Origin: Enorma phocaeensis
Lineage (GTDB): Bacteria; Actinomycetota; Coriobacteriia; Coriobacteriales; Coriobacteriaceae
DNA length: 64,000 nt
NCBI RefSeq assembly: GCF_016901575.1
Contig: NZ_JACJKQ010000003.1
Span: forward strand, 62,001-126,000
Direction: 5' to 3'
Shown: positions 1 through 64,000 of the stretch, piece after piece
How the letters are laid out: each line of letters opens with the position of its first letter
Position numbering within the stretch: position 1 is the stretch's first letter
Notes under the pieces: generated by a model
The model's input: only the letters and a program-made list of their open reading frames with translations
The model's database searches: none
What the model was told of the DNA's origin: nothing
Program-made: the position numbers and the translations under genes

Positions 1-641
1 TCAAGCATTCGGTTCACGGCATATCCCTCAAGCTCGCGCGCGTATCCGCGGCGGCGATGCTCGGGAAACACCTCGAGCATGCCCATGGACCCCTCGTCGT
101 GCTCGCCGATAAAGCCGACCAGGTCGCCAGCGGCATCAAAGCCTCCCCACACCCAGCCGTCTTCGAGGTGGCGGGCGACATCCGCGGGCGAGATCATGTC
201 GTAATGGGCGACGACGGCATCCAGGTCGTCCAGACCGAGCTGGCGGATGGACAGGCCGCCCGACAGCCCAACGGGTCGCTCGCCCTCATATATACAAATG
301 TTGTAGCAGGTCTCCGGCGTCACGGGAAACCCGATCGCCTCGGGCTGGCGGGCGTCGTGCGACATGGTGATGGGACGCTCGCCATCGGGGAGCTTGGCCG
401 CCTCCGCCAGGGTCACGCCGCCCGGAAGCAGCGGCAACCGGGCAATGGAGCAGGCCGCCTCGACGTCGCGTCCGGCGATGAAGACCATCCCCGAGCGTCG
501 CACCCGGGCGAGAACGCCGTCATCTCCGGCGTACAGGCAGTCCGCCCGCCCGAGGCGCAGCATCTCATCCAGGGTCACGAGCTCGCGGGGATCTTCCTGC
601 GACGCGATAAACGCATGAACGTGTTCGAGCACGGCGGCCAC
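1..641 (-). CDS. GNAT-family N-acetyltransferase (3' end cut by window edge)
   Basis: The reverse strand reads about 213 residues from a GTG start with an AGAGGTGAAAGGG ribosome site just upstream, and runs off the left edge without a stop. The last visible part contains GMLEVFPEHRRRGYAREL, the acetyl-CoA pyrophosphate-binding motif (R/Q-x-x-G-x-A type) of GNAT acetyltransferases, preceded by a V-G-F-I-G strand as expected. The N-terminal half (about residues 1-110) has no motif I recognise and may be a divergent first GNAT-like fold. The substrate cannot be told from the sequence. The gene is divergent from the ABC importer that starts at 801, so the interval 642-800 carries both promoters. 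Confidence 0.75.
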   Translation of the reverse strand, partial: MAAVLEHVHAFIASQEDPRELVTLDEMLRLGRADCLYAGDDGVLARVRRSGMVFIAGRDVEAACSIARLPLLPGGVTLAEAAKLPDGERPITMSHDARQPEAIGFPVTPETCYNICIYEGERPVGLSGGLSIRQLGLDDLDAVVAHYDMISPADVARHLEDGWVWGGFDAAGDLVGFIGEHDEGSMGMLEVFPEHRRRGYARELEGYAVNRML

Positions 642-760
642 CCCTTTCACCTCTTACCGACCGCCCATGGTACCCTCCCGGCTCATCATCTCGCAACATC
701 TTGAAACTCACTCTTGCGCTCCATCAAAGTAAAGCGTAGAGTCACAAGTGCTTTGCACGG

Positions 761-780
761 TACTTTAGTTAACTAAAGTA
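761..780. promoter_or_regulatory. Perfect 20-bp palindromic operator upstream of amino acid importer
   Basis: TACTTTAGTTAACTAAAGTA is identical to its own reverse complement and stands out as AT-rich in GC-rich surroundings. It lies 20 bp before the start codon at 801 and just after a -35-like TTGCAC (753-758), so a bound protein would block the promoter. The central TAGTTAACTA is also the core of the Escherichia coli trp operator (ACTAGTTAACTAGT), which suggests a TrpR-type or a MarR-type repressor. The identity of the regulator is inference. Confidence 0.7.
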
Positions 781-800
781 TTTCTCTGGAAGGGTCTCTC

Positions 801-1679
801 ATGGACAACACTCGCACCCCCTCGCGCCGCAGGTTTGCACTGCTCGCCTGCTTCGCCACCCTGGCTTGCGCCGTCGCGCTGCTTACCGGATGCAACTCCT
901 CCACGCCGTCCGCCGGCTCGGCCGGCTCTGCCGACACCGGCAGCGCCGCCGAGGACACCAGCGCGTCGGCCACCGGCACCCTCATCGTCGGCTTCGACCA
1001 GTCGTATCCTCCCTATGGCTTCGTAGGCGATGACGGCGAGTTCACCGGCTTCGACCTCGACCTTGCCGCCGCCGTCGCCGACAAGCTCGGCTGGGACGTT
1101 CAGTATGAGGCAATCGACTGGGACGCCAAGGACACGCTGCTCAACTCCGGCGCCATCAACTGCATCTGGAACGGCTTCACCATGGAGGGCCGCGAGGACG
1201 ACTACACCTTCTCCGAGCCCTACATGCTCAACGAGCAGGTCGTCGTGGTTCGCGCCGACAGCGGCATCACGAGCCTTGAGGACCTCGCCGGCAAGACCGT
1301 CATCACCCAGGTAGACTCCGCCGCGCTCGACGTCCTCGAGGGCGACCAGGCCGACCTTGCCGCCACCTTCGCGTCGCTCGAGCAGATCGGCGAGTACAAC
1401 ACCGCCTTCATGCAGCTCGAGTCCGGCGCCGTCGACGCCGTCGCCTGCGACCTCTCCATCGCCGCCTATCAGCTGGCAGCAAACCCCGACGCCTACCTCC
1501 AGCTTGACGAGGCGCTTTCGTCCGAGCACTACGCCGTGGGCTTCAAGCAGGGCGACACCGAGACCGCCGATGCCGTGACCGAGGCGCTGCGCGAGCTCAA
1601 CGCTGACGGAACGGTCCAGGAGCTCTGCGACAAGTACGCCGAGTACGGCCTTACCTACGACAACTGGGTCCTGGAGTAA
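801..1679 (+). CDS. Amino acid ABC transporter substrate-binding lipoprotein
   Basis: This 292-residue protein is the extracellular receptor of a polar amino acid importer (SBP_bac_3 family). A signal peptide with basic n-region (SRRRF) ends in the lipobox LLTGC, so Cys31 would be lipidated and anchor the protein in the membrane. After a Ser/Ala/Gly-rich tether the mature domain starts with GTLIVGFDQSYPPYGF, followed by FTGFDLDLAAAVADKLG, the classic opening of this family. The ATG has GGAAGGG about 7 bases upstream. It is the first gene of a receptor-permease-ATPase set. Ligand specificity is not visible, but the trp-operator-like palindrome in front would fit an aromatic amino acid. Confidence 0.93.
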   Translation: MDNTRTPSRRRFALLACFATLACAVALLTGCNSSTPSAGSAGSADTGSAAEDTSASATGTLIVGFDQSYPPYGFVGDDGEFTGFDLDLAAAVADKLGWDVQYEAIDWDAKDTLLNSGAINCIWNGFTMEGREDDYTFSEPYMLNEQVVVVRADSGITSLEDLAGKTVITQVDSAALDVLEGDQADLAATFASLEQIGEYNTAFMQLESGAVDAVACDLSIAAYQLAANPDAYLQLDEALSSEHYAVGFKQGDTETADAVTEALRELNADGTVQELCDKYAEYGLTYDNWVLE

Positions 1680-1690
1680 CCCCATGCAAC

Positions 1691-1727
1691 GCCGCGCGAT
1701 GCCGGACACCGAGCGGCATCGCGCGGC
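1691..1727. terminator. Intercistronic hairpin 1 after the receptor gene
   Basis: A perfect 14-bp stem (GCCGCGCGATGCCG with its complement) encloses a 9-base loop, starting 11 bases after the stop codon of the receptor gene. No U-tract follows, so it looks more like a 3'-end-stabilising or leaky attenuating hairpin than a full terminator. Such hairpins often raise receptor levels over permease levels. Confidence 0.7.
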
Positions 1728-1737
1728 AACGTCGCTT

Positions 1738-1789
1738 GGGACGGGGCCATTCGTCATCCTGCAAGCTGTGTGACGAGTGGCCCCGTCCC
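1738..1789. terminator. Intercistronic hairpin 2, 19-bp stem
   Basis: The arms 1738-1756 and 1771-1789 pair over 19 bases with a single G-U, around a 14-base loop. It directly follows the hairpin at 1691-1727 and ends about 70 bases before the permease start, with no U-tract. Two strong hairpins in a row between receptor and permease genes are more than is usual. Confidence 0.7.
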
Positions 1790-1860
1790 CGTGTGGCTAC
1801 GAGGCCATCCGTCGCCGTCGAGCGCGCCAGCACACCCACCTGCCAACGACCGGAGGAGAT

Positions 1861-2514
1861 ATGGATATCGCAACCATGCTGCAAATGCTCTTCGAGGGCT
1901 TCCTCGTAAGCATGCAGATCTTCGCGTTCACACTCATCGGCGCCGTGCCGCTGGGCATCGTGGTGGCATTGCTGCGCATGAGCCGCGTCGCACCCGTGCG
2001 TTGGATCACGCGCCTGTACATCTCCATCATGCGCGGAACGCCCCTCATGCTGCAGATGTTTGCCATCTACTTCGCTCCGTACTACGTCTTCGGCATCCAG
2101 CTCACCACCGACTCAAAGTGGTATGCGACCATCGTGGCGTTCATCGTGAACTACGCCGCCTACTTCGCCGAGATCTATCGCTCCGGCATCCAGTCCATTC
2201 CGCGCGGACAGTATGAGGCGGCAGAGGTGCTGGGCTATTCGCGCGTCCAGACCTTCGTGCACATCGTGCTCCCCCAGGTGGTCAAGCGCATCCTGCCCGC
2301 CATGGGCAACGAGGTGATCACGCTGGTAAAGGACACCTCGCTTGCATTCTCCATCGGCGTGGCCGAGATGTTCTCGACGGCACGCGCGCTTGTCGCGTCG
2401 CAGGTGAGCATGGCCCCCTTCGCCATCGCGGCCGCATTCTACTGGGTCTTCAACTTCTTGGTCGAAATGGTGCTCGGCTTGCTCGAGAAACGCCTCGACT
2501 ACTACCACGACTAG
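1861..2514 (+). CDS. Amino acid ABC transporter permease
   Basis: This 217-residue membrane protein of the HisM/GlnP family has the family length, about five hydrophobic segments and the cytoplasmic EAA loop ([21 protein letters not shown]) that docks on the ATPase. A typical R-G-T-P-L motif follows the second membrane segment. I chose the ATG at 1861 because GGAGGAG sits 4-9 bases upstream; the frame is open further upstream to 1777, but that part overlaps hairpin sequence and lacks a ribosome site. It is the second gene of the importer and would form the translocation pore as a homodimer. Confidence 0.92.
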
Positions 2515-2596
2515 CGACGCTGGCGAATCGTCGCAGCCGACGCCGGCGACCCGCCGCCACAAGACCATCCACCATCCAAACGCTGAGGAGTACACC

Positions 2597-3379
2597 GTGA
2601 GCACCATCAAGCAGCAGAGTTCCCCTGTCGTCGCCCTCGCCGGGGCGCGCAAGGCGTTTGGAGACAACGAGGTGTTGCGCGGCGTCTCGCTTTCCGTCGA
2701 CCCCGGTGAGGTCGTCGCCGTCATCGGGCCTTCCGGCGGCGGAAAGTCGACGCTGCTCCGTTGCCTCACCCTGCTTGAGACGCTCGACGCCGGCTCGCTG
2801 AGCTATGGCGAGCTCTCGGTCGCGCGCGACGAGGGCGGAAAGACCCACTACGTAAAAGGCCCCGAGCTCAAGCGGGCGCGCGAGCACTTTGGCCTCGTCT
2901 TTCAGAACTACAACCTGTTCCCCCACATGACCGTCATGCAAAACATCACCGATGCGCCGGTGCGCGTGCAGAAGCGGCAACGCGCAGAGGTCGAGCTCGA
3001 GGCGCAGGCGCTCGTCGCCAAGATGGGGCTCGAGGGGTGCGAGAACAAGGTGCCCTGCCAGCTCTCCGGCGGCCAGCAGCAGCGCGTGAGCATCGCCCGC
3101 GCCCTCGCCATGAATCCCGAGGTGCTCTACTTTGACGAGCCCACGAGCGCGCTCGACCCCGAGCTCACCGCCGAGGTGCTGCGCGTCATCAAGGCGCTCG
3201 CCGCCGAGAACATGACCATGGTCATCGTGACCCACGAGATGGGCTTCGCGCGCGAGGTCGCCGACCGCGTACTCTTCATGGATGGCGGCGTCATCGTGGA
3301 AGAGGGTCCGGCGGAGCAGGTCATCGACCATCCCCGCGAGGCGCGCACCCGCGCCTTCCTCTCGCATCTCAGCGAGTAG
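2597..3379 (+). CDS. Amino acid ABC transporter ATP-binding protein
   Basis: This 260-residue ATPase energises the importer encoded just upstream. It shows Walker A (GPSGGGKST), Q-loop (FQNYNLFPH), ABC signature (LSGGQQQR), Walker B ([12 protein letters not shown]) and the switch histidine ([10 protein letters not shown]), in the order and spacing of the GlnQ/HisP family. The start is a GTG with GAGGAG about 8 bases upstream. An insert after the Walker A helix ([18 protein letters not shown]) is longer than in most GlnQ proteins. It is the last gene of the unit and is convergent with the AlbA_2 gene at 3444; I see no strong terminator in the 64 bases between them. Confidence 0.93.
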
Positions 3380-3443
3380 GCAGGCCGCCCAACAGACAGC
3401 GGCGAATAGGCGACAAATCCAAAAGTGATCCGCTCGCCCACCG

Positions 3444-4925
3444 TTACCTGCTGCGCGACACCTGCAGCTTGCTGCGCGATTGCCCCGCTACCGTCACGCG
3501 CTCGAGCCTTCTGGACGACACCATCGCCTCGACGGCGTCCGACAGGCGTTTCGTGATGCCTTTATAGCCCAGGGCATGTGCGAGCTCGGTCATGGAAAGC
3601 GGCTCCCCTGCTCGAGCGAGCGTATCCACAAGCTTTTGCTCGTACGCCTCGGCCCTCTTCTGAGCCGCATCGTTACGAATGAATGCGGGATGCACCGGCA
3701 GCGTCACGGATAAGAATCCCCTCGCCTCGTCCATCTCGAACGCTGGCTCCGGCGAGCCGTTGGCCGCAAGCGCCGCGAACACCGCGGGATAGCCTGTGTT
3801 TCTCCCCTCAACCAAACGCAGCTCTTTGAGAAAGTCCCCGATGCGACGGTTGCGGTATACGCGCGCACGGAACCTATGCTGCCGAATGTCCTCGTCCGTG
3901 ATGCTGCGGTCAAACCCAGGAAAGCTCGTCACTTCGAGACTCGCCGGCGTCACGCGCACCACAATGGGCTCGTTCACCTGATACGAGCGATGGTAGACCG
4001 CATTGGAAAGAATCTCTTCGACCGCCTTCATGGGATAGTTGTACACCACATCCGATTCCGCACGATGTGCTTCCTTGAACGTCTTTCGCTTGATCACATA
4101 GCTTTCCAGATAGCCCAAAGCGTCACGCAGCTGTCTCTGAATTGGACCGGTAAAGACCATCTCGGTCATCCCGTCACCAGTCGGATCGGGCATGTCCACT
4201 ACCTCGATGCGGGCGTATCGGAAGAAACGCTCGGGATGCTCACAAAACATGAGGATTCCGACGTTGCGCGGATGCCTGTTCTCTGGCGGCCCCGACAATA
4301 GCTGCAAGTCATCGGCGAGCTCCTCGACGCTTATTGCCGGACGTTCGCCCAGCGCGCTCCCGACGGCACGCACGTGCTCGCGCATGATGCCAAGGTCAAG
4401 ATCGTCGATGGTGGCAAGTAGGTTTGGCCGGTCGTCAAAGGGGATGTCTGATGACACGTAGAATAGCTCGCGCTCCTCTTGCGGAGACGCGACGAGCGTG
4501 CTGCTGAACTTTCTGATGTAGTAGCGCTTGTCCGCTGCATTCTTTGCAAGCACGTCGCGCGGCGCCTTGTAGGGGCGCCCAAACCCTGCGGGCACCCAAA
4601 TCACGATAAGGTACGCCCCTTGGAACTCTACGGGCTCCACGATGGGATTGTAGAGCGGCTCGATGGTGCGGCACATCCCGACAAGCCGCTTGAGAATCCC
4701 GTCGACTTCGGACTGCTTGATACCTTTGGGAGGAAGGACAGGCATGCCGTCCCGCTCTTCGATACCGATGACGATATATCCACCGCCTATGTTATCGATG
4801 TCGTTGGCAAACGCACAAATCGTATGAATGATGGGATTGGGATTGAACCCCGTCTTGAACTCGACGCGCGTCGATTCGACCGTGCGCAGGTTTACTAGGT
4901 CGCCGAGGTTAATGGGGATGGACAT
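3444..4925 (-). CDS. Schlafen/AlbA_2-type ATP-binding transcriptional regulator
   Basis: This 493-residue protein has an N-terminal AlbA_2 (Schlafen-like) domain, about residues 5-130, with ESTRVEFKTGF and the GGGYIVIGIEE strand. A GHKL-like ATP-binding half follows (EILSNAVYHRSY as N-box, EGRNTGYP as glycine motif), and residues about 420-493 form a C-terminal winged helix (MTELAHALGYKGITKRLSDAVEAMV). This is the layout of proteins often annotated as RecG-related putative regulators. The ATG at 4925 is preceded by AGGAGG; the open frame continues upstream only because it reads through the operator array at 4967-5047. The likely role is a DNA-binding regulator that controls its own promoter. 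Its other targets are unknown. Confidence 0.85.
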   Translation of the reverse strand: MSIPINLGDLVNLRTVESTRVEFKTGFNPNPIIHTICAFANDIDNIGGGYIVIGIEERDGMPVLPPKGIKQSEVDGILKRLVGMCRTIEPLYNPIVEPVEFQGAYLIVIWVPAGFGRPYKAPRDVLAKNAADKRYYIRKFSSTLVASPQEERELFYVSSDIPFDDRPNLLATIDDLDLGIMREHVRAVGSALGERPAISVEELADDLQLLSGPPENRHPRNVGILMFCEHPERFFRYARIEVVDMPDPTGDGMTEMVFTGPIQRQLRDALGYLESYVIKRKTFKEAHRAESDVVYNYPMKAVEEILSNAVYHRSYQVNEPIVVRVTPASLEVTSFPGFDRSITDEDIRQHRFRARVYRNRRIGDFLKELRLVEGRNTGYPAVFAALAANGSPEPAFEMDEARGFLSVTLPVHPAFIRNDAAQKRAEAYEQKLVDTLARAGEPLSMTELAHALGYKGITKRLSDAVEAMVSSRRLERVTVAGQSRSKLQVSRSR

Positions 4926-4966
4926 AGGACCTCCTACCTGCATGAATATGCCTTCACTCAGCAAAT

Positions 4967-5047
4967 TCGATAACTCGATAGTACATTTGTCGAGTACTCG
5001 ACGCAAGTTTTGTCGAGTACTCGACAAGATGGATGTCGAGTTATCGA
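4967..5047. promoter_or_regulatory. Array of four TCGA-N4-TCGA palindromes at exact 23-bp spacing
   Basis: Cores lie at 4967-4978 (TCGATAACTCGA), 4990-5001 and 5013-5024 (both TCGAGTACTCGA, inside perfect GTCGAGTACTCGAC) and 5036-5047 (TCGAGTTATCGA). Their centres are 23 bp apart each time, and the outer two are reverse complements of each other, so the whole array is a mirror about position 5007. It surrounds the promoter of the AlbA_2 gene, which makes autoregulation likely. Confidence 0.85.
4978..5006 (-). promoter_or_regulatory. Promoter of the AlbA_2 regulator gene
   Basis: On the reverse strand TTGCGT (5001-5006) and TACTAT (4978-4983) are separated by exactly 17 bp. The second palindrome of the operator array fills the spacer and the first overlaps the -10 end. 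Transcription would start about 45 bases before the ATG at 4925. Confidence 0.65.
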
Positions 5048-5060
5048 GTTTTGAAGCGAA

Positions 5061-5089
5061 GGGGGCACGGCCGTTGAAGCCGTGCCCCC
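5061..5089 (-). terminator. Terminator of the fused ABC transporter gene
   Basis: An 11-bp perfect GC stem (GGGGGCACGGC and complement) with a 7-base loop lies 114 bases after the stop at 5203, before the operator array of the next gene. The U-tract on the reverse strand is weak and interrupted. Confidence 0.55.
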
Positions 5090-5202
5090 ACATCATTCAT
5101 GGCGGGTTTTCATGTGCCGCACGTCGCCCCAAAAGCGAAGCCCCAACAGGTGAAGCGGCGCCGGCGCCGGGGCGGCAACATCGGGCGCTCAAAGAGGTGG
5201 AG

Positions 5203-7887
5203 CTACTCGGTGCGGAGCGCCGTGACCGGGTCCTTCTTTGCCGCCATGCGGCTCGGCGCCAGGCCGGCGACGAGCGACAGCACGATCGAGATGAGCACCA
5301 GCGCGATGCCCGGCCCAACCGGCACGGCGGCCAGATTCTCCACGCCCGCGACCTCGTAGATGATCGCGTTCACCGGAATATCCAGCAAAACGGTCACGCC
5401 GACGCCCAGCAGTCCGCTCACCGCGCCGATGATAAAGGTCTCCGCCGTGAAGATGCGGCTCACGTCGCGCTTGCTCGCCCCGATGGCGCGCAGGATACCG
5501 ATCTCCTTGGTGCGCTCGAGCACGCTGATGTAGGTGATGATACCGATCATGATCGAGCTCACCACCAGCGAGATGGCCACGAAGGCGATGAGGATATAGG
5601 TGAGCGCGTTCACGATGTCGGTCACGCTCGACATGAGCATGCCCACGATGTCGGTGTATTGAATCTCGGTGCCCTCTCCCGAGGCGCGGATCTCGTCGTT
5701 GTAGTCGGCAATCAGGTTGTCGATAGCCTCTTTGGCCTCGAAGTCCGCCGGGTAGATGCTGATCTGCGACGGCGCGTCGAGGTCCGCCTTGCCGAGCGTC
5801 TCCAGATTCCCCTCGTAGGTGGCGTTATCGGTCTGGTCGGCCATGCGCTCCGAGAACGCCGCCGCGATCTCCTCGTCGCTCATGCCGGACTCGCGCATCT
5901 GATCCACATATGCCTGAATCTGCTGCCCCTGGTCGGAGGGCATCTGGGCGATCATGGCATCGATCTGCTCCATGGAGAGGCTGGTGCCCACGTCGTCAGA
6001 AAACGGCAGGCCGGTGAACACGTCCGTGGTTGGGTCGGCCTCCTGCGCCTGCACGACCTCGCTCTCGTCCGCCTGCTCGATGAGGTGCTCGATGAGCTCG
6101 GGCGTGTAGAGCACCGCGCCCCAGTTGCTGCCCGCGTCGTTCTCCTCCGTGGGCCGCACGATACCCACCACGCGCACCTCTTCGGCGCCGTCGACCACGT
6201 CGCGCATGAACGCGTCGTCCTCGCTCATGTCCGCCCAGGTCCCGTCGTCCTGCTGGGCATACTTGGAGCTCTCGGGCACCAGCTTGAAGGTGAGCCCCAG
6301 CAGCTCGTCATAGGTGTAGCTGGTCTCGTCGGCCGCCTCCACCTTCTCGCCGGCCATGACGTCGCTCATCATGCCGCGCAGGTCGCTTTGGTCCAAAAGC
6401 CCCAGCGCGTAGAGAGTGTAGTCGGAAATGCGGTCGTTCTGGTCGACATACACCACGACCTCGTTCCAGTTTTCCGGCATATGGCCGGCGACCACGTCGT
6501 AATCACGCGACCAGGTGTCCTTGTTGCTGAGCAGCTCGGTCCATACGTCGTAGCTGGAACCGCTGCCGCCGTTCATGCTGCTCATCATCTCGGTCTGGGT
6601 CTCGCCCATCGCAATGCCGAGCGAATCGAGGACCGTCGCCGGGTTCACCTGCACCACGCCGTCCGTCGTATCGCACTTATACACGTTGAGCGGCGTGGCG
6701 TAGGTGTACTGGATGTCGGTGACGAGCTCGCTCAGGGCGCCGGAGTCCGTCTCGGGGTCGCTGTCGAGCCACGTCTTGATGGCGCGCATGTCGTTCTCGT
6801 TGGCGCCCGACGCCATGCTGGACACCATGTCGGTGACGAGGTCTTTCGACTCCACCGTACCCTCTGCCGCCTTGCGCGTCACATCGGCCGCCGCGCCCAT
6901 CATGGAGCTCATCATGCTCGCCAGATCGACGCTCGTCTCCTGGATGGTGAGCGGGTAGCTCCCCATGGTCGATTCCTCGGTCTCGGCGATGTAGTTCTGG
7001 GCGCCGTCGGAGAGCGACAGGATGAGCGCGATGCCGATGATGCCGATAGACCCCGCGAACGCCGTGAGGAACGTTCGGCCCTTCTTGGTCATGAGGTTGG
7101 TAAACGACAGCGACATGGCCTGGCGGAACCCCATGGAGCGCTTGCCCTTTTTGGCGTCCTCGACCGCATGGCGCTGGATCTGCTCGGGGGTGAGACGCTC
7201 GGCTGCGGCATCGACCGGGCGCGAGTCGTCGGTGATGAGGCCGTCCGAGATGCGCACGATGCGGTCCGAATATCCCTCGGCGAGCTGTGGGTTATGCGTG
7301 ACCATGATCACCAGCCGGTCTCGGCTCAGGCGCTTCAAGATCTCCATGACCTCGACGGACGTCTCGGTGTCGAGGGCGCCGGTCGGCTCGTCTGCCAAGA
7401 TGATCTCGGGGTTGTTCACGATGGCGCGGGCAATGGCCACGCGCTGCATCTGACCGCCTGAGAGCTGGTTGGGGCGCTTGTGCATCTGCTCGGCAAGGCC
7501 GACCTGCGCAAGCGCCTCCTCGGCACGGCGCCGGCGCTCGGAGGCAGGGGTGCCCGAGAGCACGAGCGCCATCTCGACGTTGGCGATGACCGTCTGGTGC
7601 GGGATGAGGTTGTAGCTCTGGAAGACGAAGCCCACCGAGTGGTTGCGATAGGTGTCCCAGTCTCGGTCGAGGTAGCTCTTGGTGGAGCGTCCGTTAATCA
7701 CGAGGTCGCCTCGGGTGTATTGGTCGAGACCGCCGATGATGTTGAGCAGCGTGGTCTTGCCGCAACCCGACTGGCCGAGGATGCTCACAAACTCCTGGTC
7801 GCGAAACGTGACGCTGATGCCTTTGAGCGCGTGGACCACAGAGTCGCCCGAAGGATAATCTTTGGTGATGCCTTTGAGTTCAAGCAC
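5203..7887 (-). CDS. MacB-like ABC transporter, ATPase fused to FtsX-type permease
   Basis: About 894 residues. Residues 1-235 form an ABC ATPase of the MacB/LolD class with Walker A GQSGCGKTT, signature LSGGQMQR and Walker B ILADEPTGALD. A first membrane helix follows at about 270-290 (RTFLTAFAGSIGIIGIALIL), then a long extracytoplasmic domain of roughly 430 residues, then three C-terminal membrane helices with the FtsX signature (LERTKEIGILRAIGASKRDV). Such proteins export or mechanically act on substrates at the cell surface. In MacB proper the periplasmic domain is shorter. I chose a GTG at 7887 because AAGAAAGG lies just upstream; ATGs at 7914 and 7929 are possible but have no clear ribosome site. 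The substrate is unknown. Confidence 0.87.
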   Translation of the reverse strand: MLELKGITKDYPSGDSVVHALKGISVTFRDQEFVSILGQSGCGKTTLLNIIGGLDQYTRGDLVINGRSTKSYLDRDWDTYRNHSVGFVFQSYNLIPHQTVIANVEMALVLSGTPASERRRRAEEALAQVGLAEQMHKRPNQLSGGQMQRVAIARAIVNNPEIILADEPTGALDTETSVEVMEILKRLSRDRLVIMVTHNPQLAEGYSDRIVRISDGLITDDSRPVDAAAERLTPEQIQRHAVEDAKKGKRSMGFRQAMSLSFTNLMTKKGRTFLTAFAGSIGIIGIALILSLSDGAQNYIAETEESTMGSYPLTIQETSVDLASMMSSMMGAAADVTRKAAEGTVESKDLVTDMVSSMASGANENDMRAIKTWLDSDPETDSGALSELVTDIQYTYATPLNVYKCDTTDGVVQVNPATVLDSLGIAMGETQTEMMSSMNGGSGSSYDVWTELLSNKDTWSRDYDVVAGHMPENWNEVVVYVDQNDRISDYTLYALGLLDQSDLRGMMSDVMAGEKVEAADETSYTYDELLGLTFKLVPESSKYAQQDDGTWADMSEDDAFMRDVVDGAEEVRVVGIVRPTEENDAGSNWGAVLYTPELIEHLIEQADESEVVQAQEADPTTDVFTGLPFSDDVGTSLSMEQIDAMIAQMPSDQGQQIQAYVDQMRESGMSDEEIAAAFSERMADQTDNATYEGNLETLGKADLDAPSQISIYPADFEAKEAIDNLIADYNDEIRASGEGTEIQYTDIVGMLMSSVTDIVNALTYILIAFVAISLVVSSIMIGIITYISVLERTKEIGILRAIGASKRDVSRIFTAETFIIGAVSGLLGVGVTVLLDIPVNAIIYEVAGVENLAAVPVGPGIALVLISIVLSLVAGLAPSRMAAKKDPVTALRTE

Positions 7888-8157
7888 GATGGGCCTTTCT
7901 TGTTGGGGCGCCATGGCGGGCGCCAGAGCCATGACGGCGCGTGGAGGGGGGCGCCGCGGCAATAATGATGTATGGTACCCATTTTCTTGTCGCAGACATG
8001 GGTCGCAGACAGCCGCGACCTGCCTAGCGCCGTAAAGGAGCCGCCCGTTTGTGCCGAGGCCATGACCGCCGGCTTGGCTATACTGAGTCGTGCCAATGCC
8101 AAACGAGAGCCGGAATACCGGGGCCGCCGCCCCATTCCAGACCAGACAGGAGCCGCC

Positions 8158-9507
8158 ATGTCCACACGTGCACAGGAACGCGCAGCCCGTAAGCGCGCCA
8201 CGGGACCCTGCCCCATCATGCGCTCCTGCGGCGGATGCGCCTGGCTTGGCATGCCCTATCACAAGCAGCTTGCGCGCAAGCAAGACGCCATGGCGGAGCT
8301 CTTTGGGGAGCTGTTTGGGCGCCTTGGCTGGCATGCCGGGATCGACCCCATCGTCGGCATGCGCATGCTCGAGGACGGCGCGCGCGAACGCCCCGGCTTC
8401 AACCCGCTCGCCGATGCCGTCGTCACGACGCAAGACGGCAAGCTTCCGGCGCCGCGCGGCTTTCGCCACAAGGCCGCCACGCCCTTTGCCCCCGGCCCGA
8501 AAGGCAGCCTGCGCTGCGGGTTTTTCGCCCGTGGGACCCACACCATCGTCGAGGCGCCCACGTGCGCGGTCGAGGCGCCTGGAGCGCGCGAGATCCTGCG
8601 TGGCGTCGCGCGGGCGGCGCAGTCGTGCGGCATTCCCGCCTATGCCGAAGACGTGCAGCGCGGCATGCTCCGCCACGCCATCGTACGCATGGGATGGCGA
8701 AGCGACGAGGCGATGCTCACCGTGGTGTCTGCACATCGCGACCTGCCGAGACTTGAAGCGTTTATCCAGGCGCTCTCGGAGCTCTCGCCCCGCCTGTCGT
8801 GCATCGCGCAAAACGTAAACCCGCGCCCCGGCAACGCCATCTTGGGCCCCGAGACGTCCATACGCGCCGGAAGCCCCCGCATGCGCGACCGACTCCTCGG
8901 CTGCACCTTCGAGATCTCCCCCACCGCCTTCTACCAAACGAATCCGCAGCAAACCGAAGTCCTCTATCAGCTTGCCATCGACGGCATGGACCTGCATGAG
9001 GGAGACGTGCTTCTGGACACATATTGCGGCAGCGGCACCATCGGCCTCGCCGCCGCGCAGCAAGCCCGCGAGCACGGCGTGGCGATACGGCTGGTCGGCG
9101 TGGAACGCAACGCGGCAGGCATCGATGATGCGCGCGAGAACGCCCTGGTGAACGACCTTTCCGACCAATCGTCCTTCATCGCCGAAGACGCGACGTCATT
9201 CATGCTGCGCGCCGCGAGCGAAGGCGCCCATGTCGACGTCTTGGCCATGGATCCGCCGCGGGCGGGCTCCACCCCCGAATTCATACGGGCGGCGGCGTCG
9301 GTCGCCCCCCGACGCATCGTCTACATCAGCTGCAACCCCGTCACGCAGGCGCGAGACCTAGAGGCGTTCGCCGAGGTCGGGTACCGCCTCAGCCGCCTCA
9401 CGCCGGTCGACATGTTCCCCCACACCGACCACGTCGAGACCGTGGCGACCCTCGAGCGCCAGGACGCATGCACGCGGGCGCAACGTCTGTCACCACGTCG
9501 CATCTAG
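8158..9507 (+). CDS. Class I SAM-dependent RNA uracil-C5 methyltransferase (RumA/TrmA family)
   Basis: This 449-residue enzyme would methylate uracil C5 in rRNA or tRNA. Near the N-terminus CPIMRSCGGC gives three cysteines (18, 24, 27) of the 4Fe-4S cluster typical of RlmD-like members. The SAM-binding motif LDTYCGSGTIGLAAA, the DPPRAG motif and the catalytic cysteine in YISCNP follow in the right order. The N-terminal TRAM domain of the E. coli enzymes is absent, as in many compact members. The ATG at 8158 has AGGAG six bases upstream. Whether it targets 23S rRNA or tRNA cannot be told. Its stop lies inside the end of the convergent lipase-like gene (18-bp overlap). Confidence 0.88.
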   Translation: MSTRAQERAARKRATGPCPIMRSCGGCAWLGMPYHKQLARKQDAMAELFGELFGRLGWHAGIDPIVGMRMLEDGARERPGFNPLADAVVTTQDGKLPAPRGFRHKAATPFAPGPKGSLRCGFFARGTHTIVEAPTCAVEAPGAREILRGVARAAQSCGIPAYAEDVQRGMLRHAIVRMGWRSDEAMLTVVSAHRDLPRLEAFIQALSELSPRLSCIAQNVNPRPGNAILGPETSIRAGSPRMRDRLLGCTFEISPTAFYQTNPQQTEVLYQLAIDGMDLHEGDVLLDTYCGSGTIGLAAAQQAREHGVAIRLVGVERNAAGIDDARENALVNDLSDQSSFIAEDATSFMLRAASEGAHVDVLAMDPPRAGSTPEFIRAAASVAPRRIVYISCNPVTQARDLEAFAEVGYRLSRLTPVDMFPHTDHVETVATLERQDACTRAQRLSPRRI

Positions 9508-11064
9508 TGAGTACATCCAGGCGATGTAGACGCTTGGATAGTGGCCCAGCAGTATGCGCGCGGGGTCCACGTGGCGCGCGCAGGCGGCTATCGTCTCGGC
9601 CACGCCCCATGGGGTGAAGAGGTCGTCCACCGACCCGACATGCTCGGCGATGTCCTCGGTCACCGCGGCGACGGCGCGGGCGTCCTCGGGCTCGTAGGAG
9701 CTCGCCTTGCCCATGGCGTCCTCATACCAGGCGCACATCTTCTCGTAGCGCTGCTCAAATGAGGCGTCATCGAGGGCGGGCAGCACCAGATCGACGCCGT
9801 AGCGCCGATATCCCCACTCCTCAAGCGGAAGGTGGGGCATGAGGTCGGAGGGATTGATGATGTTGAAAATGCTGCCATAGCGCTCCGACGTCGCCTCGCG
9901 GGACGTGGTCGAGGCGGGCGCGGCGAACGTGTAGGCGGCGGCCGTATCGCCGGCACGAAGCAACGCCTCATCCGCTATTCCGTCAGCTTTCCCCTGCTCG
10001 GAGGCATCATCTTGCTCCGTCGCGGCAAGGTTGTCGAGAGCCGCGGCCGCCACCAGGTTCGCCACGGCACCCCCGCGGCTATGCCCGGTCGCCACCAGGC
10101 TCACCTCGTCGCCGCGGGCGTGGGCCTCATCGACCCATGTCTTGAGCTCGCCGATGATCTCGCCGGCCGCGTCGACGTAGCCGGGATGCCCCAGCGCGCG
10201 CCCGCTCGCATAGCACGACGGCGGCTCCTCTGTCGCAGAATCGTCCTGCGCCGATGCTTCCGCAGAGGAGCCGGCGCCCGCGCCGCTCAGAAGCGACAGG
10301 ACGTCTGGGGACGACGCATCGCCTTGAGCCCCATCACCATCCGCGGCAGGAGAGGACGCCGGCGAGTCGTCGGCAGATGCCCCGCCGTCGGCTATGAGCT
10401 TGAAGTTGCTCAGCCACTCGGACCCGTAGCTGCCGCGAATCGATACGAGGATCACCGTACGCGTGCTCGCCGCCCCGCCCGTCGCGCCGGCTGCCTCAGA
10501 AGACTCGTCGATGCGCTTCGATGCTATGGCATAGGCGACCGTGTCCTCACGCTGCATCACCAGGTTGAGCACCTGGTCCATGATCTCGCTGCGATAGCGG
10601 TAGGACTCTGTCGAAACCCGGTCGAAGCCAAGGTCTGCAAGCGCGTCCTCCATATAGGCCGGCTGGGTCGACCCCTCCTGGTAGTAGCCAGATTCCGAAT
10701 ATGCCAGCGCCGAGAGCACGGAGCACGCGCGGGCAAGATCGTGGTTATATACCGTGGCGTCGCCCGCAAACCAGGCATCGTCCCACAGCACGTCTGCCGA
10801 GACCTCGCCCGACCCATCGGCATCGAGACAGGTATAGGTGATGTTTGACGTGAAACGGCCCGAAGGAGGCAGCGTGTCGCCATAGGCGGCGCCGGGGGAC
10901 GAGACCCCGCCCATGCCCCGCCTGGTCTGCTCGTAGCGATACGCCAGCATGAACAGACAGGCGAGCACGACGACGAACACTACCACGAGCACGGCAAAGG
11001 GAATCCTGCGCAGGGCCAGGCGCGCCACATGGGCAGCCGACAGCATGTCTTCCGGTTGTCTCAT
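9490..11064 (-). CDS. Membrane-anchored lipase/alpha-beta hydrolase (Lipase_3-like)
   Basis: This 524-residue protein starts with one membrane anchor (residues about 22-41, no cleavage site seen), leaving the rest outside the cell. The nucleophile elbow GHSRGG places the catalytic serine at about residue 329, and VSIRGSYGSEWLSNF resembles the oxyanion-side strand of class 3 lipases. Residues about 228-283 are a low-complexity Asp/Ser/Ala insert between these two motifs, unusual within the hydrolase fold. The substrate (lipid or ester) is unknown. The start ATG at 11064 has only a weak GGGGGTG site; the Met seven residues later is an alternative. The 3' end overlaps the methyltransferase gene by 18 bp on the other strand. 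Confidence 0.8.
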   Translation of the reverse strand: MRQPEDMLSAAHVARLALRRIPFAVLVVVFVVVLACLFMLAYRYEQTRRGMGGVSSPGAAYGDTLPPSGRFTSNITYTCLDADGSGEVSADVLWDDAWFAGDATVYNHDLARACSVLSALAYSESGYYQEGSTQPAYMEDALADLGFDRVSTESYRYRSEIMDQVLNLVMQREDTVAYAIASKRIDESSEAAGATGGAASTRTVILVSIRGSYGSEWLSNFKLIADGGASADDSPASSPAADGDGAQGDASSPDVLSLLSGAGAGSSAEASAQDDSATEEPPSCYASGRALGHPGYVDAAGEIIGELKTWVDEAHARGDEVSLVATGHSRGGAVANLVAAAALDNLAATEQDDASEQGKADGIADEALLRAGDTAAAYTFAAPASTTSREATSERYGSIFNIINPSDLMPHLPLEEWGYRRYGVDLVLPALDDASFEQRYEKMCAWYEDAMGKASSYEPEDARAVAAVTEDIAEHVGSVDDLFTPWGVAETIAACARHVDPARILLGHYPSVYIAWMYSLDATW

Positions 11065-11243
11065 GCAGATGCACCCCCAGCCCTCTATCGCTTGTTCTGC
11101 CAGCTTATCAAGCAGCCATGGACCACCTGTGAACGAGTCCTTACGTTTTTATAAGGTTGTACGAACGCTCGTGTCACGATATCGCGCTTCGGCATGGCGA
11201 CATTGCGGCGGAACCATGCTGGGCGGCCGCTGTCGCAGAGCCG

Positions 11244-11843
11244 CTACACGCCCGCTGCAAGCTCATCGGAGGTGAGCTCGCGGCCAAGGGTGTAGTACAC
11301 GTGCTCCCCCGCGCAGCGCTTGCAGTACACATGCCCGTCACGCTCCACGCCGCGGCCGTCATGCACGCGCTCGCCGCACACCTCGCAGACCTGCGTGGCC
11401 CGCGGACGACCAGGAAGATCGAGCTCGCGGAAGTCGGGCAGGTCGACCTCGTTCACGCAGAACAGCTCCGCATCGGAGTATCCCGCAAAAAACGCCAGCA
11501 TCTCCTCTTTGTCATGCGGCGCCTTCGGCACGCCGGGGCGCTGCGTGATGCGAATCGCTCGACCGCTTGCCAAGTCGAGGAAGCTCGCCGCCATGATGCC
11601 GTAGTCGTACCATTTCAGGCGACGGCGCCCAAGGTGGCAGTGGGCGACCGAGATGACCGCATCGGCCAGGCAGCGGTCGCACTCGACAAACGCGACAAGG
11701 TCGCGATAGGCATCGGGGTCCTCGATATGGAAATACTCGAGCGCGACGCGAGCCATGCGCGTCCCGATGGCCTGCCCGGCACAGAGGTGCCCATGGAAGG
11801 CAACGGCGCGATCGAGGTCCTCTTCAAATGTCCGCTTCAGCAT
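11244..11843 (-). CDS. FmdE-family protein with C-terminal zinc ribbon
   Basis: This 199-residue protein matches the FmdE (formylmethanofuran dehydrogenase subunit E) family: FHGHLCAGQAIG near the N-terminus carries the conserved His/Cys set, and VECDRCLADAV and the AHCHLGRRRLKW segment follow in order. The last 50 residues hold CEVCGERV and YCKRC, a four-cysteine zinc ribbon. In bacteria without methanofuran these proteins are linked by annotation to molybdenum/tungsten enzymes, but their function is not established. The ATG at 11843 has AAAGGAAAGGA upstream. It follows the PHP gene by 86 bases on the same strand and may be co-transcribed. Confidence 0.85.
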   Translation of the reverse strand: MLKRTFEEDLDRAVAFHGHLCAGQAIGTRMARVALEYFHIEDPDAYRDLVAFVECDRCLADAVISVAHCHLGRRRLKWYDYGIMAASFLDLASGRAIRITQRPGVPKAPHDKEEMLAFFAGYSDAELFCVNEVDLPDFRELDLPGRPRATQVCEVCGERVHDGRGVERDGHVYCKRCAGEHVYYTLGRELTSDELAAGV

Positions 11844-11929
11844 GGCGTTCCTTTCCTTTGCGCCGCCGGCGCGATCGTACCCGTTGTCCCTGCCGACGCC
11901 CGCTCGCGTCCGGCAGCGCGCCCTGCGGG

Positions 11930-12736
11930 CTACTCTGCAAACGACGCGACCCCCGATGCCGTCAGAGAGGCCAAAAGCGTCTCGCGGCTTCGATTCATCA
12001 CAAGCTCCTCGGGGAAATGCACCTCGTCCAAAAGGGCCTGGGCATGCGGGAACTTGCCGATGGCAGGCGCGATGTGCGCGTCGCTCGAGACACAGATGCC
12101 CACGCCCAGCTCTGCGCAGCGCACGGCTATCTCGCGGCACGCGCGGCGATGTCGCCCGGCGCTCTCGAGGCTGTGATTGTTGATCTCGATGAGCTTGCCG
12201 AGTTCCTTGGCGCACCCAAGCACCTCGTCAAGATCGTAGGGAATCCCCGAACGCCCCGTGTGGCCAAGCACGAAGACCTTGGGGTTTTGCAGCACCCGCA
12301 CATACATCTCGGTGGTCTGCCGAATGGACGCCCCCTCGGTGAACTCCCCGTTATGGACGCTCGCCACCAGGTAGTCGAGCGACTCGACCACGCGGTCGTA
12401 GAGCGTCCGCTCGCATAGAAACCGTTTTCCCACAATGCTCTCTGAGCAATGGATGTCCTGGCCGAAGAGGCCGCCGGAAAGCGACACGATATCAGCCTCG
12501 GCGCCGCGCAGCAGGGTCACCCCGTCCCATTCCCTGGGCCAGACGCCCTGGTTGTAGAAGAACTGGAAGTTGCGGATATCCTGCTCAGGAAAGAGCATGG
12601 AGCTGAAATGGTCCGCCGACCCCAAAAGCGTGAGGCCGGCAGCGCGCGCCGCCGCGACATTCTCCGCAATGGTCGAATAGGCGTGACGCGAAAACAGCGT
12701 GTGGGTGTGGATGTCGGTCGCGATGGTGTAGGACAT
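11930..12736 (-). CDS. PHP-domain phosphatase (YcdX-like)
   Basis: This 268-residue protein opens with TDIHTHTLFSRHA, the first metal-binding motif of the PHP superfamily (His10, His12). Later metal-ligand segments include SADHFSSM, GAEADI, LGHTGR, EINNHS and SSDAHIAPAIG, in the order seen in YcdX-type trinuclear-zinc phosphatases. A histidinol-phosphatase role is possible, but no histidine genes lie nearby and YcdX-like proteins are smaller (about 245-270 residues), as here. AAGGAGG precedes the ATG. It sits between the aminotransferase gene (69 bases upstream) and fmdE-like gene, all on the reverse strand. Confidence 0.88.
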   Translation of the reverse strand: MSYTIATDIHTHTLFSRHAYSTIAENVAAARAAGLTLLGSADHFSSMLFPEQDIRNFQFFYNQGVWPREWDGVTLLRGAEADIVSLSGGLFGQDIHCSESIVGKRFLCERTLYDRVVESLDYLVASVHNGEFTEGASIRQTTEMYVRVLQNPKVFVLGHTGRSGIPYDLDEVLGCAKELGKLIEINNHSLESAGRHRRACREIAVRCAELGVGICVSSDAHIAPAIGKFPHAQALLDEVHFPEELVMNRSRETLLASLTASGVASFAE

Positions 12737-12805
12737 GGCGCCTCCTTGGTCGTATGGCCGATATGATACGTGAGTTGTCCCACACCTGCCAGACGACGTC
12801 CCTCC

Positions 12806-14014
12806 CTACGCCGGCAGCGCTCCATAATCCCGGGCAAGCTTCTTCCATGCCGGCAAAGAGCGCTCGATGACCTCGTAGGCGACGCAATATCCGATACGCA
12901 CCCAGCCGCGCACGCCGAAGCTGTCGGACGGAACCGGCAAGAGCTCGTAGGCGCGGGCGCGCTCACAAAACGCCTCGGCGTCGTCTTCGAGCGCCCTCAC
13001 CCACAGGTAAAAGGCGCCGTCGGGCTCCACATAGGTATAGCCGTACGAGGCGAGCGCCTGGGTGAGGGCGTCGCGGTTGCGCGCATAGGCGGCAACGTCG
13101 GAGGGTTCGTCGACGCAGTCGACGACAACGCGCTGGAACAAGGCGGGGGCGCACACAAAGCCGAGGGCGCGGGCGGCGCCGGCGACCGCCGCCATGACGC
13201 GGCGGGCGCCCTCGCTCACCTGGGGCACGAGCACCCAGCCCACGCGCTCGCCAGGAAGCGACAGCGACTTGCTATAGGAATAGCACACCACCGTATGCTC
13301 ATAGAGAGCGGGCACCCATGGGACCTCGGCACCATAGGCGATCTCACGATAGGGTTCGTCAGATATGAGCACGATGGGCTGCGCATGTCCCAGCGCCTCC
13401 TCGCGGCGGGCGTTCTCGCGCTCGAGCACGGCGGCAAGGGCCTCGAGATTCGAACGTGTATACACCGCACCGGTGGGGTTGTTCGGAGAATCGATGATGA
13501 CGGCCGCCGTCTTCTCGGTAAGAGCTGCCTCCACCGCCGCGGGATCGATCTGGAAGGTCTCCTGGTCCGCCAACACCTCTACCACCGAGGCGCCCGCGGT
13601 CTCGATCCACACGCGATACTCGGGGAAATAAGGGGCGATCACCACGACCTCTTCGCCGGGAGACACCACCGCATGCAGCGCGCACGACACCGAAGCCGCA
13701 GCTCCCACCGTCATAAAGACGTCTGCGGCGCTGTAGGCGCAACCAAAGCGGCGATTGAGCGAGTCGGCGACCGCTTGACGCGCCTCGGGAAGACCGGGCG
13801 CCGGGGTATAGCCGTGCAGCTGCTCGGGAGGAAGGGCGAGGGAGCGCTCGATGGAGGCGCGGACCGCAGGCGGCGCCGGCACGCTCGGGTTGCCCAGGCT
13901 GAAGTCGAAGACCTTGTCCTCGCCGATAAGCGCCTTGCGCTCGTTGGCATAGCTGAAGATCTCGCGAATCTTAGAGCTCTCGGCCCCGTAGCCATACATC
14001 GTCTCGTTGAGCAT
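12806..14014 (-). CDS. Pyridoxal-phosphate aminotransferase, class I/II
   Basis: A 402-residue fold-type I aminotransferase. Visible landmarks are the substrate loop near FSLGNPSVPAPP, the glycine-rich turn at VGAAASVS, the cofactor-contacting SPNNPTGAVY (Asn178), ISDEPYREI (Asp219, Tyr222) and the Schiff-base lysine in YSYSKSLSLPGERVG (Lys249). The family includes aspartate, alanine and aromatic aminotransferases, so substrate choice is open; its N-terminal GYG...SSKIREIF is frequent in proteins annotated as aspartate aminotransferase-like in this class. The ATG at 14014 has GAGGGGGAG upstream. It heads a leftward gene series with the PHP and FmdE-like genes. Confidence 0.9.
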   Translation of the reverse strand: MLNETMYGYGAESSKIREIFSYANERKALIGEDKVFDFSLGNPSVPAPPAVRASIERSLALPPEQLHGYTPAPGLPEARQAVADSLNRRFGCAYSAADVFMTVGAAASVSCALHAVVSPGEEVVVIAPYFPEYRVWIETAGASVVEVLADQETFQIDPAAVEAALTEKTAAVIIDSPNNPTGAVYTRSNLEALAAVLERENARREEALGHAQPIVLISDEPYREIAYGAEVPWVPALYEHTVVCYSYSKSLSLPGERVGWVLVPQVSEGARRVMAAVAGAARALGFVCAPALFQRVVVDCVDEPSDVAAYARNRDALTQALASYGYTYVEPDGAFYLWVRALEDDAEAFCERARAYELLPVPSDSFGVRGWVRIGYCVAYEVIERSLPAWKKLARDYGALPA

Positions 14015-14144
14015 GCTCTCCCCCTCGCCAAGCGTTGGTGCACCTGCAGCCGGCGCGCGAGCGCGCGACGCCGGCCCCAGCATCATACGGCAGCAGGACC
14101 GCTCCCCGAACACGCGGCGGGCGAATTTCCCAACCCGCAACGAC

Positions 14145-14175
14145 CGAGGGGCGCGCCCTCAGGACACGCCCCTCG
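14145..14175 (-). terminator. Hairpin after ftsH
   Basis: A 9-bp stem (CGAGGGGCG and complement) lies 47 bases after the ftsH stop. No U-tract follows on the reverse strand, so termination strength is uncertain. Confidence 0.4.
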
Positions 14176-14221
14176 CATCTACCGTTGATATGCAGCCGTC
14201 ATCAGAGGCGATCCCAAGCGA

Positions 14222-16432
14222 TCAGGAGTCGTCCTCCTCGGCGGCCACCGCCTCCGCCGCGTAACGAGCCGCGTCGGCGGCGATCTCCTCGTCGCTCATG
14301 CGCGGCTTGCGGGAAGCCTTCGCGGCGCCGTCGCTCGCACCCGATCCGGAGGCGTCGTCGCCCTGCTCGCGAGCAAGGTACTCGTCCCACGTGTTGTCGA
14401 GCAACGCCTCGACGGCGTCGCCCTCGACCGTCTCACGCTCGAGCAGGACCTCGGCCATCAGCTGCAGCTGGTCGCGACGCTCCTCGAGAATGGCCTCGGC
14501 GCGGCGGTGCGCCTCCCGCATGATGCGCTGGACCTCGGCGTCGATGCGGCGCGCCGTCTCCTCGGAGTAGTCCTGATGGTCGGCATAGTCTCGACCCAAG
14601 AACACCTGGTGCTGCGCCTCGCCGAACACCATGGTGCCCAGCTCCTCGCTCATGCCCAGGCGGGTGACCATCTCGCGGGCCATCTTGGTGGCTCGCTCGA
14701 GGTCGTTCGAAGCGCCCGAGGTGATGTCCGAGCACATGAGCTCCTCGGCCACGCGGCCTCCCAGAAACACCGCGAGCTCGTCGAGCATCTCGTTTTTGGT
14801 CTTGAGGAAATGGTCCTCGGTGGGCAGCTGCATGGTGTAGCCGAGCGCCTGGCCGCGGCTCACGATCGAAATCTTGTGGACCGGGTCGGAATGCTCGAGC
14901 ACGTGCCCCACCAGGGCGTGGCCGCTCTCGTGGAAGGCGATCGTGGTGCGCTCCTGCTGCGTCATGACGCGGCTCTTGCGCTGCGGGCCGGCAATGACGC
15001 GCTCCATGGACTCCTCGACCTCGGACATCGAGATGAGCGACTTCTTGCGACGCGCGGCAAGGAGCGCCGCCTCGTTCATGAGGTTGGCCAGGTCGGCGCC
15101 GGTGAATCCAACGGTGAGCTGAGCGAGCTTGTCAAACTTCACGTCGTCGTCGAGCGGCTTGTTGCGACCGTGGACCCTCAGGATCTGCTCGCGGCCAGCC
15201 ACGTCGGGGCGGTCCACCGTGATCTGACGGTCAAAGCGGCCCGGACGAAGCAGCGCGGGATCCAAGATGTCGGGGCGGTTCGTGGCGGCGATGAGGATCA
15301 CGCTCTCGGTCTCCTCAAAGCCGTCCATCTCGACCAGCAGCTGGTTCAGGGTCTGCTCGCGCTCGTCGTGCCCGCCGCCGAGACCTGCGCCGCGCTGGCG
15401 ACCCACCGCATCGATCTCGTCGATGAAGATGATGGACGGGGCCTGTGCCTTGGCCTCCTTAAACAGGTCGCGCACGCGAGAAGCGCCCACGCCCACGAAC
15501 ATCTCCACGAAGTCCGAGCCCGAGATGGAGAAGAACGGCACGCCGGCCTCGCCGGCGACGGCCTTGGCAAGCAGCGTCTTGCCCGTACCCGGAGGCCCTA
15601 CCAGCAGCACGCCGCGCGGGATCTTGGCGCCCAGCTTGCGGTAGCGCTCGGGCGACGCCAGGAAGTCGCGCACCTCTTCGAGCTCTTCGACCGCCTCGTC
15701 GATGCCCGCCACGTCCTTGAACTTGACCTTGGGGCGGGTGGCCTCGTTGGTCTTGGCGTTGGTCTTACCAAACTGCATGGTCTTGCTGTTGGCACCCATC
15801 ATCTGGCGCATGAAGTAGAACATGAGCACGATGAGCAGAAGGGTGGGAACGACGCTGATGAGGAAGTCGCTCCAGAAGTTGGGATTGCGCGTATCCACCT
15901 CATAGGTGGTCTCGGGATGGTCGGCCATAAGCTCGGCCAAGGCATCAGAGCCCACATAGGTGGAGCTGAAGCGCACCAGCTCGTCGCGGTTCGAGGTGTC
16001 GGCGTCTTCAGGCCAGTAGGCGCCCGAAACCGAGCCGTTCGCGACCGTGTAGGTCAGCGTATCCACCCGGTCGTCCTCGATGGCGGCAACCATCTGGTTG
16101 GTCGGGATATCCTGCACCTGCTCGCCGCCGCCGAACCCGTTGCCCATGTTGAAGAACAGGTATCCCAGCAGCACGCAGGCCAGCAGGAAATAAAGCCAGG
16201 TGGCGCGCGACGGCGGACGGCGCGGGTCGCGGCCGCCCAGGCCTCCCTTGCCGCCCATCAGCATGTCATCGAAGCTTCCGAACAGCGGGTCGTCGGATCG
16301 GCGCGAAGAGCCGTCGCGGCCCTTGCCCTCGCGGGAGCCGCCGTCCGGATCCGACCCGTCGTCCTTACGCGAGCCGTCGCCCTCGGCAAGAAGGGCGACG
16401 GCATCAAAATCGTCGTGTGTGGAAAACGTCAT
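14222..16432 (-). CDS. ftsH: ATP-dependent zinc metalloprotease FtsH
   Basis: A 736-residue membrane AAA+ protease that degrades misfolded membrane proteins and short-lived regulators. Order: a charged Gly/Asp/Ser/Arg-rich N-terminal extension of about 77 residues, membrane helix about 78-94, an extracytoplasmic domain, a second helix ([19 protein letters not shown]), Walker A GPPGTGKT, Walker B IIFIDEID, the second region of homology ([17 protein letters not shown]) and the zinc site HESGH, with the third ligand later. Most FtsH proteins begin almost at the first helix, so the extension is unusual. The ATG at 16432 lies one base after the hpt stop, with GGAGG 12 bases upstream, inside the conserved tilS-hpt-ftsH order. 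Confidence 0.95.
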
Positions 16433-16433
16433 G

Positions 16434-16982
16434 CTACGAATAAACCTCCGGTTTGAGAATGCCCACGTAGGGCAGGTTGCGGTAACGCTCGGCGAAGTCC
16501 AGGCCATAGCCCACCACAAAGGCATCTGGGCAGTGTGTACCCACATACTTGGGGTCGATTGCGGCCTGCTTGCCCTCGATGTCCTTCCATAGGAACGTCG
16601 CAACCTCGAGCGAGGCGGGATGACGGCTGGAAAGGTTCTTCATGAGATACTTGAGGGTGAGGCCAGAGTCGAGAATATCCTCGACAATCAGCACGTCGCG
16701 GCCCTTGATATCCATGTCGAGGTCCTTGACGATACGCACGATGCCCGAGCTCTTGGCCTTGTCGCCATAGCTCGAGACGGCCATGAAGTCGATCGACAGC
16801 GGCGTCTTGATGGCGCGCATGAGGTCGCCCATGAAGACGACCGCACCGCGCAGCACGGCAATAAGCACCAGGTCCTTGCCCTGGTAGTCCTGGGTGATCT
16901 GATCGCCCAAGCGCTGCACGATCGCGGCGATCTCCTCCTCAGAGAACAAGACGGTTTCGACGTCAGGATGCACGGTGCTCAT
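16434..16982 (-). CDS. hpt: Hypoxanthine phosphoribosyltransferase
   Basis: This 182-residue enzyme makes IMP/GMP from hypoxanthine/guanine and PRPP in purine salvage. The PRPP-binding motif is VLIVEDILDSGLT, the substrate flexible loop is around SSYGDKAKSSG, and the purine-contacting FVVGYGLDFAERYRNLPYVG closes the protein. Length and motifs fit the family throughout. The ATG at 16982 has AGAAAGGG eight bases upstream. Its stop and the ftsH ATG are one base apart, indicating translational coupling; tilS lies 167 bases upstream, with a small hairpin (17030-17049) in the gap. Confidence 0.95.
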   Translation of the reverse strand: MSTVHPDVETVLFSEEEIAAIVQRLGDQITQDYQGKDLVLIAVLRGAVVFMGDLMRAIKTPLSIDFMAVSSYGDKAKSSGIVRIVKDLDMDIKGRDVLIVEDILDSGLTLKYLMKNLSSRHPASLEVATFLWKDIEGKQAAIDPKYVGTHCPDAFVVGYGLDFAERYRNLPYVGILKPEVYS

Positions 16983-17149
16983 GTGTGCCCTTTCTGTTGC
17001 GAGAGACGGTTCGACGCCCCGGCCGCACAACCAGGGCCATGCCCCTGGTCGACGTTGGTCAAGGTGTATCCGTAATATAGTACCAGCCTCGACGCGGTTT
17101 CGGCAGATGAGCGCAGGTAGTAGGCTTTTCACATGCCGCTTGGACCGAG

Positions 17150-18763
17150 CTATATCACCCGAAGCGTGAGCTTGATGAGCACCCGGGTGGAGGCGGTGCA
17201 CTTAAAGCGGTCGTCGAGCCTCAGACCGCCCAGCCACACCACCGCGCCGCCCGGCGCCGTGCGCACGACGGGAACGAGGAGGCGCTCCGCCACCGGAACC
17301 TGCTCCTCACCCAGAATGTCGGACACTTTCTTAGACCTGCCGTGCATGCCGAGGGGACACATGATGTCGCCGGGAGCCGGAGCATCCACCCAAAGCCTCG
17401 CCGTGCGGGCCTCCGCGGGAAGAACTCCTCCCGCCTCCTTGAGGCGCACGAGGTCCGCCTCGGCATACCCAAGCGCTGCGGCGTCCACAAAGGCCACCTC
17501 GATGTGAGACGGGCCGCGCGTCTCCGCGGCGCCCTGGGCGCGCCCGTCCTCACCCGTTGAGGACGGGTCGAGCACCCGGGCGGCACGGGCCTCGTCGCGC
17601 GCGAGCGCCGCGGCGTCGGTTCCCGCCGGAACGCGCAGGAGCTCTGCCGAGAGCGTCGCCTCGTTGGCGAGCGGCATGCGACCGGGGACAGAAAGCCATC
17701 CTGCGACGAGGCGCTCGCGGGCGTCCGACGTTCGCAGCGAGAGCGCCCCGAACTCCATGCGTGCGTCGATGCCGCCCGGCAAGGTGAGCGAGCCCGCGCC
17801 GGCGGCGACGCAAGCGAGAACTGCCTCGACATGACGCATCTCCAGGCGGGCTTCGGGATCGAGGGCCTTCACCGCCAGGCGTACCATGCGCCGCGCGATG
17901 GCGACCTCCGAAGCGGCAAGGCGCGCCCCGTCGAGCACCATCAGCCCGTCCTGTCGGCGGCGCGTGCAGGTGCGCAGCGCGCGGGCGGCGAGCTGAGACA
18001 TGAATGCGTCCTCATCACCCAGAATGTCGCAGGTCGCTCCGATGATGCGGGGCAGGTTCTCGTTGCGCTGACGCGCCACGGGAAGCACGCGATGACGTAC
18101 GAAGTTGCGCAGGTAGGCCGTATCCTTGTTGGACTCATCCTCGCGCCAGGCGATTCCCGCCACCTCGAGGCGATGGCAAAGCTCCTCATGGGTGAAATCA
18201 AGCAGCGGGCGCACGATGATGTTGCGGCGGCGCGGGATGCTCGAAAGGCCGGCTGGACCGGACCCCTTGATGGCATTCATAAAGAAGGTCTCGGCGCGGT
18301 CGCTCGCCGTGTGCGCCGTGACGATGCGGGCGGCCGTACGGGGGCAGCCCGCCTCCTCACACAGCTCGCGCACGTAGCGGCGGGCGGCGGCATAGCGCAC
18401 ATCACGTGCCACAGCCTCGAGGTTCTGCCCGCCTAGGTCGCTGAACGAGGCATGTTCGACGCAGAGCGGCAGCCCGTAGCGCTCGCAAAGCTCGCGCACG
18501 AAGGCCTCGTCGGCGTCGGACGCGTCGCCGCGCAGATGATGGTTGACGTGCAACACATGCAGGCGCTCGCGGGCGATACGCGCAGGGCCTCGCCCGTCTT
18601 CGAGGTCAAGCGCAGACGTGCACGCCAGCACGGTGAGCGCCGTCGAGTCCGCGCCGCCCGATACCATGAGCACCACGGGCGCTGCAGGCAGGTCATTCGA
18701 GCCCTTGGTGCGACGTGTCGCCAAAGACCGGCTCTGGATATAATGCTGTGCCACCGTTGGCAT
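17150..18763 (-). CDS. tilS: tRNA(Ile)-lysidine synthase
   Basis: This 537-residue ATPase converts C34 of the CAU-anticodon tRNA-Ile to lysidine so that it reads AUA. The PP-loop is VSGGADSTAL (residues about 33-42), followed by HVNHHLRG and the GHTASD-like TAHTASDRAETFFM. The C-terminal part carries the TilS substrate-binding domain with KKVSDILGEEQVPVAERLLVPV. AAAGGAGG stands before the ATG at 18763. It is divergent from the WalJ-like gene, with 47 bases between the starts, and leads the tilS-hpt-ftsH series. Confidence 0.93.
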   Translation of the reverse strand: MPTVAQHYIQSRSLATRRTKGSNDLPAAPVVLMVSGGADSTALTVLACTSALDLEDGRGPARIARERLHVLHVNHHLRGDASDADEAFVRELCERYGLPLCVEHASFSDLGGQNLEAVARDVRYAAARRYVRELCEEAGCPRTAARIVTAHTASDRAETFFMNAIKGSGPAGLSSIPRRRNIIVRPLLDFTHEELCHRLEVAGIAWREDESNKDTAYLRNFVRHRVLPVARQRNENLPRIIGATCDILGDEDAFMSQLAARALRTCTRRRQDGLMVLDGARLAASEVAIARRMVRLAVKALDPEARLEMRHVEAVLACVAAGAGSLTLPGGIDARMEFGALSLRTSDARERLVAGWLSVPGRMPLANEATLSAELLRVPAGTDAAALARDEARAARVLDPSSTGEDGRAQGAAETRGPSHIEVAFVDAAALGYAEADLVRLKEAGGVLPAEARTARLWVDAPAPGDIMCPLGMHGRSKKVSDILGEEQVPVAERLLVPVVRTAPGGAVVWLGGLRLDDRFKCTASTRVLIKLTLRVI

Positions 18764-18810
18764 ACGCGCCTCCTTTATCTAGCCACATTGTATCCTGCGG
18801 AGGTTTCACC

Positions 18811-19662
18811 ATGACCCAAGCACCCGCCAAGCCTCGGCCGGCAGCACGCCAAGCATGCCTGCATCTGCATATTCTGGGCAGCGGGTCCAAGGGAAACTGC
18901 TCGCTTATCGAAGGCCCGGGGGGCCTCATCATGATCGACGACGGCTTTTCCCGCCGCGAAACGCTCTCTCGGATGCATGAGCTTGGATTGGACGAGAACC
19001 AGGTACGCGCGCTCATGCTCACCCACGAGCATAGCGACCACATCGGCGGGGTGGCGGTGTGGTGCCGCCGCTTCGATGGGAATCTCTTCGCCAGCGCCGG
19101 CACGGCAGCATCCAGAAAAGCCATCTGCGACCTTCTGTTTCAGGAGTTCATGCCGGGCGACGCCTTCGAGGTCGCGGGCATACGCATCGAGACCTTTCCG
19201 ACCTCTCACGACGTCGTGAACCCCGTGGGCTTTCGCTTCTCATGCGGAGAGGACGCCATCGGCTTCGCCACCGACACCGGATGCCTGCCTCCGGGAGCCC
19301 TCCGGCTTCTGCGTGACGCGCGCATCTTGGCGCTGGAGAGCAACCACGATGTCCCGATGCTGAGGACCGGGGATTATCCGCGCGCCCTGCAAGACCGCAT
19401 CATGAGCGAGCGCGGGCACCTCTCAAATGCCCAGGCAGCGGAGGCGGCGCGCGAGCTGGTGACCGAGCGCACGCAAGAACTTGTCGCCATGCACATCTCC
19501 CAAGAAAACAACCGGCCGAGCCTCGCCGTGCGGTCGTTTGCCGAGGCGCTTGGCGCCACGCTCGACAACGAGCTGGGGTCTTCGGCTACCCTGGCCAGGA
19601 AGGCGCATCCCGACCTTCATATCCGCGCCGCCGGACAGAATCGCCCCATCAGCGTGTGGTAG
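18811..19662 (+). CDS. Metallo-beta-lactamase-fold hydrolase (WalJ/YycJ-like)
   Basis: A 283-residue member of the metallo-beta-lactamase superfamily. LTHEHSDHIGG is the HxHxDH zinc motif, TSHDVVNPVGF supplies the next histidine, FATDTGCL the bridging aspartate and RGHLSNAQA a further ligand. LGSGSKGNC at the start is the signature opening of YycJ/WalJ proteins, which are linked to coordination of cell division with replication in Gram-positives and carry 5'-exonuclease activity. No walRK genes lie next to it here. The ATG at 18811 has GGAGG seven bases upstream. A first segment of about 15 residues (AKPRPAARQA) is not part of the fold. Confidence 0.87.
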   Translation: MTQAPAKPRPAARQACLHLHILGSGSKGNCSLIEGPGGLIMIDDGFSRRETLSRMHELGLDENQVRALMLTHEHSDHIGGVAVWCRRFDGNLFASAGTAASRKAICDLLFQEFMPGDAFEVAGIRIETFPTSHDVVNPVGFRFSCGEDAIGFATDTGCLPPGALRLLRDARILALESNHDVPMLRTGDYPRALQDRIMSERGHLSNAQAAEAARELVTERTQELVAMHISQENNRPSLAVRSFAEALGATLDNELGSSATLARKAHPDLHIRAAGQNRPISVW

Positions 19663-19738
19663 GGCAACCGTGAGCATGAGCCGTCGCGCGAGTGCGCGAG
19701 GCTGACAAGGCCGACCCACGTCGACCGATACACACGGC

Positions 19739-19772
19739 AACGGCCCCGCCGAGAAGCCTCGTCGGGGCCGTT
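19739..19772. terminator. Terminator between WalJ-like and hsp20 genes (convergent)
   Basis: A stem of AACGGCCCCG with its complement (10 bp) and a 14-base loop is placed between two convergent genes. The A/T ends of the stem give short U-runs on both strands, so it could serve both directions. Confidence 0.65.
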
Positions 19773-19840
19773 TCATAGGGGTCTGCGCCGTCGGGACGTA
19801 TAAGCTGCTGCACTTGCCGCCCCTTCAATCAACGCTGCAC

Positions 19841-20266
19841 CTAGTCGATAGAAATCTTGGTGACGTTGTTCTTCTCCTGGATCTTAGGCACGGTAACGGT
19901 CAGAATGCCGTCGGCATAGCGGGCAGAGAGGCCCTGGCTCGCCGCGTCCTTCAGATACACGCCGCGGGTCGCGCTGTAGGCGGTGAACTCCTTCTGCAGA
20001 TAGTTCTTGCCCTTGTCCTCCTCCTTCTCCTCGACCTTGACGGCAATGGAGAGACGGCCCTCGTTGAGCTCGACGTCGATGTCGTCCTTGTTCACGCCGG
20101 TGAGATATGCCTTGATCTCATAGCCGTCGCCGGTGTCCTCGACATCGATGGGGAACGCCTTGGCGAGCGGCGCGTTCGCAAAGTCCATCATGTCATCGAA
20201 GGCATCAAACAGGCTCGAGGTGGGACGGAGACCAAAAACCGAACGATACGGAATCATGCTTGCCAT
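19841..20266 (-). CDS. Hsp20/alpha-crystallin small heat shock protein
   Basis: This 141-residue chaperone binds unfolding proteins without ATP. The alpha-crystallin domain covers about residues 38-141 with the usual strands (FPIDVEDTGDGYEIKAYLTGVNKDDIDVEL split over the first sheet) and ends in the conserved GILTVTVPK. The short C-terminal tail (NNVTKISID) carries an I-x-I-like anchor. The N-terminal arm contains SLFDAFDDMMDF. The ATG at 20266 has AAAGGAGTGG upstream, and that site can fold into the loop of a small hairpin (20267-20290). A 33-bp palindrome at 20399-20431 lies in the upstream region. Confidence 0.95.
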   Translation of the reverse strand: MASMIPYRSVFGLRPTSSLFDAFDDMMDFANAPLAKAFPIDVEDTGDGYEIKAYLTGVNKDDIDVELNEGRLSIAVKVEEKEEDKGKNYLQKEFTAYSATRGVYLKDAASQGLSARYADGILTVTVPKIQEKNNVTKISID

Positions 20267-20290
20267 AATCAACCACTCCTTTTGTGGATT
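20267..20290 (-). promoter_or_regulatory. Possible SD-sequestering hairpin in the hsp20 leader
   Basis: In the transcript CCAC and GUGG flank the ribosome site AAAAGGA, and AAUC can pair with GAUU directly before the AUG. A second hairpin (8-bp stem CCCCAGCG, 20292-20318) stands just upstream. The pairing is weak enough to melt with heat, which would suit an RNA thermometer; this is inference from pairing alone. Confidence 0.35.
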
Positions 20291-20398
20291 GCCCCAGCGT
20301 TGCTTTGGCCCGCTGGGGACTTCTTTGGACACTCCTGTTATTCCCGGCATCCTTGGTTTCATTCATGGCATATCAAATTTTTTAAGCGTCACACTATC

Positions 20399-20431
20399 AT
20401 CAAACTTAAGTCTTTAAGACTTAGATTTGAT
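20399..20431. promoter_or_regulatory. 33-bp palindrome between hsp20 and the divergent gene
   Basis: ATCAAA...TAAGTCTT-T-AAGACTTA...TTTGAT forms arms of 6 and 8 bases with a single central base and one 2-base mismatch per side. One half, CTTAAGT, is close to CTTGAGT of the HspR/HAIR operator of actinobacteria, so heat-shock control of hsp20 is plausible, though the second half fits poorly. Confidence 0.5.
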
Positions 20432-20529
20432 GAACCTGCTTTTTTGGTTGATGGCGGGGACGCTGTCTCTCTACTCGAGGCACCCAACTACAATGAGGGG
20501 GTACTGAACCGTTTCTGTCAAAGGATGCT

Positions 20530-21138
20530 ATGGATACCCAAGCGAGGACAGAACGTGCGCCGCGAGGCGGACAGATGGACGGTCACGCGCACCTAGAGAA
20601 CGCGCCCGCCCCAGACCGAGCGGCACAAGCGCGGCCGGCGGCGAATGCCTATCCCGCGCGCGACAACGCTCCGCGTAGAAGCAACCCCCTGCCGCAGGAC
20701 CTCCAACAGGACGTTCCCCAGAACGCCGCTGCAGCGCGCAGCCCCTACCGTCATCACGCGGCCCATATCACGCAAGACCCCATCACCGACGACGGCATCT
20801 CCTACGTCAGCGAGCCAGGCCCTGCCATGCGCGGCGCCACAAGAGGCCAGGCATCCGGCAGACGCCACATGGGGACCGCGACCTCCGATCCGCAGTATCT
20901 TCCACCGGTTGATGGCCGGACGCGCCGAGCACCGGATGCGGCTCAGACGCCGGGACAGCGACAGACCGATCGGCGTTCTCAACTTCACTACGAACGCTAC
21001 CTCGAGACGCCGAAACCTGGAAAAACGATCTTCACCTCTCGCTACGAGCGCTCGCGCAGGCGCAGCATGCGCGCCGTGATCGTCGTGCTGCTGCTCGCCG
21101 TCATCATCGCGTTGGTTTGGTTCTTCTTCCTTCGCTAG
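20530..21138 (+). CDS. Hypothetical tail-anchored protein
   Basis: I do not recognise this 202-residue protein. Residues 1-165 are hydrophilic, rich in Arg, Pro, Ala and Gln and probably disordered. Residues about 180-201 form a single membrane helix (AVIVVLLLAVIIALVWFFFL) preceded by a dense basic patch (RYERSRRRSMR), ending two residues later, so the protein would be held by its C-terminus with the long arm in the cytoplasm. AAAGGA precedes the ATG by five bases. It stands 37 bases before the cysteine desulfurase gene and is probably co-transcribed. Its role is unknown. Confidence 0.65.
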   Translation: MDTQARTERAPRGGQMDGHAHLENAPAPDRAAQARPAANAYPARDNAPRRSNPLPQDLQQDVPQNAAAARSPYRHHAAHITQDPITDDGISYVSEPGPAMRGATRGQASGRRHMGTATSDPQYLPPVDGRTRRAPDAAQTPGQRQTDRRSQLHYERYLETPKPGKTIFTSRYERSRRRSMRAVIVVLLLAVIIALVWFFFLR

Positions 21139-21175
21139 CAAAGAACATAGAGCCCACGACCCCCTGAGAGCAGCC

Positions 21176-22402
21176 ATGACAGACGCATCTTCGCCCTACA
21201 TCTATGCCGACAACGCGGCGACCACGCCCCTCTCCCATGCGGCGCTCGACGCCATGATGCCTTTCCTTACCGAGACGTTCGGAAACCCGAGCGGCATCCA
21301 TCGCATCGCCCGCGAGGCCGCCGTGGCGCTCGACAAGGCGCGGGCATCCGTCGCGGGCCACCTCGGCGCCGCTCCGGACGAGGTGTATTTCACCAGCGGA
21401 GGATCCGAATCAGACAACTGGGTGCTTCGAGGCGCCGTCGCACGCTGGCGTCAACGCTACGGGATGCAGGCGCCGACTCGCATCGTGACCTCCCAGATTG
21501 AACACCATGCCATCCTGCATTGCTGTCGCGCGCTCGAGCGCGTCGGCGTCGAAGTCATCTATCTCCCCGTAGACACCGAGGGACGCGTATCCGCGGCCGA
21601 CCTCGAGGCGGCGCTCGATGAGGCGCGCTCGGCCGATCGCTCCCAAGGCCTCGAGATGCCCCCCGCCTCGCTCGTTTCCATCATGCTCGCCAATAACGAA
21701 GTAGGCACCATCCAGGACATCCCCGCCCTCTCCGCGGTCGCCCAGGCGCATGGCGTGCTTTTCCATACCGATGCCGTACAGGCGGTGGGACATATTCCCG
21801 TCGACGTGCGACGTCTCGGCGTCGACGCGCTGTCGCTTTCCGGCCACAAGTTTCATGGACCACGTGGCACGGGCGCGCTCGTGCTGCGGCGAGACATTTC
21901 GCTTCCACCCCTTATCGAAGGCGGGGCCCAGGAGCGCGGCGAGCGCGCGGGAACCGAAAACGTCGCCGGCATCGTGGGCCTCGCCGCCGCACTCGACGAG
22001 GCATGTTCCTCCCTCGAAGAACGCGGCGCCGAGGTGGCCGCCCTGCGAGACCGCCTCATGGACCGCATCGTGGCCGAAGTTCCCGATATGCGCATCACCG
22101 GCGCCCGCGATGCCCGCCTCCCAGGCATCGCCTCCTTCATCTGCCATGACGTCGATGGCGAGCTGCTCGTGGTGCTTCTTGACCGGGCCGGCGTGGCGGC
22201 GGCGACGGGCTCGGCCTGCTCCACCGGATCCACCGACCCATCCCACGTCATCGCCGCGCTTGGCGTGACGGATCCCTCTTGGAGCCATGGCGCGCTCCGC
22301 CTGTCGCTTGCCGACGACGTGACCAACACAGACGTCGATGTTCTCTGTGAGCGCGTTCCGGCTGCCATCCGGCGCGCGCGCGTCATGAGCGCCATGGGCT
22401 AG
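21176..22402 (+). CDS. Cysteine desulfurase (NifS/IscS family)
   Basis: This 408-residue PLP enzyme takes sulfur from cysteine for Fe-S clusters or thio-modified tRNA. YADNAATTPLS opens the protein, IEHHAILHCC contains the cofactor-stacking histidine, and LSGHKFHGPRGTG carries the Schiff-base lysine (about Lys225). The mobile catalytic loop is ATGSACSTGS (about Cys348), with the group I type sequence. The ATG follows a modest GAGAG site. No scaffold gene is adjacent; an IscU-like gene lies far away at 63368. The hydrophilic tail-anchored gene precedes it. Confidence 0.93.
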   Translation: MTDASSPYIYADNAATTPLSHAALDAMMPFLTETFGNPSGIHRIAREAAVALDKARASVAGHLGAAPDEVYFTSGGSESDNWVLRGAVARWRQRYGMQAPTRIVTSQIEHHAILHCCRALERVGVEVIYLPVDTEGRVSAADLEAALDEARSADRSQGLEMPPASLVSIMLANNEVGTIQDIPALSAVAQAHGVLFHTDAVQAVGHIPVDVRRLGVDALSLSGHKFHGPRGTGALVLRRDISLPPLIEGGAQERGERAGTENVAGIVGLAAALDEACSSLEERGAEVAALRDRLMDRIVAEVPDMRITGARDARLPGIASFICHDVDGELLVVLLDRAGVAAATGSACSTGSTDPSHVIAALGVTDPSWSHGALRLSLADDVTNTDVDVLCERVPAAIRRARVMSAMG

Positions 22403-22549
22403 CGGGCAGCAGGCCCAGCGAGCACCATCGGGATCGAAGCGTGCCGAAGTGCCCACCGGCACACGAAGGTCCTCCGTCTCGTCGCTGGCCGCTCCCCCGA
22501 CAATCTCTCGCCCCCTGCCGCACACGTGGCCAGGCGTTCTCCTGATATG

Positions 22550-22576
22550 AAAAACGGGCGCCCCTGAGGACGCCCG
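22550..22576 (-). terminator. Rho-independent terminator of the phosphohexomutase gene
   Basis: On the reverse strand CGGGCG pairs with CGCCCG a few bases later and is followed by GTTTTT. A second perfect 8-bp hairpin (GGCACCGC, 22595-22613) lies between it and the stop codon. Confidence 0.75.
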
Positions 22577-22627
22577 CCCGAGTCGTTCGATCATGGCACC
22601 GCTGCGCGGTGCCTTGCCATGGCGCGC

Positions 22628-24322
22628 TTACGAAAGCAGCACGCGGCCGTCAGCCTCGATCTTGTCCATGAGCGCGTCGGCCTCGGCGGCATCGGCACCC
22701 TTGGCAAAGATGTAGAGCTTGATCTTGGGCTCGGTGCCGGAAGGACGCACGATGGCCTTGTTGCCGCCCTCGAGGTCGAACTCGATGACGTTCGCCTTCG
22801 GCAGACCGTTCACGCCCTCGCCGTAGTCCACGACGGCCTCGACCTTGGAACCAGCGATCTCGGTCGGAGCCTCGGCGCGCAGGCCTGCCATGATGCCAGC
22901 CATCTTCGCGGCGCCGTCGGCACCCGGATAGCTGAGGGAGATCGTCTTGTTGTGATAGTAGCCGTACTTCTCATACAGGTCGCGCATGGCTTGGACGAGA
23001 TTCTTGCCCTCGAGCTTGTAGTACTGCGCCATCTGGCAGATGAGCATGGAGGCGTTCACGGCGTCCTTGTCACGCACATGGTCGCCCGAGAGGTAGCCGT
23101 AGCTCTCCTCGAAACCGAAGATGAAGCGGTCGACCTCGCCGGCGTCCGAGAGGCTCGTGATGATGTCGCCGATGTATTTGAAGCCGGTGAGGCAACGGCG
23201 CATCTCGAAGCCATACTCGGCAGCGAGCGCATCCACCATGGCGGAGGAAACGATGGTGGTCACGGCAACCTTGCGGGAGAGGTCCTCGCCGCGGGCGGCG
23301 CGCATCTTGCAGATGTAGTCGAGCAGCAGGACGCCCATCTCGTTGCCGGTGAGCAGCGTGTAGTCATCGCCGTCCTGGCAAGCCACACCCACACGGTCGG
23401 CGTCAGGGTCGGTTGCAAGCAGCAGGTCGGGCTGAACCTCCTGGCACAGGTCGATACCCTTCTGCATGGCCTCGCGGATCTCGGGGTTGGGATACGGGCA
23501 GGTGGGGAAGTTTCCGTCGGGATCCTTCTGCTCGGGCACGATGGTGATGTCGGTGATGCCCACCTTGTTGAGCACGGTGGTCACCGGGATGAGGCCCGTG
23601 CCGTTGAGCGGGGTGTAGACGAGCTTGAGCGGAGCCTCGGCGACCTGCTCGTCGGTGAGGCAGCTCACCGATTTGTCGACGACGGCATCGTAGTATGCCT
23701 CAAGGCAGTCGTCGGCGATCCACTCGATCTTGCCCTGCTCGACAGCCTCGTCGAAGTCCATGGTCTTGATGCCGTTCCACATGTCGACGCCTGCGATGGC
23801 GGCAGAGATGGCGTCGGCGACCTCGGATGCGATCTGGCACCCGTCGGGACCATAGGCCTTGTAGCCGTTGTACTGCGCGGGGTTATGCGAAGCGGTCACG
23901 CACACGCCGCCAGAGCAACCCAGATAGCGCACGGCCCACGAAAGGGTGGGGACCGGCGAGATCTTGGGATACAGCTTGGCGGTCACGCCGTTGGCGGCAA
24001 AGATGGCTGCGGCGGTCTTCACGAAGAGCTCGCCGTTGTTGCGGCTGTCGCGCGCAATGGCGACCGTGGGGTTCTCGAAGTTCTTGACCAGGTACTCAGC
24101 GAAGCCCTGAGTGGCACGACCGACGGTATAGATGTTCATGCGGTTGGTACCGGCGCCCAGCGTGCCGCGCAGGCCAGCCGTTCCAAACTCGAGGTCCTGG
24201 AAGAACGCGTCGGTGATGGCGTCCTCGTTGCCGGACTCCTTCATACCTTTGAGCTCTGCCAAGAGCTCTTCATCCTTGACATTGGCAAGCCACGCATCAA
24301 GAAGCTCATGTACGTCGACCAT
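22628..24322 (-). CDS. Phosphohexomutase (phosphoglucomutase/phosphomannomutase, alpha-D type)
   Basis: This 564-residue enzyme moves the phosphate between C1 and C6 of hexoses, feeding glycogen, polysaccharide or sugar-nucleotide synthesis. Signatures: FGTAGLRG at the N-terminus, the phosphoserine loop VTASHNPAQYNGYK (Ser145), the metal loop DPDADRVGVA, the sugar loop GFEESYGYLSGD and the phosphate-binding RPSGTEPKIKLY near the end. Length matches the large bacterial PgcA-type enzymes. The ATG at 24322 has GAAAGGAAGG about 9 bases upstream. It is a single leftward gene with its own terminator; glucose and mannose specificity are not distinguishable here. Confidence 0.93.
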   Translation of the reverse strand: MVDVHELLDAWLANVKDEELLAELKGMKESGNEDAITDAFFQDLEFGTAGLRGTLGAGTNRMNIYTVGRATQGFAEYLVKNFENPTVAIARDSRNNGELFVKTAAAIFAANGVTAKLYPKISPVPTLSWAVRYLGCSGGVCVTASHNPAQYNGYKAYGPDGCQIASEVADAISAAIAGVDMWNGIKTMDFDEAVEQGKIEWIADDCLEAYYDAVVDKSVSCLTDEQVAEAPLKLVYTPLNGTGLIPVTTVLNKVGITDITIVPEQKDPDGNFPTCPYPNPEIREAMQKGIDLCQEVQPDLLLATDPDADRVGVACQDGDDYTLLTGNEMGVLLLDYICKMRAARGEDLSRKVAVTTIVSSAMVDALAAEYGFEMRRCLTGFKYIGDIITSLSDAGEVDRFIFGFEESYGYLSGDHVRDKDAVNASMLICQMAQYYKLEGKNLVQAMRDLYEKYGYYHNKTISLSYPGADGAAKMAGIMAGLRAEAPTEIAGSKVEAVVDYGEGVNGLPKANVIEFDLEGGNKAIVRPSGTEPKIKLYIFAKGADAAEADALMDKIEADGRVLLS

Positions 24323-24548
24323 TTGGGGTGCCTTCCTTTCGAGCCACAACAAATCTGCCCTGCTGCCCGTGCGCAGCAGAGGCGGCGAGCGCGAGGCGCT
24401 CACTCGAAATGATACGGCAAGTATCGACAGGCGAACTCGATTTACCGGCGAGCGTATCGTATTGCAGGGCGGCAGGTTGGGCATGGTCGCCCGGGAGCGC
24501 CGACGCACATGGGGCCCGGCCACATTGGGCGGGCGGGCACCAGATATG

Positions 24549-24572
24549 AAAAAACCTCGCCGGGGCGAGGTT
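24549..24572 (-). terminator. Terminator of the tRNA-Ala transcript
   Basis: On the reverse strand AACCTCGC pairs with GCGAGGTT around a 4-base loop and runs into TTTTTT, ten bases after the CCA end of tRNA-Ala. Confidence 0.85.
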
Positions 24573-24581
24573 GAAAGTTCG

Positions 24582-24657
24582 TGGTGGAGGTTAGGGGGAT
24601 CGAACCCCTGACCTCAGGCTTGCAAAGCCCGCGCTCTCCCAGCTGAGCTAAACCCCC
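24582..24657 (-). tRNA. tRNA-Ala (anticodon TGC)
   Basis: The 76-base reverse-strand sequence starts GGGGGTTTAGCTCAG and ends CCACCA with an encoded CCA. The anticodon loop TTTGCAA gives UGC. The acceptor stem has the G3-U70 wobble pair that is the main identity element for alanyl-tRNA synthetase. It lies downstream of tRNA-Ile in the Ile-Ala order known from rRNA spacers, but no rRNA gene is near. Confidence 0.95.
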
Positions 24658-24665
24658 ACTGTAGT

Positions 24666-24710
24666 AATAAACACCCCAGCGGCGACTCGGCTCTCGCTGG
24701 GGTGTTTATT
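24666..24710. terminator. 16-bp inverted repeat between the two tRNA genes
   Basis: AATAAACACCCCAGCG and its exact complement enclose a 13-base loop, filling most of the 63 bases between tRNA-Ile and tRNA-Ala. It ends TGTTTATT in both directions, like a bidirectional terminator. No promoter for tRNA-Ala alone is evident, so it may be a leaky terminator or processing site. Confidence 0.7.
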
Positions 24711-24720
24711 GCGAAAGGAA

Positions 24721-24797
24721 TGGTGGACCTGACAAGATTCGAACTTGTGACCTCCCGGTTATCAGCCGGACGCTCTAACCAACTGAGCTACAGGTCC
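24721..24797 (-). tRNA. tRNA-Ile (anticodon GAT)
   Basis: The 77-base reverse-strand sequence starts GGACCTGTAGCTCAG and ends TCCACCA with an encoded CCA. The anticodon loop CTGATAA gives GAU. Acceptor, D and T arms pair normally (GTTCGAATC in the T loop). Confidence 0.95.
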
Positions 24798-24810
24798 ATC
24801 GCGCTCACAA

Positions 24811-24840
24811 ATAATAGCCCACAACATTCCGACGCGTCAA
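24811..24840 (-). promoter_or_regulatory. Promoter of tRNA-Ile
   Basis: On the reverse strand TTGACG (24835-24840) and TATTAT (24811-24816) are 18 bp apart, and the -10 ends about 13 bases before the tRNA 5' end. The remaining part of the interval 24841-25249 holds no gene I can support. Confidence 0.75.
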
Positions 24841-25249
24841 CAACTTTTTTCAGATTCTTTTGCATCAGTTTGAACAATCCTCTCTTGCACCCGAATCGAG
24901 CATCGGAGCCCTCCCCGCCCCTGGCCACGAGACCGAGGTCCACAGGAGCTGCCCGTCGGAACGGCGGCGGGAGCCGCGTCGAGCCATCGTCCGAGCGCGG
25001 GCGCTTGCCCGTCAGCCAGGCTGCACGGCGTGTCGCAACGTTGCGCGCGTGTCTTTTTCTCGATTATTCATGCAGCGAGAACCTCTTGTGAACCGGAATG
25101 TTGGACAGCTGATGGCCCCCTATACCTGCGGCAACAACAGCACGTTAGGTTTTAGGAAGGACTGTGAAAGATTTGGGAGAGAATAGGTGTCCAAATCGTT
25201 AGATGACCGGGCATACGCTCGCCTTCCACCGAGTGATGGGAGGAAGGGT

Positions 25250-28200
25250 ATGGGTATCCGCAACCATCTCAGCAACGTCTACCGTGCATGTAGGCAGGCC
25301 GTTCGCGATGGACCGTGGAAGCGTGGTCTCGGAGAACGCGAAAGTCGGACGATACCGAGGAGGACGCGACGCCTTCTCGGAGCGCTCGTGGGCGGGGCGA
25401 CCGTGCTTGGCGTGACACTGCCCCTCATCTGGAGCGCCTACGCGGCACCCGGCACCGCCGTCATCGAGCAGGTTGCCGAAAACGAGTTCGAGCCCCTGGG
25501 ATACGAGGCGTCTATCGACTTTACCGACATACAGGTCGTCGATGGCTTCCAGACCGTATCGGACATCGGCGTCTACTACGACCACCGCGGCGCAGGAGAC
25601 CCGGGTGTGGGCGAGACCATCGATCCCGACGACCTCTACGGGCAGGTGAGGGGAAGCGCCGGATGGGCGCTCGACGGGACCGACGACAGCCTTAAAGGGC
25701 GAGCCGCGCTTCGCTATACGGGCGGCACCTACGGCAATGACGAATACGACGCCATCGTCACCTTTGAGGACTGGCACGTGCTCGAGCCCGTCGATGGATG
25801 GGAAAGCCACTGGAGCTACGAGTTCCACGAGATCTTCCAGCCTGGCGTCTACATCTCCCAGGCATACAAGGCGCAATCGGACAAGGACGCCGGCTACCAA
25901 AACTTCAACATCTACACCGTAGGATTGGACGAGCTACAGGTTTCCGTCGAATTCGTCTATGCCGACACCTCGACGCCATTCCCAGCCAAAGGGCACATGA
26001 CCTGCATAGATCTCGATACGTCGCAAGCCTTTACCTTTGGCGGCGCCGTCACCGGCGGACGCATCGTGGCTGAAAACGACCATCTGTCGCTCGAGCGTGA
26101 CGACACCTATGTGCAGAGCTCTACCGACCCGCTGTCGGTCGACTTCAGGAACTCCCCGGATGAGTATAAGAACGGCCTTGTTGAGGTGTTCTATGACACC
26201 ACGGAGGAGTCAGGACAGCTCGGCCAGCCAATCGAGCTGTATTTCTACCCTGCATGGCACGGAGACCGTGGAGACACCCAGGCCTTCTTCGCCATGACAA
26301 GCGACTTTCTGACGCTCCCCAACCCCAACGAGAATCCCTCTGGCCAGACCGACATCACCAAGACGGCGGACAAAACGTCAGGCGTCTCCGTCGGCGACGA
26401 AGTGGAGTACACCGTTGACTATCAGGCTCATGAGCAAGGCGTGAACTGCCGACTGGGCTATCGGTACACAGCGCTCGACATCATCGACGTTCTTCCGGCC
26501 GAGATGCGCTATGTCGACGGCACCGGCCGTCTGCTCGATGAAGACGGCAACGACATCACCGAGCAGGCAGGCGTGGTGGTTTACGAGGGCGACAACGAAC
26601 GGCCGGTAGAAAACACCGTACGGTTCGAGTTCAACCGCGAGTACCTCACATCCATGCCCATGTCCGGCGAGCACTATCGTTTCATCTTCTCGGCAGAGCT
26701 GACCGAGTATCCCGCCGATGGCTCGCTGTACGTTAGAAACAGCTCATATGCCCTCATCAACAACGCGGGGCGCGTGCCTTCGAACAACGTGGACACAGAG
26801 CTCCTCGAGCCAGTGTTCTCGGTCGATAAGACCGCTGACACCTATGAGTACGAGGTGGGCGACATCGTGAGCTACACCGTCGTCTATAAGCAGACGGTGG
26901 CAAACGCCCAGTCGCGCAACACCATCGTTTCTGACAACCTGCCCGAATATCTCGAGCTCATCTCCGACAGCGTGGTCGCAACGGGCGTCAAAGACCTTCC
27001 CGCAGTCGAGGTCAACGGCAACGAATGGTCGCTCGACTTTGACAAGTTCAACTATGGAGACGAGCTGGTGGTCACCTATCAGGCGCGCGTTCGCCAGTCT
27101 GGCGTGGGCAAGGAGGTCATCAATAACGCCGGCATCCACGCAAACAACGCTGCGGACGCAGACGACCCCGAAGAGATCTATGTCAACACGGCAAATCTCG
27201 AAGTGACGAAAGACGTCGACCGCTACGAAGGATATGTGGGCGCAAGCGACCGCGACCCAGGCTTTTTCGAGTACACGGTGCGCGTGTCCAATACTCAAGA
27301 GGGAACGGTGGCAAACGGGGTCGTGATCACCGACGACAGCTTGCCCGAGGGCATGAAGCTTGGCCGCAACGATGACGGCTCGCTCATGATCGAAAGCTTC
27401 ACCGAAAACGACTCAGAGGTCGCTATGACCTGGATTGGAGACCGCGCCGAAGGCACGCTCTCGGACATTCAATATCGCATAGGCGACGACGACCACACGC
27501 ATGACCAATACACGACGATCACGCCGCAGTGGAATCTCGACCCCGCGGGAACAGGATGGCGGCTCTCCGTCGACCACCTTGCCTTCGGGACCGAGATCGT
27601 CGTCGTGTATCGCGCGTATCCCGAAGATTCGGTATCGGGCTGGGAAATCATAAACAAGGCCGACGTCGAGGCGGACAACAGCCTGCCCGACGACGACACG
27701 GCAAAGGTATGGGTCAACCAGCCGCATCTCGCCGTCGATAAGAAGGCAAGCAATGATTCGTTTACGGTAAACGACGAGATCCTTTATCACGTAGCGGTAA
27801 CCAACGAGACGCCGGGGACCTTCGGTCGAAACCTCATCATCTCCGACCTCGCCCACACAGAAGGCGTCGAGCTGCTTCGAGACACCATCAGGGTCTATGA
27901 CAGCCGCGGCGAGGACATCACCGAGAGCTGCACCGTGACCTTCAAACACGCCCCACAGGGCGGCGAGACCTTCATTGTCGAGACGCACCGAAACATCGTT
28001 TCCAGCTCGGACACCTATCCTGTTTGGGAGGATGGCGCCACGACCGACCACGAAGGCGCCAATCCGCTTGGCGAGGAGGGCGAAACCGAGATCACCGTCG
28101 AGTACCGCGTCAAGATCAACGATGCCGACCTCGCCGGCCAGACGGTTGACAACACGGCGCTCGCCGTGACCGACGAGCCCCATACCGAAACCACCGATGA

Positions 28201-30190
28201 TGAGGTCGTCGACGTCAAGGGGCCGCGGCTGGCGGTGGAGAAAGCCTCTGATAAGGACGTCTACCAGGTCGGCGAGATCGCCCATTACTCCCTCACGGTC
28301 ACGCAGACACGCGAGGATGTGGTCGCGCAGAACGTCGTCATAAAAGACCAGATGGATGACGCGGGGATCGGGCATATCGTCGAAGGATCGATTCAGGCGA
28401 TCGGCCCCGATGACGAGGTCGTCGACGCCGAACCCGTCTACATCACCGATGAGGAGACGGGGGACGTCATCGGCTTCGAGCTTGTCACGAACACCGACCT
28501 GCCCGACGAGGGGACCATCACGGTGACCTATGACGTCGAGACGAAAGTCGCGGGAACCATATTGGGCAACAAGGTCCAGGCGTCGGCGGACAATGCGCTC
28601 GACGGCGTCGACGACCACGAGGTCCGCATCGTGGACCCCTATGCCGAGGTCACCCTCACCAAGACCGTCGACGATGAACAGAAGCGCGTGGGGGATACCG
28701 CGACCTACACGGTCACCGCAAGCGTTGCAGACCATCCCGCCGCCAATGTGGTGATATGCGATCAGAGCCTGCCCGAAGGCATGCCGGTCGACCTGCGCGG
28801 CATCGTGGTTGAAATCGATGGCGTGCGCGTCGACGACCTGACCATTGATGTCGAGGACAACGGCTTTGCCGTCCACCTGGGCGACCTCGAAGCCGGATCG
28901 GTCGCGACACTGACCTACACGGCACAGGTTCGCGACGAGGGCCTGCAGGGGCAGTCAGTGGTAAACACCGCAGTCCTCACGTCCGACACGCTTGAAGATC
29001 CCCTGCGCGCCGATGCCTATGTAACCATACCCCTCGACGAGCCGGATATCTCGCTGCACAAATCCGTCGATAGGGACACGATACCGGTAGGAGACACGGT
29101 TACCTACACCATAGAGGCAGCAGTTGCAGAAGAAGCCGGCGAGGTGTTGAACGTCACCATAGGCGACGCAAGCCTCCCTGACGCCATGCACATCGATATG
29201 GCAAGCATACGCGCCTGGCTTGGAGACCACGAGATCACGCCCGTACCAGCCGACATTCAAAACAACACCTTCTCCATCGACTTTGGCGACTTGAGGCCGA
29301 AAGAGTCGATACGCATCACCTACAGGGCGACCGCCCAAGACGACGAGCTCGCGGGAACACAGGTCACCAACATAGCAACGCTCGCCAGCGAAAGCCTGGA
29401 CGAGCCCCTGACCTCAGAGGCAGTGGTAAACATCGTGGGCGAAGACGAAAGCACGATCGATAAGAAGGCCTCGGTGGAAACGGCGCAGGTTGGCGATAAG
29501 GTCGCCTACGCCATCACGGCACATGCCGGTCGAGATCTTTCTGATGCGACCGTGTCCGACAGCGGTCTCCCCGAAGGGCTCGCCATCGATGATGCATCCC
29601 TGGAGGTTCGCGTCAACGACGAGATGCGCGACGCCGAGGTAACCATGGATGGAAACGGATTCGTCGTTTCGCTGGGCGACCTTGCGGCTGGCGACGAGGT
29701 GCTCATCACATACATCGCCACCGTCGAGGAGACCATCGAGGTGACGAGGGCTGAGAACACCGCGACCCTCGAGAGTCCCGACCTGCCCGAGCCTCTCGAG
29801 GCAACGGAAATCGTTGAGATCCCCGAGCCCGACGAGCCGGCCGGACCAGAGCCCGAGCCTGATCCCGATGACCCCGAGCCAGACGACCCAGATGAGCCGG
29901 AGCCGAGTGACCCGGATGACAACGAACCCGGGGACACGACGCCCGAAGATCCCGAGCCTGACAAACCGGACGACACCGACCCCGGCCAGGAAACGCCCTC
30001 GCCGTCGGACAATCAGACGAAAGGCCCTGATGAGGAGAAGAACCTTGGAAAGACCGGTGATATGACCATGGGCGTCCTGCCTATCGTCGGGGGCATCTGC
30101 GCCCTCGCGGGAGCCGGCGGCCTCGTCGGCTATCGCAAGCTTCGCCAGCATGACGAACGCGACGGATGGGGCATCCATCACACCTCATAA
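25250..30190 (+). CDS. Large cell-wall-anchored adhesin with DUF11-type repeats
   Basis: About 1646 residues. A long basic n-region and hydrophobic stretch (about 42-62, ending WSAYAAPG) form the signal peptide. An N-terminal domain of about 300 residues, of no family I recognise, is followed by eight DUF11-like beta-sandwich repeats, each opening with a K-x-[AV]-D...VGD-x-V-x-Y-T-V pattern (for example VDKTADTYEYEVGDIVSYTV) and containing a SLPEGM-like segment. Then come an acidic proline-rich spacer (EPDDPDEPEPSDPDD), the sorting motif LGKTG (about 1599), a hydrophobic helix and a basic tail. The protein would be linked to peptidoglycan by the sortase encoded next. Start: the ATG at 25250 has GGAGGAAGG; a GTG at 25187 with GGGAG is a possible alternative. 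Confidence 0.88.
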   Translation: MGIRNHLSNVYRACRQAVRDGPWKRGLGERESRTIPRRTRRLLGALVGGATVLGVTLPLIWSAYAAPGTAVIEQVAENEFEPLGYEASIDFTDIQVVDGFQTVSDIGVYYDHRGAGDPGVGETIDPDDLYGQVRGSAGWALDGTDDSLKGRAALRYTGGTYGNDEYDAIVTFEDWHVLEPVDGWESHWSYEFHEIFQPGVYISQAYKAQSDKDAGYQNFNIYTVGLDELQVSVEFVYADTSTPFPAKGHMTCIDLDTSQAFTFGGAVTGGRIVAENDHLSLERDDTYVQSSTDPLSVDFRNSPDEYKNGLVEVFYDTTEESGQLGQPIELYFYPAWHGDRGDTQAFFAMTSDFLTLPNPNENPSGQTDITKTADKTSGVSVGDEVEYTVDYQAHEQGVNCRLGYRYTALDIIDVLPAEMRYVDGTGRLLDEDGNDITEQAGVVVYEGDNERPVENTVRFEFNREYLTSMPMSGEHYRFIFSAELTEYPADGSLYVRNSSYALINNAGRVPSNNVDTELLEPVFSVDKTADTYEYEVGDIVSYTVVYKQTVANAQSRNTIVSDNLPEYLELISDSVVATGVKDLPAVEVNGNEWSLDFDKFNYGDELVVTYQARVRQSGVGKEVINNAGIHANNAADADDPEEIYVNTANLEVTKDVDRYEGYVGASDRDPGFFEYTVRVSNTQEGTVANGVVITDDSLPEGMKLGRNDDGSLMIESFTENDSEVAMTWIGDRAEGTLSDIQYRIGDDDHTHDQYTTITPQWNLDPAGTGWRLSVDHLAFGTEIVVVYRAYPEDSVSGWEIINKADVEADNSLPDDDTAKVWVNQPHLAVDKKASNDSFTVNDEILYHVAVTNETPGTFGRNLIISDLAHTEGVELLRDTIRVYDSRGEDITESCTVTFKHAPQGGETFIVETHRNIVSSSDTYPVWEDGATTDHEGANPLGEEGETEITVEYRVKINDADLAGQTVDNTALAVTDEPHTETTDDEVVDVKGPRLAVEKASDKDVYQVGEIAHYSLTVTQTREDVVAQNVVIKDQMDDAGIGHIVEGSIQAIGPDDEVVDAEPVYITDEETGDVIGFELVTNTDLPDEGTITVTYDVETKVAGTILGNKVQASADNALDGVDDHEVRIVDPYAEVTLTKTVDDEQKRVGDTATYTVTASVADHPAANVVICDQSLPEGMPVDLRGIVVEIDGVRVDDLTIDVEDNGFAVHLGDLEAGSVATLTYTAQVRDEGLQGQSVVNTAVLTSDTLEDPLRADAYVTIPLDEPDISLHKSVDRDTIPVGDTVTYTIEAAVAEEAGEVLNVTIGDASLPDAMHIDMASIRAWLGDHEITPVPADIQNNTFSIDFGDLRPKESIRITYRATAQDDELAGTQVTNIATLASESLDEPLTSEAVVNIVGEDESTIDKKASVETAQVGDKVAYAITAHAGRDLSDATVSDSGLPEGLAIDDASLEVRVNDEMRDAEVTMDGNGFVVSLGDLAAGDEVLITYIATVEETIEVTRAENTATLESPDLPEPLEATEIVEIPEPDEPAGPEPEPDPDDPEPDDPDEPEPSDPDDNEPGDTTPEDPEPDKPDDTDPGQETPSPSDNQTKGPDEEKNLGKTGDMTMGVLPIVGGICALAGAGGLVGYRKLRQHDERDGWGIHHTS

Positions 30191-30207
30191 TCGTTGCCCG
30201 CAACCAT

Positions 30208-30250
30208 AGGGGCGCCGCCGCACGCATGAGGCATGCAGGGCGGCGCTCCT
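30208..30250. terminator. Hairpin between adhesin and sortase genes
   Basis: Arms 30208-30219 and 30239-30250 pair over 12 bases (one G-U), with GCATG/CATGC able to pair inside. It begins 18 bases after the adhesin stop and precedes the sortase ribosome site, so it may reduce read-through into the sortase gene. Confidence 0.55.
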
Positions 30251-30278
30251 CTCATTGAACCCTTCGAGGAGGCAGGCC

Positions 30279-31103
30279 ATGTCCAGGCCTATCGTGAGTC
30301 GCCGCTCCCTTTGCCTTCTGGCCCCGCTGGCCGTCATATCTGCGGCGTTTGGTTGGCTCGCCGCCCCCTACCTGCAAGGCGAGGCAGAATACGCGCGCCT
30401 GCGCAAGCTGGCAGATTCTCCTGCAACACATCGCGACGCCGCGCTTCCCACCGCCTCCGCACACGATGCCCCGCCATCAGACCCCCTGATGCAGCGCACC
30501 GTGGATTGGAGCGCTTTGAGAGACATCAATCCCGACGTTATTGGATGGATATACGTTCCCAACACGCCTATCGACTATCCCGTCGTCCAAGCGCCGCCAG
30601 ACGACCCAGAGCGGTATCTTCACACCACCTTTGAGGGAGCTGTCTCCTATCCCAACAACCAAGGAACGATTTATCTAGATGCGGGAAATGCCGTGCCGGG
30701 CTTTTCTAGCGAGGCGCCGCTCATATATGGACATCAGCAACTCAACGGATCCATGCTGTCGGCGTTTAGCGAAAACCACCTGCAAGGCGTCATGGATGAG
30801 CACGCAGATGTCTACCTTTACGATCCGACGCACGCACGCCATATCGAACTGTTCGCCGCAAATGCGGTCGACGCCTCGGAAGAAACCGTGAGGACGTCGT
30901 TTTCATCCCAACAGGAGCTGAGGTCTTGGATCGACGAGAAGCTCGCAGCGTCCGAAGTGGTGCGATACGACCCAGGCCCCATCGATCAGCTCTGGACCTT
31001 CTGCACCTGCAGCTACGGCCTCTGGCAAAACCAGCGGACGCTTTCTTACGGCTGCGTCATCGACGAGCTTGATTACATGATGACCGACGAGCTGCCCGTC
31101 TGA
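30279..31103 (+). CDS. srtB: Class B sortase
   Basis: A 274-residue transpeptidase with an N-terminal signal anchor (residues about 10-30). The core has DINPDVIGWIYVPNTPIDYPVVQ split as the class B opening, the catalytic histidine in IYGHQ (His152), the cysteine in FCTCSY (Cys244) and the arginine in NQRTLSYG (Arg253). The typical class B sequence before the cysteine is T-L-x-T-C; here it is T-F-C-T-C. The ATG at 30279 has GAGGAGGCAGG upstream. It follows the adhesin gene by 88 bases, so that protein, with its LGKTG motif, is the likely substrate. Class B enzymes usually prefer NPxTN-type motifs, so the pairing is of interest. Confidence 0.9.
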   Translation: MSRPIVSRRSLCLLAPLAVISAAFGWLAAPYLQGEAEYARLRKLADSPATHRDAALPTASAHDAPPSDPLMQRTVDWSALRDINPDVIGWIYVPNTPIDYPVVQAPPDDPERYLHTTFEGAVSYPNNQGTIYLDAGNAVPGFSSEAPLIYGHQQLNGSMLSAFSENHLQGVMDEHADVYLYDPTHARHIELFAANAVDASEETVRTSFSSQQELRSWIDEKLAASEVVRYDPGPIDQLWTFCTCSYGLWQNQRTLSYGCVIDELDYMMTDELPV

Positions 31104-31228
31104 GAGGGGGCATCATCCGGCGTCGAACCAATCACGCCGACCACATAAGCGGCGCCAAACCCAAGCGCCACGGCAAGAGCGGCGCCGATGATATATACAA
31201 GCCAGTGCTTCTTGATGAACGAAAACAC
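31073..31228 (-). CDS. Small single-pass membrane protein, overlapping the sortase 3' end
   Basis: A 51-residue frame starts at a GTG (31228) with a strong GGAGGG site six bases upstream and stops with TAA at 31073. The sequence begins MFSFIKKHWL, followed by one membrane helix (VYIIGAALAVALGFGAAYVVGVIG) and a short polar tail (STPDDAPSQTGSSS). The two lysines before the helix predict the N-terminus inside and the tail outside. Its last 31 bases overlap the end of the sortase gene on the other strand. I do not recognise a family. The good ribosome site, clean helix and position support a real gene, possibly an accessory of the sortase locus. Confidence 0.55.
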   Translation of the reverse strand: MFSFIKKHWLVYIIGAALAVALGFGAAYVVGVIGSTPDDAPSQTGSSSVIM

Positions 31229-31384
31229 AGCGCCCTCCAAATCATCTCGGACTTATCGTATGCTACCAGCTTTTTGGCCCGCATCGCAGCCCGCACGGCT
31301 CTTCCCATCGCGTCAACACGTCATTTTCCGGTAAAACCGGGTACACATGAGAGATGCAACCCATCGAGCGTAGAAAGGATTCTC

Positions 31385-31627
31385 ATGAACAGGCAGCTTA
31401 CCCTCTACCATATGCCATCGTGCCCCTATTGCCTCAAGGTGCGCCGTTATATGGAAGCGCATGACATGGAGATTCCTCTGCGCGACATCACCGCAGACCC
31501 CGCAGCCCGCGACCAACTCAAGCGCGTCGGAGGAAAGGTCCAGGTCCCATGCCTCTTTATCGATGGAACCCCGCTCTATGAATCCGACGACATCATCACC
31601 TATCTCTCGACCCATGTTGCGAGCTAG
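31385..31627 (+). CDS. Glutaredoxin-like / GST N-terminal domain protein
   Basis: An 80-residue thioredoxin-fold protein with the redox motif CPYC (Cys13, Cys16), the cis-proline in VQVPCLFIDG and the ligand-contacting DDIITYL near the end, as in glutaredoxins and the N-domain of glutathione transferases. It would reduce disulfides or mixed disulfides in the cytoplasm. A further cysteine right after the cis-proline is less common. The ATG at 31385 has AAAGGA six bases upstream. It stands alone; the gene to the right is convergent and ends with a terminator at 31743-31806. Confidence 0.88.
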   Translation: MNRQLTLYHMPSCPYCLKVRRYMEAHDMEIPLRDITADPAARDQLKRVGGKVQVPCLFIDGTPLYESDDIITYLSTHVAS

Positions 31628-31742
31628 GCTCCATCGTCTTCCCTCGATCGTCCTTCACACAGAACGCTCGTCGCGCATGCGGCATGCCAGCAGAACCTCA
31701 TCGGTCATACGCGCAACGTCGCAGCACAGCGTGTCGCCATAC

Positions 31743-31806
31743 AAAAAGCCCGCCCCGGCTTGCTTCGCTCCCCACACCAAGGGATGCGCAAACAAGGGGG
31801 GCGGGC
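31743..31806 (-). terminator. Terminator of the M28-like gene
   Basis: On the reverse strand GCCCGCCCC and GGGGCGGGC form the base of a long-looped hairpin that ends in CTTTTTG, 24 bases after the stop at 31830. The loop holds further pairing (CCTTGG). Confidence 0.7.
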
Positions 31807-31829
31807 GCTCTCTATGAGCAGCTGGACCG

Positions 31830-34800
31830 TTACGACCTGCGAATGACCTCAGTCACCACGTCGGCAACCAAGTCGACGTTTTCGGGGTTCACGTTGTACG
31901 GAAGGTCCGCTTCGCTGTGCGAGCAGGCGAAGTTGGGCCCATCGATGCCGGCGATGGTGAGCGAACGCAGGCTCATGCTCATGGCAGCATACGCATCGGT
32001 GGTCTCATAAGGCATCTCGACGGCGGCAAACTCGTTATGGAATGCCGCGGACACCTTACGCACCAGGTTGGTGATACGCTTGTCTCCCTTAAGCACGCGC
32101 TCCTCGCCCTCGGTAGACACCATGGCGAGCTGGCCCGCGCCCACGCATTCGAGGTTGATGAGGAACACGCCGCGCAGCTTGTCACGATGCGTGGACAAAA
32201 ACGCCTTCATGCCTGCATTGTCGTACTCGGAGGCACCGGTCGCCACAAACCAGATGTCATGTCCAAGGAGCTCGTCATCACCCATAGATGTGATCGCGTC
32301 GCGGAGCTCACGCTCGGTCACGCCCTCGACACCCGTGGCGCCGCCCTTCCAGTCATCGCTTTCAAAGTTATCCCACGAACCGATATCGCCTCCGGTGCGC
32401 TTCGCATCGAAGCTTTCATCGACCCCAAGCCAGTCGCTCATGCTGGATTCATCCTGCTTCTTGCGGCGGAACAGGCCTCCACGCGAGCGCGCGGGGCGAG
32501 CAGACTCGTTTCCGCTCGGAGCCGAGATGGTCTCAAAGGGAGATTCCTCGGGCTCAGAGACAGGTGCATCGTCGACAGACGGCGGCGTAGGCACGCGGCG
32601 CTCCGCAGGAACCTCTGACACGAAGGGGTCGACGGGCGCCGAAGACGGATCGGGAAGGTCGAACAGCGATGCACGGCTGGACACCGGCGTCTGGTTGAGC
32701 GAGGGACGGGCAGGGTCGGGAACCGTCGAGAACGCCGGACGCGTAGGCCGCGGCGCGGGACGACGGTTTGCATTGATCTCGGCCATGAGGGAGTCGATGG
32801 TCTCCTCCTCGCTGGCCGCCGCAGGTCCCTGCGAAGCCTCCGGCCTCGCAGGGGAGCTGGATGGGGTAGACACCAATGTAGAAGTGGCCGACGGGGCGCC
32901 TGCGGGAGGCATCACGAAGAGCTGGGTGTCGCCATAGACGTCCACCACCTCTGCCTGCTCTGCCTGGGGCTCCTTGGGAGATGCAGGAGACTCCTCGGCA
33001 ACCGGAGAGGACGAGGCGCCCTCATCATCTAGGTCTTCATCAAATACCGACGCGACCTCAGCGTCGGCGGCCCCATCGTCTTCGGGGGAGTCGACGTCGT
33101 CCTCAACAATCGAGAAGCCGGTCTGCGTAGCACCGTCATGGGTGGAAAGCGGCTGGAAGACGGCAGTCGCCTCCATCGTAGGCGCATCGGTCTCGTCAAC
33201 CGGCTCGTCCTCGAGCTCATCGCCATCAAGCGCCTCGATGCCATCCTGATCGACAGCATCCTCTTCGGAGTACTCCTCGTCGTATTCATCGACGGATCCG
33301 TCCTCCTCAAAGGCGTCAAGCTCTTCGCCGCCCTCATAGGTCTCGTCGTGGCCCTCGGTCATCTCGACATCTTCAGGAGCGATATCCTCATAGGGCTCCT
33401 CCTCGGAAGCTCCTGTGAGGTTACGAGCTGTAGACTCGATCTTTTCGACCGCATCCTTACCAAACTGCAGTGCGTTGCCAAAGAAATGCGCCGCACCCTC
33501 ACGGATGCTCGACAGGGCGTCAGCGATGCCGGAGCGCGCAGGCGTCACCTGCTGGATGGGCTGATGGCGCACGGGCGGGCGATAGGGAATCTCCGGGCGC
33601 GGACGGCGAGGCGCGGGCTCATCGTAGGAATCAACGACCTCTTCGGTCTCGATGCGCTCAGGAGCTTCATCCTCGATTGCAGAGAACACGCCGGTCTTGT
33701 CGGCATCAAAATCATCCTGACCGACTTCCTCGACAACCTCAGGGGCCTCTTCCGGCTGAGGCGCCGCGGGCGCGGGCGCCGGGGCGACCGGCGGCTCCGG
33801 CTCGATGTATTCAAGCACCGTCGAGTCGGGAACCATGCCGAGCGCATGGATGGCGTCGGCGCCGAAGCGGTAGTTGCCAGCCGCGTTCACCGGGCCCGCA
33901 TCCTGAGGCTCGGGCGCCTCGGCCACGACGACCTCGTCAGCCGCGGGCTCAGCATCCCCATCAGCCGACGCTTCGACGGATTCATCGAATGCAGCTTCGA
34001 GCTCCTCAACCTGCTCCGCGTCGCCGTCCTCTTCGCCCTCATCAAACAGCGAGGGCGGCATCTGCATGGCAACGGTCGATCCGAGCTGGTCGGCCGCAGG
34101 AGCCGGCGCAGCGGCCGACTCGAGGGCGCCCTCGGTAGCAGGCTCCTCAAGCTGCTCGGGCTCTTCGAGCGCCTCCTCATCAAAGCCGGGCGCCTCGGCG
34201 GGCTCTTCATCAAGATAGTCGCTGTAGTCGGGATTCGCCGCCTGCTGTGCCGCGGCGAGCTGTTCGGCAGCAATCCGCTGCTGTTCCGCGTAGTACTCCT
34301 CGAACGGCGTGTCCTCGGGGAACTCCTCGCCGCGCTCAAAGGGAGCGACGGCATCCATGACGCCGAGCATCGACGCCACCGAGGACTTGTTGCACACCGA
34401 ACCAGATGTATACGGCAGCATGAATCGGTTCAAAAAGACCGCGACGGCGTTGGCAAGCGGGACGAGCGCGACCACGATCGCAACGATCCACAGGATCGTC
34501 TTCGCAGCATCGGGCAGCGGCAGCACACGCACCACCGCGACGATCGCCGGCACGAGCATGGCGATCGGAAGCAGCTTGGAGATCACGGGACGATACGACG
34601 CATAGGGCATGCGGGAGAAGATGTCGGCGCGGGGGGAGTCATAGTGGGCGACGACGACGACGGGGCGGTTGCGCGGGGACGCCAGCGGACCCGAAGCCTT
34701 GTGGTAGGCGATTACATTTTGGGAAAGCCCGCCTGCACCGAAGCTGGAGAGAACGGGACGTCCCGTGCGCTCCATGGTGTACAGCACGGCGGCGGCGATA

Positions 34801-35057
34801 GCCAGCAAGAGCCCCACGACTCCCACGGCACCGCCCACACCCATGAGAACGGCACCCAAAAACGCCACCACGCCCAGACCGGCAAGGACGATCTTGCGCG
34901 ACCCAGACGCGCTGAACTCCTGAAGCTCCGGGGCAAAACCATGGTTTGCAAAGATGCGGGCCAGATCCTCAGCCGCTGAGCGCTCCTCCTCGCTGCATGC
35001 CGGCGTAATCCCCGTGTTCTGGAGAAGATGGTTGAGGTATTTCTGCGTTGTGGCCAT
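31830..35057 (-). CDS. M28-like membrane metallopeptidase with huge acidic insert
   Basis: 1075 residues. The N-terminal 240 contain the start of an M28 aminopeptidase-like domain with membrane helices at about 54-92 and 160-210; VVVVAHYDSPRAD gives the first zinc ligand pair (His138, Asp140). Residues about 241-870 are an acidic, low-complexity Glu/Asp/Pro/Ala region, likely disordered. The fold resumes at about 873 with IWFVATGASEYDNAGM (Glu944), LINLECVG and a late histidine (His1047 in ACSHSEAD). The position that usually carries the bridging Asp (D-N-x-S-G) reads CNKSSV, so metal binding may be altered. The ATG at 35057 has a weak site. Function is unknown; an inactive or regulatory peptidase is possible. 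Confidence 0.72.
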   Translation of the reverse strand: MATTQKYLNHLLQNTGITPACSEEERSAAEDLARIFANHGFAPELQEFSASGSRKIVLAGLGVVAFLGAVLMGVGGAVGVVGLLLAIAAAVLYTMERTGRPVLSSFGAGGLSQNVIAYHKASGPLASPRNRPVVVVAHYDSPRADIFSRMPYASYRPVISKLLPIAMLVPAIVAVVRVLPLPDAAKTILWIVAIVVALVPLANAVAVFLNRFMLPYTSGSVCNKSSVASMLGVMDAVAPFERGEEFPEDTPFEEYYAEQQRIAAEQLAAAQQAANPDYSDYLDEEPAEAPGFDEEALEEPEQLEEPATEGALESAAAPAPAADQLGSTVAMQMPPSLFDEGEEDGDAEQVEELEAAFDESVEASADGDAEPAADEVVVAEAPEPQDAGPVNAAGNYRFGADAIHALGMVPDSTVLEYIEPEPPVAPAPAPAAPQPEEAPEVVEEVGQDDFDADKTGVFSAIEDEAPERIETEEVVDSYDEPAPRRPRPEIPYRPPVRHQPIQQVTPARSGIADALSSIREGAAHFFGNALQFGKDAVEKIESTARNLTGASEEEPYEDIAPEDVEMTEGHDETYEGGEELDAFEEDGSVDEYDEEYSEEDAVDQDGIEALDGDELEDEPVDETDAPTMEATAVFQPLSTHDGATQTGFSIVEDDVDSPEDDGAADAEVASVFDEDLDDEGASSSPVAEESPASPKEPQAEQAEVVDVYGDTQLFVMPPAGAPSATSTLVSTPSSSPARPEASQGPAAASEEETIDSLMAEINANRRPAPRPTRPAFSTVPDPARPSLNQTPVSSRASLFDLPDPSSAPVDPFVSEVPAERRVPTPPSVDDAPVSEPEESPFETISAPSGNESARPARSRGGLFRRKKQDESSMSDWLGVDESFDAKRTGGDIGSWDNFESDDWKGGATGVEGVTERELRDAITSMGDDELLGHDIWFVATGASEYDNAGMKAFLSTHRDKLRGVFLINLECVGAGQLAMVSTEGEERVLKGDKRITNLVRKVSAAFHNEFAAVEMPYETTDAYAAMSMSLRSLTIAGIDGPNFACSHSEADLPYNVNPENVDLVADVVTEVIRRS

Positions 35058-35198
35058 CTGCGCTCCGTATCCTATCTTTCTAAACGTAAGGACACACTGG
35101 ATGCAGCCATGTGTCCGCTATATTCTGTCGAAAGTATACCGCGACTCCAATATATCTGCAGCTTTAGTACCCATACGCCCATACAGCCGAACCGAATA

Positions 35199-35230
35199 CC
35201 ACCTATCTCCACATGCACTAGAATAGGTGG
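35199..35230. promoter_or_regulatory. Inverted repeat upstream of the WYL gene pair
   Basis: CCACCTAT and ATAGGTGG (8 bp each, perfect) are separated by 16 bases and end 42 bases before the start codon at 35273. It could be an operator or a leader hairpin; I cannot decide between them. Confidence 0.4.
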
Positions 35231-35272
35231 AGCTATGCAGCAAACGCACGAAACCGCCGAGGAGGACCGGGC

Positions 35273-36322
35273 ATGCCGAGATCGACAACGGAGCGCGAGG
35301 ACTCGGCGCAACGTCTGTTAAACCTGTTGTTCGCCCTCTCGAGCGCGTGTGCCCCGCTTTCCACCGAAGAGATCGTGAGCGACTCCGATATTGGCTATGG
35401 CTCCGGGCATCGCGCCTCCGACGAGCGGAAATTCCGCCGCGATCGCGACGAGCTCGCACGACACGGCGTCATCATCGCCGAGGTCCGACCCGAAGGCACG
35501 CCGGAAAACGAGGAGGCCCGCTGGGCCATCGACCGTGCGCGAACCTTTGCCGCCGGCGGCATCATCACCGCAGACGACGCCGACGTGCTCCTCCACGCAA
35601 TCGATGACTACCTCTCCGTCCCGGGCACGCCGCTTCGAAGGCCGCTCGCAGGCGTCTGCCGCAAACTCGTCCGCGCCTGCAACGATGCTTCCCGCGCCTG
35701 CCCGAACGGCGCGGGCGGCGCGACTTCAGGACATCCCGCAAACGAAGCCGACGGCAAGGGCTGCAGGGAAGCCGAGCAGATGGTCGATGCGGTATGGAGC
35801 GCGCTCATGCTGCAGCACAAGCTTCCCATCGCCTACCGCGATGCCGCCGGCGGCGAGACGCGGCGCACCGTTGCCGTCTACGGCCTGTTCTCTCACGACG
35901 GGAACACGTACTTCACCGGCCTTGACGACCTCACCGGCTCGGTGCGCACGTTTCGCGTCGACCGCATCGAGCGCGCCTGGCGCCCGCGGGGGGCGTATCG
36001 CATCCCTGAGGACTTCGATGTGCGCGAATGGCTTTTCCTGCCATTCGACTTTTCGGACGACAGCCCCATCTTGGCGCGGTTCAGCCTGCCTGACGGCACG
36101 CCACGCGACGAGGCGATAGCCATAGGACACGGACGCGGGACGCTTTCGCATGACGGCGGCGGGCGTTGGCAATGGCAGGTCGAGGTGCGCGACGTCGCAG
36201 CCGCAGCAGCATTTGCCCTGGCACGCGCTCGGTCCGGCATGCGTCCAGAAGAACCCTCCGAGCTCGTTGAGACATGGACCTCGATGATCGAACAGGTGGT
36301 GAGCGCTCATGAAGACCGATGA
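35273..36322 (+). CDS. WYL-domain transcriptional regulator, first of a pair (PafB-like)
   Basis: This 349-residue protein has an N-terminal HTH (TTEREDSAQRLLNLLFALSSACAPLSTEEI, about 5-60, with DERKFRRDRDELARHGVII), then a middle region and a WYL domain at about 190-260 (LPIAYRDAAGGETRRTVAVYGLF...TFRVDRIERA), plus a C-terminal extension. Such proteins bind DNA and sense a nucleic acid or nucleotide ligand; PafB/PafC pairs drive the LexA-independent DNA damage response of actinobacteria. GAGGAGGA precedes the ATG at 35273. It overlaps the next WYL gene by 14 bases, implying coupled translation and a heterodimer. The PafB assignment is inferred from the tandem layout. Confidence 0.85.
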   Translation: MPRSTTEREDSAQRLLNLLFALSSACAPLSTEEIVSDSDIGYGSGHRASDERKFRRDRDELARHGVIIAEVRPEGTPENEEARWAIDRARTFAAGGIITADDADVLLHAIDDYLSVPGTPLRRPLAGVCRKLVRACNDASRACPNGAGGATSGHPANEADGKGCREAEQMVDAVWSALMLQHKLPIAYRDAAGGETRRTVAVYGLFSHDGNTYFTGLDDLTGSVRTFRVDRIERAWRPRGAYRIPEDFDVREWLFLPFDFSDDSPILARFSLPDGTPRDEAIAIGHGRGTLSHDGGGRWQWQVEVRDVAAAAAFALARARSGMRPEEPSELVETWTSMIEQVVSAHEDR

Positions 36323-37250
36323 GGTGCTCCACGCGGCGCTCGAGCTGCTCGAAATGCTCTCTGCGGCACCTGGCCAACACATATCTGCACGACATGCCGC
36401 AGAGGAGCTCGATATCGACGACAACGAGCTCGATCGCTGCTGCGAGCTTATATCCAACCTTGCCGACAGATCGAGCGGGGCGCGCGCCATCGTGCATCGT
36501 GTGGACGACGACATCGTCCTCGAGGGCGAAGCAGGGCGCCTGCTGCCGCTGCGCCTCACCCTGAGCGAGGGCATAGCGCTTTCATGCGTCCTTGCAGACC
36601 TGCATATCGAGCCCGATATCGCCGAGCGCATCTCACATGCCTTGCTGCCGCCGGGTATCGCAGGCGATCAAAACGCCCGTGTTGCCGGCACGGTGTCATT
36701 TGGCTCCTGCCTCCAGACGCTTCGCGAGGCAATTCAAGACGGCGTGCGCTGCAGTATGGGCTATCGCACTCAGGGAGAAGATGCTCCGCGCGTGCGCATC
36801 GTCGACCCTCATGCCATAGAAACGTCCTCGGACGCGGCCTATCTCATCGCCTGGGACATCCATGCCGACGCCCAGCGCCGCTACCGCCTGGATCGAATCG
36901 CCCATGTCGCCTTGACCGACGATTCGGTTACACCCCACCCGTATCGCGACGAAGACGTCTCCTCCAGCCTCGCTCAAGAGGGGCGGCGCGTCGTCCTCTC
37001 GGTCGAGCGCGAAACGGCCGAGTCCCTTGATTGGAAAGCCGTCGAAAGACTTGATGGGGACCCCGAGAGGCCCGGCCATATGCTGGTGGCGGTCTTCGTC
37101 ACTTCGAAACAATGGCTCTTTGACCAGGTGCTCGCGCAGGGCGGGCGCATGTATATCGAAGAGCCCGCGCACATGCGATGCGAGCTCGCCGCCTACGCCA
37201 GGCACCTTTTGGGCTCGCCTGCCGCCCAACAGGGCGATGCGCCCGCCTGA
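36309..37250 (+). CDS. WYL-domain transcriptional regulator, second of a pair (PafC-like)
   Basis: A 313-residue partner of the preceding protein. It starts with a helical segment resembling an HTH (LHAALELLEMLSAAPGQHISARHAAEELDIDDNEL), but the recognition part is divergent, as in PafC-type partners. The WYL domain is at about 135-205 (RCSMGYRTQGEDAPRVRIVDPHAIETSSDAAYLIAWDIHADAQRRYRLDRI split across the usual strands). The C-terminal part (ESLDWKAVERLDG...MLVAVFVTSKQWLFDQVLAQGG) matches the WCX extension. The ATG lies inside the end of the first gene. A hairpin covers its stop codon. Confidence 0.83.
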   Translation: MKTDEVLHAALELLEMLSAAPGQHISARHAAEELDIDDNELDRCCELISNLADRSSGARAIVHRVDDDIVLEGEAGRLLPLRLTLSEGIALSCVLADLHIEPDIAERISHALLPPGIAGDQNARVAGTVSFGSCLQTLREAIQDGVRCSMGYRTQGEDAPRVRIVDPHAIETSSDAAYLIAWDIHADAQRRYRLDRIAHVALTDDSVTPHPYRDEDVSSSLAQEGRRVVLSVERETAESLDWKAVERLDGDPERPGHMLVAVFVTSKQWLFDQVLAQGGRMYIEEPAHMRCELAAYARHLLGSPAAQQGDAPA

Positions 37251-37267
37251 GAGTGGGAGGCGGGCGC
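37239..37267 (+). terminator. Hairpin spanning the stop codon of the WYL pair
   Basis: GCGCCCGCCT and its complement (10 bp, perfect) enclose a 9-base loop; the TGA at 37248-37250 lies at the loop edge. No U-tract follows. Confidence 0.5.
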
Positions 37268-37356
37268 GGGCACGCACAGCTTTATGACCGAAAATCCTAA
37301 AACGCCTGCCGAGGATGGACCCTGAGGCTAAAGCGGACGAGGACTCGGGCGACGCC

Positions 37357-40254
37357 CTATCGCTTGCGCTCGTGCGAGCGGCGCCACAGCTCGAGGTAAT
37401 GCCCCACCTGCGCGGCCTCGATGCGCTGATAGGACGTTACCGGCAACGAGCTGAGGAATTTTTTACCGTAGCCCTTGCTCACGAGACGTGAATCGGCGAG
37501 CACCAAGACGCCCGTATCGGATGACGAGCGAATAAGACGGCCGGCGGCCTGCTTGACCTCGAGCACGGCGTCGGGAAGGGCGTAGCGTGCCCACGCGCGG
37601 TCCTCTCGCAAGTTGCGCTCGCAAGACAGCGGATCGGTCGGGCTCGCAAACGGCAGCTTGGGAATCACCACGCAGCGAAGCGTCTCTCCAGATGCATCGA
37701 ACCCCTCCCAGAATGCCTTGAGCGCAAAGAGCGACGAGGCCTTCTCCGAAAGGAACCGGTCGCGCAGGCGCTTTGGCGACGACCCCCGCTGCTGGCAATT
37801 CAGCTCAATCCCATCCGCAGCAAGCTGGGGCTCGACCAGGTCGTAGAGCTCCTCCATGTCACGCCTATTGGTAAACAGCGTCAACGTCGAGCCTCCCATG
37901 GCGCGATGGACGTCGACAAGCAGCTTCTCGAGCGCAGAGATATAGGCGTCGCGGTTGCGCGGGTCGGGAAGGTCGCCCGCAACCACGACCGCCATATTCG
38001 AATCAAAGTCATAGCTCGAATCCAGATGTAGCGCGCGCGACGTTCCCGACGGAAGCCTATCGAGCCCGATAGCGTGGTTGAAATGGTCGAAGCTGTCTGA
38101 GATGCTCACGGTTGCCGAGGTAAAAATGACGCTTTTGACCTCGGGAAGCCACTGGGTGCTCAACGCCTCGCCGATATCCATGCGTTCGGCGCACAGCGAC
38201 TCTCCGCCGGCTTTCAAGCGCCTGTTGACCTGGAAGGAGTACACATAGCGCTCATCGGTGCCCTCGACGATAAGGCGAAGGCCTTCGAGCAGCTCCTTCA
38301 GGCGCCGCTCTCCATCGGCCACATCGACCACTGCCTCGGGGCGCTCTTCTCCCACGGTCTGCACGAGGGCGACAAGCGTATGGTCAGCCGCCTCGAGGGC
38401 GTCCAGCGCGACCTGGGCTGGCACGCAAAATTGCGCCCACCCGCTACTTCCACGCAGCTCAGGCCCCACCCATGTATTCGTTTGGTCATAACCGCCACTC
38501 TTTACCTGCGCCGACAGCTCGCGCACGGCATCGAATACCCCCGCCATGGCAATAGACGCGCGGTTTGTCGCGGCGATCGCCTTTGCCGTGAGCCCCATGT
38601 ACAGCGTCGCCGCATCCGACGCAGCCAGATCGCGTGTGACCTGGCCCAAGGCGCCGGAGCGCTCGCCGCCCAGGCGCTCAAACACCGAACGAGACTCGTC
38701 GGAAGAAACCGTCACCGCCCACTGGCGGCGCGCCTCGCGCTCGACGGCGTGGGCCTCGTCCACCACCCAATGGCGAATCGGGGGCAGTATCTTGCCCTCC
38801 GCTGCGACGTTGCGAAACAGCAGCGAGTGATTGGTGACCACCACGTCGGCGCGCGCGGCGCGACGTCGAGCGCCGTGGACAAGACATCTATCTGGAAAGA
38901 ACGGACACAGGCGGCGGGCGCACTCACGCGACCCCGTAGTGAGATCCTGCCTGTTCACGCTCCGCCAACGAATTCCCAGCGAGTCCAAGTCCCCGTCCGG
39001 CGACTGGCACACATATGCATAGATCACCGCCATCGCCGTAAGCGTGTCGGCTGGGTCCTTCGTCGTGTGAATCTCACTCGCCGAGCGACTCATACGCTCC
39101 AGTTTACGCAGACAGGGATAGTGGTCATAACCTTTAAGGGCGCAATAGGCAAGACCGCCCTCGAGCTCGCGCGCAAGGCGTGGGAGCTCGTGGAACATAA
39201 GCTGGTCGGCGAGGTTGTTTGACTTCGTAGCGACGCCCACCGTTATGTTGTTGCGCTTTGCCGCCTCGGCAAGGGGAACGAGGTAGGCGATGGATTTGCC
39301 GACGCCGGTCCCCGCCTCGATGACGCGATGGGATGCCGTCGCGAGCGCGTCACGCACCTCGACGGCCATCTCAATCTGCTCCGCGCGCGGCTCGTAAGCC
39401 GGATACATGCGGTTCACCAAGCCGCCAGGGGCAAACGCCGCCTCGATCTCGTCGGCGCGTGGCATCTGTATGCCCGGCAGGTCGTTGGCATCGACCTTGT
39501 CGGGCGCGGCGTCGGCGTTTATCACCTCGGTGCGCGCCGAGGCCAACGAGAACACCGCGCCGGGCGTCTCCTGTGCAAGATAGGAAAAGATGGGGCGATA
39601 CGCCCACGGAACGTCGGGGTGCATGTCGGCAAGCCGCGCCGCAAGACCCGCCGGAAGGTCGGAGAGCGCGGTTAGCAGGATATGCCACACGCCAGCAAGC
39701 GCATCGACGTCATCGCCTGCTCGGTGCGACACCGAGCTGCACCCAAAGAGCTCAGCGATGGACGAGAGCTTGTGTGACGAGAGGCGCGGCAGGGCGATGC
39801 GCGACAGGGCGAGCGAGTCGATCCATATATCGCTCACGTTCACGCCCCCGCGAACCGCCTCGATAAAGGTGCGGTCAAAGGTGGCGTTGTGTGCGACAAC
39901 AGGACACCCCTGAACAAACTCCGCGAGCTTCGCGACCGCCTCGCGAGCCGTGGGGGCGTGCGCCACATCCGCATTCGTAATATGCGTGAGTTGCGTGATC
40001 TCTGGGGGAATGAGTCCCGATGGCTTAACGAAGGTGTCGAAGCGCTCGGCAATCTTCCCGCGAGAGAGACGTGCCGCGGAGATTTCAATCAGCTCGTTTT
40101 CCTGCACCGAAAGCCCCGTGGTCTCAGTGTCGAGGATGATCACATCCTCTTCGAGCAGACCGAATTCGCGCGTCTTGGCACGCTCGGCGAGCGTCGCGTA
40201 GGCCTCGACGACAAACGCGGGCGTGCCCGGCAGAACAGCCTCGTCTATGGTCAC
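37357..40254 (-). CDS. DinG-like helicase with N-terminal DnaQ-type exonuclease
   Basis: 965 residues. Residues about 35-200 are a DEDD 3'-5' exonuclease (ILDTETTGLS, the VVAHNATFDRTF motif and HRAGDDVDA). The rest is an XPD/DinG-like superfamily 2 helicase: Walker A GAGTGVGKSIAYLVP, a cysteine set (YCALKGYDHYPC, SRECARRLCPFFPDRC) that may hold an Fe-S cluster, the DEAH box in WVVDEAHAVE, and the C-terminal motif VI region RLIRSSSDTGVLVLAD. Gram-positive DinG proteins combine these two domains; some lack helicase activity and act as nucleases. The ATG at 40254 has a weak site. It lies 32 bases after ddl, on the same strand. Confidence 0.9.
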   Translation of the reverse strand: MTIDEAVLPGTPAFVVEAYATLAERAKTREFGLLEEDVIILDTETTGLSVQENELIEISAARLSRGKIAERFDTFVKPSGLIPPEITQLTHITNADVAHAPTAREAVAKLAEFVQGCPVVAHNATFDRTFIEAVRGGVNVSDIWIDSLALSRIALPRLSSHKLSSIAELFGCSSVSHRAGDDVDALAGVWHILLTALSDLPAGLAARLADMHPDVPWAYRPIFSYLAQETPGAVFSLASARTEVINADAAPDKVDANDLPGIQMPRADEIEAAFAPGGLVNRMYPAYEPRAEQIEMAVEVRDALATASHRVIEAGTGVGKSIAYLVPLAEAAKRNNITVGVATKSNNLADQLMFHELPRLARELEGGLAYCALKGYDHYPCLRKLERMSRSASEIHTTKDPADTLTAMAVIYAYVCQSPDGDLDSLGIRWRSVNRQDLTTGSRECARRLCPFFPDRCLVHGARRRAARADVVVTNHSLLFRNVAAEGKILPPIRHWVVDEAHAVEREARRQWAVTVSSDESRSVFERLGGERSGALGQVTRDLAASDAATLYMGLTAKAIAATNRASIAMAGVFDAVRELSAQVKSGGYDQTNTWVGPELRGSSGWAQFCVPAQVALDALEAADHTLVALVQTVGEERPEAVVDVADGERRLKELLEGLRLIVEGTDERYVYSFQVNRRLKAGGESLCAERMDIGEALSTQWLPEVKSVIFTSATVSISDSFDHFNHAIGLDRLPSGTSRALHLDSSYDFDSNMAVVVAGDLPDPRNRDAYISALEKLLVDVHRAMGGSTLTLFTNRRDMEELYDLVEPQLAADGIELNCQQRGSSPKRLRDRFLSEKASSLFALKAFWEGFDASGETLRCVVIPKLPFASPTDPLSCERNLREDRAWARYALPDAVLEVKQAAGRLIRSSSDTGVLVLADSRLVSKGYGKKFLSSLPVTSYQRIEAAQVGHYLELWRRSHERKR

Positions 40255-40286
40255 TTGCTGTATCCTTCGATTCGTCTTTCTACCTG

Positions 40287-41246
40287 CTATTTATCGCCGG
40301 CGCGTTCAAGTGCGAGCTCGACGAGTCGGTCGCACACCTCGGAGAACTTCATTCCGGCATGGCGTACCTCGTCGGGATACAGGGAGGTATCCGTCATGCC
40401 CGGGATGGTGTTGGTCTCCAAAATCACCGGTCCACCATGGGTCACGATGAAGTCGCTCCGCGAAAAGCCCGAGCATCCGAGCGCGCGGTGTGCCGCACAC
40501 GCAAGCTCCTGCGCACGAGCATAGTCGTTCGGGTCAAGCTTCGCGGGAATGCGATGAACGAGCGCCGGGTCGATGTATTTCACGTTGAGGTCGTAGAACT
40601 CCGAGCCCTCCTGCTTGCGGATCTCCACAACAGGAAGAGCCACGAGCTCTTCTCCCTCATAGACGCCGACGGTTATCTCGGTACCCACGAGACGCTGCTC
40701 AACGAGCGCCTTGTCACCATGCTCGAACGCCACCTCAAGAGCGCCATCGAGCTCACACGGGCTCTTCACGCAGCTCACGCCATAGCTCGAACCGTTCACC
40801 GCCGGCTTCACAAACATCTCTCCGCCAAGCTGCTCAGCAAGCTCGTCGGCGTCGACGGCGTCTCCGCGCTCCACCACCACGCCCTTTGCAATAGGAATCC
40901 CAGCATGCTCGTAGAGCACCTTGGAGATGTCTTTGTCGGCAGCGCAAGCGCTCGCCGCGACCCCGGAGCCGGTGTAGGGGATGTGGAGGTACTCAAGGAC
41001 GCTCTGGATCATTCCGTCCTCGCCCCCGAGACCATGGAGGGCGATGAACGCCGCATCGTATTCACCCTTCGAAAGCTCGCTCAAGAAGTTCTCGTCGGCA
41101 GGGTCCATCATGTCCACAACGCCATAGCCCGCCTCGGCGAGCGCCGTAGCCACGTTGGCGCCCGACGCCTGCGAAATCTCGCGCTCGTCGGAGATACCAC
41201 CCGCAAGCACGACGATTCGCATCGCTTCACGGCTCTTCCTACCCAT
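40287..41246 (-). CDS. ddl: D-alanine-D-alanine ligase
   Basis: This 319-residue ATP-grasp enzyme makes the D-Ala-D-Ala end of the peptidoglycan stem peptide. AGGISDEREIS is the N-terminal loop, IALHGLGGEDG the family motif, FVKPAVNGSSYGVSCV the ATP lid, and FSRSDFI...ILETNTIPGMTDTSLYP the metal- and substrate-binding end. NTIPGMT with the SLYP sequence is the normal D-Ala-D-Ala (not D-lactate) type as far as I can read. The ATG at 41246 has AAGGAG six bases upstream; a second ATG eight codons on has AGGAAGAG and is also possible. It is divergent from rlmN. Confidence 0.94.
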   Translation of the reverse strand: MGRKSREAMRIVVLAGGISDEREISQASGANVATALAEAGYGVVDMMDPADENFLSELSKGEYDAAFIALHGLGGEDGMIQSVLEYLHIPYTGSGVAASACAADKDISKVLYEHAGIPIAKGVVVERGDAVDADELAEQLGGEMFVKPAVNGSSYGVSCVKSPCELDGALEVAFEHGDKALVEQRLVGTEITVGVYEGEELVALPVVEIRKQEGSEFYDLNVKYIDPALVHRIPAKLDPNDYARAQELACAAHRALGCSGFSRSDFIVTHGGPVILETNTIPGMTDTSLYPDEVRHAGMKFSEVCDRLVELALERAGDK

Positions 41247-41359
41247 GGCCTACTCCTTCCCGAGGTGGATTTTCACGCCTCGCATCCATTCCTGGTTCAG
41301 ACTCACGGTATCTTATTGTATATAGATACGATTCAGTCCTGTCCTTCGAAAGGTATGAG

Positions 41360-42406
41360 ATGGAAGAAACAAAAGCGCGCACCGACATCCGCACGCTCAG
41401 CCCTGATGAGCTTGGAATGATATTGCGCGACCTCAAGCAGCCGGCATTCCGCACAAAGCAAATTGTTGAATGGGTCTTTGACAAGAACGTCAGTTCGTTT
41501 GATGAGATGACCAATATTCCCAAGGCCCTGAGGGAGCAGCTCGCAGAGCAGTTCTCCTTCAACGCGCCCGAGGAGATTGCCCGCCAGGTCTCCTCCGACG
41601 GCTCTCGCAAATACCTGCTCCGTTTTTCTGACGGCGTCTCTGTGGAAACCGTCGCGATGCCCAGCCGCTCCAAGCTTGCTGTCTGCATCTCGACGCAGGC
41701 TGGATGCGCCATGGGCTGTGTGTTCTGCGCCACCGGCATCGCCGGTCTGACGCGTTCGCTTACCGCACAGGAAATGGTCGACCAGGTACTTCATGTGGCG
41801 AACGACTTCAACGAGCGCGTCACGAGCGTGGTGTTCATGGGGCAGGGAGAGCCCTTCAACAATTTCGATGCCACCGTCGAGGCGCTTCGCAAGCTCAACT
41901 CCGAACACGGGCCGAATATCGGCGCTCGGCACCTCACCGTTTCTACCTGCGGCATCATTCCCCGCATTCGCGCCTTCGCCGATCTTCCCGAGCAGTTCAC
42001 CCTCGCCATCTCGCTGCACTCGGCTATCCAGCAGACCCGTAACCAGCTGATGCCCGGTGTCAAGAAATACACCCTTCCTCGTCTCTACGAGGCTCTTCAG
42101 CTCTATACGGAGAAGACCGGTCGTCGCCCAACGTATGAGTTCGCGATGATCGAGGGCGTCAACGACACCGATCCCGAGATGCGCGCGCTCTGCGACTTCT
42201 GCGAGGGCACGCTGTGCCACGTCAACTTGATCCAACTGAATAACATCCCTGACAGCCCCTTCAAACCGTCACCCCAGAAGAAGGTTGAAGAACTCCAGCG
42301 ACGCCTCATGACCCGTGGCGTCGAGACCACCATTCGCGTGTCGCGGGGGAGTGACATCGACGCAGCTTGCGGTCAGCTCAAGCAGCGCCTCACCATTCAC
42401 CGCTAA
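41360..42406 (+). CDS. rlmN: 23S rRNA (A2503)/tRNA (A37) C2-methyltransferase RlmN
   Basis: A 348-residue radical SAM enzyme. The cluster motif is CAMGCVFC, following the strand VAMPSRSKLAVCISTQAGC. The second catalytic cysteine is in the RGSDIDAACGQL end segment, as in RlmN. LRDLKQPAFRTKQIVEWVF is the family N-terminal domain and MGQGEPFNNF the SAM-contacting GGEP-like motif (here GQGE, typical for RlmN). The start ATG has GAAAGG nine bases upstream. The gene ends with a strong terminator that also contains a parS-like sequence. Confidence 0.95.
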   Translation: MEETKARTDIRTLSPDELGMILRDLKQPAFRTKQIVEWVFDKNVSSFDEMTNIPKALREQLAEQFSFNAPEEIARQVSSDGSRKYLLRFSDGVSVETVAMPSRSKLAVCISTQAGCAMGCVFCATGIAGLTRSLTAQEMVDQVLHVANDFNERVTSVVFMGQGEPFNNFDATVEALRKLNSEHGPNIGARHLTVSTCGIIPRIRAFADLPEQFTLAISLHSAIQQTRNQLMPGVKKYTLPRLYEALQLYTEKTGRRPTYEFAMIEGVNDTDPEMRALCDFCEGTLCHVNLIQLNNIPDSPFKPSPQKKVEELQRRLMTRGVETTIRVSRGSDIDAACGQLKQRLTIHR

Positions 42407-42486
42407 CAAGTGCCACTCCTGGCACTCTCAACAGCTCTCCAAGAAGGTTTTCTACGCCTCAATCCGCTGACGAACCGCTGACAGCA

Positions 42487-42522
42487 AGAGCCCCCATGTT
42501 TCACGTTAAACATGGGGGCTCT
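42487..42522 (+). terminator. Terminator of rlmN, 15-bp perfect stem
   Basis: AGAGCCCCCATGTTT pairs completely with its complement around a 6-base loop (CACGTT) and is followed by ACACATTTGAATTT. The core of the hairpin is a near-perfect parS. Confidence 0.8.
42497..42512. other. parS-like site (15 of 16) inside the rlmN terminator
   Basis: TGTTTCACGTTAAACA differs from the bacterial parS consensus TGTTTCACGTGAAACA at one base. It lies about 330 bases beyond the end of parB, close to the three perfect sites. Confidence 0.55.
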
Positions 42523-42583
42523 ACACATTTGAATTTGATGCGTTATAGATCTCGATGGATATATTTAGGTACCTAATTATTAT

Positions 42584-42835
42584 TTAATATCCAACGCTTT
42601 CCCACTGATGAGCGACCCATTCCTGGTTGATTTTTGGATTACGAGTCATCTGAGCCGTTCGAAGGGCCACCTCTTCGCTCATCGCGTCAACGGTGCTTCG
42701 TGTTGTTGACGCCATCGTCTTTGCTTTGCTGAGCAGTGTTTCTCGCAACTGCTTGTCACTCACTAAGCGATATGTAATGTACGACGTCGCAACAGCTGTC
42801 GCAACAAATACCCCCGCTGCAATCATTCGCCTCAT
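42584..42835 (-). CDS. Small membrane protein downstream of parB
   Basis: An 83-residue protein of no family I can name. It has one N-terminal hydrophobic helix (MIAAGVFVATAVATSYITYRLV) followed by a polar, helical region (LLSKAKTMASTTRSTVDAMSEEV), a layout like YtxH-type proteins. The ATG has GAGGTG six bases upstream, and only two bases separate it from the parB stop, so it is surely in the parAB transcript. Base composition is AT-rich like parAB. It ends at the opposite side of the rlmN terminator. A role in chromosome segregation is only guilt by position. Confidence 0.7.
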   Translation of the reverse strand: MRRMIAAGVFVATAVATSYITYRLVSDKQLRETLLSKAKTMASTTRSTVDAMSEEVALRTAQMTRNPKINQEWVAHQWESVGY

Positions 42836-42837
42836 GG

Positions 42838-43725
42838 TTACACCTCATCCATTGGGCTCATGCTCGAAGACTGAACGATTTGGGTGAGTATTCCATTCAA
42901 CTCGTCCTCATCTTTGAACTCAATCTCAATCTTATTCTTACCTCGAAGGCTTTTTACCTTAACATTCGTATTCAAAGCCTGTCTCAATACTCGCGCAGCC
43001 TTCTTATAGGATTGTGGTGTCACCGTCCTTGGAGCACGAGGTGTATCTCCGACTGAAAACAGTGGGGCAAGGTTTTCTGTCGCACGGACAGAAAGACCCT
43101 CATTCACAACCTTCTCTGCCAGCCTAATCCTTGCATCTTCATAAGGGACAGCCAAGATGGCTCTCGCGTGACCAGCAGTGAGCTGTCCAGCGAATATCAT
43201 ATCCTGTACCGCCGCTGGGAGGTCGAGGAGCCTCAGACTGTTAGTAATTGCGGAACGCGATTTTGATACGGCCTTTGACAGTGCCTCCTGAGTCATCCCG
43301 CTCGCATCAATGAGCTGCCTATATCCCTTAGCCTCTTCAATAGGATTCAGATCAGAGCGCTGCAGATTCTCTATCAATGCAAGAGCAAGCATCTCTTGAT
43401 CGTCCACATCCCGAACGATTGCAGGAACCTCTTCTAATCCTGCAAGCTTTGCAGCTTGATATCGACGTTCTCCAGCAATGATTTCAAATCCTTTGCCTTT
43501 CTTACGAAGAAGCAATGGCTGCAGTATCCCATGCTCTGCAATTGAGTTACTTAGTTCCCGAAGCTCAGTTTCATTAAAGTGAACACGTGGCTGATTTGGA
43601 TTTGGTGTAATGTCCTCGATTGGGATCTTTTTCTCAGCAGCAGCTGACCCCGTCTCTGTTTGGGCTTCACCCATCAAAGCATTGAGGCCTTTACCAAGAC
43701 CGCTCTTCCTTTTTGGACTAGGCAC
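42838..43725 (-). CDS. parB: Chromosome-partitioning protein ParB
   Basis: A 295-residue CTPase clamp that loads at parS and recruits SMC. The N-terminal segment has basic residues followed by GKGLNALM, the ParA-stimulating motif. The CTP-binding region is seen in LLLRKKGKGFEIIAGERRYQAAKLAG and IENLQRSDLNPIEEAKGY. The parS-binding helix-turn-helix is TQEALSKAVSKSRSAITNSLRLL, and the end (about 240-295) is the dimerisation domain. It overlaps parA by 8 bases. Codons are markedly AT-rich compared with flanking genes. Confidence 0.97.
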   Translation of the reverse strand: MPSPKRKSGLGKGLNALMGEAQTETGSAAAEKKIPIEDITPNPNQPRVHFNETELRELSNSIAEHGILQPLLLRKKGKGFEIIAGERRYQAAKLAGLEEVPAIVRDVDDQEMLALALIENLQRSDLNPIEEAKGYRQLIDASGMTQEALSKAVSKSRSAITNSLRLLDLPAAVQDMIFAGQLTAGHARAILAVPYEDARIRLAEKVVNEGLSVRATENLAPLFSVGDTPRAPRTVTPQSYKKAARVLRQALNTNVKVKSLRGKNKIEIEFKDEDELNGILTQIVQSSSMSPMDEV

Positions 43726-44518
43726 GGCTTATCACCTCTTTTGCCAGGCTCATATATGCTTTTGCACCCTTATTGTTTGGTGCATATTCAGTAACCGGCA
43801 TACCGTATGATGGAGCTTCGGACAGCTTTACCGTCCTTGGAATGAGTGTCTTGAATGTTGTATCACCAAAGTAGTTCTTAACCTCTTCAACAACCTGATT
43901 CGATAGCGATGTCCTCGAATCAAACATCGTAAGAAGGACGCCGAATGTATCTAACTTCTTATTTAGGCGCCCTTTCACCATTTTCATTGACTCAAGCAGC
44001 TTTGTTACACCTTCCAATGCGTAATATTCACACTGAATAGGGATGAGTACACTATCTGCCGCAGTCAACGCATTAATCGTTAGCAATCCAAGAGAAGGTG
44101 GGCAATCTATAAAAATGAAATCGAATTCATCTTTAATTGGCTCCAACGCCTCTTTTAAACGTGTTTCTCGTGCCATTGCAGATACAAGTTCTACTTCTGC
44201 ACCTGCTAACTGAATTGTAGCCGGCACTACAAATACTTTTTTGCTCTCCGTATCTTGAATCAGTTCTTCTATAGGCACATCGTTGAGCAGCGCATCATAG
44301 ACACATTGCTCAAGCCCTTCTTTTTCAACACCTAAACCACTTGTGCTATTACCCTGGGGGTCAAAATCAACGAGGAGTGTCTTTCTATTCATTTCCCCCA
44401 ATGCGGCTGATAGATTAACCGCTGTTGTTGACTTTCCAACGCCGCCTTTTTGATTAATGATTGCAATCACACGCGTATCTTTTGTGCTTTTCGATCGCTT
44501 GACGTCTCGGAATCCCAC
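43718..44518 (-). CDS. parA: Chromosome-partitioning ATPase ParA (Soj)
   Basis: About 266 residues. The deviant Walker A is KGGVGKSTTAVNLSAALG, with DFDPQGNSTSGLG as the A' motif and FIFIDCPPSLGLLTINAL as Walker B. It binds DNA non-specifically in the ATP form and moves ParB-parS complexes. I chose the GTG at 44518, because GGGAGG lies five bases upstream; the ATG at 44530 would put that site inside the gene. An N-terminal segment of about 15 residues (GFRDVKRSKSTKDTR) precedes the fold. Two perfect parS sites lie within 110 bases upstream of the start, so ParB may regulate the operon. Confidence 0.97.
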   Translation of the reverse strand: MGFRDVKRSKSTKDTRVIAIINQKGGVGKSTTAVNLSAALGEMNRKTLLVDFDPQGNSTSGLGVEKEGLEQCVYDALLNDVPIEELIQDTESKKVFVVPATIQLAGAEVELVSAMARETRLKEALEPIKDEFDFIFIDCPPSLGLLTINALTAADSVLIPIQCEYYALEGVTKLLESMKMVKGRLNKKLDTFGVLLTMFDSRTSLSNQVVEEVKNYFGDTTFKTLIPRTVKLSEAPSYGMPVTEYAPNNKGAKAYMSLAKEVISRA

Positions 44519-44567
44519 TATTCCTCCCATTTCTACGGTTTAAGTGCATTACATACCTTTTGGAGGA

Positions 44568-44583
44568 TGTTTCACGTGAAACA
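44568..44583. other. parS site 1 (perfect)
   Basis: TGTTTCACGTGAAACA matches the bacterial parS consensus at all 16 bases, 50 bases upstream of the parA start. Confidence 0.95.
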
Positions 44584-44610
44584 GTATGTTTCGAAACTCC
44601 ATATCCATTA

Positions 44611-44626
44611 TGTTTCACGTGAAACA
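44611..44626. other. parS site 2 (perfect)
   Basis: An exact copy of the 16-base consensus, 43 bp (centre to centre) from site 1. A partial copy (TGTTTCGAAAC) stands between them at about 44587. The stretch 44627-45102 has no gene; it is AT-rich with an imperfect 15-base inverted repeat (44824-44838 with 44857-44871) and two GTTGATTTC repeats. Confidence 0.95.
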
Positions 44627-45102
44627 TGAATACAAGGGTGAACTTGGAGAATGCTTGCCAATATTAGTAGACAATCAATCCAAATCAGACTGATGATAAT
44701 GAGTGAGACAACTCAACTGCATTCAGTATTGATCTATTGGAAAAAGTTTTTGGTTGATTTCAATAGTTGATTTCGACCCAATGAGTATGAATGTAGACAT
44801 GCGATATAAGAATGCTGAATATAGTAGAAATGATTGAAACCAATATTGCAACTCTATTGAATCACTTCTACGTCACTATCTAGGTGATTACGGATTTAGT
44901 GCGTATTGCCACTATTTATCTATTGGTCTGAGTTAGAACATTAGAAAGTAGACTGTTCGTATACACTGCTTCGATTTCAATTCATTCTTTAGAAGCAGCA
45001 ATAGGTGATTTTTGAAAAAGCAGCTAACAGAAATACACTACTGCAAAATGCCTAACATCATTATCGCTTCAATCTGAGATTATCGCATCAAAGGTGTTCA
45101 AC

Positions 45103-45118
45103 TGTTTCACGTGAAACA
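45103..45118. other. parS site 3 (perfect)
   Basis: A third exact consensus copy near the 3' end of rsmG, about 490 bp from site 2. Confidence 0.95.
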
Positions 45119-45145
45119 TACAGCAAATCATAGAGATAGAGGAAC

Positions 45146-45179
45146 GCGCTCCCTCAAGAATTAACGAATGAAGGAGCGC
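45146..45179 (-). terminator. Probable terminator of rsmG
   Basis: GCGCTCC and GGAGCGC (7 bp) flank a 20-base AT-rich loop, 20 bases after the rsmG stop. The U-run is short, so strength is uncertain. Confidence 0.5.
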
Positions 45180-45198
45180 AATCAAGACACAGATGAAC

Positions 45199-45948
45199 TC
45201 AGGCTAAGGGACTTCGTTTAGCAGTACCAGACTGACGAGGGAGTTTAATCGAAGGTAGAGCAACTGACTTATATACGACAACAGTACGATGACCAAGACC
45301 GTAAGGTAGGTCAAACTCATCAAAATCGATACGACGCATGCCACACATATCAGCGGCTTGATCACCAGAACAAAGCTCATCAAGATCAGGTCGAGCCTTT
45401 GCAGCAATGAAGAGACCACCATGGGAAAGAAATGGTGCAGCATACTCGACAAGAACAGGAAGAGAAGACAGCGCGCGAGCAACCACCACCGAGTACTGAG
45501 AGCGATGATCACGAGCATAATCTTCAAGTCGTGAATGAACAGGTCGGACATCCTTCAGGTGAAGCTGATCAATAAACTCTTGAACAGCGTGAACCTTCTT
45601 ACCGACAGAGTCCAACAACGTAGACGAACGGCCAGACACGATATGAAGCGGTAATCCAGGATATCCTGCTCCTGTCCCCATATCAAGCAAGCATCCATGA
45701 GGCGCTCTTTCAACATATGGGAGCAAAAGCAATGAGTCAAGAATATGAAGGACAAGCGCGTCTTCAAGGGAGGTGATGCGGGTGAGATTAATAACCTTAT
45801 TCTTCTCAATCACAAGCAATAGATGATCCAGGCACATCTGAAGCTGATCATCAGAAACAGTGAGTCCAGCATCAAGACAGAGGCTCTGTAGTTGATGCAG
45901 AAGATCATTGCTATCAGTATCAAGAATACAAGATGAAAGCTCAGTCAT
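45199..45948 (-). CDS. rsmG: 16S rRNA (guanine-527 N7) methyltransferase RsmG
   Basis: A 249-residue SAM enzyme. NKVINLTRI and HILDSLLLLPYV are the RsmG N-terminal signatures, LLDMGTGAGYPGLPL is the SAM-binding motif (G-T-G-A-G-Y-P-G), and the VVARALSSLPVLVEYA and FIAAKA segments follow. The C-terminal 15 residues are basic and beyond the fold. AGAAAGG stands before the ATG. A perfect terminator separates it from khpB, so it has its own promoter despite the common order yidC-jag-rsmG-parA. It is AT-richer than genes outside this stretch. Confidence 0.95.
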   Translation of the reverse strand: MTELSSCILDTDSNDLLHQLQSLCLDAGLTVSDDQLQMCLDHLLLVIEKNKVINLTRITSLEDALVLHILDSLLLLPYVERAPHGCLLDMGTGAGYPGLPLHIVSGRSSTLLDSVGKKVHAVQEFIDQLHLKDVRPVHSRLEDYARDHRSQYSVVVARALSSLPVLVEYAAPFLSHGGLFIAAKARPDLDELCSGDQAADMCGMRRIDFDEFDLPYGLGHRTVVVYKSVALPSIKLPRQSGTAKRSPLA

Positions 45949-45996
45949 AGTAAAACCTTTCTCCTGACTGAATTGAGTGTAGCAAGAAGTTGAGAC

Positions 45997-46023
45997 AAAA
46001 AAGGGAGTGCCGAAGCACTCCCT
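45997..46023 (-). terminator. Rho-independent terminator of the rpmH-khpB operon
   Basis: On the reverse strand AGGGAGTGC, loop TTCG, and GCACTCCCT are followed by TTTTTT. The 9-bp stem, UUCG tetraloop and U-tract are textbook. Confidence 0.95.
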
Positions 46024-46046
46024 GAAAGATTCGATGTCATGAAAGA

Positions 46047-46604
46047 CTAGATGACAGAAATAACAACGTGGCGATCGGGGTCGATCCCTTCAGAGTGGGT
46101 CTCAACATTGACGTTATCACGAAGAGCGATGTGTACAAGGCGACGCTCATAGGCATTCATCGGAGGAAGGGAAACAGACCCATGCTGACGAACAGCGCGG
46201 GCAGCAGCCGACTTAGCCATAGAGGTCACTTTGTCATGGCGCCGGCTTTTATATCCCTCGATGTCAACAACAACGGGATACCTAAAGCCGAGCCTCTTGC
46301 TGACCAGAAGAGAAAACAAGGTCTGCAAAGCCTCCAAGGTGCGACCATGACGACCGATGAGAACCGCGAGATCAGGTGCAGTGACATCAAGGATGAGCTC
46401 GCCGTCGTCACCCTCATACTCGTCAATGGGCGAACCCTCAGCACCGAAATAGCCGAGCATAGAACGCAATACAGAGATAGAAAGATCTGCAATGGTGTCC
46501 AGATCCTCATCGCTCAGCGGCTCACCGCTTTTGTAGCGCTCAGCAAGTTCAGGATACTCACCAGTCGGAGTCTCGTCCAAATTGTCTTTCGTGAGGTCAT
46601 CCAT
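46047..46604 (-). CDS. khpB: RNA-binding protein KhpB (Jag/EloR), KH and R3H domains
   Basis: A 185-residue protein. After an acidic segment, residues about 40-115 form a KH domain with LAVLIGRHGRTLEALQTL (the GxxG loop). The R3H domain follows with MAKSAAARAVRQHGSVSLPPMNAYERRLVHIAL (R-x4-H at the R3H motif). The long N-terminal Jag domain of firmicutes is absent. In other bacteria KhpB pairs with KhpA to bind many mRNAs and sRNAs and affects cell elongation. It is 27 bases downstream of yidC, as in most Gram-positives. It ends the operon. Confidence 0.93.
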   Translation of the reverse strand: MDDLTKDNLDETPTGEYPELAERYKSGEPLSDEDLDTIADLSISVLRSMLGYFGAEGSPIDEYEGDDGELILDVTAPDLAVLIGRHGRTLEALQTLFSLLVSKRLGFRYPVVVDIEGYKSRRHDKVTSMAKSAAARAVRQHGSVSLPPMNAYERRLVHIALRDNVNVETHSEGIDPDRHVVISVI

Positions 46605-46631
46605 ATGAACTCCAGATAGTTAGGTACCTAA

Positions 46632-47402
46632 TTAGTTCTTCTTGTGCGGACGCTGCTTGCGCTCACGACGCACAACATCCACCTCGATGGGCGCATTGGC
46701 AAGACGAGCCTCCTCGTCAGCCTTGGCCTTCTCAATAACACGCTGGGTGACAAACACCTGCTGGACAACCTGCCACAACGTGGATACATCGTAGTACAGA
46801 AGAACACCAGCGGGCAGTCCCCAACCGATGAACAGCATCATGACAGCCATGACGATGGCGGTGGTGCGCATCGTAGATGCCTGGGCGCCCGTCTGATTGC
46901 GCGCCGTGTAAAGCTGAGGAATCAGCGTGAGAACAGCAAACAGGACCAGCGCGATGATATACGGGAGCGCAACGGTGATGCCCTGGCTCATCGTGGCCGA
47001 AACCGAAGTGGTCAGGTCCGGCAGAATGTTATAGAAGGAGAAGCTGTTGCCCTCGAAATAGCTGGGAAGATTCTGAAGCAGCGTAAACAGGGCGAACAGG
47101 ATGGGCATCTGGATAAGCAGGGGCAGGCACCCGCCGAACGGATTGAACTTATTCTCAGAGTAGAACTTCTGCATCTCCTCGTTCATACGCTGAGGATCGT
47201 CTGCGTAGCGCTCCTGGATCTCCATAAGCTTGGGCTGCAGCACCTGCATGCGCGCTGTGGACTTTGTGGACTTGAGCAGCAGCGGCGTCAGAATAAGACG
47301 CACGATGAGCACCAGGATGATGATCGAAAGGCCCCAGTCGACCGCAAAGCTCTGAATGACCGCGAGGATCTGGAAGAGAATGTTTACGATCCAATCCCAC
47401 AT
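46632..47402 (-). CDS. yidC: Membrane protein insertase YidC
   Basis: A 256-residue Gram-positive-type (no large periplasmic domain) Oxa1/YidC/Alb3 insertase. Five membrane segments are visible; the first, WDWIVNILFQILAVIQ, includes an amphipathic start. GLSIIILVLIVRLILTPLL carries the conserved groove arginine in RLILTPL, followed by the coiled cytoplasmic KLMEIQERYADDPQRMNEEMQKFY, and NPFGGCLPLLIQMPILFALF. The tail is basic (RRERKQRPHKK), which binds ribosomes. The ATG at 47402 has CGGAGG upstream; longer readings enter the yidD end. Confidence 0.95.
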   Translation of the reverse strand: MWDWIVNILFQILAVIQSFAVDWGLSIIILVLIVRLILTPLLLKSTKSTARMQVLQPKLMEIQERYADDPQRMNEEMQKFYSENKFNPFGGCLPLLIQMPILFALFTLLQNLPSYFEGNSFSFYNILPDLTTSVSATMSQGITVALPYIIALVLFAVLTLIPQLYTARNQTGAQASTMRTTAIVMAVMMLFIGWGLPAGVLLYYDVSTLWQVVQQVFVTQRVIEKAKADEEARLANAPIEVDVVRRERKQRPHKKN

Positions 47403-47431
47403 GTGTAGTAAACCTCCGAGTTGCCGTGCAC

Positions 47432-47668
47432 CTAGGGCACGGGGTCGTAGCCGCCAGCATGGAGCGGGTTGCATCTCACGATGCGCCGGACCGCCAGCCA
47501 GCCGCCCTTAACGATGCCGTGGCGCCGAATCGCCTCGACAGCATATTGCGAACATGTGGGGGTGTAGATGCACGATGCCGGGAGCAACGGAGAAATAACC
47601 CGCTGATAAAACCGGATGGGTGCCACCGCAATGCGGCGAGCACCCGTGCGCCACGACCCCTCAGCCAT
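47432..47668 (-). CDS. yidD: Membrane protein insertion efficiency factor YidD
   Basis: A 78-residue amphipathic membrane-associated protein. [27 protein letters not shown] and [22 protein letters not shown] carry the complete family signature including its three cysteines. The ATG at 47668 has GCAGG upstream and overlaps the end of rnpA by 8 bases. Position between rnpA and yidC is the standard one. Confidence 0.95.
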
Positions 47669-47990
47669 CAAGACCTGCCCGTTTGCACAGCGACTTCAGA
47701 GCTCCTGAAAGCTCCTCGGGCCGTGCGCAGGCGGTGCCGCGCGTGGCAAACAGGATAATCTCGCGGCCAGCCGCGGGAAACCCCTGATGACGCGCGGTCT
47801 CACGCAACACCCGCTTGGAACGGTTGCGCACCACGGCGCAGCCAAGGCGCTTCGGTGCAGCGAAGGCGACCCGCCCTGGATCGCCTTCGCTCAAAGAATC
47901 ACATATAACCATTCGCATCAAGGGATGGTTATAGCGCCGTCCTTGGGTGAACACGCGCTCAAAATCCATCTTGGACTTGATGGTCCTCAT
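47661..47990 (-). CDS. rnpA: Ribonuclease P protein component
   Basis: A 109-residue basic protein that assists the RNase P RNA in cutting tRNA 5' leaders. The start [24 protein letters not shown] is typical, and the RNR motif appears in [24 protein letters not shown]. No clear ribosome site precedes the ATG at 47990; translation probably depends on the rpmH gene 14 bases upstream. It overlaps yidD at its end. Confidence 0.95.
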
Positions 47991-48004
47991 ACCAAGTATG
48001 TCGA

Positions 48005-48139
48005 CTAGACGGTAAGGCGCTTGCGACCCTTGGCGCGACGGCGAGCCAGCACCGCGCGGCCGCCCTTGGTTGCCATACGAGCGCGGAAGCCGTGGGTCTT
48101 GGCGCGCTTACGCTTGTTAGGCTGATAGGTACGTTTCAT
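48005..48139 (-). CDS. rpmH: 50S ribosomal protein L34
   Basis: A 44-residue, very basic protein. [19 protein letters not shown] and the [17 protein letters not shown] end are the complete L34 sequence. AGGAGGACAACG precedes the ATG at 48139. First gene of the leftward operon and the usual neighbour of the origin. Confidence 0.98.
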
Positions 48140-48206
48140 CGTTGTCCTCCTGCTGCATTTCTTGCAATCAATGAAAGGCCGAATTAACAGGCACTTGAGC
48201 TTCAAG

Positions 48207-48236
48207 ATTGTATGGAATACGGTGCACGAATGTCAA
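48207..48236 (-). promoter_or_regulatory. Promoter of the rpmH operon
   Basis: On the reverse strand TTGACA (48231-48236) is separated by 18 bp from TACAAT (48207-48212), nearly the full sigma-70 consensus, 68 bases before the rpmH start. Confidence 0.85.
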
Positions 48237-48299
48237 CAAAACAATGACATATATCCCGAAGTCACCACAGGTGAACGAAGGTTTTCTCACCACGTTGTC

Positions 48300-48478
48300 C
48301 CGCTCGGTGAATTATTTCACGTTCTTTCATAGACATTTCCACAGGACTGGTGAATTGTGTTGATAACTTTTCGCAATCTTTCTTCAGTTTTCAACAGAGT
48401 TTGAAAAGTTGTGGAAAGCTGTGCACGACCGCAGGGTGAGATACTATCTAGAGGGAAAACGCGACAGATTGAGAAACC
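48300..48478. other. Candidate oriC part 1, DnaA-box-like cluster
   Basis: This AT-rich gap between rpmH and the GHKL gene holds TTTCCACAG (48336-48344), TGTTGATAA (48358-48366, 8 of 9 to TGTGGATAA), TTTTCAACA (about 48388) and TGTGGAAAG (48410-48418). These are near matches to the DnaA box TTATCCACA/TGTGGATAA. Gene direction changes across this gap. A half parS (TTTCACGT) is at about 48316. No exact box is present. Confidence 0.5.
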
Positions 48479-49801
48479 ATGGCAGACGACTTCTATCCCT
48501 TTGTTGACTCGGGCGACCGAGCTCCAGACAACAGCCATATAACTGGAACGTCGGACGGCAGGGACGCCGACACGCCGGGGAAGGACGGCGCGGCGGCTCC
48601 AAAGGCGGCGTTTGCCACACGCATCGCAATCTACGATGACATGTTTTCCACGCCGCGCGTGGTGGTCATAGAGCCCAACGAGGTGCGCCCCTATCTCGAG
48701 GAAGTGACCAACACGGTATATAGATGCATGAAAGAGCAGGGTGGGAACGTCTCGCTCATGGTCATCCGCGAAATTGTGGAGAACTTTATCCATGCGCACT
48801 TCGTCGAGCCGATCATCTCGATCCTCGACGGGGGCAATACGATTCGCTTTGCCGACCAAGGGCCGGGGATTGCCGACAAAGAGCGCGCCTTCGAGTTTGG
48901 CGTGACCTCGGCGGACCGCGATATGAAGCGATACATACGAGGCACCGGGGCGGGTTTTCCCATGGTGCAGCAATACCTCGAGGCGGCCGGCGGGGCGGTC
49001 TCGATAGAGGACAATCTGGGAGCAGGCACCGTCGTCACGGTAAGCCTTGACCCCACACGAGTGACGGAGATCCGCTCGACCGCGGCGCGCGGAGCGGCGG
49101 TGAGGTTCTCCCATGCAGCAGAAAGCAGCACGCAAGCCGGCCCGGCAACGCCGGTTCAAAGCAACGTCCCAGGCGCCGCGGCGGGGACCACGCCCGGCAT
49201 GGGGAGCGCCGCCCCCCATGCGCCGGCGGGAGGAGCAGGGCGGGAAGGCATCGGAGGGAACCCCGCCTATCCGGCGCCGCCGTATGGCGGCGCGCCCATG
49301 CCCATGCCCGACGAGGCTGGCTGGCCGCAACAGCCGGCAGGACAACAGGCCCAGCAGGCGCCCTACCAGATACCCCCATACCAGCAAAATCCCTATCAAC
49401 AAGGATGGCAGCAACCATGGGGTCAGCAGATGTGGGCGCCACAGCCCGCGCAGCCGTATCCAACATCTCCCCTTCCTTCGGGCGGGTGGACCCAGCAGGG
49501 TGGCTGGTACCCATACGGATATCAACCGACCGCGACGACGCCCATGCCCCAGCCCGCGGGCGGCGGGCAGCAAGAGAACGCACAAGGCGGCCTTTATGTA
49601 AGCGACCGCGGCAGGCTGGCGCTCGCCTACCTGCTTGAGCACGGGCAGGCAGGCCCCACCGACCTTGCGGGGGCATACGGCCAGTCGGGCCCGACGTGGT
49701 CGCGAGAACTCGCCACGCTCAGCGAGGGCGGCTTTGTGATGAAGCGGGGGCAGAAATACCACCTCACCGAGCTGGGCTCCTCCTGGATGAGGGCCCAATA
49801 A
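48479..49801 (+). CDS. GHKL-ATPase / winged-helix protein of unknown function, upstream of dnaA
   Basis: 440 residues. Residues about 45-192 form a GHKL (HATPase_c) domain with N-box MVIREIVENFIHAH (Asn102), G1 box FADQGPGI (Asp126) and G2 box RGTGAGFPMV; no phospho-acceptor histidine domain is present, so it is not an ordinary sensor kinase. Residues about 215-370 are a Pro/Gln/Gly/Tyr-rich linker, probably disordered. Residues about 372-440 look like a winged helix (GRLALAYLLEHGQAGPTDLAGAYGQSGPTWSRELATL). Kinship with anti-sigma kinases of the SpoIIAB type is possible. It lies 41 bases before dnaA and is likely co-transcribed. The ribosome site is weak (GAGAAA). A role in initiation control is inference from position. 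Confidence 0.8.
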   Translation: MADDFYPFVDSGDRAPDNSHITGTSDGRDADTPGKDGAAAPKAAFATRIAIYDDMFSTPRVVVIEPNEVRPYLEEVTNTVYRCMKEQGGNVSLMVIREIVENFIHAHFVEPIISILDGGNTIRFADQGPGIADKERAFEFGVTSADRDMKRYIRGTGAGFPMVQQYLEAAGGAVSIEDNLGAGTVVTVSLDPTRVTEIRSTAARGAAVRFSHAAESSTQAGPATPVQSNVPGAAAGTTPGMGSAAPHAPAGGAGREGIGGNPAYPAPPYGGAPMPMPDEAGWPQQPAGQQAQQAPYQIPPYQQNPYQQGWQQPWGQQMWAPQPAQPYPTSPLPSGGWTQQGGWYPYGYQPTATTPMPQPAGGGQQENAQGGLYVSDRGRLALAYLLEHGQAGPTDLAGAYGQSGPTWSRELATLSEGGFVMKRGQKYHLTELGSSWMRAQ

Positions 49802-49842
49802 GTAAGGCGAAGAAAGCAGACGCGAGATAGGTGAAAGACGAT

Positions 49843-51600
49843 ATGGACAACGAGGCGAAAATCATCCTGGACGATACCATCTCGTTCTGCAGGAGAGACG
49901 GGCGCGACGCCCGCCTCATCAACATGCTTGCCCAATCGCTGCCGCTCGAACTTACCGACGAAAGCCTCACCATCGAGGCCCCGTCGCGCTTTGCCTACGC
50001 CTACCTCATGAAGCAGCGCGAAGTCATCGAGCGTTACCTGGAAGAGATCGCGTTCTGCCCGCTCACCCTGCACGTCACGGTTCCTCAAGACCCCGCCGCG
50101 GCGGGCGGTGCCACGTCTCCCGTTGCGGCCGATGCGACCAGAGCCGCAACACCGTCCGCTGCGCCCCATGCTGGCGAGCGGGTTGCGGAGACTGCTACCC
50201 CGAATCAGGCGGCACCCACGATTCAGGACAATCTCCCAGCAGCGCACGCGGCCGAGGTCGCCTCAATCCCAGATGCCGCGCCGGCAGCTTCGCCGGCGGC
50301 GCCCCCCGCCGCGTCGCCCTTCACGGCGGGGGCAGACACCAAGGTCACCGTCACCAACACCTTGTCCCCCGAGCAATTTCGACGCATGGTGGCCTCCATG
50401 AAGAGCGGACAGCCCGCCCAGCCGGCCGTGGTGCCCGCCGCCCCGCAGGCGCCCCAACCCGAAGAGGCGCCGGCTGCGCACGCCTCGCACGCAAACTCCA
50501 AGTTCACCTTTGAGAATTTCGTCTATGGCGACGAGAACAAGCACGCCTACCAGAGCGCCGTTCGCTTTGCCGCCATGGCAGAGGAGCCCGGCAGCTGCAC
50601 GTCGCTGTTCATCTACGGCAACTCGGGCCTGGGGAAAACCCATCTGCTGCTCGCCATCAAGAACTACCTCAACGAGACCAAGCCCTACATCCGCATCAAA
50701 TACGCGAACTCCCAGGCGTACATCGACGACTTCATCAACGAGGTGGCCATTCAAAAGACCGAGGGGCGCGCGATTCTTCGCGACTACCACGACGCCGACG
50801 TGCTCATCATTGACGACATCCAGAACATCATCGGCAAAACGGCGAGCATCGAGTACTTCTTCCGCCTCATGGATGAGTTTATCCGCGACAACAAGAAGAT
50901 CGTCATCGCCTCGGACCGCGCGCCCAAGAAGCTCGGCATGGACGAACGCCTCACCAGCCGATTCAACGCCGGCATGCTCTGCCTGGTGTCCGAACCCGGC
51001 TTTGAGATGAAGTACACCATCCTCAAGCGCTACTACGAGCACACGATCCTGCCCGCCGCCGAGGCCGAGCGCGCGGGGGGCGCCGCAGATGACTCGCTGC
51101 TGGGGCAGATTCGCTCGGGAGGGGGACACCTCACCGACGAGCAGCTGCGCCACATGGCCGAGATCTCGGGGACGAACATCCGCGAGCTCGAGAGCTTCTG
51201 CGAGCGTTGCGCCGGAGACTCCTTTGAGAAGGAGCAGGCCGGCGGCGAGCTCACCGGAGACGACATCGACCGCATCGCCAACGAATACTTCGACACCGCG
51301 CACAAGAAGATCCATGTGGACACCGTGCAGGCGGTGGTCGAGGAATTCTATCACGTGAGCCACGAAGACCTCATCGGCCCCAGGCGCCCGGCAAACATCG
51401 CCTTCGCGCGCCACGTAGCGGTCTATCTCGCCATGGACATGTGCGAGATGACCACGCCCATGGTGGGCGCGGAGTTCGGCGGGCGCGACCACTCGACCGT
51501 GCTCAACTCCATCAAGGTCATCGAGAAGAAGGTCAAAGAGGACCGAAGCCTCGTCGAGGACCTGCAACTCCTCCGCAACAAGATCATCCTTCGCTCGTAG
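49843..51600 (+). CDS. dnaA: Chromosomal replication initiator DnaA
   Basis: 585 residues. Domain I is about 1-85, domain II is a long Ala/Pro linker (about 86-215), and the AAA+ domain has Walker A GNSGLGKTHLL, Walker B VLIIDDIQNI and the sensor region NIRELESFCERC. Domain IV contains the DNA-binding helix ending EFGGRDHSTVLNSI, the DnaA signature. The arginine-finger region reads DERLTSRFNAGM, less typical than usual, and an acidic insert (ERAGGAADDSLLGQIRSGGG) lies between the AAA+ lid strands. I chose the ATG at 49843 with AGGTGAAAG upstream; a GTG four codons earlier is possible. Confidence 0.96.
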   Translation: MDNEAKIILDDTISFCRRDGRDARLINMLAQSLPLELTDESLTIEAPSRFAYAYLMKQREVIERYLEEIAFCPLTLHVTVPQDPAAAGGATSPVAADATRAATPSAAPHAGERVAETATPNQAAPTIQDNLPAAHAAEVASIPDAAPAASPAAPPAASPFTAGADTKVTVTNTLSPEQFRRMVASMKSGQPAQPAVVPAAPQAPQPEEAPAAHASHANSKFTFENFVYGDENKHAYQSAVRFAAMAEEPGSCTSLFIYGNSGLGKTHLLLAIKNYLNETKPYIRIKYANSQAYIDDFINEVAIQKTEGRAILRDYHDADVLIIDDIQNIIGKTASIEYFFRLMDEFIRDNKKIVIASDRAPKKLGMDERLTSRFNAGMLCLVSEPGFEMKYTILKRYYEHTILPAAEAERAGGAADDSLLGQIRSGGGHLTDEQLRHMAEISGTNIRELESFCERCAGDSFEKEQAGGELTGDDIDRIANEYFDTAHKKIHVDTVQAVVEEFYHVSHEDLIGPRRPANIAFARHVAVYLAMDMCEMTTPMVGAEFGGRDHSTVLNSIKVIEKKVKEDRSLVEDLQLLRNKIILRS

Positions 51601-51697
51601 CAGTGCGAATGGTGAGGGGACAAGGTGTGAAAAGGAGTGGGAAACGTTGTTGAGAAGTTGGTCCCATACGTGGAGAATTGTGGGGTGCCCAGATGCC

Positions 51698-51828
51698 TGT
51701 GGACAACCACCCTTGTTCTCAACAGGCTGTGGTCGACAAATCCATAGGCCCTGAGCAGCGTCGATGCCACTTACCCACACCGTCCACGGTCTTATTACTA
51801 TTATGAGAGATATATCTATATAGATATA
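51698..51828. other. Candidate oriC part 2, dnaA-dnaN spacer
   Basis: TGTGGACAA (51698-51706) is an exact high-GC-type DnaA box (TTGTCCACA reversed), and TTACCCACA (51771-51779) is 8 of 9. About 35 bases of almost pure A/T follow (51791-51828), ending in a perfect 18-bp palindrome TATATCTATATAGATATA at 51811-51828. Boxes next to an AT-rich unwinding region in the dnaA-dnaN gap are the classic actinobacterial oriC layout. Confidence 0.6.
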
Positions 51829-51843
51829 AAGAAAGGGAGCGCC

Positions 51844-52947
51844 ATGAAGTTCACCGTAAGCCAAGGTTCGCTCGCAGACGCCATCGCGACCGTGTCGAAA
51901 GGCGTCGCAAGCGCATCGACGCTACCCATCCTTTCGGGCGTACTCGTTCGTGCTGGGGACGGCGTGTTGGAGTTCCAGACGTCGAACTACACCATCTCCA
52001 TTCGCCATCGTATCGCGGCCCATGTAGAGGAGCCCGGCGAGATGGTGATTCCCTGCAAGATGCTCGCCAACATCACCAAGACCCTGCCCGACGCCCCGGT
52101 TCGATTCGAGCAGTCTGACCGCCAGGTGCTCATCAGCTGCGAAAAGAGCCGCTTCCGTCTGAACACCCTCGACGCGGCAGACTTCCCGGAGTTTCCCACC
52201 TATGCCATCGAGGCGGCGGTCGAGCTTCCGACAAGCCTGCTCACCGAGATGGTCGGCCGCGTGTGGCGCGTGACCTCAAACGACAAGGCGCGCCCGATCC
52301 TGGGCGGCGTGCACATGACGGTCGAGAACAACACCATTCGCCTGGTGGCCACCGACTCCTTCCGCCTTGCGGTGGTGGACACGCAGGTGGAGACCTCTTC
52401 GCTCGAGGGCAGCTTCGAGCTGAACGTGCCGGCAGACGCCTTCAACGACGCGCTCTCCATCATGAGCGACCAGCCGCAGATCCAGGTGGGCGCCACCGAC
52501 ACCCAGGTGGTCTTCGAGGCGGGCAACACCTGCTACGTGTCGCGCCGCATCGAGGGCGTGTATCCCAACTACAAGCAGCTCATCCCCGATTCTTGCGTGA
52601 CGAGCGTGAAGATCGACGTGGACGCGTTCTCGGCGGCTCTGAAGCGCGTCGCGGTCATCGCCACGAGCAATCCCGCGGTGAAGTTTGAGATCGATGCTCA
52701 GGCGGGCACGCTCTCGCTCTCCTCCATCTCAAACGATCAGGACCTAGCGCAGGAGACCATCGATGTCGAGGTCGAGGGCGAAAGCGGTGTCATCGCCTTC
52801 AACTACCACTACATCTTCGGCTGCCTGAACGTGCTCGGCCGCGAGAAGGAGATCACGCTCGAGCTGAAGAGCTATGCCGCCGCAGGCGTCTTCAAGGCCT
52901 ACGACAAGATCAACTATCTCTACCTCGTCATGCCCGTCCGCATCTAG
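51844..52947 (+). CDS. dnaN: DNA polymerase III sliding clamp, beta subunit
   Basis: 367 residues, with the three-domain clamp fold of the family. It opens MKFTVSQGSLADAI, has ASTLPILSGVLV in domain 1 and ISCEKSRFRLNTLDAADFPEFP, the conserved loop of domain 1, then TDSFRLAVV in domain 2 and the C-terminal YLVMPVRI that closes the protein-binding pocket (M-P-[VM]-R). AAAGAAAGGGAG precedes the ATG. It follows the candidate origin spacer. Confidence 0.97.
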   Translation: MKFTVSQGSLADAIATVSKGVASASTLPILSGVLVRAGDGVLEFQTSNYTISIRHRIAAHVEEPGEMVIPCKMLANITKTLPDAPVRFEQSDRQVLISCEKSRFRLNTLDAADFPEFPTYAIEAAVELPTSLLTEMVGRVWRVTSNDKARPILGGVHMTVENNTIRLVATDSFRLAVVDTQVETSSLEGSFELNVPADAFNDALSIMSDQPQIQVGATDTQVVFEAGNTCYVSRRIEGVYPNYKQLIPDSCVTSVKIDVDAFSAALKRVAVIATSNPAVKFEIDAQAGTLSLSSISNDQDLAQETIDVEVEGESGVIAFNYHYIFGCLNVLGREKEITLELKSYAAAGVFKAYDKINYLYLVMPVRI

Positions 52948-53013
52948 GTTCGGTCCCTCCGCCCGGCGGCCCGGCCGGAGCGTGACGTCGCCTCGTTTGT
53001 GAAGGGAGGGGAG

Positions 53014-54177
53014 ATGGCTATTTTCGCGCGCGACCTGAGCGTGCGCTCATATCGAAACTTCGAGCGCTACGAGCTCGCGCTCGACGAGGGCGTGACGGTG
53101 CTTGTGGGTAGAAACGCCCAGGGCAAGACGAACCTCGTCGAGGCCCTGCAGCTGCTCACCGCAGGCCAGTCGTTCAGAAAGCCGTCTCCCGCCGAACTCG
53201 TGCAGACGGGGGAGGAGGGGTGCTCGCTCTCACTGAGGCTCGAGGGGGACGGCCGCGTGCTCGACCACGAGCTGGTGGTGGCGTCTGCGCGCCGGTCGTT
53301 TCGGCGAAACGGCAAGAAGTGCACGGCCTCCGGCGTGCGCGGCGCGCTGCCGTCGGTGCTGTTCTGCCCTGACGACCTCGACATGGTCAAGCGCTCGGCC
53401 AGCGTCCGCCGGGGCGCGCTCGACAGCTTCGGCATGCAGATGTCTGAACGCTACGCCCAGCTGGTGAGCGCCTACGAGCGCACCGTGGAACAGCGCAACA
53501 ACCTGCTGAAAGAGCGGTTCTGCACCCGTGATTTGCTTGCCGCCTGGAACGAGTCCATCGCATCCACGGGGGCCTCGCTTCTCGTGCACCGGCTCGCCCT
53601 GCTCGCCCGCATCAGGGCCCATTTTGTGCGCGCCTATGCGTCGATCGCCCCCCATGAGGTGGCGGACATGGCCTACCAGCCCTCCATCGGGGACCTCGAG
53701 CATGCCGGTGCTGCCACATCGGCAGACGAGGCGGCGCGCGCGGAGCTTCGCCTCGAGGCCCAGGAGCGTTTCTTGGCCTGCCTCGAGGAGCGTGCCGACG
53801 AGGAGCTTCGGCGCGGGCTCACGCTGTCCGGCCCCCACAGGGACGAGATTCTGCTCACTGTGGACGGACGCGATGCCCGCCACTTTGCCTCCCAAGGCCA
53901 GCAGCGCAGTCTCGTCCTCGCCTGGAAGGTCGCCGAGGTCGAGGTCACACGCGACATCTTGGGCCGCCCGCCGCTGCTTTTGCTCGACGACGTCATGTCC
54001 GAGCTCGACGCGCACCGGCGCGAGGCGTTTCTGGGCTTCATCGCCGGCGAGGTGCAGACGGTCATCACCACCACCAATCTGGGATACTTTTCGGACGAGA
54101 TTCTCTCGCGGGCCAAGGTCGTCCGCGTGGGCGACGGAGACGACGGCGTGGAAGGCGGGGTTGCACGTGAAACATGA
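53014..54177 (+). CDS. recF: DNA replication and repair protein RecF
   Basis: 387 residues. SMC-like ATPase that helps load RecA at gaps. Walker A is GRNAQGKTNLVEAL, the ABC-like signature region is TLSGPHRDEI with SQGQQRSLVLAWK, and Walker B is LLLLDDVMSELD. The ATG at 53014 follows AAGGGAGG closely; a GTG five codons earlier is in frame but would place the ribosome site inside the gene. Its end overlaps the dciA start by 11 bases. Confidence 0.96.
   Translation: MAIFARDLSVRSYRNFERYELALDEGVTVLVGRNAQGKTNLVEALQLLTAGQSFRKPSPAELVQTGEEGCSLSLRLEGDGRVLDHELVVASARRSFRRNGKKCTASGVRGALPSVLFCPDDLDMVKRSASVRRGALDSFGMQMSERYAQLVSAYERTVEQRNNLLKERFCTRDLLAAWNESIASTGASLLVHRLALLARIRAHFVRAYASIAPHEVADMAYQPSIGDLEHAGAATSADEAARAELRLEAQERFLACLEERADEELRRGLTLSGPHRDEILLTVDGRDARHFASQGQQRSLVLAWKVAEVEVTRDILGRPPLLLLDDVMSELDAHRREAFLGFIAGEVQTVITTTNLGYFSDEILSRAKVVRVGDGDDGVEGGVARET
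54159..54174. other. parS-like site (14 of 16) at the recF/dciA junction
   Basis: GGTTGCACGTGAAACA matches 14 bases of the parS consensus, with the CACGTGAAACA half intact. It covers the GTG start of dciA. It may be a weak ParB site or chance. Confidence 0.4.
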
Positions 54178-54730
54178 CGGCCAGCGCGCCCGCAAGACCG
54201 TGGGGCTCGACGCATACCTCGGCGGCGAGCGCCGCCGGATCATCGACGCGGCCACTCCGGAGCGCCTGGAGCAGATGCATGCCGCCGAGCGGACGCGCGA
54301 GGTGTATCGGGCGTGGAACGCCGTATGCGGCGGGACGCGCGAGGGCGGCCACGTGACGGGCCTGAGATATCTGCCCGAGTCAAACAAACTGTTGGTCTAT
54401 GCCGACGCCCCCGCCTGGACGCAGGAGCTCACCATGCTCCGCGAGATCATTCGGACCCGCATGGCGCGCGAGGGGGTGGACCTCGACGGCTTCGTGTTCC
54501 GCACCTCGAGGCCGGGGTATGGGGGCGAGGCCGTGCAGCGCAAACATCGAGCCCAGGTCGCCTCGTCCGCCCCGCCGCCGCGCCCGGCCCATCGGGAGCT
54601 CTCCCATGAGGAGGCCGCCGCCCTCGACGCCGCCGTGGCGCCCGTCGAGGACAAGCGGCTCCGCGACGCCCTCAAATCGGCCATGAGGGCGAGCCTTGAG
54701 TGGAAAAAGGGTCAAAGTGCTGGGAACTAG
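54167..54730 (+). CDS. dciA: DUF721/DciA-like replicative helicase loader
   Basis: A 187-residue basic protein. The DUF721 domain covers about 30-125 (VYRAWNAVCGG...LLVYADAPAWTQELTMLREIIRTRM), the KH-like part of DciA proteins that load DnaB in bacteria without DnaC/DnaI. The C-terminal 60 residues are Ala/Pro/Arg-rich and unstructured in appearance. The GTG start at 54167 lies inside recF. The recF-dciA-gyrB order is standard in actinobacteria. Residues between the KH part and the tail include VFRTSRPGYGGEAVQRKH. Confidence 0.88.
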   Translation: MKHDGQRARKTVGLDAYLGGERRRIIDAATPERLEQMHAAERTREVYRAWNAVCGGTREGGHVTGLRYLPESNKLLVYADAPAWTQELTMLREIIRTRMAREGVDLDGFVFRTSRPGYGGEAVQRKHRAQVASSAPPPRPAHRELSHEEAAALDAAVAPVEDKRLRDALKSAMRASLEWKKGQSAGN

Positions 54731-54853
54731 CCGCAAATCCATTCTGGTGGCCTTGTAGAGGTATTTGCACACGGTCAAGACGGGCCAGGAAATCCGGTAT
54801 CATATGGAAGATTGCAGCATCAATGCACCTTTTCATATGAGAGGGAGACCTAC

Positions 54854-56878
54854 GTGGCGAAGAACAACGAGTACGGCGCCAGCGACATCAAGATCCTCGA
54901 GGGTCTCGAGGCCGTTCGCAAGCGCCCCGGCATGTACATCGGCTCTACGAGTTCAAGCGGCCTGCACCACCTGGTGTGGGAGATCGTCGACAACTCCGTC
55001 GACGAGGCCATGGCTGGCTTCTGCACCAAGATCGAGGTCACGGTGCACCCGGACAACTCCATCACCGTGGTGGACAACGGCCGTGGCATCCCCGTGGCGA
55101 AGCATCCTGTGAAGAAGATCCCCACCCTCGAGGTGGTTCTGACCGTCCTGCACGCCGGCGGCAAGTTCGACAACAACGCCTACAAGGTCTCGGGCGGCCT
55201 GCACGGCGTCGGCGTCTCGGTGGTAAACGCGCTCTCCAAGAAGATGAACGTCCAGGTCAAGCGCGACGGGCACATCTACGAGATGGAGTTCTCACGCGGC
55301 AAGACCACGCAGAAGATGAAGGTGATAGGCGACTCCAAGGCCACCGGCACCACCACCACCTTCTGGCCGGACGACGAGATCTTCGAGACCACGATCTTCG
55401 ACTACGACGTCCTGCGCAACCGCCTGCAGGAGACGGCCTTCCTGAACAAGAACCTCAAGATCGTCCTCAAGGACGAGCGCGAGCTGGCGCCGCGCGTGGA
55501 CGAGTTCTGCTACGAGGGCGGCATCATCGACTTCGTGAAGTTCCTGAACGAGGGCAAAGAGATTCCTGACGGCCTCAAGCGCCCCATCTATCTCTCTGGC
55601 AAGAGCGAGGACGACGCCCCCGTCGACCGCACGGGAGAGGTCGAGGTGGCCATCCAGTGGAACACCTCTTACTCCGAGACCGTCATGAGCTTCGCGAACG
55701 ACATCTACACCCCCGAGGGCGGCATGCACCTCGAGGGCTTCCGCACCGCGCTCACCCGCGTCATCAACGACTATGCGCGCAAACAGGGCATGCTCAAGGA
55801 GAAGGACTCCAACCTGACGGGCGACGACGTGCGCGAGGGCCTTTCCGCCGTCATCTCGGTGAAGCTGGCCGACCCGCAGTTTGAGGGCCAGACCAAGGCA
55901 AAGCTCGGCAGCTCGTTCATGCGCACGCTCACCCTCAAGGTGGTCACCGAGGGGCTTACCGACTACCTCGAGGAGCATCCCAAGGCCGGCCGCGAGATCG
56001 TGAAGAAGGCGCAACAGGCCAGCAAGGCGCGCAACGCCGCCCGCAAGGCGCGTGAGGCAACCCGTCGCAAGAGCCTGCTCGAGACGGCGCCGCTGCCCGG
56101 CAAGCTCGCCGACTGCTCGGTGCGCGACGCCGAGATGACCGAGCTCTTCATCGTAGAGGGCGACTCCGCAGGCGGTTCGGCCAAGGACGGCCGCCGCCGC
56201 GACATCCAGGCGATCCTGCCCCTTCGCGGCAAGATCTTGAACGTGGAGCGCGTGGGCGACCATCGCGCGTTCTCGAGCGACACCATCCAGTCGCTCATCA
56301 CCGCCATCGGCTGCGGCGTGACCACCAGTGCCGGCGACGGCGGCGACTTCGACATCACCAAGGCGCGCTACCACAAGATCATCATCATGACCGACGCCGA
56401 TGTCGACGGCGCGCACATCCGCATCCTTCTGCTCACGTTCTTCTACAAGTACATGCGCCCGCTCATCGACGCCGGCTACGTCTATGTGGCGTGCCCGCCC
56501 ATCTTTGGCGTGAAGGTGCGCAACAAGATCCACTACGTCTATCCCAACGGCCGCCAGCCCGAGGAAGAGATCCTGCGCGACACCATCAAGAGCCTGGGCC
56601 TCAACCCCGACGAGTCCGAGGACGAGGATGCTTCCGGCAAGGTGACCAAGAAGCGCCGCGGCTACACCGTGCAGCGCTACAAGGGCCTGGGAGAGATGGA
56701 TCCCAAGCAGCTGGCTTCGACCACCATGGATCCCAAGACGCGCATCCTGCAGCGCGTGACCATCGAGGATGCCCTCGCAGCCGACCGCGCCGTGCGCGAG
56801 CTCATGGGCAACCAGGTCGAGTTCAGGCGCGAGTATATCGAGAAGCATGCGCATGACGCGAGGTTCCTGGACGCCTAG
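54854..56878 (+). CDS. gyrB: DNA gyrase subunit B
   Basis: 674 residues. GHKL ATPase with VWEIVDNSVDEAM (N-box), VVDNGRGIPV and the LHGVGVSVVNALS loop; then the transducer domain with SGKTEDD-like SGKSEDD, and the TOPRIM domain with IVEGDSAGGSAKDGRRRDIQAILPLRGKILNVE spread over its motifs and MTDADVDGAHI. KYMRPLIDAGYVYVACPPIF leads to the C-terminal GyrA-binding part ending RREYIEKHAHDARFLDA. The GTG at 54854 has GAGGGAGACC upstream; reading from an ATG at 54812 would add 14 residues without support. Confidence 0.98.
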   Translation: MAKNNEYGASDIKILEGLEAVRKRPGMYIGSTSSSGLHHLVWEIVDNSVDEAMAGFCTKIEVTVHPDNSITVVDNGRGIPVAKHPVKKIPTLEVVLTVLHAGGKFDNNAYKVSGGLHGVGVSVVNALSKKMNVQVKRDGHIYEMEFSRGKTTQKMKVIGDSKATGTTTTFWPDDEIFETTIFDYDVLRNRLQETAFLNKNLKIVLKDERELAPRVDEFCYEGGIIDFVKFLNEGKEIPDGLKRPIYLSGKSEDDAPVDRTGEVEVAIQWNTSYSETVMSFANDIYTPEGGMHLEGFRTALTRVINDYARKQGMLKEKDSNLTGDDVREGLSAVISVKLADPQFEGQTKAKLGSSFMRTLTLKVVTEGLTDYLEEHPKAGREIVKKAQQASKARNAARKAREATRRKSLLETAPLPGKLADCSVRDAEMTELFIVEGDSAGGSAKDGRRRDIQAILPLRGKILNVERVGDHRAFSSDTIQSLITAIGCGVTTSAGDGGDFDITKARYHKIIIMTDADVDGAHIRILLLTFFYKYMRPLIDAGYVYVACPPIFGVKVRNKIHYVYPNGRQPEEEILRDTIKSLGLNPDESEDEDASGKVTKKRRGYTVQRYKGLGEMDPKQLASTTMDPKTRILQRVTIEDALAADRAVRELMGNQVEFRREYIEKHAHDARFLDA

Positions 56879-56953
56879 CCTCGGGCATCTCGACAACCCC
56901 GGGGAAGTGGATGAAACGAACCCGTCCCCAAATGACCTACGTAGGAGGAATAC

Positions 56954-59707
56954 GTGGCAGACGATATGAACAACACGCCGGACGCGTCGTCGGATGCGCT
57001 GCCGGAAGATCTGAGGCGCATGCTAGCCCGAGCCGAGGCGGACGAAGAGGGCGCCGACGTCTACGTCGAGGACGACGGGGACGAGGAAGAAGAGGACGAC
57101 GGCGAGCTTGAGGAGAGCTTTGGCACCGTCGACCGCGGCGAGGCCGCAGGCGAGGACATCAACGGCGGACAGCTCCAGGTGTCGGAGTTCGGCCGCGAGA
57201 TGCGCCAGAGTTTCATCGAGTACTCGATGTCGGTCATCACGGCGCGCGCCCTGCCGGATGTGCGCGACGGCCTGAAGCCGGTGCATCGCCGCATCTTGTA
57301 CGCCATGAACGAGTCGGGCATCTATCCCAACCGTCCGCACAAGAAGTCGGCCTGGACGGTCGGCGAGGTCATCGGTAAGTACCACCCCCACGGCGACTCC
57401 GCGGTGTATGACACCATGGTGCGCCTGGCGCAGTGGTTCTCCATGCGCGTGCCGCTCATCGACGGCCACGGCAACTTCGGCAATATCGACGGCGACGGCG
57501 CCGCGGCCATGCGTTACACCGAGAGCCGCCTGGCAAAGCCCGCCATGGAGCTCCTGCGCGACCTGCAGAAGGACACCGTCGACTGGCAGCCCAACTACGA
57601 CGAGTCGCTCGCCGAGCCCCAGGTGCTGCCGGCGCGCTTCCCTAACCTTCTGGTCAATGGATCGTCGGGCATCGCCGTCGGCATGGCAACGAACATCCCG
57701 CCCCACAACCTCTCCGAGGCAGTGGAGGCCACCTGCCACCTCATCGACCATCCCGACGCGACCGTCGACGAGCTCATGCAGATCATGCCGGGCCCCGACT
57801 TCCCCACGGGCGCCGTCATCATGGGCAGCGACGGCATCCGCAAGGCCTATGAGACCGGCCGCGGCTCGATCACCGTGCGCGCCAAGGCGCATGTCGAGTC
57901 CACCAAGACCGGCCGCAACCGCCTTGTGTTCACCGAAATTCCCTACCAGGTGAACAAGGGCACCCTGCAGGAGAAGATCGCCCAGCTCGTCAACGAGAAG
58001 CGCATCGAGGGCATCTCCGACATGCGCGACGAGTCCACGCAGAAGGGCCTGCGCCTCGTCATCGAGCTCAAGAAGGGCGTCATCCCGCAGGTCGTGCTCA
58101 ACAACCTGTATAAGTTCACCTCGCTGCAGAGCACCTTCGGCGTGAACAACCTCGCGCTCGTGAACGGCGTGCCCAAGTGCCTGTCGCTCACCGAGATGCT
58201 GCGCTGCTACATCGACCACCAGGTCGACGTGGTGACTCGCCGCACGCGCTTCGACCTCAAGAAGGCACAGGCGCGCGCCCACATCCTCGAGGGCTACCTC
58301 ATGGCGCTCGACCATATCGACGAGGTCATCTCGATCATCCGCTCCTCGCAGACCGATTCCGAGGCGAGCGAGCGCCTCATCGCCCGCTTCGGCTTCACGC
58401 CCGAGCAGACCCAGGCCATCCTCGAGATGCGCCTGCGCCGCCTCACCGGCCTCGAGCGCGACAAGATTGAGACCGAGCTTGACGGCCTGCGCCGCGCCAT
58501 CGCCTACTACGAGGACCTGCTTGCTCACGAGGAGAAGATCCTCGGCGTGATCAAGGACGAGATGCGCGAGATCTCCAAGAAGTATGGCGACAAGCGCCGC
58601 ACCGAGATCGCCGCTGCCGAGCGCGACCTCGACGTCGAGGACCTCATCGCCGACGAGGACATGGTGGTGACCATCACCCACACCGGCTACGTCAAGCGCA
58701 TCCCCGTGGCGACGTATCGCTCCCAGAAGCGCGGCGGCAAGGGCGTCTCGGGCGTGAACCTCAAAGAGGACGATGTCATCGCCGAGATGTTTATTGCGAG
58801 CACTCATGAATACGTGCTCTTCTTCTCGAACCGCGGCAAGGTGTATCGCCTGAAGGTGCACGAGCTTCCCATCGGAAGCCGCCAGGCGCGCGGCACCGCC
58901 ATCGTGAACCTGCTGCCGTTCGAGGAAGGCGAGCGCATCGCGAGCGTCATCAGCTGCCGCGAGTTCCCCGATGACGAGTACCTGCTGTTTGCCACCACCG
59001 ACGGCATGGTGAAGAAGACCGTCATGAGCGCCTATGACCGCAGCCGCCGCGACGGCATCATCGCCATCAACCTCAAGGCGGGCGACGCCCTGCTCGACGT
59101 GCGCCGCGTGCGTCCGGGCGACAAGGTGATCATGGGCACCACCGCCGGCAAGGCCATCATGTTCGACGAGGACCAGGTCCGCGCCACCGGCCGCGACACC
59201 TCGGGCGTGCGAGGCATCCAGCTCAAGGATGACGCAAAGGTCCTGGGCATGGAGATCTCCAACGGTCGCGGCGACCTGTTTGTGATCACCGAGCTGGGCT
59301 TTGGCAAGCGCACTCCCATCGCCGACTATCCGTCGCAGAACCGCGGCGGCCAGGGCGTCTATACCATTCAGATGACGGCCAAGAAGGGCAAGCTCGCCGC
59401 CATGAAGACGGTCGGCCCGCAGCATGAGCTGTTCATCATCACCGAGGGCGCGACGGTGATTCGCGTGAAGAGCACTGACATCTCGGAGACCGGACGCGCC
59501 ACGCAGGGCGTGAAGATCCTCTCGGTGGCCGATGGCGACCGGGTGACCGCGGTGGCTCGCATGACGAGCGCCAAGAAGAAGCCGAAGGCGCAGGCCGTGG
59601 CCGAGGGCCAGGAGACGCTCGACCTAGGTGCTGCCGGCGAGGTCGAGGATGACCGCGTCGATATCGGCGCTGCCGACGAGGCGCTCGAAGACCTCATGGA
59701 CGAGTAG
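56954..59707 (+). CDS. gyrA: DNA gyrase subunit A
   Basis: 917 residues. Residues 1-75 are an unusual acidic extension ([18 protein letters not shown]) before the normal start of the fold at about 78. The catalytic tyrosine is Tyr188 in [27 protein letters not shown] holds Ser149 and Asp153, the positions of E. coli Ser83 and Asp87, both wild type with respect to fluoroquinolone resistance. The GyrA box is SQKRGGKGV in the beta-pinwheel, which distinguishes it from ParC. The C-terminal 50 residues are again acidic. AGGAGG precedes the GTG start. It follows gyrB by 75 bases. Confidence 0.97.
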
Positions 59708-59721
59708 GACGTGAGAAAGAC

Positions 59722-59750
59722 GGCGCCTGCCCCCTTCGGGGGCGGGCGCC
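59722..59750 (+). terminator. Terminator hairpin 1 of gyrA
   Basis: GGCGCCTGCCCCC pairs with GGGGGCGGGCGCC around TTC with one mismatch, 14 bases after the stop. No U-tract. Confidence 0.65.
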
Positions 59751-59756
59751 TATGAG

Positions 59757-59794
59757 ACGAGGGGCCGCATCCAGTGTCGGATGCGGCCCCTCGT
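59757..59794. terminator. Terminator hairpin 2, 16-bp perfect stem (bidirectional)
   Basis: ACGAGGGGCCGCATCC pairs with its exact complement around a 6-base loop, seven bases after hairpin 1. It separates gyrA from the convergent gene at 59849 and can serve both. Confidence 0.7.
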
Positions 59795-59848
59795 GGCATG
59801 TATGCGCAGTGCTTGTGGTTCGAGCGTCGCCCTAGGTCTGGCGGCGCG

Positions 59849-60358
59849 TTAGAAATCGTCCGGGGAAAGCGTCTGGACAAATTGATCGAACTGCTTGAAC
59901 TCCTCGTCGCCCGCGTCTTTGTCGGCGTGGTAGGAGATGGTTCCCGCGCGGTTCATGACGTCGTCCTCAACATAGATGGGTGCGTTTGAGCGCACGGCAA
60001 GCGCCAGCGCGTCGCTCGGACGGGCATCGATGGACACCTCGACCGCATCCTCGCCATCGCGGGCGATGATGATGTTCGAATAGAAGACGGGCGCGTCGAC
60101 CCGGTTGATCTCGACGCGCTCCACACGCGCGCCAAGCTGGTGCAGGGTGTCGATGAACAAATCGTGGGTGATGGGACGCGTGTGTTTCGTCCCGTCGATG
60201 CCACGGCTAATAGATGCCGCCTCGAAGGAGCCCGTCTGGATGGAGAGCGCGCGCAGCGGGGCATCGCTTGCGTGGTTGGCCTGACGCTCGCGCAGCACGA
60301 TGAGGGACGGAACCGCACCAGAGGCCATAATAATGGTCTCGATGTCTACGCGGATCAT
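59849..60358 (-). CDS. Bifunctional nuclease family protein (DUF151)
   Basis: A 169-residue protein. The BFN/DUF151 domain spans about 5-140 with VPSLIVLRER, RPITHDLFIDTLHQLGARVERVEI and the SIDARPSDALALAVRSNAPIYV core that defines the family. Plant and archaeal members cut DNA and RNA; the bacterial function is not settled. The C-terminal 25 residues are acidic (DAGDEEFKQFDQF) and beyond the domain. I chose the ATG at 60358 with GGGAGG upstream; longer readings lack a ribosome site. Confidence 0.9.
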   Translation of the reverse strand: MIRVDIETIIMASGAVPSLIVLRERQANHASDAPLRALSIQTGSFEAASISRGIDGTKHTRPITHDLFIDTLHQLGARVERVEINRVDAPVFYSNIIIARDGEDAVEVSIDARPSDALALAVRSNAPIYVEDDVMNRAGTISYHADKDAGDEEFKQFDQFVQTLSPDDF

Positions 60359-60556
60359 TATGGCACCTCCCTGGGTGGTCGCTACCGCCGCCATCCCATC
60401 ACGACATGTGACCGGGGCGGTGGTATTTTCTTGCTGAACTGGATAGTAATAGTACCCAAAATCGTACGTCTCTTCCGTTATTCATAACTTATTAAAGGTC
60501 TTTTTGAGATGGCTAAGCATATATCGAGTCGGCCTACGGGAGGTTCGTTCTATGCT

Positions 60557-60697
60557 CTATGCCATGAGCGCCCTCAGCGCGTCTGCCGTGTTCGGCGACT
60601 CGAGACGGAGCGCGAAGCCGATTGACTCGATATCCATCATGGTCGCGTTCGAGTTTGAGATGCCAAGGAAGAGAGGCGCCTTGGAAGGCAAATAATG
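60557..60697 (-). pseudogene. Possible C-terminal remnant of a broken gene
   Basis: On the reverse strand a 46-codon open frame without a credible start reads LFLGISNSNATMMDIESIGF and further ALRLESPNTADALRALMA before a TAG. Composition looks protein-like, but no ribosome site or upstream portion is found, since a stop lies directly before it. It may be the decayed end of a lost gene or chance. The rest of 60359-60766 shows no gene; AT-rich promoter-like DNA with TTAGACTAA at 60698 precedes the HMA gene. Confidence 0.2.
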
Positions 60698-60766
60698 TTA
60701 GACTAAGTTTACTTTATATGGGAAACGCTTCATAGCATGGGCGTTGCTGCATTTGTGGAGGACCTT

Positions 60767-61144
60767 ATGATCGACTATCTCATCGTCGGCGCAGCCCTGG
60801 CGCTTGCGGTATTCATTCTTGCGCGGCAGGTAATGCGCATCGGTCGCGGCGGTGGCTGCGGCTGCGATGGAGGCTCGCCGCGCACGCGGCGCCAGAGACG
60901 TCCGGCGGGGCGGGTGAAAGGGGCGTCCAGCTACCCATATTCTGTTGAGTTACGGGTAGATGGCATGCATTGCGACAACTGCGCCCGTCGCGTCGAGGAC
61001 GCCCTCCAAGCACTCGGCGGCATCGTGGCTGAAGTGAGGCTGCCGAATACCGTGCTCGTGCATGGGGAGCGCCCGATTGACCTCGATGCCCTCGCCGAGG
61101 CGATCCGGACGGCGGGCTACGAGGTCACAGGGGTCCAAGGGTAG
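60767..61144 (+). CDS. Membrane-anchored HMA-domain metal-binding protein
   Basis: 125 residues. Residues 4-22 form one membrane helix (YLIVGAALALAVFILARQV), followed by GGGCGCDGG (Cys31, Cys33) and a basic linker, then a heavy-metal-associated domain (about 57-125) with the copper-type motif GMHCDNC (Cys69, Cys72). The helix-plus-CGC part resembles the FeoB-associated Cys-rich small membrane proteins; their fusion to an HMA domain is uncommon. No copper or iron transporter is adjacent. I chose the ATG at 60767 with GGAGG upstream. Likely a membrane-held copper or iron binding protein; the metal is unknown. Confidence 0.82.
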   Translation: MIDYLIVGAALALAVFILARQVMRIGRGGGCGCDGGSPRTRRQRRPAGRVKGASSYPYSVELRVDGMHCDNCARRVEDALQALGGIVAEVRLPNTVLVHGERPIDLDALAEAIRTAGYEVTGVQG

Positions 61145-61241
61145 CTTTGGCAATCGTTCGTATTTGCCAAAATCGGCCAACAAGGCAAATCATCGTGTGA
61201 GCTGATTTCATGCTAATCGCGCTCCTGCCGCCGCCTCGTTC

Positions 61242-61270
61242 TTGCCCGGTGTTCTGTGGCAGGGTATACT
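61242..61270 (+). promoter_or_regulatory. Promoter of tRNA-Gly
   Basis: TTGCCC (61242-61247) and TATACT (61265-61270) are 17 bp apart, ending 34 bases before the tRNA 5' end. The GCGCG stretch after the -10 is like a stringent discriminator. Confidence 0.7.
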
Positions 61271-61304
61271 ACACCCTACGCTGCTCAGCGCGGCGCGTTT
61301 ATTC

Positions 61305-61379
61305 GCGGGCATCGCCAAGTGGTAAGGCATCAGCTTCCCAAGCTGACACTCGCGGGTTCGAGTCCCGTTGCCCGCTCCA
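61305..61379 (+). tRNA. tRNA-Gly (anticodon CCC)
   Basis: 75 bases from GCGGGCATCGCC to GCCCGCTCCA with an encoded CCA. The anticodon loop TTCCCAA gives CCC. The acceptor stem GCGGGCA pairs fully with TGCCCGC. Confidence 0.95.
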
Positions 61380-61386
61380 TTGACTG

Positions 61387-61416
61387 AAAAGGTCTCCAGC
61401 GATGGAGACCTTTTTT
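61387..61416 (+). terminator. Terminator of tRNA-Gly
   Basis: AAAAGGTCTCC, loop AGCGAT, GGAGACC and TTTTTT give a textbook terminator eight bases after the tRNA. Confidence 0.95.
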
Positions 61417-61451
61417 GTATGGATTCGCCGCATCGTTGCTCGCAACAAATC

Positions 61452-61493
61452 GAGCTTCGGTGGCCTTGCTTTTCACCGATGCTCGGCTTTTTT
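61452..61493 (+). terminator. Second terminator-like hairpin, upstream of purB
   Basis: GAGC..CGGTG pairs with CACCG..GCTC (two mismatches inside) and is followed by GGCTTTTTT. It lies 168 bases before purB, so it is either a backup for the tRNA terminator or an attenuator in a purB leader. Confidence 0.55.
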
Positions 61494-61660
61494 ACAAAAT
61501 TGACCTGATTTTTGAAGAATAACTGAGCTTCGGCAAAAGACTCAGAGCTCTGGAGAGCTGCTGTGGGCGTAGCGGCGGGCGGTGCCATACAATACGAAGT
61601 GCCGTTATTCCGCGTTGCCGCGGTAAGCCGCCTACAAGGCCTTCGATGCAAGGAGAGCAC

Positions 61661-63007
61661 ATGATTGATCGCTACACCCGTCCCGAGATGGGTCACATCT
61701 TCTCGCTGGAGAACAAGTACGCTGTCTGGCAGGAGATCGAGGTGCTTGCCTGCGAGGCACAGGCCGAGCTGGGAAAGATCGGCATCACCAAAGAAGAGGC
61801 TGCATGGATTCGTGAGCATGCGACCTTCAACAAGGAAGAGGTCGATGCAATCGAGGCGGTAACCAACCATGATGTCATCGCCTTCCTTACCAATATGGGC
61901 GAGTATATCGATAAGGACGTTCCCGAGGGCGAGCCCAAGCCCAGCCGCTGGGTGCACTTTGGCATGACGTCGTCGGATCTGGGCGACACCGCTTTGTGCT
62001 ACCAGCTTGTTCAGGCGACCGACATCATTATTGAGGACGTCAAAAAGCTTGGCGAGATCTGCAAGCGCCGTGCCTTCGAGGAGCGCGATACGCTCTGTGC
62101 CGGCCGTACCCACGGCATCCATGCCGAGCCTATGACCTTCGGCATGAAGTTCGGCAGCTGGGCATGGGAGCTCAAGCGCGATCTCGACCGCCTCGTCGAC
62201 GCCCGCAAGAACGTCGCCTTCGGTGCCATCTCTGGTGCGGTGGGCACCTATTCGAGCATCGATCCCTTTGTCGAAGAGTATGTCTGCGAGCATCTGGGCC
62301 TGGTGCACGACCCGCTGTCCACGCAGGTTATCAGCCGTGACCATCATGCATATCTCGCAGGCGTCCTTGCCACCACGGCCGCCACGTGCGAGCGCATCGC
62401 GACCGAGGTCCGCAACCTTCAGAAGACCGATACCCTTGAGGCCGAGGAGCCGTTCAAGAAGGGTCAGAAGGGCAGCTCCGCGATGCCTCACAAGCGCAAC
62501 CCCATTACCATGGAGAAGGTCTGCGGCCTCTCCCGCGTGGTGAAGGCCAATGCGCAGGTCGCTTTTGACAACGTGGCGCTGTGGCACGAGCGCGACATTT
62601 CGCACAGCTCCGCCGAGCGCGTCGCCCAGGCGGACAGCTTCATCGCGCTTGACCACATGTTCCAGTGCCTGATTCGCGTCATCGATGGCCTCATCCTCTA
62701 TCCGGAGCAGATGAAGGCAAACCTCAACAAGACGCGCGGGCTGATCTTCTCCTCCAAGGTGCTGCTCGCTCTCGTCGAGACGGGCATCACCCGTGAAGAG
62801 GCCTACGCCATCGTGCAGGAAAACGCCATGGCCACCTGGCGCGAGGTTCAGCAGTGCCAGCCCGGCACCACCTTCCGCGAGAAGCTTGAGGCGGATCCCC
62901 GCTGCACGGTTTCGCCTAAAGAACTCGACGAGATCTTCGATCCGTGGGATTTCTTGACGCGCATCGACCGCGTCTTTGACCGCCTCGAGGAGCTGAACTT
63001 CGACTAG
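61661..63007 (+). CDS. purB: Adenylosuccinate lyase
   Basis: 448 residues. It cleaves SAICAR and adenylosuccinate in purine synthesis. The fumarase/aspartase superfamily signature is GSSAMPHKRNPI, with the catalytic serine in the flexible loop; MTSSDLGDTA and GRTHGIHAEPMTFG hold the other two conserved regions and the acid-base histidine. AAGGAG precedes the ATG at 61661. It is a single gene with its own terminator; no other pur gene is in the window. Confidence 0.97.
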   Translation: MIDRYTRPEMGHIFSLENKYAVWQEIEVLACEAQAELGKIGITKEEAAWIREHATFNKEEVDAIEAVTNHDVIAFLTNMGEYIDKDVPEGEPKPSRWVHFGMTSSDLGDTALCYQLVQATDIIIEDVKKLGEICKRRAFEERDTLCAGRTHGIHAEPMTFGMKFGSWAWELKRDLDRLVDARKNVAFGAISGAVGTYSSIDPFVEEYVCEHLGLVHDPLSTQVISRDHHAYLAGVLATTAATCERIATEVRNLQKTDTLEAEEPFKKGQKGSSAMPHKRNPITMEKVCGLSRVVKANAQVAFDNVALWHERDISHSSAERVAQADSFIALDHMFQCLIRVIDGLILYPEQMKANLNKTRGLIFSSKVLLALVETGITREEAYAIVQENAMATWREVQQCQPGTTFREKLEADPRCTVSPKELDEIFDPWDFLTRIDRVFDRLEELNFD

Positions 63008-63186
63008 TTCCGACTGAGCGATAGGGGGCGGTGGGGGTTTATTCCACACGCACGTGGAGCCGCGCGTGGGAGATGAGGTGGGCAGCTGCGCACCGTCATT
63101 AAGCTGGCTTCGAGTGTGGACGAGGAACGTTGCAGCTTCCAGCCGCTCCCATCCAACGGTCGATAGAAAACCGCCGCAAACCGAAC

Positions 63187-63218
63187 GCGGTCCCCAGCAT
63201 GTAAGCGCTGGGGACCGC
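63187..63218 (+). terminator. Terminator of purB
   Basis: GCGGTCCCCAGC pairs perfectly with GCTGGGGACCGC (12 bp) and is followed by TAATTCTTTCTT. It lies 179 bases after the stop; the stretch 63008-63186 shows no gene. Confidence 0.75.
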
Positions 63219-63258
63219 TAATTCTTTCTTATGAGGAGGAGTTGCGCCTGTTGCGGCA

Positions 63259-63353
63259 GCCTTTCTGGGCGCCGGGTGACGACTCGTCCCGTGCTCAGAC
63301 AGCGCCTTGCGAACTGCGCGCGGGACGAATCCTCGCCCGGCGCCCAGAAAGCC
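63259..63353. repeat. Long imperfect inverted repeat, 33-base arms
   Basis: 63259-63291 and 63321-63353 are inverted copies with four mismatches, around a 29-base loop. Both arms start with CTTTCTGGGCGCCGGG. It lies just beyond the stop of the IscU-like gene on the reverse strand and could be its terminator, or a mobile palindromic element. Confidence 0.7.
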
Positions 63354-63367
63354 CTCAACGGCCCTGT

Positions 63368-63961
63368 CTACTCAATCTCGCCGGCTTCGCGAAGCTCCTG
63401 GTCCACGCGCTCGTCGCGCAGCGAGCAGTTCTCGGTGAGCAGGCAGTTCATGCACATCTTGTCGCAGGGGAGTGCCTCGTCAAGCTGGGCGAGAGAGTAG
63501 CCTTTTACACGCAGGTAGTAGTCGCCCACAAGCGCCTTGATGGCCTCCTCGGCAAAATACAGCGTGTAGAGGCGTCCCTTTGGAAGGCCTCCCGTTGCCT
63601 CCAGAACGTCGTCTTGCGTGATAGCGAGCGCCTCGTCGACCGTTTTGCCTGTGAGCATGTCGGCCACGACGGTGGCACAGGCAATGGCGGCGAGGCAGCC
63701 GTGGCTCCTGAAGCCCACCTCGACGAAGCGGTCGGTTTCGGGGTCCATGACGGCGAACAGCTGCATCTGCACGGTGCCGCGCTTCTCTTTGCCAACGCTG
63801 CAGAAGGCATTGGCGCCGTCGGGTACGCCTCCGTTGCGGGCGTCCGCGATCAGGTCGAGGGAACGCTCGGAATACTCGGTGATGGGTGCGTCGTTTTCAA
63901 TCTGATACATGTCGGGGGTGCGAAGAAAGGGCGTGTCTTCGGTAATGTGCTGCTTGGGCAT
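63368..63961 (-). CDS. IscU/NifU-like Fe-S scaffold protein with extra C-terminal cysteines
   Basis: 197 residues. The fold follows IscU: Cys54 (NAFCSVG), Cys89 (SHGCLAAIACATVVADMLTGKTVDEAL) and the LYFAEEAIKAL helix. The usual third cluster cysteine, in the H-C pair before that helix, is Tyr132-Thr133 here (GRLYTLYF). Instead the C-terminus has CDKMCMNC and a further Cys (166, 170, 173, 179). This rearranged set suggests a different cluster site. AGGAGAAG precedes the ATG. A cysteine desulfurase is encoded at 21176, far from it. Confidence 0.82.
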   Translation of the reverse strand: MPKQHITEDTPFLRTPDMYQIENDAPITEYSERSLDLIADARNGGVPDGANAFCSVGKEKRGTVQMQLFAVMDPETDRFVEVGFRSHGCLAAIACATVVADMLTGKTVDEALAITQDDVLEATGGLPKGRLYTLYFAEEAIKALVGDYYLRVKGYSLAQLDEALPCDKMCMNCLLTENCSLRDERVDQELREAGEIE

Positions 63962-64000
63962 AGCTTCTCCTAACGGGGCGATGAATTTCGGGCGAAGGCT

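What the first reader, a model, noticed from the sequence alone, without database searches (positions are those of the whole stretch)
4925..5050. Four palindromes at exact 23-bp spacing around the promoter of an AlbA_2/Schlafen regulator gene
Seen directly: TCGA-N4-TCGA cores centred at 4972.5, 4995.5, 5018.5 and 5041.5, with the array mirror-symmetric about 5007. The promoter TTGCGT-17-TACTAT lies within it, with one palindrome exactly in the spacer. The gene product combines AlbA_2, a GHKL-like ATP-binding half and a winged helix. Inference: an oligomer binds cooperatively on one face and shuts off its own gene, possibly released by a nucleotide or nucleic acid signal. AlbA_2-type regulators are abundant and barely characterised, so a defined operator would be valuable.
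Basis: partly seen in the sequence, partly recalled or inferred. Interest (0 to 1): 0.72.

Follow-up and report, generated by a model that had tools for sequence, protein, structure and literature searches.

The report
Self-operator array of a Schlafen-like gene
A gut bacterium's Schlafen/AlbA_2-type gene carries around its own promoter a precise row of repeated DNA half-sites that is kept, with changing letters but fixed spacing, in front of the same gene in bacteria of several phyla, so it is very likely the switch through which this uncharacterised protein controls its own gene.

Summary
The array is not chance. It recurs upstream of 31 of about 36 close orthologues (mostly 55-77% identity; Coriobacteriia, Clostridia, Erysipelotrichales, Treponema, Riflebacteria), although their neighbouring genes differ.

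TCGA is self-complementary. In orthologues whose half-site is asymmetric (TCTAG, TCGCA, GCGCA), and from flanking bases elsewhere, the order reads R R | F R | F R | F F. The outer sites are direct repeats. The shared minimum, R-FR-FR-F, is three divergent inverted repeats (about 15 bp apart) at 23-bp steps. The -35 box sits inside the array in 28 of 32 cases, mostly at fixed registers. In its own genome the array is unique.

Best reading: the operator through which the protein's C-terminal winged helix shuts off its own promoter. Binding and repression are inferred, not shown. Operator letters switch about seven times on the tree; only the protein's C-terminal part co-varies with them (p about 0.01), with too few independent switches for proof. 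"One face" is not supported (23 bp = 2.2 turns).

Unexpected: five related genomes keep a gene-less array as a perfect hairpin between convergent genes.

The parts
3444..4925 (-). AlbA_2 / HATPase_c_4 / winged-helix gene, 493 aa (P0001)
   Evidence: Pfam PF04326 at 17-142 and PF13749 at 320-408; AlphaFold model pLDDT 86 with winged helix at about 419-489; closest solved fold 3lmm Z 20.6, winged helix like MarR and Z-alpha domains
4965..5049 (.). Operator array, gene orientation: Ra Rb | F1 R1 | F2 R2 | F3 F4, half-site F = TGTCGAG
5012..5025 (.). Inner palindrome 1 (F1R1), GTCGAGTACTCGAC
4989..5002 (.). Inner palindrome 2 (F2R2), GTCGAGTACTCGAC, between the -35 and -10 boxes
5033..5048 (-). 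Distal outer site Ra Rb: direct repeat ACTCGATA/ACTCGACA
   Evidence: orientation agrees with asymmetric orthologues
4966..4981 (-). Proximal outer site F3 F4: direct repeat TATCGAG/TTATCGAA
4977..5005 (-). Likely promoter TTGCGT-17-TACTAT; the same pair of boxes occurs in orthologue L007
   Evidence: sequence, promoter scoring of orthologues
5063..5091 (-). G+C-rich inverted repeat GGGGGCACGGC...GCCGTGCCCCC between macB and the array, probably the macB terminator
   Evidence: seen directly in the sequence; not tested further

Best explanation
The array is a multi-site operator bound by the C-terminal winged helix of the AlbA_2/HATPase_c_4 protein encoded just downstream. Half-sites (RTCGAG in this species) are arranged as three tandem divergent inverted repeats (R then F, about 15 bp between centres) at 23-bp steps, with a further half-site at each end. 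Dimers, or a chain of dimers winding round the DNA, would cover the -35 and -10 boxes and exclude RNA polymerase, so the gene limits its own expression until an unknown signal releases it. Shown here: array, conservation, register with the promoter, uniqueness in the genome, and a loose link to the protein's C-terminal region. Inferred: binding, repression rather than activation, signal.
For: Array with fixed layout upstream of 31 of about 36 orthologues, spread over several phyla, with no recurrent neighbouring gene among 23 loci apart from two near-identical Treponema and isolated pairwise matches, so gene and array are inherited together. All half-sites of one array switch letters together (TCGAG, TCTAG, TCGAA, TCGCA, GCGCA), 7 changes on the tree. 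-35 box inside the array footprint in 28 of 32. Only the C-terminal part of the protein tracks the half-site letters after correcting for overall divergence: winged helix r 0.23, p 0.014, linker r 0.22, p 0.009; AlbA_2, middle and HATPase_c_4 not significant. Residue 446 (T against S/N) matches the fifth base (G against A) in 32 of 32. No other array in the genome and one other exact palindrome.
Against: No binding data. The residue-446 match rests on only two independent changes (sign test p 0.5), and the predicted recognition turn alone is not significant (p 0.18). Five relatives keep an array without any such gene. The array also folds as a strong RNA hairpin.
Confidence: 0.78

Rival explanations
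1. The array works as RNA: its mirror symmetry makes a long hairpin (attenuator, or bidirectional terminator for macB), and protein binding is secondary.
For: Window array folds at -46.6 kcal/mol, z -9.3; five gene-less arrays between convergent macB and ydjC form perfect 16-20 bp stems, several next to T runs.
Against: In gene-linked arrays the centre pairing between the two inner sites is lost in 13 of the 16 arrays whose centres are not self-symmetric. The promoter lies inside the array, so much of it is upstream of the expected transcript. Half-site letters switch in concert.
Confidence: 0.1
2. The array is the operator of a different trans-acting factor, and the AlbA_2 protein is only its target.
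For: Gene-less arrays exist in genomes without an orthologue.
Against: The array accompanies this gene in several phyla without any other conserved neighbour; operator classes co-vary with this protein's C-terminal part only.
Confidence: 0.07
3. The arrays are ends or recombination sites of a mobile unit that carries the gene.
For: L007 and L018 have an array on both sides of the gene; the gene-less L003 site equals L007 minus one array plus the gene.
Against: Most orthologues have an array on the promoter side only; array position is tied to promoter and start codon; no recombinase was seen next to it. Ordinary recombination between two direct array copies would also delete the gene.
Confidence: 0.05

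Closest known systems
TrlG of Photorhabdus laumondii (PMC7554251)
   Same: AlbA_2 (14-128) plus HATPase_c_4 (298-365); temperature-tolerant mutants map in it, several with premature stops
   Different: Part of a three-gene operon with trlR and trlF, and the paper's text has no mention of palindromes; our gene stands alone. Homology was not tested residue by residue
RptR of E. coli (PMC12255303)
   Same: Repressor of its own promoter through several phased repeats that overlap the promoter boxes, each with a short palindrome
   Different: A small single-domain four-helix protein, three 9-bp direct repeats, controls a defence island; ours is 493 aa, three domains, 8 half-sites with alternating 8/15-bp spacing, single gene
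DIP2311 of Corynebacterium diphtheriae (PDB 3lmm)
   Same: Best solved match to the model, Z 20.6 over 343 residues, rmsd 14.2 because domains are placed differently
   Different: Uncharacterised; no operator known to me
Schlafen and SAMD9 N-terminal domains (PDB 7cux, 9o0d, 7ksp)
   Same: AlbA_2 fold, Z 8.9-11.8; E17-x4-E22 and E57 resemble the spacing of the SLFN13 triad E205/E210/D248 (PMC5862951)
   Different: Eukaryotic, no winged-helix operator; nuclease activity of the bacterial protein untested

Membership tests
SLFN_AlbA_2 / HATPase_c_4 regulators (COG2865-like) | AlbA_2 domain | tested here: met
   PF04326 E 1.8e-15, cut-off passed; 26 of 26 aligned members
SLFN_AlbA_2 / HATPase_c_4 regulators (COG2865-like) | HATPase_c_4 domain | tested here: met
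   PF13749 E 1.8e-9; 26 of 26
SLFN_AlbA_2 / HATPase_c_4 regulators (COG2865-like) | C-terminal winged helix | tested here: met
   Model residues 419-489, Z about 9-10 to MarR-type and Z-alpha domains; Pfam HTH matches only weak
SLFN_AlbA_2 / HATPase_c_4 regulators (COG2865-like) | ATP or nucleotide binding | not testable with these tools
   -
Autorepressor with operator array | Sites conserved upstream of orthologues, in fixed spacing | tested here: met
   31 of about 36; steps of 22-24 bp
Autorepressor with operator array | Sites overlap the promoter | tested here: met
   28 of 32; promoters are predicted, not mapped
Autorepressor with operator array | Operator letters co-evolve with the DNA-binding domain | tested here: inconclusive
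   Partial Mantel p 0.014 for the winged helix and 0.009 for the adjacent linker; only two independent switches for residue 446
Autorepressor with operator array | Protein binds and represses | not testable with these tools
   -
Intrinsic terminator | Conserved pairing across the hairpin | tested here: not met
   Gene-linked arrays: centre pairing absent in 13 of 16 informative cases. Gene-less arrays do keep it
RptR | Small single-domain four-helix protein | tested here: not met
   493 aa with three domains
Schlafen-type RNase | Three acidic active-site residues | tested here: inconclusive
   E17 invariant, E22 and E57 at least 90%; no structural superposition of these residues was made

The most novel reading that the evidence does not exclude
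A one-gene, self-contained module: a Schlafen-like nucleic-acid effector fused to its own repressor domain, held off by its own operator array, and spread between phyla of gut bacteria without partners. Such a gene would act as a stress or phage alarm whose protein releases its promoter and acts on RNA when triggered.
Probability: 0.2. Interest if true: 0.75.

Novelty: new variant of a known kind. Interest (0 to 1): 0.52.

Why it matters
Bacterial AlbA_2/HATPase_c_4 proteins are common and almost uncharacterised, and I found no described operator in the papers searched. This gives a defined binding-site layout, natural variants with at least five half-site specificities, a candidate specificity residue (446), and ready-made cross-swap tests. 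Weaker evidence suggests that distant members carry private repeat arrays too (15 of 39 upstream regions significant against 11 of 137 control regions), so promoter repeats may be a general handle on this family.

Tried and rejected
Viral contigs: no relative confirmed. Plasmids and phages: only distant relatives, below 45% identity. NCBIfam: no family. PADLOC: only matches over part of Argonaute-associated models through shared domains, not taken as a defence assignment. Arrays matching the pattern in G188 and G210 (L107, L109) carry a different motif, and the L107 one lies near a transposase-like reading frame; set aside as unrelated. A nine-residue sliding window over the whole protein did not single out the winged helix, and the predicted recognition turn alone is not significant. 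My first symmetry-centre calculation was faulty and is not used.

Full report
Observation. The expected number of such four-fold arrays in the window is about 5e-12. In whole genomes of the family the two-site form of the pattern occurs in 8 of 67, and the reversed-pattern control never occurs.

The gene. The 493-residue product has Pfam AlbA_2 (17-142) and HATPase_c_4 (320-408), which all 26 aligned relatives share. AlphaFold (pLDDT 86) gives a winged helix at about 419-489. The best solved match is 3lmm (Z 20.6); the winged helix resembles MarR and Z-alpha domains, and the AlbA_2 part resembles the SAMD9 tRNase and SLFN5 domains.

Conservation. 44 relatives were fetched, and more from genome searches. 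Of 36 loci inspected in detail, window included and mostly at 55% identity or more, 31 gave a usable two-site core at 22-24 bp. They come from Coriobacteriia, Clostridia, Erysipelotrichales, Treponema and a Riflebacteria bin. The five left out are a copy with Ns in the array (L012), truncated or degraded genes (L040, L068) and two weaker arrays (L050, L102). Among 23 loci no neighbouring gene family recurs beyond isolated pairs, apart from two near-identical Treponema. Gene and array therefore travel together.

Anatomy. Because TCGA is its own reverse complement, half-site orientation cannot be read from the core alone. It can be read from arrays built on TCTAG, TCGCA or GCGCA, and from flanking bases. 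The outer positions then prove to be direct repeats: Rb in 26 arrays and Ra in 16 point one way (3 Ra opposite), F3 in 20 and F4 in 13 point the other way (none opposite). The full order is R R | F R | F R | F F, with centres spaced alternately 8 and about 15 bp. Several arrays lack the outermost half-sites and keep R-FR-FR-F, which is three divergent inverted repeats in tandem. I therefore favour three R-F units rather than four palindromes as the binding units; this is inference. A 23-bp step is 2.19 turns, so the sites wind round the helix and do not lie on one face.

Promoter. The best sigma-70-like promoter has its -35 box inside the array footprint in 28 of 32 orthologues, mostly at +19 to +22 or +32 to +34 from the start of the first F, often with TCGACA or TTGTCG of a half-site serving as the -35 box. 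These promoters are predicted, not mapped.

Specificity. Half-site classes change about 7 times on a tree built without the winged helix. With overall protein distance removed, half-site distance follows the winged helix (r 0.23, p 0.014) and the linker before it (r 0.22, p 0.009), but not AlbA_2, the middle or HATPase_c_4. The best of 345 variable columns is residue 446, at the start of the second helix of the winged helix: T with a fifth base G, S or N with A, in 32 of 32 (one of the N rows, L095, reads T or A at that base depending on the half-site). This is only two independent switches, so it is a lead, not proof.

One target. In the window's genome the array is unique, and only one further exact GTCGAGNNCTCGAC exists; it falls where several long reading frames overlap. 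The protein therefore probably has its own promoter as its sole or main target.

Gene-less arrays. Five genomes of a sister genus carry R R F R F R between convergent macB and ydjC, with no relative of the protein at E 1e-40. L007 has the gene at that place with an array on both sides, and the L003 site equals L007 minus gene and one array. Recombination between direct copies explains this simply. The solitary arrays keep perfect hairpins of 16-20 bp, including variants changed on both sides (GAAC/GTTC), so they may now serve as bidirectional terminators. In gene-linked arrays that pairing is not kept in 13 of 16 informative cases, which argues against an RNA role there.

Wider family. Distant relatives (below 52% identity) show other repeats at their promoters, for example AGTCGTGAGTT direct repeats (L097-L100) and TTAACCTCACTTC mirror repeats (L077, L078). 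As a group 15 of 39 are significant against 11 of 137 control upstream regions. Several Bacteroidales relatives with a different C-terminus show none.

Literature. Full-text searches found no operator for an AlbA_2 regulator; the library lacks most subscription journals. TrlG (PMC7554251) has the same two Pfam domains and limits growth at high temperature; RptR (PMC12255303) is a mechanistic analogue with an unrelated protein.

Verdict. A real, cross-phylum operator array of a self-regulating AlbA_2 gene: binding and repression likely but unproven, signal and output unknown. Interest is moderate, with a less certain but more exciting reading as a single-gene effector module.

Noticed in passing
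L001, L002, L003, L051, L052 (array at about locus 1470-1570): Gene-less arrays between convergent macB and ydjC in five genomes of one genus, kept as perfect hairpins; possible exapted bidirectional terminators.
   Followed up: partly
L007:3872-3961 and L007:5502-5568; L018 upstream and downstream of the gene: Arrays on both sides of the AlbA_2 gene in the same orientation, which would allow precise deletion by recombination.
   Followed up: partly
L005:1226-1465: Reading frame matching only the winged-helix end of the protein (50% identity), followed directly by an array: remnant of a lost gene.
   Followed up: no
L013 upstream and downstream of 2903-4369: Direct repeats of roughly 55 bp (GACAAAACGCATGATCGGC...) flank the array plus gene, suggesting insertion as a unit.
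   Followed up: no
L037 (upstream of 4001), L038, L031-L034: Short tandem repeats of about 6 bp (AAGGAT about 16 times, GCATAA/GCATAT, GTTAAA) just before distant AlbA_2 genes of archaea and spirochaetes.
   Followed up: partly
L097-L100, L073, L075, L077, L078, L103: Other repeat arrays, direct or mirror-symmetric, at promoters of distant AlbA_2 genes, each with its own motif.
   Followed up: partly
L107, L109 (about 1500-1535): TTCGACACTTCGA-type paired repeats at 23-bp spacing, near a transposase-like frame in L107; probably ends of an insertion element.
   Followed up: no
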